Of a DNA stretch of 37,639 nt, positions 1 through 37,639 are shown in pieces. The DNA is from a virus. A program made the position numbers and the translations under genes. A model generated the notes under the pieces. That model was given only the letters and a program-made list of their open reading frames with translations, did no database searches and had not been told where the DNA came from. Positions within the stretch are counted from its first letter, which is position 1. Each line of letters begins with the position of its first letter. The stretch covers positions 1 to 37,639 of the IMG/VR virus record IMGVR_UViG_3300012002_000098; one strand, written 5' to 3'.

Positions 1-335
1 GGCGGGTTGGTCGGGTCCGGTGTGGGGGCGGGGGCGGGGTTGCCGCCGTCATCATCGCCGTCGGGGTCGTCGGGTATGAGGCTGGTGTTGATGTACTTGC
101 TGAGCGCGCTTTCTTCGATGTACCAGCGCCGCTTCGGCGGGCACTCTTTGCGGAGTGTCACGCAGTAAGCGATGTGCGGGATTACGTCGTCGCGGGTGCG
201 GGGCATGGCGACGAACTGCTCGCGGGAGATCGTCCAGCCGTCGTTGAGCAGGTCCTCGACGGTCTGCTCGTCGGTGTCCACCAGGACTTTTAGGCGGACG
301 CGGGCGGGTTGGGTTTGTGTTGCTTCGTTGAGCAT
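1..335 (-). CDS. Hypothetical protein, 3' end cut by the window edge
   Basis: An ATG at 335-333 is preceded by a purine-rich AGGAAGGAAGG ribosome site, and the frame stays open to position 1 (111 codons visible). The visible protein is hydrophilic: a first half around VRLKVLVDTDEQTVEDLL, then RRWYIEESALSKYINTS, then an Asp/Gly/Pro-rich tail. I do not recognise the family. It lies 48 bp downstream of the XRE regulator gene, so it is probably the second gene of the leftward transcript. If the window is circular, the frame would close after two more codons across the junction (CCC CGG TAG), giving about 113 residues. Confidence 0.7.
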   Translation of the reverse strand, partial: MLNEATQTQPARVRLKVLVDTDEQTVEDLLNDGWTISREQFVAMPRTRDDVIPHIAYCVTLRKECPPKRRWYIEESALSKYINTSLIPDDPDGDDDGGNPAPAPTPDPTNP

Positions 336-382
336 TATTTTTCCTTCCTTCCTTATGTGGGCGGTTATCAAATGCCCGCCAC

Positions 383-655
383 TCAAACGGCGGTGGCGGG
401 CAGGGCTTCACATTGCTCCGGCTCGTCGGGCGTATCCTCTACCACTTCTATCACGTCAGGGTCGCGCCAGTCCAAGCCGTAAAACTCAGCCAGCAAGATC
501 GCTTCAAGCGGGATACTTGAGCCTTCGATCCTATCCAGTGATACATACTTGCGAACGGTGTTATAGGAAACACCCGGCACCTGTTTTGATACAGCATACG
601 GTGTAAGCCCTGTCGCGTCGTGCGCCTTCTTTAACTTGATGATGACTTTCTTCAT
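383..655 (-). CDS. Small XRE/Cro-CI-type helix-turn-helix regulator
   Basis: This 90-residue protein carries a compact HTH near residues 15-40 (GLTPYAVSKQVPG followed by SYNTVRKYV), then a helix SIPLEAILLAEFYGL typical of the fourth and fifth helices of XRE domains. An acidic tail follows, with no room for a peptidase or dimerisation domain. The ATG at 655 is chosen because AGGAG sits six bases upstream; an in-frame TTG at 670 would swallow that ribosome site. It is the first leftward gene after a strong promoter (684-712) overlapping a dyad, as expected of an autoregulated phage repressor or Cro-like switch protein. With no integrase visible, control of early genes is as likely as lysogeny. 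Confidence 0.85.
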   Translation of the reverse strand: MKKVIIKLKKAHDATGLTPYAVSKQVPGVSYNTVRKYVSLDRIEGSSIPLEAILLAEFYGLDWRDPDVIEVVEDTPDEPEQCEALPATAV

Positions 656-683
656 GTATGCTCCTATCAACTAGATTGCACTG

Positions 684-712
684 ATTTTATCGCACATACT
701 TGCATATGTCAA
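684..712 (-). promoter_or_regulatory. Leftward sigma-70-type promoter
   Basis: Read on the minus strand: TTGACA (712-707), a 17-bp spacer, then TAAAAT (689-684). The -35 is perfect and the -10 has five of six consensus bases. It lies about 30 bp upstream of the XRE regulator start and would drive the whole leftward operon. Confidence 0.7.
694..709. promoter_or_regulatory. Operator-like dyad inside the divergent promoters
   Basis: ACATA-N6-TATGT is a perfect 5-bp inverted repeat lying in the spacer of the leftward promoter and over the putative rightward -35. A second dyad, ACAAT-N10-ATTGT (712-731), overlaps the rightward -10. The positions suit binding sites of the 383-655 regulator controlling both directions, but the sequence alone cannot show binding. 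Confidence 0.4.
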
Positions 713-728
713 CAATTTGATGTATGAT
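700..728 (+). promoter_or_regulatory. Candidate rightward early promoter
   Basis: TTGCAT (700-705), a 17-bp spacer, then TATGAT (723-728). The -10 is good and the -35 matches only its first three bases. It is back to back with the leftward promoter and faces the 811-2952 gene group. Confidence 0.4.
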
Positions 729-743
729 TGTCTTAACGTAAAC

Positions 744-791
744 AAAAACCCCCTCGCGCTGCCTAGACCGCAAATCAGTCAGCGAAGGGGG
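744..791 (-). terminator. Leftward intrinsic terminator between the divergent units
   Basis: The arms CCCCCTCGCGCTG (749-761) and CAGCGAAGGGGG (780-791) pair with one bulge or mismatch. On the minus strand the stem is followed by TTTTTGTTT. It would stop leftward transcription arriving from the 811 side before it reaches the regulator. On the plus strand it would be a leader hairpin about 20 bases before the first start codon, with no U-run after it. Confidence 0.55.
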
Positions 792-810
792 TTAAGAAAG
801 GAATGCTCAG

Positions 811-1083
811 ATGTCCATATCTGAATCCTCAACGCAAAGTGTACCACGTACGGGCACGTCACACAAACCGGAAACCGACTGCCCCGCCGTGCAGGTCTGC
901 GCGTACTGCGCGCACTGCGACGCGACGCTGGACGTGCGCTACCAGCCGGCCGAGCGCCGGAACGCCTGCGGGCAGTACGTTGACCGCGGCGGGTTCCTGA
1001 TCGCTACCTGCCGTAACACGGGGTGCGACATGGTCGGCGCGACGACCATGCTCAACAATCACCGGAAGGCGGTGCAGTCATGA
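811..1083 (+). CDS. Small zinc-ribbon protein
   Basis: Ninety residues with a C-A-Y-C-A-H-C knuckle near residue 30 and a second pair in the stretch TCRNTGC near residue 70, the layout of a zinc ribbon. AAGGA upstream of ATG 811 supports the start. The last codons overlap the next gene as TCATGA, so translation is probably coupled to the ATPase. First gene of the rightward transcript. Function unknown; a nucleic-acid-binding partner of the neighbouring recombination ATPase is plausible but inferred only from position. Confidence 0.75.
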   Translation: MSISESSTQSVPRTGTSHKPETDCPAVQVCAYCAHCDATLDVRYQPAERRNACGQYVDRGGFLIATCRNTGCDMVGATTMLNNHRKAVQS

Positions 1084-2231
1084 CGAACGCGACCGCACTG
1101 ACCTACGAGAACCTGACCAACGAGAACCCGTTCCAGCCGGCCCGCCGCCAGAAGACGAAAATTAAGCTGGCCCTCGTCGGCACGGCCGGCACGGGCAAGA
1201 CGTACACGGCGCTGCGCCTGGCGACGGCGTGGGGCGGCAAGGTGGCGCTGATCGATAGCGAGCGCGGCAGCTCGACGCTGTACGCGAAGGAATTCGACTT
1301 CGACGTGATGACGGTTGACGACCACCACCCCAAGCACTACACGGCCGCGATTCGGGCGGCCGCCTACTGGGGCTACGACACGATCATCATTGATAGCCTC
1401 TCTCATCCGTGGAGCGGCCCCGGCGGCATCCTCGAAATCGTGGACAAGTACAAGGGTAAGAATCGGTTTGAGCCGTGGGAGCACGTCAACCCGTTTTACT
1501 ACGGGCTGATTGACGCCATTCTCGAAACGGACGCGCACATCATTGGGACGCTGCGCGGTAAGCCTCAGTCTGCCGAGAAGGACATCGAGCCGATCTTCGA
1601 CACGCTGGGCATTGCGCCGGATCAGCGCAACGGCTTTCTGCACGAGTTCGATATGGTGGGCGTGATGGACGCGGGGAACACGCTGCACACCGCCAAGAGC
1701 CGCATGAGCACGGTTCGCAACCTGGACACGATAGAATCGCCGGGGCCGGCATTTGCCAAGAAGCTGCTGGACTGGGCAAACGAGGGCGACGCGCCGGATT
1801 CACTGTTTGCGGACAAGTCGCGGCTGTCAACGTGGCTGCGCGCACAGTACAACGACTTTGCGCGGGGTGACGAGGAAATGAGCGACTTCGCCCAGCGGGC
1901 GCTGCGCTACCTGAACGACCATCTAGGCACGCACTTTACCGGTTTCTCCGGGCTGGCCGGGCTGATTGAGCCGCGACAGGCGGCTGAGGTGATTGAAGAT
2001 CGGCATGGGGCGGAGGACTTCACGCCGGCCGAAGATGAAGCCGAACCGGGCGCGGACAGTGGCGACGATGACGACCCGCGTCAGCCATACGAAGTATTAG
2101 ATGATGCCATGTCCAAGCTTGGTAAGCTGGACGAGGCGCAACAGGACGCCGACAAGACGCCCTCGCCGGATGATACCCCGACACCAGACCTAGAGACGCC
2201 CGACGAGGACGACGCGTCGGGAAAAGCGTAG
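1080..2231 (+). CDS. Sak4/AAA_24-type RecA-like ATPase, likely recombination protein
   Basis: A 383-residue P-loop ATPase. Walker A is GTAGTGKT at residues 34-41, and Walker B is DTIIIDS at 100-106 followed by LSH. The order of elements fits the AAA_24 / phage Sak4 family, RecA-core ATPases that assist single-strand annealing during phage recombination. The C-terminal ~60 residues are strongly acidic and Pro/Asp-rich, reminiscent of SSB-type protein-interaction tails. Start ATG 1080 overlaps the upstream stop (ATGA) and follows GGAAGG; an upstream GTG at 1023 would overlap the previous gene for no benefit. No partner SSB or exonuclease was recognised, though either of the next two genes could be one. 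Confidence 0.8.
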   Translation: MTNATALTYENLTNENPFQPARRQKTKIKLALVGTAGTGKTYTALRLATAWGGKVALIDSERGSSTLYAKEFDFDVMTVDDHHPKHYTAAIRAAAYWGYDTIIIDSLSHPWSGPGGILEIVDKYKGKNRFEPWEHVNPFYYGLIDAILETDAHIIGTLRGKPQSAEKDIEPIFDTLGIAPDQRNGFLHEFDMVGVMDAGNTLHTAKSRMSTVRNLDTIESPGPAFAKKLLDWANEGDAPDSLFADKSRLSTWLRAQYNDFARGDEEMSDFAQRALRYLNDHLGTHFTGFSGLAGLIEPRQAAEVIEDRHGAEDFTPAEDEAEPGADSGDDDDPRQPYEVLDDAMSKLGKLDEAQQDADKTPSPDDTPTPDLETPDEDDASGKA

Positions 2232-2236
2232 CGCCT

Positions 2237-2710
2237 GTGCCCCATAAAACTCGGCTGCCGTGGGAGCGGTCGAGTGGGGTACGGGCGAACCAATCCCCGT
2301 TTGTTGGGCGGACGGACACAATCGGCCGGCGGCCGCGGACGGATGACTGGCAACGCAATCCGGACGATATGAAAAGCGAGTTTGCCCAGTACCACGGCGA
2401 ACCCGCCACGCTGATTAAGGTTCGCCGGGGGCGCAGGATGACGGAGTACCGCGCTAAAGCTGAGCATCACAACGCACCGCACACGATCCCGGTCACGCTG
2501 TACGGCGAGGACATTATGTTTCTGCGTAAGGCGTGCGGCGTGGATGCGTCCGAGTGGAGCAAGCCGGGTGAAACGTCAATTAGCGTTGAAATCACGCTGA
2601 ACACAAAAGGCGTGCGCTTTCCGCGTGTGCTTGGCGCGTGGACAGCGGACGGGAAGTACATCGAGCGTGACGAGTGGCGCAAGCAGCGGCAGGCGGGGGG
2701 TGCAGCATGA
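2237..2710 (+). CDS. Hypothetical protein next to the Sak4-like ATPase
   Basis: Frame open from GTG 2237; an internal ATG at 2369 (113 residues) is an equally possible start, and neither has a strong ribosome site. The first 44 residues of the long form are basic and low in hydrophobics, so the short form may be real. The core has alternating hydrophobic strands (HTIPVTLYGED, then SISVEITLNTKGVRFPRVLGAW), suggesting a small beta-barrel. In related phages this position often holds a single-strand-binding protein, but no OB-fold signature is certain here. Ends with an ATGA overlap into the next gene. Confidence 0.6.
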   Translation: MPHKTRLPWERSSGVRANQSPFVGRTDTIGRRPRTDDWQRNPDDMKSEFAQYHGEPATLIKVRRGRRMTEYRAKAEHHNAPHTIPVTLYGEDIMFLRKACGVDASEWSKPGETSISVEITLNTKGVRFPRVLGAWTADGKYIERDEWRKQRQAGGAA

Positions 2711-2952
2711 CGACCCCGCGCGCATGGGACGAGGGACGGTGGCAGCGCAAACAGGATGTGCATTATCTGTCCTGCCCGCCGGCCAAGGTCAACCGGTGGG
2801 GCTACCCGCTGCAACAATGGCGGACGATGCTGGAGCGGGACCGGCGCGAGGTGGTTGAATACCTGACGCATCCTCGGCGTGAAGGGCGGGACGAGCTGGC
2901 CGATCAGCGCCGGGAGGGGCGCGGGGAGTGGCGGCCGTTGGTGCGAGAGTGA
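2707..2952 (+). CDS. Small basic hypothetical protein
   Basis: Eighty-one residues, rich in Arg, Glu and Trp, with an amphipathic C-terminal helix (EVVEYLTHPRREGRDELADQ). ATG 2707 overlaps the preceding stop and follows a run of six Gs as ribosome site. No family recognised. Translationally coupled to the 2237-2710 gene and last of the first rightward group. Confidence 0.65.
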   Translation: MTTPRAWDEGRWQRKQDVHYLSCPPAKVNRWGYPLQQWRTMLERDRREVVEYLTHPRREGRDELADQRREGRGEWRPLVRE

Positions 2953-2963
2953 GCGTGACATAG

Positions 2964-3003
2964 TACAATGGCTCCCAAAGACGCAAGCAGCGGACGAGGG
3001 AGC
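2964..3003 (+). promoter_or_regulatory. Candidate -10 element plus hairpin covering the next ribosome site
   Basis: TACAAT (2964-2969), within CATAGTACAAT, resembles the -10 motifs at 3577, 3827 and 4465. Directly downstream, GCTCCC (2971-2976) can pair with GGGAGC (2998-3003), which contains the ribosome site GAGGGAG of the gene starting at 3005. Translation could therefore be limited by this fold. Confidence 0.4.
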
Positions 3004-3004
3004 T

Positions 3005-3544
3005 ATGAACACCAAGCAGGCGATGCAACGAGCAAAACAGTACATCCAAGCTAAAGAGTACGATAAGGCGCGACAGATTCTGGCGAAGGTCAAGCACCCC
3101 ACGGCGCGACAGTGGGAGGCGAAGCTGGATGAGGTCGCGCCTCGGCGTGGGCGGGTGCAGGATGTGCTCGCTGTGATTCTGTGGAGCGTTGCGGGCGTTG
3201 TGGTTTTGTACCTGGGTTATGTTGCCTGGGCAATCTTTTTTACTGATCCGATAGGATATGAGATCAGGGTAGAAAGTGATCTCTCCCGACTATGTAGAGA
3301 AGTCTATCGGGATGACGTGGAAGGCACCAGTTACCAAGATGACATCTTCGCTGCTTGCCGAATTGCTGTTGATGGACAAGCAACAGGGCGCTATGAAACG
3401 GAACTGCGCTATTGCTATGAGCAAACGCAGAAAGGTGAACTTGAAGCGCAGTTTGAGCAGTGCTTGATTGATAACGAGTACGTCATGCCTTACCCAGCAT
3501 TTACTGATGCCCGCGCCACGGCAACGGCACGAGCCGGCACGTAG
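3005..3544 (+). CDS. Single-pass membrane protein with TPR-like N-terminus
   Basis: A 179-residue protein. Residues 3-45 look like a TPR-style helical hairpin (KQAMQRAKQYIQAKEYDKAR, then ILAKV). A transmembrane helix lies at about 56-80 (VLAVILWSVAGVVVLYLGYV). A Cys-containing domain with C-x(n)-C pairs follows, then a Thr/Ala-rich end. The layout suggests a cytoplasmic N-terminus and an external C-terminus. It has its own promoter-like element and a strong GAGGGAG site, and the middle of the gene is more AT-rich than its neighbours. This looks like a host-derived accessory (moron) gene; function unknown. Confidence 0.7.
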   Translation: MNTKQAMQRAKQYIQAKEYDKARQILAKVKHPTARQWEAKLDEVAPRRGRVQDVLAVILWSVAGVVVLYLGYVAWAIFFTDPIGYEIRVESDLSRLCREVYRDDVEGTSYQDDIFAACRIAVDGQATGRYETELRYCYEQTQKGELEAQFEQCLIDNEYVMPYPAFTDARATATARAGT

Positions 3545-3573
3545 CGCCGCACACGGTAATAAGTCCGTCGGCA

Positions 3574-3582
3574 TGGTATAGT
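3574..3582 (+). promoter_or_regulatory. Extended -10 promoter
   Basis: TGGTATAGT (TG at 3574-3575, TATAGT at 3577-3582) sits in CGGCATGGTATAGTA, almost identical to the element at 4462. No good -35 is present, as usual for extended -10 promoters. It lies 36 bp before ATG 3618. Confidence 0.55.
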
Positions 3583-3617
3583 AGCTAACAATGATGCGAG
3601 TAACAGAAGGGCTAGTC

Positions 3618-3815
3618 ATGCTCACCCCACTGACCGGTTACCGGTTCAGCACCACGCGCCACCGCCCGCAGCGCCGCTACGAATGCACGTGCTGCGGGGA
3701 GCGCAAGCCGGCCATGGCGTTCTCGCCGGACGCCCGCAAACGCAACGGGCTGCACTCGCACTGTCGGCAGTGTCGCAATGTCGCCCGTCGCCGTCGGTAT
3801 GCCCGGAAAATGTGA
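3618..3815 (+). CDS. Small zinc-ribbon protein, paralogue of the 3907-4443 C-terminal domain
   Basis: Sixty-five residues. Cys23/Cys26 and Cys49/Cys52 form C-x2-C-x22-C-x2-C, with CGERKP after the first pair and CRNVARRRR after the second. This knuckle is common in small phage proteins and at the ends of HNH nucleases, but no H-N-H core is present. ATG 3618 is preferred over ATG 3591 because AGAAGG lies seven bases upstream and because 3591 would sit at the predicted transcription start. Probably nucleic-acid binding. The same spacing recurs in the next gene. Confidence 0.7.
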   Translation: MLTPLTGYRFSTTRHRPQRRYECTCCGERKPAMAFSPDARKRNGLHSHCRQCRNVARRRRYARKM

Positions 3816-3823
3816 CGTAAATA

Positions 3824-3885
3824 TGTTCTAATGGGGTGGTAGACTGTAGGCACGGTGTCACGTGAGGACGGGCACCGGGTCTTTT
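3824..3885 (+). promoter_or_regulatory. Extended -10-like element followed by a terminator-like hairpin
   Basis: TGTTCTAAT (3824-3832) fits TGn plus a weak -10. About 20 bp downstream, CGGTGTC (3853-3859) pairs with GGCACCG (3871-3877), and the stem is followed by GGTCTTTTC, a weak U-tract. This is a weaker version of the promoter/terminator pair at 4462-4524. Confidence 0.35.
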
Positions 3886-3906
3886 CGGTAAGCGGTTGAT
3901 TCTCCA

Positions 3907-4443
3907 ATGCTAGCGCCCCCCACGACAACTCAGGCAGTCCCCCCGACGACCAGCGACGATCTCTCCGTGTGGGAGACGTATCTGGACCAGGTTGTTGGTG
4001 GGGTGGACGCTAGCGGGGACGACCGTGAACTCGCGTGCGGGCTTAATCCGCACGACCCCGACTATGACCTCGTCACCCACAACAACACGTTTCACGGCTA
4101 CGATCACGGCTGCGACAACCCCGCGCTTCGCACGTCCTACGCGCTGATGAAACTGAGTGACGAGTTCCAGCGGGCAACAGTGCGCCGGCCGCCGGAGTAC
4201 GACGCGCTGCGAAACATCATTCTGGGCTACACGGCGAGCAGACGTCCGGCGTGGTGGTACGAGAGCGGGGACGATACTGAGGCGTACAACACGCCGCCGG
4301 CGAAAAACATGAAATATTGCACCTGCTGCGGTAAAGAGAAGCCACTGCACTACTTCCACGAGGATAGCCGACGCACAGATGGACGGCGCAGCCGCTGCCA
4401 GGCGTGCCGAAGCGCGGCGTATCGGCGGCAAAAAGGCTACTAA
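3907..4443 (+). CDS. Zinc-ribbon protein, possible late-gene regulator
   Basis: 178 residues. The C-terminal ~45 residues repeat the zinc ribbon of the previous gene: Cys138, Cys141, Cys164, Cys167, with CGKEKPLHYF between and CRSAAYRRQKGY at the end. The N-terminal 130 residues are acidic with several aromatic and His residues (NTFHGYDHGCD) and match no family I know. No obvious ribosome site precedes ATG 3907. The gene ends 20 bp before a promoter/terminator pair that opens the late operon, the place lambda gives its zinc-containing antiterminator Q. A Q-like role is inferred from position and the zinc motif only; an HNH-nuclease remnant is the main alternative. Confidence 0.65.
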   Translation: MLAPPTTTQAVPPTTSDDLSVWETYLDQVVGGVDASGDDRELACGLNPHDPDYDLVTHNNTFHGYDHGCDNPALRTSYALMKLSDEFQRATVRRPPEYDALRNIILGYTASRRPAWWYESGDDTEAYNTPPAKNMKYCTCCGKEKPLHYFHEDSRRTDGRRSRCQACRSAAYRRQKGY

Positions 4444-4461
4444 TCGGCTTTTGGCGCGGCA

Positions 4462-4470
4462 TGGTATAAT
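4462..4470 (+). promoter_or_regulatory. Strong extended -10 promoter before the late operon
   Basis: TGGTATAAT: TG at 4462-4463 and a consensus TATAAT at 4465-4470, in the context CGGCATGGTATAATA shared with 3569-3583. No recognisable -35. Expected transcription start is near 4477, only about 25 bases before the terminator stem at 4501. Confidence 0.65.
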
Positions 4471-4500
4471 AATAGGTGTAGAAGTAAAACGAGATTTGCG

Positions 4501-4524
4501 CGCTGCCGACGGGGCGGCGTTTTT
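4501..4524 (+). terminator. Promoter-proximal intrinsic terminator ahead of terS
   Basis: CGCTGCC (4501-4507), loop GACGG, GGCGGCG (4513-4519), then TTTTT (4520-4524). The stem has seven pairs, one of them G-U. It lies between the promoter at 4462 and terS at 4581, so without antitermination most transcripts would stop after about 45-50 nucleotides. Confidence 0.7.
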
Positions 4525-4580
4525 GATTCGCGGAGTATGCGTGCTAGACAGAAACAACCCCATGCAGGAGTGGTAACCCC

Positions 4581-5219
4581 ATGAGCAAGCAGTGCGGTGC
4601 AAAAACCAAAGCGGGAACCCCATGCAAGAACGCGCCGGTTAAAGGTCGTGGCCGCTGTCGACTGCACGGTGGGGCCACCCCACGCGGGGCGGCTAGCCCG
4701 CACACCAAGCACGGGAAATATTCAAAGTACCTACCCACCCGCCTGCAATCCAAGTACGAAGAATCCGAAAGCGACGGCGATCTGATCGCGTTGCGGAGTG
4801 AGGTTGCACTGGTGGACGCCCGCGTGATCGACCTCGTGCAGCGGGTAGACACGGGCGAAGCGGGTGAGGCGTGGCGCAAGCTGGGGCGGGCTTACGATGA
4901 CATGGTACGGGCAACCAAACTTAAGGACACAACCGGGATGCGGGCCGCGCTTGAGCAGATCGGTGAGCTAATCAGCCGGGGCAACGATGACTATGCCGCG
5001 TGGGACGAAATCACCCGCTTGCTGGAGCAACGGCGCAAGCTGGTTGAGAGTGAGCGAAAGCGCCTGGTTGATATGGAACAGATGATCACGACCGAGCGGG
5101 CGATGATGTTGGTGGGGGCTGTAGCGGGAGTAATTAAGGCGCATGTTTCCGATCCAAAACAACTTGCTGCCATCAGCCAAGACATCGGGGCTATCCTTAA
5201 CCGATCGGATGCTGAGTGA
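4581..5219 (+). CDS. terS: Terminase small subunit (HGG zinc-motif type)
   Basis: 212 residues directly before the large terminase. The N-terminus has a compact Cys/His motif (CGAKTKAGTPC, then CRLHGG; Cys5, Cys15, Cys26, His29) seen in many small-terminase-like proteins. A long helical region at 60-170 could support oligomerisation. Small terminase binds the packaging site and delivers DNA to the TerL motor. AGGAG lies ten bases before ATG 4581; that ribosome site is inside a four-codon mini-frame (ATG 4562 to TAA 4576), which may be chance. The 3' end overlaps terL by 11 bp if terL starts at 5209. Confidence 0.75.
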   Translation: MSKQCGAKTKAGTPCKNAPVKGRGRCRLHGGATPRGAASPHTKHGKYSKYLPTRLQSKYEESESDGDLIALRSEVALVDARVIDLVQRVDTGEAGEAWRKLGRAYDDMVRATKLKDTTGMRAALEQIGELISRGNDDYAAWDEITRLLEQRRKLVESERKRLVDMEQMITTERAMMLVGAVAGVIKAHVSDPKQLAAISQDIGAILNRSDAE

Positions 5220-6684
5220 GTTAGCCACTCAGCTTGACCCCGAACAGACGGCCGCTAATCAGCTATGGCAGCCTGACCCAAGCAACGAGCCGCAACAGCT
5301 TGCTTATAAGCTGGCGATGGACGTTGACGAGATGGGGTTCGGTGGGCAGGCCGGCGGCGGCAAGACGGACTTGGCGCTAGGGCTGGCCGGCACGCTGTTC
5401 TATCGCACGCTGTTAATCCGGCGGACGTTTCCGCAACTGAAAGGCATCATCGAGCGCGGTAACGAGATTTACCCGGCGTCGTATGTGGCCGGCACAAAAA
5501 GTTATTGGCGATTCGGCAAGCGGCTGATCGAACTCGGTCACCTGCAATACGAAAAGAACTGGAAGAACTACCAAGGGCAGCCGCGTGAGTTGTTCGCAGT
5601 TGACGAGGCGGCGGAGTTCCCGGAAGCGCCGTTGCGTAAGATCAGCGCGTGGAACCGGAGCGCAGCCGGACGGCACACACTCACGCTGTATTTGTTCAAC
5701 CCGCCCACCGAGCCGGAGGGCGAGTGGGTGATCCGCTACTTTGCGCCATGGATTGATCCAGATCATCCGAACCCGGCTAAGTCTGGGGAGATTCGCTACT
5801 TTGCCACCATCAACGATGAGCAGGTAGAAGTAGACTCGCCGGAGCCGTTCGATCACCCCGACGAGGGGCTGGTGCGACCGAGTAAGCGCACGTTCATTGC
5901 GGCGTCTCGGCACGACAACAGCTATCTAGGCGAGGAGTACGAGCGCCGGCTGCAAAGTACACCGGAGCCACTGAAGACGATGCTCATGACGGGCGACATG
6001 ACCGTCGGGCAGAAGGAAAACCCGTGGCAAGTCATCCCGACGGCGTGGGTACTGCAAGCCCAGGAGCGATGGAAAGCGCAGCAGCAGCCCGACGTGGCGC
6101 TGCGTGCGGCCGGCGTTGACGTGGCGCGTGGTGGTGACGATAACACGGCTATTGCCCCACTGCGGGGCGTGTGGTTTGACGAGCTGACGGTGCGGCCGGG
6201 CATTGAGACACCAAACGGTAAGAGCGTGGCGGACTTGACGTATGAGGTGCTTGGTGAGGCGGACGTGGACGTGTTCGTGGACGTGATCGGCGTCGGCGCG
6301 TCGGCATATGATGCGCTGCGGGAAAACTATCACTACAACACGCGAGCGGTCAACAACTCCGGTAGCGCCAAGCACGCCAAGGACAAAAGCGGCAAGTACG
6401 GCTTTGCCAATGTGCGGAGCTGGTCATACTGGACGCTACGGGAGGCACTAAGCCCGGAATCGGGCGAAGAAATCGCACTCCCGCCAGGGCGTGATATCCG
6501 ACTGGAGCTATGCGCCCCACATTACCGGGTACGAAATGGAAGGTACGTGGTTGAGCCAAAGGAAGATATTGTGAAGCGGTTGGGCTACTCGCCGGACAAA
6601 GCCGACGCCATTGTGATGGCGTGGCACGGAGTGAATAACAGCCGCCGAATTACATTTGACGAGGATAGTATTCAAACGTTATGA
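5209..6684 (+). CDS. terL: Terminase large subunit (ATPase and nuclease)
   Basis: 491 residues counted from ATG 5209. Walker A GQAGGGKT ends at Thr53. Walker B LFAVDEAAEF carries Asp132 and Glu133. The C-terminal RNase H-like nuclease has acidic residues in GVDVARGGDD (Asp304), VFVDVIGVG (Asp358) and DKADAIVMAW near the end. It packages DNA into the prohead and cuts the concatemer. An in-frame ATG at 5143 (513 residues) would overlap terS by 77 bp; 5209 is preferred because the conserved region begins there, although its ribosome site is weak. Stop and portal start overlap (ATGA). Confidence 0.93.
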   Translation: MLSELATQLDPEQTAANQLWQPDPSNEPQQLAYKLAMDVDEMGFGGQAGGGKTDLALGLAGTLFYRTLLIRRTFPQLKGIIERGNEIYPASYVAGTKSYWRFGKRLIELGHLQYEKNWKNYQGQPRELFAVDEAAEFPEAPLRKISAWNRSAAGRHTLTLYLFNPPTEPEGEWVIRYFAPWIDPDHPNPAKSGEIRYFATINDEQVEVDSPEPFDHPDEGLVRPSKRTFIAASRHDNSYLGEEYERRLQSTPEPLKTMLMTGDMTVGQKENPWQVIPTAWVLQAQERWKAQQQPDVALRAAGVDVARGGDDNTAIAPLRGVWFDELTVRPGIETPNGKSVADLTYEVLGEADVDVFVDVIGVGASAYDALRENYHYNTRAVNNSGSAKHAKDKSGKYGFANVRSWSYWTLREALSPESGEEIALPPGRDIRLELCAPHYRVRNGRYVVEPKEDIVKRLGYSPDKADAIVMAWHGVNNSRRITFDEDSIQTL

Positions 6685-9224
6685 GCATACTCAACCGTGT
6701 ACAACGCGCATGGCAGGCGCTGACAACTGATTCATCGCCCAAGCGTGGGTACTGGGGTGGCTATAACGATGCACACGGCTGGGCCGATGCTGGCATCAAC
6801 CGCAAAAACAATTTTGTTGTAGGGGCGATGGGTAGCGCCCTTGCCTACCAAGCCGTGCCCGATTTACGGGCGGCGGTGGATGTCATCGCGGAGAATCTGG
6901 CCACTGTGCCGTTGGTGGTGCGGGACGAAGACGGGAATGAGGTGGCCCGGAGTGATCATAACCCGGACGACAGCGCGGCGCTCAAGATGCTGATGGAAGC
7001 GCACGCGGGCGAAGTGCCGCTGATGCAAGCGTGGGGTTATAGTCAACTGCTATACGGGTTTACGGTTGTCGAAAAGGTGATGAGCGAGGGTGACGGCCGT
7101 AAACGCATTACTGGCTTGGAGTGGTTGAACCCGCTGATGCTGAGCTTGCAGGACCCGCACGGATACATTGACGAGATTCTTTATTCCGGGTACGGGCGCT
7201 TTGCGCGTTATGAGCGCGATGAGGTAATTTACACGCGGGTATTCGGGCCGATGAGCGAAGAGCGCGGCTACGCACCAGTGTGGTCGGTGCTGGCGAAGGC
7301 GAACCTAGCACTTGACTTCGACCGGTTTGTGCTGGCGTTTATGGATAACGGTGGTGTGCCGGGCGTGATTGCCACGCCGAAAAACGGGCATGATATTTCA
7401 ACGGACGACATTAAGCGCCTCACGGACTTGTGGCGGCGCGAGTTTAAAGGCGTCAATAACTTTTTTAAGCCGTACATCACGACGCACCCGATGGACTACG
7501 AAGTTATCGATATGCAGAACTTCGATAAGGTTCTGCCGATGGAAGACCGGATCATCGCTGCCATTCAGCGCATGTTGCGCGTGCCACCTTCAATGCTGGG
7601 CGATTCCAAGGATAGCCCGTATCAATTTTCGTCCGATAAGAAAAACTCATTCATGCAGACGGCTGTCAAGCCATATGCCGGGCAAATTGAAGGCGCGTTG
7701 AATAAATATTTTATGCCGTTGGCTGCGCCCTGGGGGCACACGGCACACTTTGACTTTAGTGTGTTTGAGCCGACAACAGAGATGGACGAGCGACGACGGG
7801 CCATTGCCGAGCGTGATTGGCTCACGGCAGGGATTACGCTTGGCGAGTACCGCGAGCGACGCGGAGAGACGCCTTACGGTGGCGCATTGGATGACTTGGT
7901 ATTTGTACCGGGATTTGATATGCCGGTCCCAAAGTCCGAGGTGGGCGAGTTATGGCGCTATCGATTGCCGATGCTTGGTAAGCAAAATAGCGGGGGATCA
8001 TTGCCGGAGCTGTCGGCAACCGGTCCGCCGAATACCGCGTCCGGCTTACCTAGCCTCAGGGGCGCGCCCGCGCAGACAACGTTTAGCCCGGTGACCTACA
8101 ACGGGGTGACGGTGCAAGCCTCGCCGGTTCAGCCGTCCAGTCGGGACGACAAGAAGTTTATGCGCTGGGTTCGATACGACGAGCAAGAACGGCTTGTGCA
8201 TTGGGGTCAGCCGGGCGAGGATATGGAGCGGGATAACGACGAGGCGCGCGAGAACTTCATGGCGCGTCACAACTGCGATGAAAAACGTGACCCGTTTCGC
8301 GCGGGCTTTTGGGCGTGCTGGGCATGGCAACCGTCGGCAGAGGTGCGGACTACCGGATGCGGACACGATCACGCGCGCGACGTTGGCATGAACGTGGTTG
8401 ATGCGATTGAGGTGCAGCCGCTACCCGATAACGGCGATATGCACGAGGAAATCGACAAGTGGTGTAACTTTAAGCTGAAGCGCTACAAGCAGAAAAATCC
8501 GCGGGCGTTCAATCCGGAAGCAACGCGGGGCGATCTGGGAGACTGGATACAGGCGCAGCTTGAGCAAGCGAAGAATACGCCGGAAGCAATCCAAGGCGTG
8601 TTCGAGGCGGCGCACGAGCGGGTGCGGAATGCCGAGAAGGCAATCCAGGCGACACGGTTGCTGTATGAAGGTGAGGTTGCTGATTTGATTGAGGCGGCGC
8701 GCAGCGGCGATATTACCCGTCGGCAGTTTTCAGCGCGGTTCCGTAGCCGAAATAAGACCTTTGGTCGGCGCGCTTATGAGGACGGGATTACAGATGGTGG
8801 AGTGGACGTTGCAGAGATGACGAGCGACGACTTTGAGACGATGAATAACCTGATTGCCGAGCAATCACAGTATGTGTCGCGCCTAGGTGCTGTGCTGTAC
8901 GACGAGGGCATTAGCGACGCGGAGGCCGCACGGCGACCGGCGTTATGGTTTAAGAAGTCCATTATGCCGTTGTATGAGGCGGGGTTACTGAGCGCTGCTG
9001 GCGATCAAATGGTTGAGTGGGTGATGAATGGGGCGGCGGAGAACTGCGACAGTTGCCAGGCGCTGAACGGTCAGCGACATCGCCGAAGCACATTTCACAG
9101 TAACGGCTTTGTGCCCGGAGATAACGGCCATCGATCGCTGATTTGCGGCATGGGCTGCAAGTGTCGGTTTGTTCCCGTTCAAGGTAAGGCGCGCGGGCGA
9201 TTACGCGGTATTCCGACGAGGTAA
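6681..9224 (+). CDS. Portal protein fused to a MuF-like head protein
   Basis: 847 residues. Residues ~50-420 are an HK97-family portal (LRAAVDVIAENLATVPLVV near the start; PPSMLGDSKDSPYQFSSDKK in the crown region). A low-complexity linker is followed at ~520-555 by a module with the motif RHNCDEKRDPFRAGFWAC, seen in several phage head proteins. The C-terminal third is helical and ends in a Cys-rich knot: C789-DS-C792 and C822, C826, C828 in LICGMGCKC, the usual end of MuF/SPP1-gp7-type minor head proteins. Portal and MuF are normally separate adjacent genes; here they are one frame. No strong internal ribosome site is visible before the MuF part. Confidence 0.88.
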   Translation: MSILNRVQRAWQALTTDSSPKRGYWGGYNDAHGWADAGINRKNNFVVGAMGSALAYQAVPDLRAAVDVIAENLATVPLVVRDEDGNEVARSDHNPDDSAALKMLMEAHAGEVPLMQAWGYSQLLYGFTVVEKVMSEGDGRKRITGLEWLNPLMLSLQDPHGYIDEILYSGYGRFARYERDEVIYTRVFGPMSEERGYAPVWSVLAKANLALDFDRFVLAFMDNGGVPGVIATPKNGHDISTDDIKRLTDLWRREFKGVNNFFKPYITTHPMDYEVIDMQNFDKVLPMEDRIIAAIQRMLRVPPSMLGDSKDSPYQFSSDKKNSFMQTAVKPYAGQIEGALNKYFMPLAAPWGHTAHFDFSVFEPTTEMDERRRAIAERDWLTAGITLGEYRERRGETPYGGALDDLVFVPGFDMPVPKSEVGELWRYRLPMLGKQNSGGSLPELSATGPPNTASGLPSLRGAPAQTTFSPVTYNGVTVQASPVQPSSRDDKKFMRWVRYDEQERLVHWGQPGEDMERDNDEARENFMARHNCDEKRDPFRAGFWACWAWQPSAEVRTTGCGHDHARDVGMNVVDAIEVQPLPDNGDMHEEIDKWCNFKLKRYKQKNPRAFNPEATRGDLGDWIQAQLEQAKNTPEAIQGVFEAAHERVRNAEKAIQATRLLYEGEVADLIEAARSGDITRRQFSARFRSRNKTFGRRAYEDGITDGGVDVAEMTSDDFETMNNLIAEQSQYVSRLGAVLYDEGISDAEAARRPALWFKKSIMPLYEAGLLSAAGDQMVEWVMNGAAENCDSCQALNGQRHRRSTFHSNGFVPGDNGHRSLICGMGCKCRFVPVQGKARGRLRGIPTR

Positions 9225-9251
9225 ACGAGCGGCATAAATCAACTGTATGTG

Positions 9252-9276
9252 ACCGCCTGCGGGCGGTTTTTGTTTT
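9252..9276 (+). terminator. Intrinsic terminator between portal and capsid genes
   Basis: ACCGCC (9252-9257), UGCG tetraloop, GGCGGT (9262-9267), then TTTTGTTTT. This is a textbook stem and U-tract, ending just before the GGGAGGA ribosome site of the capsid polyprotein at 9287. No promoter is visible between it and the gene. Confidence 0.75.
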
Positions 9277-9286
9277 GGGAGGATAA

Positions 9287-12151
9287 ATGAAAACGAAAAT
9301 ACGAAAGCCAACCCGAAAAGTTGTTGGTAATGCCGCCTATGTCTATATCGACTTGGCAAACACTGACGCGATCACTGCGGTACAGCAACGGGTTATGGAC
9401 GCGATGGAAAACGTGGGCGGGATTGAGTGGCAACCGCCGGCGACGTTTCATATCACGCTGACTTATGTGAAGGACATCAGCGACGACGCTCTGGCGGATA
9501 TCGAGCCGCCGGACTTCTCAACGTTGGATATTCGGGCCGGCAGCTTGAGTCTGTTTAACAATCCTGGATCGCGCGCGCTGGTGCTGGCGGTTGACCACAC
9601 ACCGGAACTGGACGCGCTACAACGGGCGGTTTATCAATCCTTTGAGGGGTTCGAGCGCAGTGACTTTAGTAAACCGGAGGCGTACCAGCCGCATATTACG
9701 CTGGCTTATATGGACTCCAGCGGGGTGGACGTTCCATCGGTTGAGTTCGAGCCACTAAGCATAACAGCGGGCACGGTACAGTACGCCCGCGGGGAGTACG
9801 AGCCGGTTATGACGGTAACGGCGAGCGACCCGACGCCGGAGCGTAGCCTGCGTGAAAAGCTACGACTGGCAGTCGGCTGGCAACGTGCGTCGTCTCCCCC
9901 GGTGCGGTTTCTGTCCGACGGCCGCGTGCAGGGCTATCTTGTGCGCTTCACTGACCCGGATGAGCGCGACTTGTACGGGGAGTACTTCAACGAGGAGACG
10001 GACTTCCAGTTTGAGGGGTTCCCGGTAAAAGGCGCGCCGGTGCTGTATCAGCACGGGTTAGACGAGGTCGCAGAGACGGCGGTGCTGGGCAACGTGAAAA
10101 CGGTTGAGGTTCGTGAAAACCCTGACGAGGACGGCAACCGAGGTGTCTGGATCGAGGCACAACTGGACATGATGAACGATTACGTCCAGATGATACGCGA
10201 CGTACACAAGGCAGCGATGAAGAAGTTCGGTCGCGGGCTGGGCTTTAGCTCTGGCGCGCTACCGTCCACGGTGCGTGTGGACGATGAGACGGGGCACATT
10301 CTGCGCTGGGGTATTGTGGAGGGAAGTTTGACGCTGACCCCCGCTGACCCCGGCAACCAGGTCACCACAATGCGAAGCTTGGCGACCTTGTATGACGACC
10401 TGCTTAGAGAGCGGAACGCTAGAGAAGCGGGAGAGCAAGATCCCAAGCAAGCATCAATCGACAAACAATCAGCAAGGAAGGCAAAGATGGACAAGCTACA
10501 GGAAATGGTGGATGCGTTCGTCGCCAATCTCATCGACATGATGCGCGAGGACATGAACGATATGTCCGACGATGATGCTGAACGCATGGACGGCGAGGAT
10601 GACGAGCCGCTCCGCATGGACGAGGAAGATGAGGAAGCGATGCAGCAGGCTGCCGAGCGGCGAGCCGTGGCATTGCTGAAGAAAGCCAAGGCGGTGATGG
10701 ATGCCGAGGGCGACGCTGAGAAAGTTGAACAGGCGCAGCGCGTACTCGAAAAGAAGACCGCCGAGATCGCGCGCGTGGCAACGGATGCGTATTACGAGCA
10801 GCGCCGTCGCCGACAAATGCGACAGGGTATGACGAGTGCGGCGAAAGCGCGCAGGGGCACGGCGAAGAAGTGGCAGGTCGGCGGGGCGAGCGAGCAGGCA
10901 GCACGGGAGAATCAGCGGGGCAATGGTATCGAGGTATACGGCAAGTGGCACAACGCCACCGCTGAAGACATGAGCTACTACGCCATGGTCAAGAGCTTCA
11001 AGCAGCGCCAGAATGGCGGCGGGCGGTGGACGCCTGACCAGAAGTTCATGCGCGAGCTGTCTGACAAGGTCGTAAGCGGCTACCAAAAGCGCAAGCTGGA
11101 CGTGCCCGACACCACGATCCGCTCCGCACATGCAATTAAGGCGGATGAGCTGGACTACTCGACGCAGGTCGGGTTCGGTGATGAGTGGGTTCCGGAGCTA
11201 TGGTCGGATCAGGTATGGCGTCGGGCGCGGCTAGAGAACCGCATTCTGCCGCTGTTCCGTTCGCTCGAAATGCCCTCGGATCCGTACAAGTTGCCAGTCG
11301 AAGGCAGTGATCCCAGCGTGTACCACGTTCCGGAGACGCAGGACGAATCCGAGTTAACGCTATCCGGCAGCGGTAACCCGATCCCGGACAGCAAGCTCGG
11401 CACAAACAACGTCACCATCAGTGCGAGCAAACTGGGATTGCGGATGGGTATGTCGTTGGAACTGGTCGAGGATGCGATTATCGATGTGGTGGCCATGGCG
11501 CGCGAACAGGCCCAGCGCGCCATCATGGACGCCATCGACAACGTGTTGCTAAACGGTGACACCGAAACGGACGCAACCGGCAACATCAATAGCGACGACA
11601 GCGCCCCGGCGGCCGGGTCTAAGTATCTCGCGTTTGACGGCATTCTGAAGAGCGCGCTTGTGGACGACGCCAGTCGGTCGGTGGATGGTGGCGGCACAGC
11701 GATCACACTCTCCAAGATTCGTAATATGCGCTTTGCAATGCCCACGCAGTACGCCCAACGTCCGGCTGACCTGGCGTACATTGTCGGCGGTGAGGTATTC
11801 GCATCTCTGCTCGATCTAGATGCGTTCCTGACGATGGACAAGGTCGGGGATCAGGCGACTATCCTCAGCGGCATGATCGGCACGATTGACGGCACGCCGG
11901 TTATTACGAGCGCCGAGTTCGGGCTTGCAGAGGCGGACGGGAAGCAATCCGCAACGCCGGCCAATAACACGCTGGGGCGCATGGCGACGGTGTTCCGTCC
12001 GAACTGGTACGTGGGGTATCGCCGCCGGGTTACGCCACATATCGATTACCTGTCTTACTACGACAGCTATCAGATGACCGTGACGGTGCGTCTCGGTTTT
12101 GTCCCGCAGAATGATGACAGCGCATCGGTGCTGTACAACCTGCTGGTCTAA
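9287..12151 (+). CDS. 2H phosphoesterase - prohead protease - scaffold - major capsid polyprotein
   Basis: 954 residues in four parts. (1) Residues ~13-178 are a 2H phosphoesterase (LigT/2'-5' RNA ligase fold) with both catalytic motifs, FHITLTY (His55, Thr57) and PHITLAY (His136, Thr138). (2) Residues ~200-380 are an HK97-type prohead protease, with His256 in LYQHGLDE, Ser322 in GLGFSSG and EGSLTLTPADPG at 346-356. (3) Residues ~401-510 are a charged helical scaffold (delta-domain-like). (4) Residues ~514-954 are an HK97-fold major capsid protein. The protease should cut scaffold from capsid during maturation. ATG 9287 follows GGGAGGATAA. Protease-capsid fusions are known; the extra N-terminal 2H enzyme is the unusual part. 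An internal start at 10487 is described separately. Confidence 0.9.
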   Translation: MKTKIRKPTRKVVGNAAYVYIDLANTDAITAVQQRVMDAMENVGGIEWQPPATFHITLTYVKDISDDALADIEPPDFSTLDIRAGSLSLFNNPGSRALVLAVDHTPELDALQRAVYQSFEGFERSDFSKPEAYQPHITLAYMDSSGVDVPSVEFEPLSITAGTVQYARGEYEPVMTVTASDPTPERSLREKLRLAVGWQRASSPPVRFLSDGRVQGYLVRFTDPDERDLYGEYFNEETDFQFEGFPVKGAPVLYQHGLDEVAETAVLGNVKTVEVRENPDEDGNRGVWIEAQLDMMNDYVQMIRDVHKAAMKKFGRGLGFSSGALPSTVRVDDETGHILRWGIVEGSLTLTPADPGNQVTTMRSLATLYDDLLRERNAREAGEQDPKQASIDKQSARKAKMDKLQEMVDAFVANLIDMMREDMNDMSDDDAERMDGEDDEPLRMDEEDEEAMQQAAERRAVALLKKAKAVMDAEGDAEKVEQAQRVLEKKTAEIARVATDAYYEQRRRRQMRQGMTSAAKARRGTAKKWQVGGASEQAARENQRGNGIEVYGKWHNATAEDMSYYAMVKSFKQRQNGGGRWTPDQKFMRELSDKVVSGYQKRKLDVPDTTIRSAHAIKADELDYSTQVGFGDEWVPELWSDQVWRRARLENRILPLFRSLEMPSDPYKLPVEGSDPSVYHVPETQDESELTLSGSGNPIPDSKLGTNNVTISASKLGLRMGMSLELVEDAIIDVVAMAREQAQRAIMDAIDNVLLNGDTETDATGNINSDDSAPAAGSKYLAFDGILKSALVDDASRSVDGGGTAITLSKIRNMRFAMPTQYAQRPADLAYIVGGEVFASLLDLDAFLTMDKVGDQATILSGMIGTIDGTPVITSAEFGLAEADGKQSATPANNTLGRMATVFRPNWYVGYRRRVTPHIDYLSYYDSYQMTVTVRLGFVPQNDDSASVLYNLLV
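10475..10489 (+). promoter_or_regulatory. Internal ribosome site and start giving scaffold-capsid protein
   Basis: AGGAAGG (10475-10481), five bases, then an in-frame ATG (10487-10489, residue Met401). The spacing and strength match the best starts in this window. The start falls exactly between the protease domain and the scaffold helix (MDKLQEMVDAF). Initiation here would make a 554-residue scaffold-capsid protein (10487-12151) without the 2H and protease parts. This would explain how a capsid, needed in hundreds of copies, is encoded in one frame with enzymes needed in few. Confidence 0.65.
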
Positions 12152-12158
12152 ATCTCGT

Positions 12159-12188
12159 TTAGGGAGGGGCGCCCCCTCCCTAACTTTT
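12159..12188 (+). terminator. Intrinsic terminator after the capsid gene
   Basis: TTAGGGAGGGG (12159-12169) pairs perfectly over 11 bp with CCCCTCCCTAA (12173-12183) around a 3-base loop, followed by CTTTTGTT. It lies eight bases after the capsid stop and before the ribosome site of the next gene. Confidence 0.75.
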
Positions 12189-12210
12189 GTTCACTAATCA
12201 GGAGAACATC

Positions 12211-12627
12211 ATGGCTAAAATGCAAGATCAAGCAGCAACCACATCCCCAATCATTGCGCTGCATTTCGCGCTAGCCAACCTGGCGGCGTCCGAAACGGGC
12301 ACGGCTGTGCCCGTGCTGGGCGGGGTCGTAAATACGGCGGCGGTTCCGAAGGGCGGGGCGGTGGTCGGTTACGGGATCCAACTGAGCGAAACGGTGACGG
12401 CCGGCAGTTTGGACATTGACATTACTGTTGACGGTACATCGGTGCAAACCATCGCGGCGGACGTGGCCAGCACGACCGAATTTGGCGGCACAATCGAGTT
12501 TAATAACGCGGCGTTTAGCGCGCTGGATAGCATCGGTGTGACATATACGACCGATGGAAGTTTTACGCCAGCGACCGCGGATATCGGTGTCACGGTGTAC
12601 ATCATGATGGAGGATTTCTCGGTATGA
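12211..12627 (+). CDS. Candidate head decoration protein
   Basis: 138 residues from ATG 12211, six bases after AGGAG; ATG 12187 lies upstream of that site. The protein is small-residue- and Thr/Val-rich with many predicted short strands (SLDIDITVDGTSVQTIAADV; DIGVTVYIMMEDFSV). This, and its place directly after the capsid gene, fit a capsid-stabilising decoration protein; sequence similarity is not decisive. Its last codons overlap the next gene (ATGA). Confidence 0.6.
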   Translation: MAKMQDQAATTSPIIALHFALANLAASETGTAVPVLGGVVNTAAVPKGGAVVGYGIQLSETVTAGSLDIDITVDGTSVQTIAADVASTTEFGGTIEFNNAAFSALDSIGVTYTTDGSFTPATADIGVTVYIMMEDFSV

Positions 12628-12956
12628 CACGCATTAAATTGGATCGCTACTACCAGAACACGAACGGGGTGAAATTAACGCCTGGCGAGTATGACGCGGG
12701 CGACCTACCGAAAGGATTGGCAGCGTATCTCGTGCAGACGGATCACGCAGTGATTATCGAGGGCGAAGCTGACGAGCCGGTGGACGATACATCGGACAAC
12801 GAGACCGATTCGCCCCAGGGCGACTTACCCGCGTATACCAGCCTGACCAAAGACGAGTGGCTGGCGTATGCGGACGAGCACGGGCTGGCGATTGACGCCA
12901 CGGCGGACGATAGTAAGCAAGCCGTGTATGACGCGATTGTTGAGGTATTAGGTTAA
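12624..12956 (+). CDS. Small head/neck-region protein with HeH/LEM-like C-terminus
   Basis: 110 residues. The N-terminus (MTRIKLDRYYQNTNGVKLTPGEYDAGDLPKGLAAYLV in outline) resembles small proteins often found between capsid and connector genes. An acidic linker follows, and residues ~73-110 (LTKDEWLAYADEHGLAIDA, then SKQAVYDAIVEVL) form a helix-extension-helix of the HeH/LEM/SAP-like type. ATGA overlap with the upstream gene. Probably structural or an assembly factor. Confidence 0.6.
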   Translation: MTRIKLDRYYQNTNGVKLTPGEYDAGDLPKGLAAYLVQTDHAVIIEGEADEPVDDTSDNETDSPQGDLPAYTSLTKDEWLAYADEHGLAIDATADDSKQAVYDAIVEVLG

Positions 12957-12958
12957 TC

Positions 12959-13540
12959 ATGGCCGTGCGCTCGCGGGTGGTGGTAGATAAAAACGTAGTC
13001 CGGGAAGTCAACCGGGCGGTGCGTGTGGTGAAGCGGCAGGTAGACAAAGCCGCGCAAAAGTCTTATCGGAAGGTGTTTCCTGCGCTGGAACGTCGGCTAG
13101 CCCGGTATCCATCACAGCGGCCGGCCGGCGCGAAACACGAGTTTGCTAGTCCGGCATCGCGCCGGTGGTATTTTGCGGCTGTGAACGGGCGCATTCCCGG
13201 CGTAACCATCCCGACGCGTAACGGGCGCTATGCCCGCACAGGCAAGCTAGGCGATAGCTGGACGGCTGAGCTGCGGGTACAGGACAACCGCACCGACTTT
13301 ATCGTGATCAGTGACTACGAATCGACGTGGCGCGGCCGTTCTTACCCGATTGCCGCGCTGGTCGGCGGGCCGATTGCCCCCACCAGCAAGTTTAACCAAG
13401 TGCCAGGGCATCGGCGCGTATGGGGGCGAGACCGCTACCGGCGCATTGTGATAAGCGGGCAGCAGGAATACGAGCGCGACTTGATACAGCAGTTACGGGA
13501 CATCGACCTAACGGACGCGATTATACGGAGGAACTTATAA
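12959..13540 (+). CDS. Putative head-tail joining / minor head protein
   Basis: 193 residues, very basic N-terminus (VVREVNRAVRVVKRQVDKAAQK helix). A central region has conserved-looking Gly/Tyr/Arg motifs (RNGRYARTGKLGDSW), and YERDLIQQLRDIDLTDAI forms a C-terminal helix. Size and place suit an HK97 gp10-like head-closure or tail-completion protein, although the order relative to the connector differs from HK97. No catalytic motif. Function inferred from position. Confidence 0.5.
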   Translation: MAVRSRVVVDKNVVREVNRAVRVVKRQVDKAAQKSYRKVFPALERRLARYPSQRPAGAKHEFASPASRRWYFAAVNGRIPGVTIPTRNGRYARTGKLGDSWTAELRVQDNRTDFIVISDYESTWRGRSYPIAALVGGPIAPTSKFNQVPGHRRVWGRDRYRRIVISGQQEYERDLIQQLRDIDLTDAIIRRNL

Positions 13541-14410
13541 ATGGCAGTTCCGTACACGCCCGACCTATGCACGCTGGAGCGGGTACTCAAAAAGCAGGAC
13601 TTAACCGACCGCGACGCACAGGCACTTAACCTGCGTGATGACTATGACGAGGTGTTGGTGCTGCTCACGGATATGATCCACGAGGTGAGCGCGGATATCG
13701 CGGATTACTGTGACCGGGTATTCATGCCGTATGAGGCAACCAAGGAATACGACTGGGCAGAGGCTGAGCATGTGTCGTTGCGCGAGCTAGCGTTGCTGGG
13801 CGATGACCTTATCAGCGTGAGCAGTTTCACGTATGCCAACGGCAGCACGCCTAGCACAACCACGCTGCTACCGCGTAACGAATATCCAAAGTGGAAAATC
13901 CGCCTCGGCAAGTATGACCGCATGGTGTACGACAGTAGCAACGAACTGGCGGCAACTGTCGTCGGCACGTTTGGGTACGCGCCACGCTGGCCAAATCACT
14001 GGCTAGATTCTGGTGTGACGCTGGACAGTAGCCTGACGGCAGCGGCGAGCACAATCACGCTGGCAAGCGAAGGCGACGCGTCCGTGTTTGAGCGGTTGCA
14101 ATACATCCAGATCAACGATGAGACCTTGCAGATCACGGACATTGACGGCGCAGACTTAACCGTCGTCCGGGGCGAGCTGGGCACGACGGCGGCCGCGCAC
14201 GACGCCGGCGACCCGCTTAACGTGTACAAGCAGCTTGAGGACCTGGCGCGGGCAACGGCGGACGCGGTGCGGTATCGGTACAAGACGTTATCCGACGAGG
14301 GCGGACAGGTGGCTGTGTACGCGTCCGGCACGGTGCAGGTGCAAAGCATGGATCGGTCGATTACCAAAACAATTGACCGGTATCGGCGCACGGGCGGGTA
14401 CACGGTATGA
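13541..14410 (+). CDS. Head-tail connector (gp6/gp15-like adaptor) with an inserted beta domain
   Basis: 289 residues with a good GGAGGA ribosome site. The N-terminal helices and the segment IADYCDRVFMPYEATKEYDW are typical of phage head-tail adaptor proteins. Residues ~150-230 (TAAASTITLASEGDASVF, then LQITDIDGADLTVVRGELG) form an inserted beta-rich module of the kind found in surface-exposed phage structural proteins. The C-terminus (ATADAVRYRYKTLSDE) returns to the helical core. It attaches to the portal ring. The ATG of the next gene overlaps the stop. Confidence 0.65.
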   Translation: MAVPYTPDLCTLERVLKKQDLTDRDAQALNLRDDYDEVLVLLTDMIHEVSADIADYCDRVFMPYEATKEYDWAEAEHVSLRELALLGDDLISVSSFTYANGSTPSTTTLLPRNEYPKWKIRLGKYDRMVYDSSNELAATVVGTFGYAPRWPNHWLDSGVTLDSSLTAAASTITLASEGDASVFERLQYIQINDETLQITDIDGADLTVVRGELGTTAAAHDAGDPLNVYKQLEDLARATADAVRYRYKTLSDEGGQVAVYASGTVQVQSMDRSITKTIDRYRRTGGYTV

Positions 14411-14856
14411 CGGTCACGACGAAGGCGCTGCTGGATCGGGTGGACGAACTCAACCAGACGCTGGATTCGATTAACGCGTGGCGGTATTACGAGAAGTCGT
14501 TGAAGGGCGCAATCTTCCCGGTGGTTGTGCCGGCCGTCGGCGAAAGTGATCAATCCGTGAATGACACCGACAAGCTACGGGTTACGCGGGCGGTGCGGCT
14601 AGAACTATATGCCGGGCCGGCAACTCAGGGCTTGCTTGCTAAGACCTACGCGGAGCGGGCTGAGGTAGCGATTGATGATTTATACACGCTGTACAACCAA
14701 CGCACGAGGCTGCAAATACCGGGAACGGATCAGGGCATCGTGCAGATGGCGTTGCTCGCCAACGATACGGGCATCCTGTACGACGAGCTGACCGGGCATT
14801 TCCGAATGGACTTCACGCTATCGGTGACGTTCCAACGCTACATTACGCACACATAA
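14407..14856 (+). CDS. Putative tail terminator / tail-completion protein
   Basis: 149 residues starting in an ATGA overlap. The alternation of helix (ALLDRVDELNQTLDSI) and strands (TRAVRLELYAG, MDFTLSVTFQRYI) fits tail terminator proteins, which cap the tail tube and are normally encoded just before it. There is no sequence motif to confirm this. The gene lies 17 bp upstream of the tail-tube gene. Confidence 0.5.
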   Translation: MTVTTKALLDRVDELNQTLDSINAWRYYEKSLKGAIFPVVVPAVGESDQSVNDTDKLRVTRAVRLELYAGPATQGLLAKTYAERAEVAIDDLYTLYNQRTRLQIPGTDQGIVQMALLANDTGILYDELTGHFRMDFTLSVTFQRYITHT

Positions 14857-14873
14857 ACACATAGGAGCATATC

Positions 14874-15770
14874 ATGAGCTTTAGCCAAGCAGGATCTGTC
14901 GGTCTCAACACAATGCTGTACAGCTTTAAGGACGAGAACGGCATCAACATCGGGGCCGGCCCGACGCTGGCCCAAGCCGGGGACAGCGACATCGGCACGT
15001 TCTTCGCCAATCAGGAGTTTGCTTTGGGCGTGCCGACGCCGAACGTGGTGCCGCGCCTCGGCGATGATGGTGTGATCGGGGCAATCACGTTCGATTCGCA
15101 GGACGTGCCACAGGGGACGCTGACCGTCAGCAGCTATAAGGCTGAGCTATCGGCGGATATGGAGGGGTTGAGCGTTGACGATGAAACGAACTTCACCAAC
15201 GTCGGACTGATTGGCGCGGCCAACAAAACCAAAAAGAACATGTCGGTTATGCCGCAGTCGAAAGCGCAAAGCGACGACGGCGGCAAGCTGGGCAACATCA
15301 TTTGGGAATACACCAACTGGCCGAGCGTGGAAGGGACGAACCTAGGACGGGAGAGCTTCAGCAACCAAACGGCGGCGTCATACCGCTATCAGTTCACGGC
15401 CAGCCGTGGCAACCGCTGGATCTGGAATGCTGACCTGACCGAGGCGCTGTATGGCGACACAAGCGCGTATTCCAGTAACCCGCTGTTCCTGACGTACCGG
15501 CTGCGAGTGCACTACTACCGCGACGACGGCAGCGCCGCACCGCAGTTTACGTTGGCCTATCTGCCGGTGAACAAAGACCTGGTGACGGTCTACCGGACGA
15601 CGACAGCCGGCGCAACGACCGAGCTAACGCAGTCCGACACGCCGACGACGGCCAGCGAGTTCGACGTTGACTTGAGCACGGGCGTGGTTGATGTGGGTGC
15701 GGCCGGCACAGCCGATGATGTCATCACTGTTCGCTATCAGTTTGAAAGCCTGAGCGATGCTACATCGTAA
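14874..15770 (+). CDS. Major tail (tube) protein
   Basis: 298 residues, AGGAG six to seven bases before ATG 14874. Predominantly beta with no cysteine, and with a Gly/Thr-rich C-terminal region (GATTELTQSDTPTTASEFDV, then RYQFESL) that may be an added Ig-like domain. Position between terminator and frameshifted chaperones is the usual place of the tube subunit in siphoviruses. The last 14 bp overlap the chaperone gene. Confidence 0.7.
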   Translation: MSFSQAGSVGLNTMLYSFKDENGINIGAGPTLAQAGDSDIGTFFANQEFALGVPTPNVVPRLGDDGVIGAITFDSQDVPQGTLTVSSYKAELSADMEGLSVDDETNFTNVGLIGAANKTKKNMSVMPQSKAQSDDGGKLGNIIWEYTNWPSVEGTNLGRESFSNQTAASYRYQFTASRGNRWIWNADLTEALYGDTSAYSSNPLFLTYRLRVHYYRDDGSAAPQFTLAYLPVNKDLVTVYRTTTAGATTELTQSDTPTTASEFDVDLSTGVVDVGAAGTADDVITVRYQFESLSDATS

Positions 15771-16299
15771 CGACCTGGCGACACGGGAGTATGAGATCGC
15801 GGATGGGGTGACGGCCACCGTCCGCGATAGTACGTTGTTCGACGCCGGCGCGGTGCGCGTGATGTTCCGCAAGCTGCGCTCGGTGGAGGCGTACCAGTCG
15901 CTGCCGGCGTTCCAGCGGGACGTGGTGGACGAGGTGGTAATCGACATCCTCGGCGCGATGGCGCGCACGACGGGCATCACCGGTGATATGCCCTGCTTCG
16001 GGCCGGAGGACGACGCACAGACAATCTTTGACGCTGTGATGGACATCGCCAACCGCCCCCGGACGCGGGCGATGAGCGCGTGGTTGAACTCACAGAACGC
16101 GGTTTTCGCCAATGACCCGGACCTGCTACCCCCGGAGGACGTGCCGGAGGGAAAAGGGGAAAGCCCGCCATCCAAGAAAAGCGGCAAGCGTGGCGGGAGC
16201 GCGTCCAAGAAAACATCCGAGAGCGACACGACGCCATCCTCCGACGCGAAAAGCACCGCGACGAGTTCAACGAGCAAGTCAAAGAGTACCGAAAGCTAA
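15757..16299 (+). CDS. Tail assembly chaperone, short form (gpG-like)
   Basis: 180 residues. Residues 1-130 are the folded, mostly helical chaperone region. After the slippery site the zero-frame end is a Ser/Thr/Lys low-complexity tail (KTSESDTTPSSDAK) that looks like unselected sequence. The gene sits between the tube and tape-measure genes, as lambda G does. It should bind tape measure protein and recruit tube subunits. Confidence 0.8.
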   Translation: MLHRNDLATREYEIADGVTATVRDSTLFDAGAVRVMFRKLRSVEAYQSLPAFQRDVVDEVVIDILGAMARTTGITGDMPCFGPEDDAQTIFDAVMDIANRPRTRAMSAWLNSQNAVFANDPDLLPPEDVPEGKGESPPSKKSGKRGGSASKKTSESDTTPSSDAKSTATSSTSKSKSTES

Positions 16300-16577
16300 A
16301 CCCGACGTCGGACTTTGAGCCGGAGTACGTGCCGTTGCCGCCCGATCCGCTACCGGATGATTACGGCATGTACGACGAGCGGATGCTAGAGGCGCTGTAT
16401 GCGCTGCGGGATGAGGGCATTGAGCCGTACACGTATCTGCACACCTGGACGGAAGAAATGCGGACTGACTTCTGGCTCGCCGTGGGCATTGATAACCATG
16501 AACGCTATAACGCCCGACATCGGCCGGGGCACGGCAAGGTCAAGACGGTGCCGGCCGATATGGTAGACAAACTTTAG
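15757..16577 (+). CDS. Tail assembly chaperone, -1 frameshift product (gpGT-like)
   Basis: A -1 slip at 16149-16155 joins the first 133 codons to a frame open to 16577, giving about 273 residues. The T part has clear coding character: a charged helix (QAWRERVQENIRERHD), then DFEPEYVPLPPDPLPDDYG, then AVGIDNHERYNARH. A separate start at 16329 for the downstream part is unlikely because the frame is already coding from 16155 and no ribosome site precedes 16329. The lambda gpG/gpGT arrangement is the model. The product ends 9 bp before the tape-measure gene. Confidence 0.8.
16149..16155 (+). other. -1 ribosomal frameshift slippery heptamer GGGAAAA
   Basis: In the zero frame the sequence reads G-GGA-AAA, the X-XXY-YYZ pattern; lambda uses the near-identical GGGAAAG. 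The -1 frame then stays open for 140 codons. A run of GGGG follows at once. No downstream stimulatory fold was established. Confidence 0.8.
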
Positions 16578-16586
16578 GAGAGGACT

Positions 16587-19352
16587 GTGGCTAACGAGGA
16601 AGTGCTGAACCTGCTGAGGGTGACAGCCGATGTTGATACATCCGAATTAGAGCAGTCCGTCCGCCGCTTTGAGCAACTGGTGGACGCCGGCGAAGGGTTA
16701 GACAACACGCTTACTCGTGTCGCACGTAACCGGGCGCTGGACAACATCGCCCGCGACGCGCAAGCAGCAGCTATCCCAAGCGACCGGCTGGCAAGGGCGC
16801 TTAAAGCGGTTGGCGCGTCGGATAACGACCTGAAGCGCGTCAGCCGGGAGTACGAGCGGATTGGTGACGCGGCGCAACGGGCAACACGGGACGCGCAGCG
16901 ACTAGCATCGCAGCAAGAGCGGTTTGATGCCACGTCGCGGAATGTGTCGTTAGCCGGAGATGTGCAGAGCAATCTTGGGGCCATCAGCGGGCTGGCCGGG
17001 GCAGCCGGGGCCGGCGGGGTGGCCAGTGGGGTGGCGGTCACCGGTGAGCTGGCCGCACTGGTGGAGGAACTGCCGCGATTGAAGCAGGCAGCGGCGGGGT
17101 TGCCGGGCACGATTAGCGCGGCCGCTGGTGCCTTAGGCGTTGGGGGCGCTGTGGCGGGCGCGGGGTTGATAGCGGGTTTAGGGTTGCTTGCTATTGAAAT
17201 TGAGCGAACGTCCCGCGTAACCGAACGAGCTGCACAAGCCCAAGAACTTGTGCGATCTCAATATGAACGAACAAACGAATTGCTGGGCGAGACTTCTGAT
17301 GTAATCAGTGATGCAATTGAACAAGATGTTGACACGATCGAAGGTGCTAAGCGAAACCTTGATAGCGCCACCGAAACACGGGCAGATTTAGAGCGTCAAA
17401 TTCAAGAAGAATTCAACGTAGATGCCGAGGGTCTCAGTGACTTTGGCTTACGGCGTAGAGGTGATATTAGTGGCAATTCCGAGTTTGACGATCTCATCAA
17501 GCGCACGATTGATGCGCGCGAAGATGAAAAAGAAGCCCTTGATTCGTATTTAGAAACATCATCGCAACTTGAAGGTACAGTTGAAGCGCTCAATGACGCT
17601 GAAACTGAACTTGCTGACCAACGGGCGCAAACCGAAGCCGAAACCGCCAGCCAAGTTGACCAACTTGCCCAAGCCTACCAGGACGAGGCGCAGGCGCGCG
17701 AGTTCGCCCGGAATGCGAGCAGCGAGCAGCTTGCTGTTGAGCTAGAACGAATTGAGGAATTAAAACAAGCTGCCAACGAACAGCTTCAGGCATTGGCATC
17801 ACAAGATCAAGAAAGCCAAGCGGTCATTGCGCGGACATCCGAACTTAACCAGCAACTAGGCGAATTAGAGCGGCGCGAGCAAGCGCTTGAACAGACCGCC
17901 CGCCCGCTGATCCAGCAACGTGAGGAAGAAACTGCCGCCGCCGAACGCCAGGCTAAGGCCATTGAGCGCGCGAAGGAGCGCACCAAAGAGTTTGTTGAAA
18001 CCGCACGCGCGCGCTTCGATGAGTTGGTGCAAAGCCAGGTGGCATCCATCCGCCAAGGCACCGAGGACGCTGTGCGATTTGCGGAACTGGAACGGGAAGC
18101 CACGCTAGACACGGCCACCAGCAGCCTGCAACGGCTGCGGGATCGGGAGGACGCGCTGCAAAGTGAACTGACTGCACTGCAAGCCCTCGCGGATTCCGGC
18201 GCGGACGTATCTAGCGAACTGAGCCAAACACAAACTAGCCTGACCAATGTGCAGGGCGACATCGAGCGCACGTTCACGGACGTACTGCCGGCGGCGGTAC
18301 AACGCGCACGGCAGGAGATTGAATCTGATCTCGCTGCTGACCTGGCAGAACTTGAAAGCGAGCGGACAACCGCCATTGCTGAGGCAGAAGCCAAGCTCGC
18401 CGAACTGGACGACAAAGCCACCGCCGAGCTAGAGAAGATTGAAAACGACCGCGCGGACGCGCTGGAGGAGTTCCGGCAGGGCGAGATTCGCCGGCTCCGC
18501 GAGTACACACGCACCATTGCCGATATTGAGCGAAAAGGTCGACGTGACCGGCTCAAGGCGGCCGGCAGGCTGGACGCGGTGGCGTTGGAAGAAGCTATCT
18601 TCAACGAGCAACAGAAGCTGCAAGCCGAGGAAGAACGCTTCGAGGAAGAATCACGCCAACGTGAGCAAGAATTGCAGGATATTGAGCAGCGCTTCCGGGA
18701 GCGAGAACAGGAACGCCGGCGCGAGTTCGATGCCCAGCGACGGGCAGCCGAGCGCGAGCTGCAACAGACGCGCGCCAAGTTTGACCAGCAGGAAGCGCAG
18801 CTTCGCGCGAACGCACAGAAGGAACTCAGTATTATCCAGCAGCGGTTTCAGCGCGAACAGCAGCTTTACGCGCAGGCAAACAACGCCATCCTGCAAGGCG
18901 CGCAGGCGCTCGTTGAGCGGGTGCGTGGCATCTTCGGCAGCGGCGGCAGTAGCAGCGGCGGGTCGCAAATATCCATCGCGGATGCGGCGCAATCCGGCAA
19001 GCAAAAAATCTTGGAGGCACTCGGCGCGACAGGCGCAAGTAGGGGCGGTAGCAGTGGGACGACCGCCGGCGGCGACGGGACCATTCGCGCTCGCACAACC
19101 ATCCAGCGATTTGCGCAGGGTGGGGTGTTCACGGGCGCGTCACCGGGCTTTGCCATGGTTGAGCCGGGCGAACGGATATTGAGTAACCAACAGACAGCCA
19201 CCTTTGACCGCATGGTAGCTGCGCTAGAGCGGCTCTCCTCGCCGGGCATGGGCAGCCGGAGCGCGACGGTGAACAACACGTTCAACGGCTTCCAGGCGGA
19301 TCAGGTCCGCAACATCACTCGCCAAGAACTTGTTTCAATTATGCAGGGGTAA
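16587..19352 (+). CDS. Tape measure protein
   Basis: 921 residues from GTG 16587, supported by TAGGAG upstream. Long coiled coils span roughly 210-480 and 580-770 (runs rich in Gln, Glu, Arg and Ala). A hydrophobic stretch at ~165-210 (GLPGTISAAAGALGVGGAVA, then GAGLIAGLGLLAI) could insert in a membrane during DNA entry. A Gly/Ser-rich segment and a final globular region (RFAQGGVFTGASPGFAMVEP) follow; the latter is typical of the tape-measure C-terminus. Length sets tail length. No peptidase or transglycosylase motif seen. Codon use near 17200-17650 is more AT-rich than the flanks. Confidence 0.9.
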   Translation: MANEEVLNLLRVTADVDTSELEQSVRRFEQLVDAGEGLDNTLTRVARNRALDNIARDAQAAAIPSDRLARALKAVGASDNDLKRVSREYERIGDAAQRATRDAQRLASQQERFDATSRNVSLAGDVQSNLGAISGLAGAAGAGGVASGVAVTGELAALVEELPRLKQAAAGLPGTISAAAGALGVGGAVAGAGLIAGLGLLAIEIERTSRVTERAAQAQELVRSQYERTNELLGETSDVISDAIEQDVDTIEGAKRNLDSATETRADLERQIQEEFNVDAEGLSDFGLRRRGDISGNSEFDDLIKRTIDAREDEKEALDSYLETSSQLEGTVEALNDAETELADQRAQTEAETASQVDQLAQAYQDEAQAREFARNASSEQLAVELERIEELKQAANEQLQALASQDQESQAVIARTSELNQQLGELERREQALEQTARPLIQQREEETAAAERQAKAIERAKERTKEFVETARARFDELVQSQVASIRQGTEDAVRFAELEREATLDTATSSLQRLRDREDALQSELTALQALADSGADVSSELSQTQTSLTNVQGDIERTFTDVLPAAVQRARQEIESDLAADLAELESERTTAIAEAEAKLAELDDKATAELEKIENDRADALEEFRQGEIRRLREYTRTIADIERKGRRDRLKAAGRLDAVALEEAIFNEQQKLQAEEERFEEESRQREQELQDIEQRFREREQERRREFDAQRRAAERELQQTRAKFDQQEAQLRANAQKELSIIQQRFQREQQLYAQANNAILQGAQALVERVRGIFGSGGSSSGGSQISIADAAQSGKQKILEALGATGASRGGSSGTTAGGDGTIRARTTIQRFAQGGVFTGASPGFAMVEPGERILSNQQTATFDRMVAALERLSSPGMGSRSATVNNTFNGFQADQVRNITRQELVSIMQG

Positions 19353-19355
19353 CCG

Positions 19356-19739
19356 ATGGCTATAACCACGTATGAGTACGCAGACGGACATGACAACGCC
19401 GTTGGGCTGAGCGAACCGCCGTTGCAACCGCGCACCGAGCAACTGCCGACGTGGACACTGTTTGCGCCACAATCGGGCGTGTCGGATCGCATTGGCGGCG
19501 GCCGGCTAGCGTTTGTGTACGCCGCGTTGACCTACGACCAATACGATTCGTTGACCACCTTCTTTGGCATCAGCAATGCCGGCACGGTGTCGAAGCTGTG
19601 CACGCTTAAAGTGCGAGAGGGTGACGGTACGACGTACAACAACTACAACGCGACGCTGACGTTTCAGCAGCCGCCTCAGCGTGGGGTTGGGTACTGGCGC
19701 GACTTAGAACTGACATTTACCAAGCTAGATGCGATCTAG
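19356..19739 (+). CDS. Minor tail / distal tail protein
   Basis: 127 residues, beta-rich, with aromatic-rich strands (FVYAALTYDQYDSLTTFFG) and a C-terminal strand pair (YWRDLELTFTKLDAI) resembling short distal-tail or lambda gpM-like proteins that follow the tape measure. GGGG precedes ATG 19356 by a few bases. The stop is followed directly by the next start, so the two are probably translated together. Confidence 0.6.
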   Translation: MAITTYEYADGHDNAVGLSEPPLQPRTEQLPTWTLFAPQSGVSDRIGGGRLAFVYAALTYDQYDSLTTFFGISNAGTVSKLCTLKVREGDGTTYNNYNATLTFQQPPQRGVGYWRDLELTFTKLDAI

Positions 19740-22700
19740 ATGAGTACCGCACTGACGACTTCCGAGCGCGACCGCTTTGACGACCTACCGTTCGTTCATG
19801 AGGGGTATCTGTATATCTACGACGCGCCGGTGGTGTTTGAGGCGACGATCAGCAGCGCCAACGACGCGGAGACGCACGTAGCGATTGCGACGGATACGAT
19901 CACGACCGGCTCATTTAGTGACATCAAAGTCGGGATGACGCTGGAGCTTGAGGACGATGACGGCAACTTCCGCGGGCGGCAACGAGTACGCGGTACGGAT
20001 GACCCGAACATTCTGACCGGACGCGCCCCACGGTCGAACTTTGACGGCGGGTTAAATCCCGGTGAGGCGACAACCGTCAAGGTCTATGACGAGTACCGGG
20101 TATGGGCAAAGATTCCGTACATTGACCCGGCCGGCAACCAGTTACGTGATCAGCAAACGTATCCGGGCGCGGACGAGGCACAGCCACCACTGGCAAACAA
20201 CGCCTTCCCGGCGGCGCTGCTGATTAGCGAGGATGGCGGCGCGCGCTTGCTAGAGTTTGACGCCAGCCTCTCGCGAGGTATCCGCAGCGGCTCGAATCCG
20301 ATTAGCTACTCGTGGGACTTTGGGGACGGAACAATTACGAGCGGGACCAGTACGGACGTAGACCCCACGGTGAGCTTTCCCGTTGGGGACCGCTATGTGG
20401 ATTTAACGGTGACGGACGATAACGATGTTGCTGAGACGACACGAATCCTCGTGTGCGTGGTTGAACGCAGCGCCTTAATCCCGGCACGAATCACACGCCG
20501 CTCGCGCGGCATCAACCGGAATGATTTTGTGATCGAGTCGCCGGCGGACCTGCTGTCTACGGATACGCGCGACGGTGCACCGATCCTCTACGCGGACAAC
20601 GACAGTATCGGTAACTTTAGCTCGCGCTTTTACGGTTGGCTGGGCGAAGTATCCAGCCGCTACCCGGATCCGGCGAACGGCATCGGGTTCGTGTCCATCA
20701 CCTGCGAGGATGTGGGCACGCGCCTGCGTAAGCTGGTGAGCTTCCCGCAGGTGGTTAAGGTCGCCGAGGATGCGACCGGCTCGTGGCAGTTCCTGCCCGA
20801 CGTGGACATTAGAGTACTCATTCACCATATGTGGCGCTGGTACAGTAGCGCGCTGGAGGTGGCAACGCTGGACATCGGTACGGTGGTTTACTCGCTACCC
20901 CGACTGGAGGTGACCGGCAACACGCTGTTTGACCAGTTCGACCGACTGGCGCAAGCCATCGGTCACCGCGTGAGCATCGACATGACCGGCGTTATTCGCA
21001 TCATTGCTGACCCGGTTGTGCAACCGACGGCAGACCAAAAGACGGAGTACAGCCTGCCGTTTGAGCGCGATGTGACAGTTCGCACCAGCCTGACCGAGAC
21101 GGACTATGCCGAGCCGGGGTTCTCGTATACGCACGTCCCGCGTATATCGTGGGCACGCGCCAAGGGCATTGTGGCGGCAACCAGCGCGGCTGATCTGCGT
21201 GTGGTGAGTTGTATCGCGCCGTCGAAAACGCCAGGGCAGGGCACGACGGAAAGTAGCGATACCGAGCAGCTCGTCAACGCAACAACGCCGCAGGACGAGT
21301 TGAACGTCAGGACGGGGAACCGATACGCCTCTCGGCAGGACAATCCATTTGGTCAGTTGCAGATCGAGCTTGCCAAGTCGCGGGGCATATTCGATCCGGC
21401 GTTAATGCAGGTATTCAAAGTTGAGCTACCGGACACGCTAAAGAATCGGCACGGGATTAGCGATGATGATCTGTGGCTACTGAATAACGTGGATGAAACA
21501 TTTGAGCCGGCGGATGGCATCAAGCTGGCCAGCGCGGCATTTGAGCGGATCACAGCGGGGCGGCCGGGGGAAACGGTCGCGCAAGATCCGCCGCCGAGTA
21601 CCGTTGATGAGGTTGACGAAGCTGCGATAGATGCGATTGCAACAAGCGAAATCACAAATCCATTTGATGAAACACCGGGGTTTAACCTCGACGGGTTGCC
21701 CGACAAAATCGCCGCTATTCTTAACGACGGTTCCATCGCGCTTACATCAAATGCAACGAGCAGTAGCCCAAACTGGACGGTTTACGACCACAGCGCCACA
21801 CTCGGCACGGATGTGCGCGGGTGGTGCTTGCGCGCGGGGCAATCCACAACCGATGGATGGGTGACGTGCGGCAATGGCGTATTTCTCATCCAAGATATAT
21901 CGGCGTCATCACCAACAATCACCGACCAAACCCCAAGTGTCAACCCAGACGAAATCGGGTATTGGGGAATTGATGCAGATTATGTATTTGCGCCGGGAGA
22001 AGTTGTTGTCGTCGGGGGGACAAGCGCATACACCAACACGGGCGACCGCTATCTCTACATCAACACCAGTGGCGGTAGCGGTGCATGGACAGCGTTCACG
22101 GATTCATCATTCTCCGATTGCTCCCGATGCAACTCGCCCCGAAATATTGTGGTGTCGCCAGGCGACTATGGTCGTGTCGTCTTTTCGCATCGGTCTGATC
22201 CAAACGAATCAGGCGTTTATTTCACAACGGACTTGTTTAGTAGCACACTGACACAAGTTGTCCGCGACTTTCCAATTGGTTCAAATATTGAAGCTGGACT
22301 TATTTGCACAGGCGGTCAAGATCGTCCCGAAATATTATTCTACGGGGCCGGCGACGAATTGCGTCGCTATAACACGGAGACGGGAACGACAGACAACTTG
22401 GCTTTACCAGGCAACCTAGATAAGAATGACAGCGGTAGATTCCAACTGGTGACAAATCCAGGAAATACGAACGATTTAGCATACCCCAGTCGAGGAAGCG
22501 GAACGGGCCCGATTTACGTTACTCACAATGCGCTATCCTCATCGCTGACCTGGTATGCCATAACACCGCCGATAGGGATTGAGCGTTGTGCATTAATTGG
22601 CGCAAACGCGACGGGGGTATTCGGCTTTGGCAGGGATGGCATCTGTTACAGCGGTGATACGTATACTGATAATACCGCCACGGATATTACAGGTGATTTA

Positions 22701-22742
22701 GACATGACGGACCGTAAAGTTATTGGAATTGCGGGGTACTAG
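19740..22742 (+). CDS. Large tail-tip protein with PKD domain and C-terminal propeller-like region
   Basis: 1000 residues. The N-terminal ~150 are beta-rich with RGTDDPNILTGRAPRSNF. A PKD domain covers ~155-245, with the hallmark SWDFGDG near 190. Residues ~245-620 resemble a tail hub or tip-attachment core. From ~650 on, repeating short beta motifs (VYDHSATLGTDVRGW; GVFLIQDI; YLYINTSGGSGAW; SHRSDPNESGVYFTTDLF) look like blades of a propeller, possibly for surface binding. The DNA for this last third (about 21600-22740) is visibly richer in A and T and in different codons than the rest, suggesting an acquired receptor-binding domain. No enzymatic triad is recognised. Confidence 0.65.
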   Translation: MSTALTTSERDRFDDLPFVHEGYLYIYDAPVVFEATISSANDAETHVAIATDTITTGSFSDIKVGMTLELEDDDGNFRGRQRVRGTDDPNILTGRAPRSNFDGGLNPGEATTVKVYDEYRVWAKIPYIDPAGNQLRDQQTYPGADEAQPPLANNAFPAALLISEDGGARLLEFDASLSRGIRSGSNPISYSWDFGDGTITSGTSTDVDPTVSFPVGDRYVDLTVTDDNDVAETTRILVCVVERSALIPARITRRSRGINRNDFVIESPADLLSTDTRDGAPILYADNDSIGNFSSRFYGWLGEVSSRYPDPANGIGFVSITCEDVGTRLRKLVSFPQVVKVAEDATGSWQFLPDVDIRVLIHHMWRWYSSALEVATLDIGTVVYSLPRLEVTGNTLFDQFDRLAQAIGHRVSIDMTGVIRIIADPVVQPTADQKTEYSLPFERDVTVRTSLTETDYAEPGFSYTHVPRISWARAKGIVAATSAADLRVVSCIAPSKTPGQGTTESSDTEQLVNATTPQDELNVRTGNRYASRQDNPFGQLQIELAKSRGIFDPALMQVFKVELPDTLKNRHGISDDDLWLLNNVDETFEPADGIKLASAAFERITAGRPGETVAQDPPPSTVDEVDEAAIDAIATSEITNPFDETPGFNLDGLPDKIAAILNDGSIALTSNATSSSPNWTVYDHSATLGTDVRGWCLRAGQSTTDGWVTCGNGVFLIQDISASSPTITDQTPSVNPDEIGYWGIDADYVFAPGEVVVVGGTSAYTNTGDRYLYINTSGGSGAWTAFTDSSFSDCSRCNSPRNIVVSPGDYGRVVFSHRSDPNESGVYFTTDLFSSTLTQVVRDFPIGSNIEAGLICTGGQDRPEILFYGAGDELRRYNTETGTTDNLALPGNLDKNDSGRFQLVTNPGNTNDLAYPSRGSGTGPIYVTHNALSSSLTWYAITPPIGIERCALIGANATGVFGFGRDGICYSGDTYTDNTATDITGDLDMTDRKVIGIAGY

Positions 22743-22743
22743 T

Positions 22744-24504
22744 ATGGCAATCAGTAGAGAAGAGGCGCGCGAGCTGCTTGATTCGCACATCGACCGCCGT
22801 GTTGATGCGAAATACATCACCGCGCGTATCGGGCAATATATCGGCAATAATCAGTGGCAACAGAAAGAAGTGCCGCCGGGGTATGTTGCGATCACCTTTG
22901 AGAACGGACTAGAAGCTGAGGCCTACGCGGATGGTCGCGTGGTTCCACTACCTGGCCAGAAGATTGAGGTGCAGAGAGTTAGCGGCGTGTGGCGCGTTCG
23001 CGGGACAGCGGCTGAAGCAGCGCAAGAAGGCGATAATGCACCCGCCGAACGCGGATTAAGCGTTGGCCTGCACGGGGATAACATCGGCAACATTCACTTT
23101 GTGCCATTTGACGAAGCGTCGATGGTAGACGGCGGCGCGGAGATTATGCCGGGCACAACGAACGTCAAGTTTTACCGCAAGATGTACATCGACGACGCGG
23201 GGCAAGCGAAGGTTTACGCCGGCGGGGATACCGTTGATGTGGCCGGCACGTATGGCAATTCGCTCGCCGGCGGCAAGCAGGCATGGGTACTGGTGTATAT
23301 TGCACCGTCAACGGGGGCGCTGTCGTTTCATGAGGCGGCGGGCGCGGATGCTCCGATTAACGCTACCACGGACTTAGGCGACGCGCTAGACGATTTCTAC
23401 ACGAACGTGAGTGCCGGTGTGCCGTATTTGGCGGTTCGCGTTGGACGCGGCGCAATCAATTACAAACGATATAAGCCCACCAGCCGCTACGATTTCGATA
23501 GTAAAGATATTGTGCGATTTGTTGTTGAGCAATTCACGACGCTGGCGAGCTTGGCGGACATAGACCTGGCAAGTATCACGGACGGCGCGATATTGAAATA
23601 CGACGGCGGCGCGCAAGAGTGGGCTGACAGCAATCTACAAATTGATGAACTTGGGGATGTCAACACATCCGCACCGTTCAATAGCGCGCATTATCTTGGG
23701 TATAACGCAGGCGTTTGGGTTAACCGGTTTATTCGGTTAGGGGAACTTGGTAATGTTCGCACGGACGATGTTACGACGGGAAACATACTAATCGCGTCGG
23801 GTGGCGCATTTGAATCACACCCGCTCAGTGTGGATGATGTCCAAGAGGGCGCATTAAATCACGAATACGGCGGGCTTGAGGCGGATGTGAGCAGCTACGG
23901 CGGTATTCCGCTGATCAGCGGGGGTAGCACGAGCGAAATCAAATATAACCTGAGCGCGACCGATGATCCTGACACGAACGATGATACAGGGTCCGGTTAC
24001 GTTGTTGGCTCGCTTTGGGTGAACACGCCACGCGGGCGGACGTGGCAATGCGTGGACAATACGAGCAGCGCGGCGGTGTGGCAGCTAATTGGAGGCGCAT
24101 ACGGCGCGTTTGCAACGCTTAGTGCAAACCAAAGCATCGCCAACAGTAGCCTGACAACCATTGCGTTTGACGGCTCTGACTATGACACCGATTCGATGCT
24201 GAACACGACGACCGGCGTTATCACAATCCCGCGCGACGGACTATGGGCACTGACGGCTGGCGCACAGTTTGCGAACAATTCAACCGGACAGCGATTATTG
24301 TTAATTAAAGCAGGTGGCGCGTTTGTGCCGCGCTCACGTGCTGGGGCGATATTCGGCTCAGAGCGCACATCCGCTGTTGATGCTATACAACTGGCGTCGG
24401 GCGATACTGTAGAGGCGCAAGTAGAGCAAAATAGCGGCGGCAGTCTTGATGTACAAGACAACGCCAGCACATTTTTAACTGTTAGATACGTCGGTAAGGT
24501 GTAG
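22744..24504 (+). CDS. Tail fibre / receptor-binding protein with C1q-like head
   Basis: 586 residues from ATG 22744, two bases after the upstream stop, with GCGGGG as ribosome site. The N-terminus is a short helix (REEARELLDSHIDRRVDAKY) followed by a small OB-like barrel (VPPGYVAITFENG; KIEVQRVSGVWRVRG). The middle contains repeated short motifs of trimeric fibres (LADIDLASITDGAILKYDGG; ELGDVNTSAPFNSAHYLGYN; LGELGNVRTDDVTTGNILI). The last ~125 residues (YDTDSMLNTTTGVITIPRDG, then LWALTAGAQF and QLASGDTVEAQVEQNSGGSL) match the C1q/TNF-like jelly roll used at fibre tips. Confidence 0.75.
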   Translation: MAISREEARELLDSHIDRRVDAKYITARIGQYIGNNQWQQKEVPPGYVAITFENGLEAEAYADGRVVPLPGQKIEVQRVSGVWRVRGTAAEAAQEGDNAPAERGLSVGLHGDNIGNIHFVPFDEASMVDGGAEIMPGTTNVKFYRKMYIDDAGQAKVYAGGDTVDVAGTYGNSLAGGKQAWVLVYIAPSTGALSFHEAAGADAPINATTDLGDALDDFYTNVSAGVPYLAVRVGRGAINYKRYKPTSRYDFDSKDIVRFVVEQFTTLASLADIDLASITDGAILKYDGGAQEWADSNLQIDELGDVNTSAPFNSAHYLGYNAGVWVNRFIRLGELGNVRTDDVTTGNILIASGGAFESHPLSVDDVQEGALNHEYGGLEADVSSYGGIPLISGGSTSEIKYNLSATDDPDTNDDTGSGYVVGSLWVNTPRGRTWQCVDNTSSAAVWQLIGGAYGAFATLSANQSIANSSLTTIAFDGSDYDTDSMLNTTTGVITIPRDGLWALTAGAQFANNSTGQRLLLIKAGGAFVPRSRAGAIFGSERTSAVDAIQLASGDTVEAQVEQNSGGSLDVQDNASTFLTVRYVGKV

Positions 24505-24505
24505 C

Positions 24506-25039
24506 ATGGTAATTGAACTCGGTGACAAGCGTTACAACGGCGCAGCGTTCCTTGACCAACTAATTAAACGCGGTGTTCCCGCCGACGCGGTGGTGATCAA
24601 AACACACGCCGACGGTACACTATTCGTGGACGTGCGGAAGGACGATGCCCGCGTCGAGAAAATCATCCGCGAAGAGGCGGTGGAACATGACCCCGATGTG
24701 CTATCGGAAGCGGAAAACGTAGAACAAGACCGAGAGCGGCTTATTGACGCTTTCAACTTGGATGCGAGCGACCGTGACTTTATCGTGGCGCTGAGTAGCG
24801 GCTTTGAGGCGGCGGTAGCCAATGACGCTAGCCCGTCAGCAGTCTACGACGGTATCCGTGCTATTGTCGAGAACAGTCCCAAGCACCGCGACGAAATCGC
24901 GAAATGGTACGGCGTAGAGATTGGCGGCGGGCTTTTGGGCGAGTTGACAACGGACGAAAAACGCGAGTTTGTAAAGTGCGTGCGGCGGTACTATGCCACG
25001 AGGCTTGCTCCGGCGCTGGTAGCGTGGTTGACGCGGTAG
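24506..25039 (+). CDS. Hypothetical protein after the fibre gene
   Basis: 177 residues, mixed alpha/beta, acidic. The N-terminus (VIELGDKRYNGAAFLDQLI; VPADAVVIKTHADGTLFVDV) may be a small beta module, followed by helices to a Trp-containing end. AAGGTG precedes the ATG. Small proteins at this position are often fibre-assembly chaperones, but no motif supports that here. Confidence 0.65.
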   Translation: MVIELGDKRYNGAAFLDQLIKRGVPADAVVIKTHADGTLFVDVRKDDARVEKIIREEAVEHDPDVLSEAENVEQDRERLIDAFNLDASDRDFIVALSSGFEAAVANDASPSAVYDGIRAIVENSPKHRDEIAKWYGVEIGGGLLGELTTDEKREFVKCVRRYYATRLAPALVAWLTR

Positions 25040-25078
25040 CGTAGATGTTTGTCTGTAGAGCGGAGTTGGTCGGTTGGC

Positions 25079-25138
25079 GCACCCCGTCGTCGGCCAGCTC
25101 CCCTGTGCGGACAAGCACACAAAAATTAGGCGGGGTGC
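25079..25138 (+). other. Inverted repeat in a 113-bp gap of the late operon
   Basis: GCACCCCG (25079-25086) pairs perfectly with CGGGGTGC (25131-25138), and inside the loop TGTGC pairs with GCACA around GGACAA. The outer stem ends just before the GAGGTGAT ribosome site of the next gene. It could be an RNA fold limiting expression of the membrane proteins or a processing site. No promoter or U-tract is evident. Confidence 0.35.
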
Positions 25139-25152
25139 AATGAGGTGATGTG

Positions 25153-26043
25153 ATGATGATGGCGGTGCTGGCGCAGGTGCTAGCGCAAGCGGAGGCGTGG
25201 AACTGGACAAGTTTGTGGCCGTACATTTTGCAGACGTTGATTTTCCTAGCGTCGTTATTGAGCGTGTGGCTGCGGATGCGGGTCGAGAATCAAGGCGAGC
25301 GCCGCGCACTGCGGGTAGAAATGCAAAGTCAATTTCTGGCGATATCGAAGCAGCAGAACGACGAATTGCAGACATTGCGCGAAGAGTTTAGAAGTGTAGC
25401 TACACGCAACGAGCAGCTTGAGGAAGCCGTCAGCAGTCAAGCGATGCAGATCCAACGCGGTCGTGACGAAGCGGACAGGCTGATTGAGCGCAACGCCTCG
25501 CTGCGGAACGACATATACGAGCAGCACAAGGAATTTGAGGCGGAGCTTGACACGATGCGCGTGTTGCACGAGGAGCAAATGACGGCGCTGACGAGCCAGA
25601 TGGACCAGCAGAGCCAGCGCATCGGGACGCTGCGCGAGCAGATGGCGGAGATGAAAAGACTACGTAGCATCGACAAGCGCAAGATTAAGACGTTACGCAT
25701 GATGGTTGACAACCAAAACGCGCAGGTAGAGACACTGCTGTCCGTTAATCGCGAGCTGCGGGCGGCATTGCGTGACGCGTCGCTGCAGGCAAACACGCTC
25801 CGTGACGAGCGCGATAACCTCAAGTCGCAGTTGGTACGCTTGGAAGCGAAGCTGCAGAGCACGCAGGACGAGCTTGAGCGGCTGCGTGAGCTGGTGAACA
25901 TATTGAATGAGAGAGGACAACACGATGATGAAGTGGACGCGGTACGGATTGATGGTGATGGTGGTGGTGCTGCTGGTGATGGCGATGCCGGCGGTGACGG
26001 TGATGGCGCAGGACGGCGTGCCGACGAGCGCGACGGCAGTTGA
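25153..26043 (+). CDS. Membrane-anchored coiled-coil protein
   Basis: 296 residues. One transmembrane helix near 17-38 (SLWPYILQTLIFLASLLSVW) is followed by a very long uninterrupted coiled coil (~45-260). The last ~35 residues are a Gly/Asp/Ala-rich tail encoded where the next gene overlaps by 119 bp. ATG 25153 is the first of three consecutive ATG codons, with GAGG seven bases upstream. The shape recalls an inner-membrane spanin, but the partner gene lacks a lipobox, so the lysis role is unproven. Not a recognisable holin. Confidence 0.65.
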   Translation: MMMAVLAQVLAQAEAWNWTSLWPYILQTLIFLASLLSVWLRMRVENQGERRALRVEMQSQFLAISKQQNDELQTLREEFRSVATRNEQLEEAVSSQAMQIQRGRDEADRLIERNASLRNDIYEQHKEFEAELDTMRVLHEEQMTALTSQMDQQSQRIGTLREQMAEMKRLRSIDKRKIKTLRMMVDNQNAQVETLLSVNRELRAALRDASLQANTLRDERDNLKSQLVRLEAKLQSTQDELERLRELVNILNERGQHDDEVDAVRIDGDGGGAAGDGDAGGDGDGAGRRADERDGS

Positions 26044-26392
26044 TTGGCAGTTCTGGGCGGTGCTGGTGATTATCATTGGGGCGCTGTTTGGCGCGTCGGT
26101 GGTGATTAACCAGTATCTGATGGATTTGCGCGAGCGCGTGCCAGAGTGGGCGAAGGCATACGCGCCGGCGGCGTATCAGCACGCGACGACCGGCTTTGAT
26201 GTTGGCATGGACTACCTAGCGGCGCGGGCGAAGCGGACACCGACGGCATTAGATGATGACCTAGTTGAGATTATCGACGAGAACGGGCGGAGATTAATTG
26301 TGAAGGCAGCAGGGATCGTGGGGTATAAGCCGGATGACAGCACAAAGGAGTTGCCCTCCGCGGAAGCGGACGCCGGGTTTTCGGTCGGATAG
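25925..26392 (+). CDS. Exported or membrane protein with signal peptide and one further helix
   Basis: 155 residues from ATG 25925, with AGAGAGG upstream. Residues 1-30 are a classic signal peptide (short basic start, MVMVVVLLVMAMPAV core, A-x-A-like VMA before QDG). A second hydrophobic helix lies at ~43-65 (FWAVLVIIIGALFGASVVI), then a soluble region with LVEIIDENGRRLIVKA. Starts inside the coiled-coil gene in another frame. Holin-like topology is possible, but no family is recognised and no lipoprotein cysteine is present. Confidence 0.65.
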   Translation: MMKWTRYGLMVMVVVLLVMAMPAVTVMAQDGVPTSATAVDWQFWAVLVIIIGALFGASVVINQYLMDLRERVPEWAKAYAPAAYQHATTGFDVGMDYLAARAKRTPTALDDDLVEIIDENGRRLIVKAAGIVGYKPDDSTKELPSAEADAGFSVG

Positions 26393-26414
26393 GTCACTAC
26401 CGAGAAAACGCATT

Positions 26415-27128
26415 ATGGCCAGCCAAGGCAATGAGCAGATGTTGCCGCGGCTGGTCAACGAGCGGCTGGCGTGGGACGGGGTGACACAGGACTGGAACGG
26501 CGTGCCCGTTGAACGTCCAGTCGGGTGGGACGTGGTGCAGCGGAACGCGAGCAGCAAGGATACCACGCTGGCGGTATTTCACCGTTCGCAGGGCGTGGGC
26601 ATCGACGCGGGGTATAAGACGGGCAGCGTGACACTCGTGCAAACGGAGGTGCGCTTCCCGGCGGGGACGTATGCGCTGCGGGTGGACTTATTCAACCATG
26701 CGCAGCCGGCCGGCCCGTATGACGCCAATTGGCAGGTGGCGGTGATTTCACCCCACTCAGCTGTTGTCAGTGACGAGTGGTGGATTACTCGCGAGAAAGG
26801 CGAGCGGAGCCTGTATGCGGTGGTGCGCGTGGTGCAGGGGTTTGTGGGGGCGCTGGAACTGCGCTATACGGTGCGGTATGCGAGCGTATCTGGCGAGATG
26901 CAGGTGCGCCGCGTGACGTTCACGGACAGGGTTCCGGCCACGCCGGAATTTCGCTTGGTCGTGGGTGCGGGGGTAGATCACGAGAGTGGGGTGGACGGCA
27001 CTACGGACAACGGCGCGGGCGTTGCGCTAACCGAGGCGGAGGTTAGCGAAGTCGCGCAGGTGCTTGATGAGATTGACGCGCTACAGGAGAAAGTGCGTTC
27101 CTTGTTAAAGGTCCAATCCAATGTCTGA
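26415..27128 (+). CDS. Hypothetical beta-sandwich protein
   Basis: 237 residues from ATG 26415. The body alternates strands and aromatic residues (VRFPAGTYALRVDLFNHAQP; WQVAVISPHSAVVSDEWWIT; ALELRYTVRYASVSGEMQVR) like carbohydrate-binding jelly rolls. A C-terminal helix (VAQVLDEIDALQEKVRSLLK) could oligomerise. The ribosome site is weak. No hydrolase motif, so it is not a convincing endolysin; a virion or surface-binding protein is more likely. Confidence 0.6.
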   Translation: MASQGNEQMLPRLVNERLAWDGVTQDWNGVPVERPVGWDVVQRNASSKDTTLAVFHRSQGVGIDAGYKTGSVTLVQTEVRFPAGTYALRVDLFNHAQPAGPYDANWQVAVISPHSAVVSDEWWITREKGERSLYAVVRVVQGFVGALELRYTVRYASVSGEMQVRRVTFTDRVPATPEFRLVVGAGVDHESGVDGTTDNGAGVALTEAEVSEVAQVLDEIDALQEKVRSLLKVQSNV

Positions 27129-27333
27129 TGCTCAAGAACGTATTATTGTTTTGGCACTGGTTTTTTTTGCGATGTACAGCTTTTTCGATGCATACCAAAA
27201 CACACAACGCCACTCGATTTCAACTGGCGTCCATATTCACAAAACAACCGTGGCACGAGAAGCCCCTGCCCCGTTTAGTTATCGATGGCTATACCCGGTC
27301 ATCACGCAGCGCATTGTGGACGCGATACAATGA
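27121..27333 (+). CDS. N-terminal piece of a polytopic membrane protein (split gene)
   Basis: Seventy residues with one transmembrane helix (IIVLALVFFAMYSFF), then the segment APFSYRWLYPVITQRIV. A motif of the form P-F-x-Y-R-x-L-x-P is common near the N-terminus of GT-C-like integral membrane proteins. The frame ends in an ATGA overlap with the next gene, which continues with transmembrane helices, so the two together look like one such protein broken or recoded at the junction. AAAGG precedes ATG 27121. Confidence 0.6.
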   Translation: MSDAQERIIVLALVFFAMYSFFDAYQNTQRHSISTGVHIHKTTVAREAPAPFSYRWLYPVITQRIVDAIQ

Positions 27334-28040
27334 CGATCGACACGGCAACGGCATTCGCTATTGTTCTCACAGGCATGACGTTACTGGCAGCGTATTGGCT
27401 GCTTGCCTATATATGGATGCGGCGGCAGTTGGGGCAGTTGCGCGCGCTTCTGGCATTGGCACTCGGTATTGGCGTTATGCATACGACAACAGGTTACTTT
27501 TTCATACCGTATCACTGGTCGCTGTTAGAAGCGTGCTTGGCAATGGGAGTTCTCTTGCTGCTTGAGGAACTCACGCCGGCGCGCCTAAGATGGGCGATTG
27601 CATTAACTGCCATTGCAACTCTAAACCGCGAGACGGCGCTTTTGCTTGCGGTTTGGATTGCCGGTCGCACGCTTCAGGCGGGTGAACATCGTTATTACGG
27701 TGCGTTCGCGCTGATCGCGTGGGCGATCGTTTACGGGGCGATTCGACTCAGCATCGATGCGTCACCCCGCATTGATGAATGGACCCTGACAGAAACATTC
27801 CGCGGCAACCTGACACCTGTTATGTTTTCGCACGTCGCGGTATATCTCGGTCCTGCGTGGGGCTTGGCGGTGTGGGGAATGATCACAGACAAAAACCGAC
27901 GGTGGTTAGCTGCCGGCGTTGTAATGCTGCTGGCGCTGTTCCTTGTGTTCGGGAGCTGGGGCGAAACTCGCATTTTGTATCCGGTGCTGCCGGCATTGCT
28001 TATGTGGGTCGTGCACCCTGCGCGGGATAATGCGGGTTAA
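27330..28040 (+). CDS. Polytopic membrane protein, GT-C-like
   Basis: 236 residues with about six to seven hydrophobic helices. ALTAIATLNRETALLLAVWI carries the NRE-T-A motif often seen in GT-C-type membrane glycosyltransferase-like families, and GETRILYPVLPALLMWV matches their typical last helix. Starts at ATG 27330 overlapping the upstream stop. As the last gene of the late operon it sits where phages often carry surface-modifying or superinfection-exclusion genes. Activity is unproven, because the N-terminal catalytic loop region would lie in the preceding fragment. Confidence 0.6.
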   Translation: MTIDTATAFAIVLTGMTLLAAYWLLAYIWMRRQLGQLRALLALALGIGVMHTTTGYFFIPYHWSLLEACLAMGVLLLLEELTPARLRWAIALTAIATLNRETALLLAVWIAGRTLQAGEHRYYGAFALIAWAIVYGAIRLSIDASPRIDEWTLTETFRGNLTPVMFSHVAVYLGPAWGLAVWGMITDKNRRWLAAGVVMLLALFLVFGSWGETRILYPVLPALLMWVVHPARDNAG

Positions 28041-28050
28041 ATATCCCAAA

Positions 28051-28089
28051 TAATTACTTCTGATAAGGGCGATTATCAACGAGTAATTA
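28051..28089. repeat. 39-bp two-tier AT-rich dyad
   Basis: TAATTACT (28051-28058) pairs perfectly with AGTAATTA (28082-28089), and inside it TGATAA (28061-28066) pairs with TTATCA (28073-28078) around GGGCGA. It begins 11 bp after the last late-gene stop. No U-tract follows on the plus strand; a weak T-rich stretch follows on the minus strand. Terminator, protein-binding dyad or attachment/resolution site are all possible. Confidence 0.6.
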
Positions 28090-28195
28090 AAAATACAAAG
28101 TGATACATAATTATTTACGGTTGCTTAATGTTCCCTGCGTGGGGAAGATTGGCAACGGTTGCGGATTTTGCAAGGGTTTGGGGGTGGGGTGGAAT

Positions 28196-28217
28196 GAGCG
28201 CCCGGTGGTGGGCGCTC
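28196..28217. terminator. GC-rich hairpin at the convergence point
   Basis: GAGCGCCC (28196-28203) and GGGCGCTC (28210-28217) form a perfect 8-bp stem around a 6-base loop. No U-tract follows on either strand, so it is a candidate bidirectional or Rho-assisted stop, or an RNA-stabilising 3' hairpin. Confidence 0.4.
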
Positions 28218-28236
28218 TGGTGGGGTGAGGGGCGAG

Positions 28237-28611
28237 TTAATACCCATGGACACGCTCATGCCAGTCAAGCGCTAAACCTCGTTGCAAATCATCGCTTAGC
28301 TTTTCGCGGTTTTCTCGCAAGTACGCCATAAGCATAACTTTCCCCGGCCCGACATCTGATTTAGAACACGAGCCAATATGCCGATTTGTGTAGTGGACTA
28401 ACTTGTTTAATTCTTCGCTTGGCAGCCCCGCCGGATTTTCGAGAACAATGGCAGCAACCACCTCCCAATTACTCATGCACAACTGGTTCAGCCTGCGCGA
28501 ATAATGGTAGTAGTCGGATGTGCCCCGGGCGTTGAAAACCCCTTTATTCGTGCTGGCTGTGCGTAGCTTCTTAATTGTGCTGATAACTTCTTGCTCAATG
28601 TCTTTTGTCAT
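28237..28611 (-). CDS. Hypothetical protein, last gene of the leftward block
   Basis: 124 residues, mostly helical (TKDIEQEVISTIKKLRTAST; EVVAAIVLENPAGL; MLMAYLRENREKLSDDLQRG), no recognised family. ATG 28611 follows AGGAG at a slightly long spacing. Composition is more AT-rich than the genes to its right. It follows the two-repeat HTH gene with a 4-bp gap. Confidence 0.65.
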   Translation of the reverse strand: MTKDIEQEVISTIKKLRTASTNKGVFNARGTSDYYHYSRRLNQLCMSNWEVVAAIVLENPAGLPSEELNKLVHYTNRHIGSCSKSDVGPGKVMLMAYLRENREKLSDDLQRGLALDWHERVHGY

Positions 28612-28615
28612 GATG

Positions 28616-28927
28616 CTAATCTCCTATGTCTTTACCTTGTGATTTAGTGTAATTTTGCACATCTTCGTCGCAGGTGTATCCTTTTCGCAGTCTGGCACAC
28701 ATTGCGCCTACAGTAATACCGACTGCCTCCGCAGCTACCGTTCTAGACGGATAATTCACACCATTCCATGTACATGGTTTCTTTTTGTCGTTGTTGATGT
28801 TCGCTTCAATTTCTTCGTCGCAGGTATAACCGTTTTTGAGGCGTGCCAACATTGCCTCTGGCGTAATGCCAACTGCACGCGCGGCAGCACTCACCGATTT
28901 ATATTGGATACCGTTCCATCTCCTCAC
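28616..28927 (-). CDS. Two-unit IENR1/NUMOD1-like HTH repeat protein
   Basis: The frame carries two 40-residue repeat units: 28927-28808 and 28777-28658. The second is complete (PCTWNGVNY...GYTCDEDV); the first lacks the leading P-C-T and begins VRRWNG. A short basic end follows. The start is uncertain: GTG 28927 and TTG 28981 are the only candidates, both inside the 3' end of the ASCH gene and without a ribosome site. The first unit may thus have lost its own start or may once have been fused to the ASCH protein, whose frame differs by one base. Presumed DNA binding by analogy with IENR1 motifs. Confidence 0.6.
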   Translation of the reverse strand: MRRWNGIQYKSVSAAARAVGITPEAMLARLKNGYTCDEEIEANINNDKKKPCTWNGVNYPSRTVAAEAVGITVGAMCARLRKGYTCDEDVQNYTKSQGKDIGD

Positions 28928-29228
28928 TGATCTGGCGCACGTCTTGCTGGAGGCGAATCCCCGTGATTCGGATACGGGCAATGCCTTTCTTGCCGCGGCC
29001 GGGCTGGACGGCGTAGGTATTGCCCGGCCACCACTTGCGCCGGAAGTCGATAAACTTTCCGTCCTTTTCGTAGCGGTACACCACGCCGATTCGTGAACCG
29101 TCCGTCATTGCTGTGCAATAGCCGTCGCGGTCGTAGAGGCCGCTTGTGCTATCCATGGCTTTGACGAGGCGGCGGGTTTGGGTTTTCTCGCCGCTGAGCA
29201 CGGCGTCGATGGTGTGTTGGAAGATCAT
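28899..29228 (-). CDS. ASCH-domain protein
   Basis: 109 residues. The N-terminus MIFQHTIDAVLSGEKTQTRR is the signature of phage ASCH proteins (G-x-K-T-x-T-R-R at residues 13-20), followed by the barrel strands and the W-x-x-G-x-x-Y-A-V element (WWPGNTYAVQPGR). ASCH is a PUA-related RNA-binding fold; some members act on modified nucleosides or tRNA. The start overlaps the upstream stop as TAATG. The two-repeat gene begins inside its 3' end. An apparently longer frame to the right belongs to the overlapping repeat gene and is not used. Confidence 0.8.
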   Translation of the reverse strand: MIFQHTIDAVLSGEKTQTRRLVKAMDSTSGLYDRDGYCTAMTDGSRIGVVYRYEKDGKFIDFRRKWWPGNTYAVQPGRGKKGIARIRITGIRLQQDVRQISEEMERYPI

Positions 29229-29797
29229 TATGCGAGTTCTCCTGTGTAGGTTGCGGCCGTGTTGGCTTGTAGGTAGCGGCGGACACGGATTTCCGGCGCG
29301 TAACCGGTGATTAGGTGGCGGTAGTGCGGGTCCTCGTGGGAGAGAACGATATAGCGCTTGTCCGCGAGCCGAACGGCAAAGAGCAGCGTGCAGGTGGCGC
29401 GGCCGGTCGGTGGGGTGATGTGGCGCAGATGATTGCTGGGGAGCAGGGCTTCCGCGCGGTTGCCGGTCTGGGTAGCGAGGCGGACGCCGTAGACGGTTCC
29501 CCGCCGGTACAGCTCGCGCTGAACGATGTTGAGGACGCGGTAGCCGCTGGCGGAGAGCAAACACGGGTACTTGTCCGGGTTGCCCGCCACCGCCTCTACG
29601 GTGACGGGGGTTGTGCGGCGGATGTCCGGGGTGTGCTGCGACGACAGGCTTCGGAGCGCCGGCCCGCGCTCCATGTCGGCGTCGCAGGTGTAGCCTTTTT
29701 CCAAGCGCCGGTGCATGGCGTCGGGGGTAATGCCTTCGTACTCGGCAGCGGCGGCAACTGATCTGTGCTGGATGCCGTTCCAGGTGCAGGATTTCAT
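29228..29797 (-). CDS. Protein with one HTH repeat unit fused to an unknown domain
   Basis: 189 residues, AAGGAG eight bases before ATG 29797. Residues 3-42 are one repeat unit (SCTWNGIQHRSV...GYTCDADM). Residues ~55-189 form a separate alpha/beta domain of unknown family (LLSASGYRVLNIVQRELYRR; TGRATCTLLFAVRLADKRYI; VRRYLQANTAATYTGEL). A single DNA-reading unit joined to another domain is the layout of homing-type or methylation-associated proteins, but no nuclease motif was found. TAATG coupling to the ASCH gene. Confidence 0.7.
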   Translation of the reverse strand: MKSCTWNGIQHRSVAAAAEYEGITPDAMHRRLEKGYTCDADMERGPALRSLSSQHTPDIRRTTPVTVEAVAGNPDKYPCLLSASGYRVLNIVQRELYRRGTVYGVRLATQTGNRAEALLPSNHLRHITPPTGRATCTLLFAVRLADKRYIVLSHEDPHYRHLITGYAPEIRVRRYLQANTAATYTGELA

Positions 29798-29811
29798 AGC
29801 TATTACTCCTT

Positions 29812-30369
29812 TTATCTTAAGTCGGCGTCGCAGGTGTAGCCGCTGCGAACACGCCCGATCATGGTGGACTTGTGCACGCCTTCTGCACGGGCAGCGGCGG
29901 CAATAGTCGGATATTCGACCCCGTTCCAGGTACAGGGGCGATTCTGTGGGGTGATGTCATCGTCACAGGTGTAGCCGTTGCGGACGCGGTAAAACATGGC
30001 GTTATAGGTGATACCGATTGCTTTTGCCGCGGCTTTGATAGACGGATACTCGACCCCGTTCCAGGTGCACGGCTTGCGTGGCGGTCCGAGCCTGGGCAGG
30101 TCATCGTCACAGGTGTAGCCAGCGTTGACATATTTGAGCATGGAGGCATAGCAGACGTAGTTGGCGCGGGCAGCGGCGGCGATAGTGGGATATTGGACGC
30201 CGTTCCACACGCACGGTGTCGCGTTTGGCTGGTTGAGGTCATCGTCGCCGGTGTGGCCATTGCGGATGCGTTGCTGCATTGTCGCGTAACTGACACCTTC
30301 GGCGCGAGCGGCAGCCGCTATAGATTCGTAGCGGACGCCGTTCCAGGTGCACGGTTTCTTTTTGGACAT
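29812..30369 (-). CDS. Four-unit IENR1/NUMOD1-like HTH repeat protein
   Basis: 185 residues made almost entirely of four 40-residue units (6-45, 52-91, 100-139, 145-184) joined by 5-8 residue linkers. Each unit has the frame P-C-[TV]-W-N-G-V, then AAAxA, a turn, a variable stretch before and after a fixed Met, and GYTCDDD; unit 1 has GHTGDDD instead, losing the second Cys. The pattern resembles IENR1/NUMOD1 helix-turn-helix motifs of homing endonucleases, without any nuclease domain. AAGGAG of this gene lies in the end of the methyltransferase gene, so the two are co-translated. Likely a modular DNA-binding protein; target unknown. Confidence 0.75.
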   Translation of the reverse strand: MSKKKPCTWNGVRYESIAAAARAEGVSYATMQQRIRNGHTGDDDLNQPNATPCVWNGVQYPTIAAAARANYVCYASMLKYVNAGYTCDDDLPRLGPPRKPCTWNGVEYPSIKAAAKAIGITYNAMFYRVRNGYTCDDDITPQNRPCTWNGVEYPTIAAAARAEGVHKSTMIGRVRSGYTCDADLR

Positions 30370-30373
30370 GGGG

Positions 30374-31531
30374 TTAGGTCTCCTTTTGACTGCGTTCAAT
30401 CATCATGATGCGGTTGCCGATCCAATCAGCAACATTGACCGTGACAGCGTTGCCGAGCTGCTTGTAGCGTTGTGTATCTGAGCAGCACGCCGTCCAGCCA
30501 TCCGGGAAGGCTTGCAGGCGCTCACATTCTACGGGTGTCAACCGTCGGACATGGTGCGCGATATGCACCGGGTTTTGATAGTTCAACGAGTACCCCCCTT
30601 GGTTTTTTGCCTGTAGCGTGGCGCTAATTTGCCCGTTGTGGTAATGCAGATTGCGTACGTCAACCGGTTTGACGTGCACTGCATATGTCTCCGACCCCCC
30701 TTTGGCATCGCGGGCCGCGAGCGTGTGCGAAATGTCCGTGCGGATGAAGCTATCGCTCCGCTTTGCGCGGTAAGTCTGCGTGAGGATGCTTTCGTGTGCG
30801 CCTGCGTGGAGCGTATGGTGGATGCCCGGACGCGGGTTGCTCCGGTTTCTGGGGCTGGTGATCGACTTGCCGTCATAGGCGGTTGTGACAAAATGCCCGG
30901 CGGCGGGACGGCTGCCCCCGTTACGACGGCTTGGAGCGCCTGCGCTAAGCGTGGCGGCAGTGCTTTGCCCCGCGTCTCGGCGCGGCGGAGTATCCCCGCT
31001 GCTGCTTTGGCGCTCAAAAAGTACTTGGGCGGCACGTCCGTCTCCAAGATGTCCGACAATGAACAAACGCTCGCGCCGCTGGGGTACGTTGAAGTATTGG
31101 CTGTCCAGTACCCGCCAGCAGACGCCATACCCGAGTTTGACCAGCCCTCGAAGCACGACCGCAAAGTCTCGCCCGCCGTTGCTGGATAAAAGGCCGGGGA
31201 CATTCTCGATGACAACCCAGCGCGGACGAGCTTCTGATAGAACTCGCTCGAACTCGTGCCAAAGTCCGCTTCGCTCTCCAGCCAACCCTGCGCGGCGTCC
31301 GGCAATTGAAACGTCCTGGCAGGGGAAGCCGCCGCAAATAAGATCGGCTGGTGGTAAGTTGTGTTTTCCGACATGGTTCACATCCTCGAACTTCTTTATG
31401 GTTGGATAGTGCTGGTCTAGGACTTGCCGGGCGAACCTGTCCTTTTCAACCTGAGCAACGCAGGTCATGCCTGCGCGCTCGAAGCCGAGATCGAAGCCGC
31501 CGATACCCGTAAATAGGCTAATGAATTTCAC
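30374..31531 (-). CDS. C5-cytosine DNA methyltransferase
   Basis: 385 residues. Motif I SLFTGIGGFDLGFERAG (5-21), motif IV GGFPCQDVSIAGR with catalytic Cys71, motif VI ENVPG (109-113), motif VIII QRRERLFIVG (151-160), a target-recognition region at ~170-320, and motifs IX-X ending in KQLGNAV (357-363). All motifs are intact, so the enzyme should transfer a methyl group from SAM to cytosine C5. No cognate restriction enzyme is nearby, as usual for orphan phage methylases that protect virion DNA. Starts at GTG 31531 with GGAG eight bases upstream. Target sequence cannot be read from the protein. Confidence 0.93.
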   Translation of the reverse strand: MKFISLFTGIGGFDLGFERAGMTCVAQVEKDRFARQVLDQHYPTIKKFEDVNHVGKHNLPPADLICGGFPCQDVSIAGRRAGLAGERSGLWHEFERVLSEARPRWVVIENVPGLLSSNGGRDFAVVLRGLVKLGYGVCWRVLDSQYFNVPQRRERLFIVGHLGDGRAAQVLFERQSSSGDTPPRRDAGQSTAATLSAGAPSRRNGGSRPAAGHFVTTAYDGKSITSPRNRSNPRPGIHHTLHAGAHESILTQTYRAKRSDSFIRTDISHTLAARDAKGGSETYAVHVKPVDVRNLHYHNGQISATLQAKNQGGYSLNYQNPVHIAHHVRRLTPVECERLQAFPDGWTACCSDTQRYKQLGNAVTVNVADWIGNRIMMIERSQKET

Positions 31532-31535
31532 GGGG

Positions 31536-33407
31536 TTAGCTCCGATTCAGATTGAGGCGGTCAAGGCGGGCGCGCAGGTTGTGCCAGCGCTCGGTGTCCG
31601 TGAGGGTGTCGTCGGGGAATTGCTGGCGCAGGTAGCGGAGCACCAGTTGCTTGTCGTCCTCGGCGAACTCGTCGCCCGGTTCACTGGTGAGAATCTGGGT
31701 TATCACTAGCAAAACTTCGCGGTTGGTCATCTGGCGCGGCGGTTTCTTGCTGAGTGGCAGACGCGGGTAGCTGCTGGGGTCGTCTAGGTCAATGTGTAGG
31801 TCTGGCTCGGCATCGGCACACACGACCTGCTCAACGTATTCGGGCGTGAAGAAACGGTCGTGGCCGGCAAAGGTGGCGTAATCGTAGTTATTCGTCCAGT
31901 TTGTTTTGAGGTACTGGGCGGCTTGCTCGTAATCGTCCATGGCGTCCGCTAGCGACAGGCGGGGGTCGTAGTGGTCGTCGCCGGCGCTGGGGATGTACTG
32001 GGCACGGTAAACGAGTTCGTCGGTGATGAGGCTGAGTCGGTCGCGGTAGAGGGCGGCTTTAAATTCTCGGTCGGCGCGGTTGCGGTTGACTGTGTCGCCG
32101 TCAAGCGCTGCTTTCAGTCGGTCCCTGGCACGCTGACGGTTGATTGTGTCGTGGCGTTCGATGAGGACGGAGCAACAGGCGGCGTGATATGCCAGTGTGC
32201 GCGTGCTGACATTGATGAGGCTGTCGCCGTGCTCGCGGGGTGGGACGGCTAGATCGGCGAGGGCTTGGGCGTGGAGGACGTCTAGCTGCTGTTGGTACAT
32301 GTCTGGTGCGATGTGCTGAAAGCGACGCATCCAGACGCCGCGCCAGTGCGGGTTTTTCTTAACACCCCAGCCGGTGTAATTTCCCCAGTCGCCCGTGGCA
32401 TGAAACAGGATGCCTTTGTAAGCATCCGCGTAGACGCTGTGGAGTATGTGAAGCGGAAGCACGCGCTCATGTTCAGCTCTAAGCGTATCTAGCTCAGCGA
32501 CGCTGTAGCCGCGATTGCCCTGCTGCTCAATGAAATCGGCTAGGTGATAAATGTCGATAGCGAGCCGCTCGGTGGTGACGCCGGCCAACATGCTGAGGTG
32601 GGCGAACGGCTGCTCGTCGGACGGTAGCGGGTACTTATTGCGGAACTCGTCTAGATCGGCGGCTAGGTCGTGCACCATCACGTATTCGATGTAGCTGGGC
32701 GGGTAACCTTCGATGCCCAGCGGCAGGCACTCGCGCACCCAGGCCGGGGCACGGTTCCAGGCGTTGGCGGCGGCCGGCCCGGTGACGTGGCCAACGCCGG
32801 GGGCACGCTGTAGCACGTCGGGGTCACCGTTGAGGGCGTCAACGATGCTGTGCTCGAAGTGCATGACGAGATTTTTGGCGACGGCGTGCTCAATGCCGGC
32901 GCGCCCGGCCAGGTAGTTAATGGCGCGGCTGCGTTCCTTGCTGGACATCTCGCGGCGCTCTAGGCGTGGGGCCGGCCGTGGGGTGATGACGTCGGACAGG
33001 TCGCCGGGCTGCTTGGGCCGCCTGAATAGGTCGGCCGGCGTGTCGTCGTCTGGGGAGGGCGTGGGGTCAACTAAGCCCCACGACTCTAACACGTAGGCGG
33101 TATCCATTCGGGGCGGTGCGCTGAAATCAGCAGCTGATGCGTCGTCTGGGGAGGGTGTGGGTGATGGGTCCGTGGGTGGGGTGGCCGGATCAGTGTTCGG
33201 CTCCCCTGCTGCGGGTGTGTGGTGGGTGACGCGCTTGCGGAAGCGGTCAATGCGCTGCCAGTTGGTCTGGTTGAAGCCGTTGTCATTGGTATAGGTGAAC
33301 CGGACTTTGAGCAGCCGGCCGGACTCGTCGTGCTTGAGTCCGGTAATGGTGGCGATGATGTCGCCGTCGTCTAGTTTAACGTGGTCACCTACGGTGAAGG
33401 TGGTCAT
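31536..33407 (-). CDS. Large protein with SH3/KOW-like barrel and helix-hairpin-helix region
   Basis: 623 residues, AGGAG nine bases before ATG 33407. Residues 1-60 form an SH3/KOW-like barrel (FTVGDHVKLDDGDIIATITG). Residues 65-150 are a Pro/Asp-rich disordered linker. Residues ~168-217 (GIEHAVAKNLVMHFEHSIVD, then GDPDVLQRAPGVGHVTGPAA) match the helix-hairpin-helix pattern of RecD2-type helicases, but no Walker motif follows. The remainder is helical and unrecognised. Nucleic-acid binding is likely; position between two methyltransferase genes suggests DNA metabolism or modification. Confidence 0.7.
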   Translation of the reverse strand: MTTFTVGDHVKLDDGDIIATITGLKHDESGRLLKVRFTYTNDNGFNQTNWQRIDRFRKRVTHHTPAAGEPNTDPATPPTDPSPTPSPDDASAADFSAPPRMDTAYVLESWGLVDPTPSPDDDTPADLFRRPKQPGDLSDVITPRPAPRLERREMSSKERSRAINYLAGRAGIEHAVAKNLVMHFEHSIVDALNGDPDVLQRAPGVGHVTGPAAANAWNRAPAWVRECLPLGIEGYPPSYIEYVMVHDLAADLDEFRNKYPLPSDEQPFAHLSMLAGVTTERLAIDIYHLADFIEQQGNRGYSVAELDTLRAEHERVLPLHILHSVYADAYKGILFHATGDWGNYTGWGVKKNPHWRGVWMRRFQHIAPDMYQQQLDVLHAQALADLAVPPREHGDSLINVSTRTLAYHAACCSVLIERHDTINRQRARDRLKAALDGDTVNRNRADREFKAALYRDRLSLITDELVYRAQYIPSAGDDHYDPRLSLADAMDDYEQAAQYLKTNWTNNYDYATFAGHDRFFTPEYVEQVVCADAEPDLHIDLDDPSSYPRLPLSKKPPRQMTNREVLLVITQILTSEPGDEFAEDDKQLVLRYLRQQFPDDTLTDTERWHNLRARLDRLNLNRS

Positions 33408-33419
33408 GGTGATTTGCTC

Positions 33420-33923
33420 CTAAGTGATTAATCGTTTTTGTGTAGCGGATTGCTGTGCAAATGTGTCATCCCAAAGCGTGAGTTGTGTTTGTAAATACGG
33501 GTGAAGGATGACAACAGCGCTTGGAAACGTAGAGCCGTTTTTGCCTCCAACGAAGTTGATGCGCCCGCGGATAAAGCGAATCTCGCCGTAGGTGCAGACT
33601 TCCCACCACCAACGGGTATCTGTGCGGGCAGCAACTAAGCAAACGACTTGAGCACCCCGCTCCGCCTCGGCGCGAGCTTTGAGCATGAAGGGGGTAATCA
33701 ATCCGCGTGAGTAAGGCGGGTTCATCCAGCAAACTGCCCCATCGCCCCCCCAATTTTGGATTAGCGCGTCATCGTCGGGGGTAAAGTAGCGGTCACATTT
33801 GGCCGTTGCAGGAAGGGCGCATACGTCCAACGTGAACCCAAACTCGTTATCCAATTGATTGAACAACCACTGCGGCGTTTCCCATGTATCCGTGCCGGAC
33901 CGCAAGAGCACATTGCTGGTCAT
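33420..33923 (-). CDS. Phage N6-adenine DNA methyltransferase (Dam family PF05869)
   Basis: 167 residues. WETPQWLFNQLDNEFGFTLDV at the N-terminus, the catalytic NPPYSR (68-73) after AVCWM, and RGRINFVGGKNGSTFPSAVV near the C-terminus are the marks of the short phage Dam family. Full length for the family. GAGGCGG precedes ATG 33923. Together with the C5 enzyme it would modify phage DNA on both adenine and cytosine. Confidence 0.9.
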   Translation of the reverse strand: MTSNVLLRSGTDTWETPQWLFNQLDNEFGFTLDVCALPATAKCDRYFTPDDDALIQNWGGDGAVCWMNPPYSRGLITPFMLKARAEAERGAQVVCLVAARTDTRWWWEVCTYGEIRFIRGRINFVGGKNGSTFPSAVVILHPYLQTQLTLWDDTFAQQSATQKRLIT

Positions 33924-33936
33924 GATTTCCGCCTCT

Positions 33937-34389
33937 CTAAAATGGGATATCGTTCATATCGTCAGGTGGGGTGAAGTCGTCGTCTGTGCCGTGGTTGCGC
34001 TCGTACCACCAGTTACGCCAGCGGGTGCTGACGGCCTTGTGATAGAGCGTATCCGCGCCGAGCGTGTGCATCTCATCGAAGCTGTAGCCGAAGTCGTAGT
34101 ATGTGCTGCCCCAGTCCCAGCGGCCGGTGATGTGGCGGTAGTAGCCATGCCCCCAGATGATCTCCCAGAAGCGAAGCCCGATCTCCCAGCCGTAATCGCA
34201 CATTTCCTCATCGTCCGCGACGAGCCAGCGAACGGTGATGCCGGGGGATGTTGTGGGCACAGCGAGGATCAGATAGCGCCCCCACGTGCCGATACGGATG
34301 CCGTGTTCGACGATCTCGCCGTTGCTCCACTCCTCAGTGGTGGTGATGAGGTTGCGGATGCGTTCCCAGATGGTGCGTGGCTTGAACAT
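33937..34389 (-). CDS. Hypothetical Trp/Tyr-rich protein
   Basis: 150 residues from ATG 34389, preceded by GGAGG. Very rich in Trp, Tyr and Gly (GWEIGLRFWEIIWGHGYYRH; RWDWGSTYYDFGYSFDEMHT), compact alpha/beta, acidic C-terminus DDFTPPDDMNDIPF. No family recognised. The DIPF ending resembles acidic SSB-type tails that bind partner proteins, which is suggestive in a replication module but not proof. Confidence 0.65.
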   Translation of the reverse strand: MFKPRTIWERIRNLITTTEEWSNGEIVEHGIRIGTWGRYLILAVPTTSPGITVRWLVADDEEMCDYGWEIGLRFWEIIWGHGYYRHITGRWDWGSTYYDFGYSFDEMHTLGADTLYHKAVSTRWRNWWYERNHGTDDDFTPPDDMNDIPF

Positions 34390-34391
34390 GG

Positions 34392-34748
34392 TTATTTGCC
34401 TCCGTGTGTGCGGCTGCGGTCGACCGCTTCCATGGTGAACGTGTGTTTTTGGTAGCCGCTGTCGTAGTTGATGTACTCGTGCAGCGGCGGCAGGATGAGC
34501 GCCATATCTTCGATTTCCGGCGCGACGTTGTAGCGCACCCACACCATCTCATCCCACGTGGGGTTACGGTCGGGGCGGGCAACGGTGAGCAGTGCGGGGT
34601 GGGTGTCGGTCGGTGGGCAGTACATGATGCGCGTCTTGCCCATCTTGTAATGCCGAACGGGGCGCGGCATCGGTGCGCCGTCAATGCGCTTGATGTGCGG
34701 GAAGTTGTTTTTCTTCTCGAATGCGTCGGGTAGTCGTTTGCGTGCCAT
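34392..34748 (-). CDS. Hypothetical protein of the replication block
   Basis: 118 residues from ATG 34748; AAGGAG lies 12 bases upstream, a long spacing shared with the next gene. Basic N-terminus (ARKRLPDAFEKKNNFPHIKR), then mixed alpha/beta (MALILPPLHEYINYDSGYQK). No family recognised. The stop lies two bases before the next start. Confidence 0.6.
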   Translation of the reverse strand: MARKRLPDAFEKKNNFPHIKRIDGAPMPRPVRHYKMGKTRIMYCPPTDTHPALLTVARPDRNPTWDEMVWVRYNVAPEIEDMALILPPLHEYINYDSGYQKHTFTMEAVDRSRTHGGK

Positions 34749-34750
34749 GG

Positions 34751-35368
34751 TTAAAATAAGCTCCTTTGCTGGGTGGCTTGCGGGGGTTCGTTGCTCACGA
34801 GGGTGAAGTCGGTGCACAGCGTCTCACGGTCGATCCGGCGGTATGCCGTTTCGGTGCGGGCATCCGGGCGGATGTACGGCAGGCGCAGAATCTTGAACAT
34901 GGCCTGTTCGTCCGGGACGTAGACTTTGCTTTCGCCGTGCCAGACGTGGCCGGCGTCCACGGTGAAGCCGGATTCAGGAATCAGTGCATACATGGCGTAG
35001 TAGTTGGCGCTGCCGGGGCCGGTGCGGAGCCAGGCTTGATAGCCGAAGTTGTGCTCGTTGGCAATGAATAGCTCGACCGTCATGCCATGACCGGGCAAGG
35101 TCACGCCCCGGTATAGGCTGCCCCAGCGGTGCGAGACGCGGCCGTTTTTATCTGTGTATCGGGCTTTGTGCAGGCGCTTGGTGATTAGCAGGTTGTCCAG
35201 CCGGGCGAGCAGCGTGGGCGCGTGCTTGGGCAGCAGGACGATCTCCGCGTCCTTGGGGTAAGGCTTGCCGCGTCGGATACTGCCGGCGATGAGCGTTTGC
35301 ACGCACAGGTCGGCGAGCATGTGCCGGACGGTCTCGGCGGTCTCGTAGGCTTGCGATAGGGGTTGCAT
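34751..35368 (-). CDS. Family X-like DNA polymerase / nucleotidyltransferase
   Basis: 205 residues. AGSIRRGKPYPKDAEIVLL (28-46) is the PolX palm motif with GS, RR, Asp40 and Glu42 where classic enzymes have D-x-D; MTVELFI places the third acidic residue at Glu99. WLRTGPGSANYY and VPDEQAMFKILRLPYIRP (151-168) are the later PolX landmarks. No 8-kDa lyase or PHP domain. The last five residues, QRSLF, fit a bacterial sliding-clamp-binding pentapeptide. Start ATG 35368 follows AAGGAG at a long spacing. A gap-filling or end-processing role is likely. Confidence 0.85.
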   Translation of the reverse strand: MQPLSQAYETAETVRHMLADLCVQTLIAGSIRRGKPYPKDAEIVLLPKHAPTLLARLDNLLITKRLHKARYTDKNGRVSHRWGSLYRGVTLPGHGMTVELFIANEHNFGYQAWLRTGPGSANYYAMYALIPESGFTVDAGHVWHGESKVYVPDEQAMFKILRLPYIRPDARTETAYRRIDRETLCTDFTLVSNEPPQATQQRSLF

Positions 35369-35415
35369 GGTTGGTGTTGCTCCTTTTGACTGGTGATAAG
35401 CTATTTTTTGCGTAG

Positions 35416-36744
35416 CTAAACGGCGGCTACGGGTTGTTTGTCGGCGATGGCGTCCTGCCAGCGTTGCCACGTCACAGTGACGGGCTGGCCGGCGGCGGTG
35501 CTGAGCGTGTTCTGGATGTTCCGGTGCAGGCGCTGCTCTAACATGTCGTGGGACGTGGTGCGGCTGGTCGTCAGCGTGTAGGTGTGCGTGGCTGGGTCGT
35601 AGTCCGTACACTGGATGTCCTTGAGATAGGTGTTATAGGTTGCCAAGTCATACTCCATTTCCAGCATGGACTTACACTCGGCGAGCGCTTCGGCGGCGAC
35701 GGGTAGGATGGTCGCGTTGAGCTGTGCATCGCGCTGCATCCAGGTTGGCAGGGGCTTGTCCTGCGGCGGCTGATCGTCGGGTTGGGGGTCGATGATGCCT
35801 AGACGCGTGGCTTCGTCCCACAGCCACTGGTATTTTTGGGCGGGGGGTGCTGCGGAACGGGGGGAGGGGATGCGCTTGTCGCCTGTGATGGTGTCAACAA
35901 GCACGCCGTTGGGTCTAACTATGCCGTGGTTGGGTTCGGATAGGCATTCCGCGACGTACAGCATGGCGCGAACGATACGCTGCGGGGGTGCTTCGGTAAC
36001 TGCCCTGTGCAGGTTGATTCCACCCCACTGGGTGAGTAATGCCTCGGCGGGGGCGGTGTCCTGCTTGGTTTCCTTCTCTGAAAACTCTACCCCTTCCCGG
36101 TTCTCTGGCTGGGCATCAACAACATGCTCCCCGGTTTCCGAAAGGCTATCATCAACACCACCACCAAAAGCGGATACCTGCTGGGCGGGGCCGGCCGCGG
36201 CCGTGCGTGCGTGCGCGGGTTTGTGTGGTTGTTTGTTTGTCTTTTTTATTTCTTTGTAGGGTACGTCCTTTGTTGTATAAGTACTTTGTAGCTGTCGGTC
36301 AGCCGTTGCGGATGACCCGCGGCCGTTGCCACCGTCACGGGAAAAACCGCCGCCGTAAATCGGCTCCCGTAACTCCCCCGGTTGTTTTGGCTGCCCCGCT
36401 GCGGATTGCCTGGGTTGTTTGTTCTTGGGGGCGTCTGACGGGCGCTCGTACACATGGTAGACGTTGCGGGAGAATTGCCCGCTCTCATCACGGTTGTCGT
36501 CGGTCACATCAACGAGGTAGCCAGCGTCCATCAGCTCGTCAAAGATACGATTGAGCTTGTGCCGGCCGCAGTTGACGAACACACTTTGCAGATGTGACTT
36601 GATGATGTTCCAGTTCGGCGGCAGGGAGAGCAAATACACCAGCACGCCGAGCGCCCCCGGGGAGAGGTCGCTCTTTTGGAGGACGGCGTTGGTGATGATC
36701 GTGAAATCTTTGGTCTTTTCGGTGCGGTTGATGTGGTTGCTCAT
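35416..36744 (-). CDS. Replication initiator with winged helix and DnaA-domain-I-like C-terminus
   Basis: 442 residues. The N-terminal winged helix (~10-85: FTIITNAVLQKSDLSPGALG, then LVYLLSLPPNW and CGRHKLNRIFDELMDAGYLV) is the usual DNA-binding end of phage replication proteins. A long low-complexity linker (~100-220) contains the AT-rich iterons at DNA level. The C-terminus (~365-427: NTYLKDIQCTDYDPATHTYT, then MLEQRLHRNIQNTLSTAAGQ) resembles DnaA domain I, which contacts the replicative helicase. No ATPase domain. Likely binds the origin in its own gene, as lambda O does, and recruits host helicase. Start overlaps the upstream stop. Confidence 0.8.
   Translation of the reverse strand: MSNHINRTEKTKDFTIITNAVLQKSDLSPGALGVLVYLLSLPPNWNIIKSHLQSVFVNCGRHKLNRIFDELMDAGYLVDVTDDNRDESGQFSRNVYHVYERPSDAPKNKQPRQSAAGQPKQPGELREPIYGGGFSRDGGNGRGSSATADRQLQSTYTTKDVPYKEIKKTNKQPHKPAHARTAAAGPAQQVSAFGGGVDDSLSETGEHVVDAQPENREGVEFSEKETKQDTAPAEALLTQWGGINLHRAVTEAPPQRIVRAMLYVAECLSEPNHGIVRPNGVLVDTITGDKRIPSPRSAAPPAQKYQWLWDEATRLGIIDPQPDDQPPQDKPLPTWMQRDAQLNATILPVAAEALAECKSMLEMEYDLATYNTYLKDIQCTDYDPATHTYTLTTSRTTSHDMLEQRLHRNIQNTLSTAAGQPVTVTWQRWQDAIADKQPVAAV
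36252..36299. repeat. Three 16-bp-phased iterons in an AT-rich stretch: candidate origin
   Basis: CTTTGTAG, CTTTGTTG and CTTTGTAG begin at 36252, 36268 and 36284, exactly 16 bp apart, next to a T-rich tract (36220-36251) in an otherwise GC-rich gene. Sixteen is not a multiple of three, so the repeats do not encode a protein repeat and are probably kept for their DNA. They lie in codons ~149-164 of the initiator gene, the linker between its domains, the same place as the lambda origin in O. Confidence 0.6.
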
Positions 36745-37076
36745 GTCCAGTTCTCCAACTTGTACAACTTGCGGAGCATCTTGTGCAGGCGGTGCGTGTC
36801 CAGCTTGCCGTTGCGGATGAGGTTATGCCGGGCGTTGCCCTGAGCGGTGATGACGGTGGCCGGCGCTGGTTCGATAAAGAGCGCCTTGTACATGCGGTAC
36901 GTGGACGCCTGCCGGCAGATTGTCCCGCCGACGCGGGCGTTGCGGATAACCACGGTGCGCTCGTCGATGAGCGTGATGTGCTCGGCGGTCTTCTTGCACC
37001 GGTTGACCCGGACGACAGCGCTGATGCTGCCGTCCGGGTTGTACTCGTAGACTGTGTTGATGTGTTCACTGCTCAT
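36741..37076 (-). CDS. Hypothetical protein upstream of the initiator
   Basis: 111 residues from ATG 37076, with GGGAG upstream. The first half is beta-rich (NTVYEYNPDGSISAVVRVNR; AEHITLIDERTVVIRNARVG); the second is basic and helical (LDTHRLHKMLRKLYKLENW). It overlaps the initiator start (ATGA), so the two are co-translated. No family recognised. Confidence 0.65.
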   Translation of the reverse strand: MSSEHINTVYEYNPDGSISAVVRVNRCKKTAEHITLIDERTVVIRNARVGGTICRQASTYRMYKALFIEPAPATVITAQGNARHNLIRNGKLDTHRLHKMLRKLYKLENWT

Positions 37077-37090
37077 AATCCGTCTTCTCC

Positions 37091-37639
37091 CTAACTAAAC
37101 CGCTGGCTGTTGAAGGCGGTTAAGGCGTTGGCGAGTGCGTCTTGGAAGCGACCGTGCATATAGTCCAGCAGGTTCTTGAGTAGCTGCATGTCGTTTTCCA
37201 GTTCCTCCGGTGTGCGGTCGTGCAGTTCCTCCAGTGTGCCAGATTGGAAGCGCTGTAACGCCTCGCGTGCGACGGGGAGTTCTTCGTCGTCCGGGGACTC
37301 GGTGGCGTACATGTCCATGAGCCGGTTAACGATCTGCAGCGCGTCGGTCGTGGTGACGTGTAGCTCGTTTGGTAGGTCGTTGATGGCAGCGGACGGGGGC
37401 GGCTGTGAAGGCTGCTGTGGGGTGTATTGGCGCTGTGCGTGCCACGGTTCCCACGCGCCGACTAGGGCGGGAAAGTTCTCGCCGGTGTCGTCCATGCGGG
37501 CAGTGACCAGGCGTTGCTCCGGTTTGATGTGGACGACTGTGCCGCCGCGGTCGGGATTCTCGCGGAGTTGGACGCGCTGCCCGATTTGGAAGGGGATGTG
37601 CGCGGCGAAATCCTGGATGCGTACGCGAATACCTACCGG
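37091..37639 (-). CDS. Hypothetical protein with SH3/KOW-like start, 5' end cut by the window edge
   Basis: The frame is open from the right edge to TAG 37093-37091 (182 codons). The visible N-terminal part (FQIGQRVQLRENPDRGGTVV, then ARMDDTGENFPALVGAWEPW) reads as a small SH3/KOW-like barrel like that at the start of the 31536-33407 protein. A Gln/Pro linker and a helical C-terminus (DALQIVNRLMDMYATE; ELENDMQLLKNLLDYMHGRF) follow. An internal ATG at 37495 would cut off the barrel, so the true start is probably outside. If the window is circular, ATG codons near position 50 on the minus strand are in frame. Confidence 0.65.
   Translation of the reverse strand, partial: PVGIRVRIQDFAAHIPFQIGQRVQLRENPDRGGTVVHIKPEQRLVTARMDDTGENFPALVGAWEPWHAQRQYTPQQPSQPPPSAAINDLPNELHVTTTDALQIVNRLMDMYATESPDDEELPVAREALQRFQSGTLEELHDRTPEELENDMQLLKNLLDYMHGRFQDALANALTAFNSQRFS

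Follow-up and report, generated by a model that had tools for sequence, protein, structure and literature searches.

A 2H phosphoesterase domain joined to a phage prohead protease-capsid polyprotein, a candidate virion cargo

Here, I describe a viral gene in which a 2H phosphoesterase domain, a prohead protease, a scaffold-like region and an HK97-fold capsid domain share a single reading frame. The fusion of 2H domains to maturation proteases most likely arose repeatedly, and the 2H enzyme is probably packaged in the virion. The gene belongs to the virus record IMGVR_UViG_3300012002_000098, positions 1 to 37,639 (37.6 kb), hereafter the window, that is the whole stretch of DNA analysed.

Architecture of the polyprotein gene

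The polyprotein is a single open ATG frame of 954 aa on the plus strand (9287..12151), preceded by the Shine-Dalgarno (SD) sequence GGGAGGA (9277..9283, -10.2 kcal/mol) and placed within the late structural cluster, downstream of a terminase gene (5143-6684) and of a portal-MuF fusion (6681..9224), both on the same strand; the latter has no 2H domain, its linker being the 2H site in relatives. From the N-terminus, the chain comprises the 2H domain (residues 15-178, 9329..9820; profiles and predicted fold) with its two H-x-T motifs (His55-Thr57, 9449..9457; His136-Thr138, 9692..9700), a linker (residues 181-212, 9827..9922; low pLDDT at 181-200), a putative S78-type prohead protease (residues 202-367, 9890..10387), an acidic scaffold-like region (residues 401-549, 10487..10933; aligned, and assigned by position) and the HK97-fold major capsid domain (residues 550-954, 10934..12148; profile and alignment). 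A sequence-only reading of this DNA had placed all four parts in one frame and named both H-x-T pairs; coordinates, frame and architecture were verified, and the pairs, found at 55-57 and 136-138, are conserved in relatives. Two plus-strand terminator-like hairpins, each a consensus match only, lie in the gap between portal gene and polyprotein frame (9251..9268) and 3' of the latter (12159..12183); by bracketing the gene, they may set it apart as its own transcription or processing unit.

Two other features of the window are recorded. The portal-MuF linker (8118-8420, residues ~480-580) holds a small Cys/Trp-rich domain, RHNCDEKRDPFRAGFWACWAW, which matches phrog_7595 (E 2.4e-4), a family without assigned function. 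On the minus strand, a C-5 cytosine DNA methylase (PF00145, 30374-31531) lies near a Dam-type adenine methylase (PF05869, 33420-33923).

The capsid domain scores 40.1 bits against PF05065 (cut-off 24.2). The window protease does not reach Pfam S78 (PF04586), which is reached by the homologues in loci L002 (24.5 bits) and L003 (25.1 bits; cut-off 21), respectively 40% and 38% identical to the window over the protease-capsid part. In a fold search with residues 1-400 the matches listed were all 2H, and it is from sequence that the protease is called S78-type. His256, Ser321, Ser322 and Glu345 are invariant in an alignment of 6-7 homologues, Glu345 being the likely third member of the triad. S78 proteases have an S-x-G pattern and, by analogy, Ser321 is more likely the nucleophile than Ser322. 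Hence, of the intact protease previously proposed, His256 and the intact triad stand, while Ser322 is possibly off by one.

At the junction of protease and scaffold, an internal SD and ATG, AAGGAAGG (10474..10489, plus strand), form a predicted nested scaffold-capsid start. Among the 35 internal ATGs of the frame, the one at 10487 (residue 401) is preceded by the best SD, at -7.6 versus -10.2 for the full-length start. Of 69 homologues, 44 have their best-SD ATG in the linker between protease and capsid, against 19.1 expected by ATG share; 0 of 100,000 simulations reached 44, the 69 homologues being related and not independent. In phage lambda, C and Nu3 are a precedent for a nested product; likewise, the conserved internal start suggests a nested scaffold-capsid product here, the 2H-protease form being one of two products. 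This bears on the earlier claim that the 2H is enclosed in low copy. A single frame puts the 2H at 1:1 with the capsid, so that low copy is not readable from the sequence; the nested start makes an unequal ratio plausible and gives the claim part support, yet the product with the 2H is not necessarily rare, since the SD of the full-length start is the stronger one.

Class and constraint of the 2H domain

The N-terminus of the polyprotein matches PF13563 (2_5_RNA_ligase2; E=1e-13, 51.8 bits, cut-off 27) and LigT_PEase (PF02834; 40 bits, cut-off 23.3). An AlphaFold2 model of residues 1-188, with 41 related sequences as input, has a 2H fold (pLDDT 92.9), whose best match among solved folds is the Deinococcus CPDase (drCPDase; Z 17.9, 166 residues), followed by E. 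coli LigT (Z 17.4), Usb1 (~16), AKAP18 (15) and Acb1 (11-12). The comparison with LigT and Acb1 proposed earlier thus returns a 2H fold at Z 17-18 from LigT/CPDase and at Z ~12 from Acb1. The 2H family profile ranks structures alike: the CPDase (1.8e-15) comes ahead of Acb1 9q2g (8.7e-9) and of the penguinpox cGAMP phosphodiesterase (4.6e-7).

Neither LigT nor Acb1 fits in full. RNA 2',3'-cyclic phosphodiesterases of the LigT kind (5h7e, 5ldm, 4qak), which the model matches best (Z 17-18 over 160-166 residues), are cellular stand-alone enzymes having an Arg past motif 2 (HITLAR or HITLGR in 5h7e, 1iuh and 1vdx; HITLAR in 5h7e), whereas the window has HITLAY, its Tyr being kept in at least 90% of relatives. 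A plain LigT/ThpR orthologue was rejected, for the Arg three residues past the motif-2 Thr is absent and the equivalog cut-off of TIGR02258, the sole NCBIfam match, is missed (E 7e-13, 48.9 bits, cut-off 65.7). Acb1, the anti-CBASS enzyme of T4 and FBB1 (PMC9117128), shares with the window the 2H fold (Z 11-12), 21-25% identity and the H-x-T tetrad, and its structure 9q2g has the HxTLAY pattern at motif 2 (HLTLAY); yet it is a small stand-alone protein whose lid and adenine-contact region fail to align. A plain Acb1 was also rejected: the fold is less similar than to LigT, and the Pfam Acb1 profile (PF23474) scores 21.7 bits, below its cut-off of 27, its match stopping short of the region of the adenine-contact Glu141 and the lid Trp147 (residues from PMC9117128). 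Judging from profiles and model, the domain is a 2H enzyme, neither a strict LigT nor a strict Acb1; because motif 2 carries Tyr where LigT-type structures carry Arg, the fold is insufficient to name the substrate.

Across a set of 41 diverse 2H domains, whose mean column identity is 26%, the motif His and Thr residues are conserved, a result that is partly circular in that the recruitment patterns include the motif residues. The rows recruited through the capsid are unbiased, and 12 such relatives retain both motifs (L002, L003, L005, L007, L009, L014, L020-L023, L030 and L141). Between L002 and L003, dN/dS is lowest in the 2H domain (0.107) and highest in the scaffold (0.46), with the capsid at 0.134 and the protease at 0.16; in this pair, strong purifying selection acts on the 2H, which is constrained like the capsid.

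Relatives and repeated fusion

Searching 50,697 phage records by tblastn with the 2H domain gave no match, and neither did a search of viral contigs with a single 2H sequence nor PADLOC; relatives were reached by profile searches only. Scans with the polyprotein, a protease-capsid alignment and a 2H alignment collected ~140 loci, with some overlap among them, in which domain patterns were scored with home-made profiles for five domains. Three patterns emerge: (i) 2H-protease-capsid, in the window, L002, L003, L009 and L085; (ii) portal-2H-MuF with a downstream protease-capsid gene lacking the 2H, in L005, L007, L014, L018, L020-L023, L030 and L141, further portal-2H-MuF loci occurring with other head modules; and (iii) a 2H in neither head slot, in most Anaerolineae loci. 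In the 41 loci recruited by protease-capsid in which both genes are visible, the 2H sits on the protease in 4, in the portal-MuF frame in 11, in neither in 26 and in both in 0.

The complete chain of 2H, protease, scaffold and capsid recurs in the independent contigs L002, L003 and L009, so that an assembly error is rejected and the search for 2H plus S78 protease architectures, suggested by the sequence-only reading, has a positive outcome. The L009 locus (the same as L099) is also present inside a 2.7-Mb Anaerolineaceae MAG contig. Many Anaerolineae MAGs bear a short (~600 aa) protease-capsid fusion of the window's capsid lineage (L100-L141), and these loci point to Chloroflexota as the host group of the protease-capsid lineage.

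A second 2H elsewhere was found in 0 of 20 whole contigs searched, the 2H itself being seen in 19 of the 20 and the double matches being two halves of one domain. ATP-grasp RNA ligase and RtcB were likewise found in 0 of 20 contigs bearing such fusions, contigs that are possibly incomplete. An RNA-repair operon was rejected on this count; with RNA ligases missing, RNA repair is disfavoured, which leaves the hydrolysis of a defence signal or the cutting of RNA. The portal-MuF slot accepts different enzymes, since in L006 (2810-6253) it holds an ADP-ribosyltransferase (PF03496, E 2.5e-19), which is likely virion-borne. Two further contexts were observed: in L076 (4611-6290) a 2H is joined to a Zeta-toxin/AAA_33-type kinase, 3' of a MuF-like gene, and in L041 (2478-10486; also L040 and L059) a frame of >2,600 aa has a 2H at about residues 850-1000 and no further Pfam match.

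The trees do not support a single acquisition. The 2H tree places the window in a group with L033, where a ~60% identical 2H precedes an apparently different prohead protease (read by eye only) and the capsid-like gene is separate; the 2H domains from L002 and L003 fall across the deepest split. A tree in which the window, L033, L009, L002 and L003 are forced together is worse by 50 log-likelihood units (p-AU 0.0135), and forcing together all ten protease-fused 2H rows gives a p-AU of 6e-5, both values being on the optimistic side as the groups were named after inspection of the tree. The capsid tree requires two gains of the protease fusion, L002 and L003 being sister to L005, whose 2H is in the portal. 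Since the trees reject a single origin, at least two fusions most likely took place within the window's capsid lineage. Besides, the same position is filled by different 2H subfamilies. In L061 and L080 the 2H is joined to a protease of the Mu-I type, which scores over the PF10123 cut-off, in the cultured phages Edmundo (gp18) and ValentiniPuff (gp7) to another type of head maturation protease, and in Gordonia phage Lilbeanie gp16 it is C-terminal.

Among known systems, Arthrobacter phage Edmundo gp18 and Microbacterium phage ValentiniPuff gp7 resemble the window in that a 2H precedes the head maturation protease region, but differ in the protease profile and in that the capsid lies outside that frame (a separate gene in Edmundo). 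They are annotated as 'capsid maturation protease', with relatives annotated as 'RNA ligase' (phrog_14859). Some GenBank records of gp18 in the Arthrobacter phages Laroye, LiSara and Shrooms say 'aldolase class I'; profiles give a 2H ('RNA ligase') and a head maturation protease for their relative Edmundo gp18. Such fusions have thus gone unremarked in PHROGs 18402 and 14859; actinophage records list them under 'RNA ligase', 'aldolase' or 'capsid maturation protease'. BurtonThePup gp5 (PMC7302621) and Circum gp12 (PMC5513430) also join protease and capsid in one frame, with the scaffold too in the former, but a 2H domain is not reported in the accessible parts of those papers. No open paper was found on a 2H-prohead protease fusion, its repeated origin, the nested start or the alternation of the 2H between protease and portal.

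Virion cargo and its alternatives

In HK97-type phages, the prohead protease and the portal/MuF proteins are located inside the prohead or on its inner surface. As both carriers of the 2H face the interior, and phages use one or the other, cargo is the simplest reading: an active 2H phosphodiesterase would be loaded into the prohead through its fusion to the maturation protease, an explanation to which I give slightly less than even confidence. The long product (2H-protease-scaffold-capsid) would co-assemble with the shorter scaffold-capsid product of the internal start; the protease would cut the chain, the 2H, free or protease-joined, staying within the head; entering the cell along with the DNA, the 2H would then cleave a phosphodiester bond in a nucleotide or RNA, a defence second messenger being the most likely target. 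I infer enzyme activity, internal translation, enclosure, release, injection and substrate alike. The virion carriage proposed earlier is consistent with the recurring placement of the 2H in head proteins, protease or portal-MuF. Counting against it, most relatives have no 2H in either head slot (26 of 41). Moreover, prohead proteases often self-degrade and fragments can exit the head, so that the 2H might not remain there.

The general idea is already published: according to Iyer et al. 2017 (PMC5512222), 2H domains are fused to phage MuF or portal domains in polyvalent proteins, and head-fused 2H enzymes are predicted to be virion-carried and to act on RNA or to destroy defence nucleotides, T4 Alt being cited as an ADP-ribosyltransferase of a class known as injected head cargo. 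This part of the sequence-only reading is therefore not new, and the fold of the domain is nearer to LigT/CPDase than to the Acb1 named there. Like those fusions, the window has its 2H in a head protein and no RNA ligase partner, and L005, L007, L014 and others have the exact portal-2H-MuF form; the window differs in bearing the 2H on a maturation protease fused to scaffold and capsid, a form absent from section 20 of that paper.

A cargo delivered by the same route might instead act on RNA, either by processing RNA ends as a 2',3'-cyclic phosphodiesterase (e.g. products of host anticodon nucleases) or by Usb1-like trimming. The order of the nearest folds (drCPDase, LigT, then Usb1 at Z 16), the TIGR02258 match, albeit under its cut-off, and the RNase role proposed for portal/MuF-fused 2H domains in PMC5512222 speak for this possibility, which I consider doubtful, given that 0 of 20 fusion contigs offer a repair pathway to join and that the LigT-type Arg is replaced by Tyr, as in the Acb1 structure 9q2g. 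Somewhat more unlikely is that the 2H acts late in the cytoplasm, being made together with capsid proteins and removed or degraded upon head maturation. Capsid proteins are known triggers of some defences, the gene lies in a late cluster, and Gordonia phage Mutzi encodes a homologous 2H on its own, in a small gene flanked by head genes; T4 Acb1 activity is likewise late, from ~15 min (PMC9117128). For such timing, however, an unfused late gene suffices, and timing by itself hardly accounts for the repeated, independent fusion to two proteins facing the head interior. That the 2H is a structural or scaffold-like part, its catalysis being irrelevant, agrees with its junction to an assembly protein. 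Many relatives have no 2H in either slot, so that the domain is not required for assembly generally. Conservation of the motif His and Thr in the 41 domains (partly biased in recruitment) and in the 12 capsid-recruited relatives, as well as the different 2H subfamilies at the same position, render a structural role of this kind very improbable.

Returning to the cargo reading, a broader form of it, speculative and rather unlikely as a whole, is that in tailed phages the maturation protease has repeatedly been made a cargo carrier, with different N-terminal 2H enzymes locked in the head, released by the protease and injected along with the genome, and destroying defence nucleotides before these accumulate; such an anti-signalling system would be pre-loaded and not expressed late. 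The question is directly testable, for cultured Arthrobacter, Microbacterium and Gordonia phages have 2H-protease fusions. If the 2H is packaged, the phage would enter the cell pre-armed against a nucleotide signal or an RNA-cleaving defence, in contrast with T4 Acb1, which becomes active ~15 min into infection (PMC9117128), and the prohead protease would serve as a natural tag for loading internal proteins, one that releases itself.

Follow-up and report, generated by a model that had tools for sequence, protein, structure and literature searches.

Nuclease-free arrays of NUMOD1/I-TevI-type helix-turn-helix units in the early gene block of a tailed phage

Seven helix-turn-helix (HTH) units of about 40 residues are encoded as a 4+1+2 set in three co-oriented genes at positions 28658-30354 (minus strand) of the window, which is the whole 37,639-nucleotide stretch of DNA analysed (IMG/VR virus record IMGVR_UViG_3300012002_000098). 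The units belong to the NUMOD1/I-TevI-type HTH family, and no nuclease domain is attached to any of the three array proteins; this nuclease-free architecture is a variant of something known. The reading preferred here, held at somewhat better than even probability, is that the proteins are free-standing, sequence-specific binders of the NUMOD1/I-TevI type which would act by site occupancy. Work on NUMOD-type units has dealt almost exclusively with their place in homing endonucleases. That nuclease-free arrays recur in phages and are under selection suggests an independent function for the targeting half.

Array genes and units

All three genes are read from the minus strand. Gene 1 (29812-30369, ATG at 30369, stop at 29812) encodes a 185-residue protein that consists solely of four HTH units, W1 (30235-30354), W2 (30097-30216), W3 (29953-30072) and W4 (29818-29937). 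Gene 2 (29228-29797) encodes a 189-residue protein with one N-terminal unit, W5 (29672-29791), and a C-terminal domain (29228-29665). Gene 3 (28616-28927) contributes two units, W6 (28808-28927) and W7 (28658-28777). The earlier note had given the span, the seven 40-residue units and their division over three genes, and its coordinates proved exact. The linkers between units measure 6, 8, 5 and 10 residues, within the range of 5-10 given in the note.

A strict unit motif matched five of the seven window units and nothing in 100 dinucleotide-preserving shuffles, while a profile of the unit recovered all seven, each with an E-value of about 1e-21 or better. Shuffles and E-values together rule out a chance origin of the repeats. 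Common to all seven units are, among others, W-N-G, AA at unit positions 15-16, M26, G33 and D37; C36, Y34 and DDD vary among them. The framework had been described as nearly invariant, which holds for W-N-G, the AA pair and M26, but not for GYTCDDD, which is exact in W2 and W3 only, nor for the N-terminal PCT, which is absent from W6.

The C-terminal domain of gene 2 has no family match in Pfam, PHROG or NCBIfam, and its model, with a pLDDT of about 29, is too poor to use. The whole gene 2 protein is 73% identical to its counterpart in the closest relative, the 43.9-kb virus contig L006/L010 (L006 below).

Family identity and predicted fold

Against Pfam NUMOD1 (PF07453) the 185-residue protein scored 29.0 bits, above the cut-off of 22.8, and the resemblance to IENR1/NUMOD1 noticed earlier from the letters is thereby borne out for the four-unit protein; the one-unit and two-unit proteins, each taken alone, fall below the same cut-off. 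Against the I-TevI DNA-binding domain PF20987 the 185-residue protein scored 20.9 bits, under the 27-bit cut-off, a threshold exceeded by the relatives L058 (43.5 bits) and L071 (36.5 bits). A defence system was considered, but in PADLOC the units only weakly match a homing endonuclease and mad1, at 23.5 bits each.

An AlphaFold2 model of the 185-residue protein, built on a ten-row alignment, predicts two helices in HTH arrangement for every unit, preceded by a hairpin of two strands around W-N-G-V-x-Y, in agreement with the HTH fold proposed in the earlier note. The mean pLDDT of 81.3 and the pTM of 0.34 describe units that are well defined and whose mutual orientation is not, like beads on a string. 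In a Foldseek search of viral structures the top match of the model was 'Nuclease-associated modular DNA-binding 1' (E 4.7e-9), and phage proteins whose annotations name NUMOD1, GIY-YIG and HNH homing endonucleases were among the matches. Among PDB entries it matched the Paulinella DNA-binding protein 8b6e (prob 0.82, 1.4 Å over 39 columns) and, more weakly, I-TevI 1i3j (prob 0.30).

Relatives and their architectures

The W-N-G-type unit was found in about ten of the 2.9 million viral contigs scanned. A looser DNA pattern applied to the viral contigs yielded nothing beyond chance matches and added no relatives, and the strict W-N-G subfamily motif had no match in 84,980 bacterial and archaeal species genomes. 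Three relatives (L007, L058 and L060) join a GIY-YIG domain to three units, and L007 is additionally above the threshold for the group I intron endonuclease TIGR01453, at 77.8 bits. The nuclease-fused relatives identify the array as the DNA-targeting part of an enzyme class already known, and the sequences are best read as having a common origin with the targeting part of homing endonucleases.

Nuclease-free arrays occur with two units (L053, L061), three units (L029) and four units (the window and L006), and a related nuclease-free family with five units is present on seven contigs; unit number thus varies between relatives. More distant free arrays are found in isolated phages, where they are annotated as 'hypothetical' or 'helix-turn-helix DNA binding domain protein'. 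Since free arrays are seen in several other phages, this form of a known module recurs among phages and is not peculiar to one genome. A regulator-like architecture is found in L071 (23-568), in which a DeoR-like winged HTH is fused to two units.

Among the relatives, the 4+1 arrangement is confined to L005 and L006, whose units are identical. L005 ends at the contig edge, leaving visible the four-unit gene and the first part of the gene for the unit and domain. L006 has the 4+1 arrangement of the window, with the two-unit gene, found in this relative only, further along the contig. The array was probably expanded by local duplication.

In the five-unit family, L052 (gene at 529-1311) and L055 are 98.7% identical before unit 4, 77% inside it and 96.7% after it, and inside the unit 4 block L052 is 94% identical to L064. 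The exchanged block of about 50 bp runs from the codons for V-S-A-A-A to those for A-A-A-M-T-E and covers the HTH helices of unit 4 only. By these identities unit-sized exchange does occur, as a single event in a family more distant from the window; in the window's own lineage no unit exchange was seen.

As a separate observation, a gene of the Vibrio inovirus VfO3K6 (L009, 2191-3684, Vpf497) encodes several HTH units akin to those of the window. Its C-terminal stretch weakly matches T5orf172 and MUG113 (19.4 and 19.0 bits, just under the cut-offs), and the product is possibly a GIY-YIG-superfamily enzyme in a filamentous phage.

Variability of helix 2 and selection

Helix 2 is predicted at unit positions 23-31. 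Across 42 distinct units, its five exposed positions (23, 24, 27, 28 and 31) vary more than any other of the 40; when similar units were removed, position 31 dropped slightly below position 22 and others, and the remaining four exposed positions stayed at the top. In the window, the exposed residues are Y,A,Q,Q,R in W1, Y,A,L,K,N in W2, Y,N,F,Y,R in W3, K,S,I,G,R in W4, P,D,H,R,E in W5, P,E,L,A,K in W6 and V,G,C,A,R in W7. The mean entropy is 3.19 bits at the exposed helix-2 positions versus 2.51 bits at the other variable positions (bootstrap 95% interval of the difference 0.39-0.80, with a lower bound of 0.28 in the most reduced set), where the other variable positions are a hand-chosen set and exposure is taken from the predicted helix and not from computed solvent exposure. 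The variability around the fixed Met, which the first reading of the letters had placed in a recognition helix, does indeed fall mainly on the side of helix 2 that is exposed.

Relationships between units were assessed by identity tables, 40 columns being too few for a unit-level tree. In corresponding units of the window and L006, the core reading positions (22, 23, 24, 27 and 28) are 69% identical, as against 12% between different units; the framework positions are 90% identical in corresponding units and 76% between different array units. All five exposed residues of W1 and of W2 are kept in L006, and W4 is the unit most diverged from its counterpart (67.5% identical). Within orthologous units the recognition positions are no better conserved than the other variable ones (0.69 versus 0.71). 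Recognition positions are not conserved across the family, where they are the most variable, and the proposal stands in this respect; they are largely kept between the corresponding units of the two related phages.

Between the two genomes, dN/dS is 0.16 for the four-unit gene and 0.14 for the two-unit gene, as against 0.42 for the neighbouring 623-residue gene; for all unit codons it is 0.15, with a dS of 0.73. By these ratios the array genes are under purifying selection, stronger than that on the 623-residue gene. Positive selection on the recognition residues was considered and found no support, the orthologue dN/dS of 0.19 at these positions being purifying and not diversifying. The helix-2 pattern is what would be expected of units with individual, maintained specificities, but it would also fit old paralogues that have drifted where they are exposed. 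Relaxed constraint is another possible source of high variability at such positions.

Genome context and rearrangement of the locus

The arrays close the early gene block of the record, a 37.6-kb tailed-phage sequence with terminase, major head protein and replication-initiation genes. Elsewhere in the record, an ORF of 954 residues (9287-12151, plus strand) matches the RNA-ligase-type phrog_755 at its start and the major head family phrog_10 further on, and is possibly an unusual fusion. The 623-residue early protein mentioned above (31536-33407, minus strand) belongs to no Pfam or PHROG family and is conserved in L006 (652 residues).

The L006 counterpart of W6 is intact and reads PCKWNG. 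In the window, W6 is overlapped out of frame by a truncated ASCH-like gene (28899-29228, minus strand), the intact L006 counterpart of which (6146-6781) scores 20.8 bits for ASCH, slightly below the cut-off of 21.2. About 1.8 kb between the ASCH-like gene and the intact two-unit gene of L006 are missing from the window, and the missing PCT of W6 would most simply be a deletion scar. Because W6 is joined out of frame to the end of the truncated ASCH-like gene, the start of gene 3 is uncertain (GTG at 28927 or upstream). Directly upstream of the array lies a C5-cytosine methyltransferase gene (30374-31531, minus strand; Pfam PF00145, 242 bits), which is absent from the equivalent spot of L006/L010, where the flanking genes abut. 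By this comparison the early-operon stretch around the arrays is variable.

Profile searches for GIY-YIG and HNH, with stop codons read through, gave no match in the window record or in its closest relative (record G002). This is in line with the earlier statement that no nuclease domain is attached to the units, and a partner nuclease of these two families in the same genome was accordingly dropped as a candidate. Rfam gave no match in the window, and the idea that the arrays are set in a group I intron or another known RNA element was likewise rejected.

Proposed role and alternative explanations

Sequence-specific binding of double-stranded DNA by the array proteins is likely. By analogy with I-TevI, linkers of 5-10 residues would let a single protein place several recognition helices one after another on a long DNA site. 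Each protein would then most likely occupy a specific site and block or recruit, which would amount to transcription control or site masking; that regulation or site masking is the biological role is given slightly less than an even chance. The analogue is the DNA-binding domain of I-TevI, which represses its own promoter without cutting. Where the spacing of the cleavage site is incorrect, this domain represses transcription independently (PMC2988022). For a Paracoccus phage protein with a NUMOD1 domain, a replication role was proposed earlier (PMC6536676). The array genes are part of an operon in which genes overlap or stand 4-15 nt apart, with no adjacent operator as in I-TevI. Since they closely follow other early genes, self-repression at an adjacent promoter is unlikely; control of another phage or host promoter, or site masking, would be more likely.

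The alternative that survives best, in itself unlikely, is that the proteins bind DNA non-specifically or with weak specificity, as packing or nucleoid-like proteins, and that the diversity of helix 2 is drift at exposed positions. The many hydrophobic residues that the family carries at these positions would suit such a role, as would the solved relative 8b6e, which comes from a family described merely as dsDNA-binding. Against it, the helix-2 residues are kept in orthologous units (identical to the relative in W1 and W2) at a dS of 0.73, their entropy exceeds that of the other variable positions, and the relatives fused to a nuclease would require site specificity.

Rather unlikely is a split homing or other nuclease, in which the arrays would be targeting subunits and an unrecognised nuclease would cut the site in trans. 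The nearest architectures are GIY-YIG fusions, and the C-terminal domain of gene 2, together with several operon proteins without a recognised family, could hide a nuclease; but neither genome record has GIY-YIG or HNH, and free arrays recur in several other phages.

The earlier note compared the array with zinc fingers and TALEs. The constant framework with hypervariable helix-2 positions agrees with this comparison, as do the variation in unit number and the swap of about 50 bp confined to the HTH of unit 4 in the five-unit family. What does not follow is a regular code, with a separate short subsite for every unit and changes of specificity by unit swapping: the units are split over three proteins with unequal linker lengths, selection on the recognition positions is purifying between orthologues (dN/dS 0.19), and the exchange is a single case from a less closely related family. 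Such a code is a little less probable again than a split nuclease.

Decay after nuclease loss, which would make the arrays remnants of a homing endonuclease gene, is very improbable: the surroundings of the arrays do vary, a methyltransferase having been gained or lost and a 1.8-kb deletion having clipped W6, but the frames are open at a dN/dS of about 0.15 in two genomes and no nuclease remnant adjoins them, so that this reading is largely refuted for gene 1, while gene 3 could be damaged.

Free-standing binding by site occupancy is thus retained as the preferred reading. As a family of 2-5 units with 40 residues each, the arrays offer a direct test ground for a unit-by-unit DNA-recognition code, and should such a code exist, TALE and zinc-finger arrays would gain a compact alternative. 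That phages use these nuclease-free 40-residue modules as a compact natural platform, with helix-2 residues swapped unit by unit to retarget site-specific binders, is considered improbable.

Comparison with known systems

The closest known system is the NUMOD1/IENR1 repeat, with which the window shares a small HTH, modular repetition and, in the four-unit protein, a score above the Pfam cut-off; NUMOD1/IENR1 is normally described as a nuclease accessory, whereas the window has 4+1+2 units without a nuclease. The likeness to I-TevI and other GIY-YIG homing endonucleases is through the relatives of the window unit that are fused to GIY-YIG; unlike I-TevI, the window array is without a recognised zinc finger, minor-groove helix or nuclease. 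The DNA-binding sCTPs of Paulinella, with more than 200 members, bind dsDNA (PMC12176269) and offer a second precedent, next to I-TevI, for the proposed mode of action. A single unit of this kind (8b6e) matches the fold predicted here and is also nuclease-free, but the sCTPs are short, organelle-targeted amoeba proteins, whereas the window encodes tandem phage arrays. Among phages, gp14 of Rhodobacter phage RcMenchie ('helix-turn-helix DNA binding domain protein'), Javan90_0003 of a Streptococcus phage and Pyei1_p22 of a Paracoccus phage have at least two units and no recognised nuclease; at about 25-36% identity in the searches they are distant relatives, and they are without the W-N-G framework. 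TALE repeats and zinc-finger arrays resemble the window array in their tandem modules, constant frame and variable reading positions, carried on an unrelated fold.
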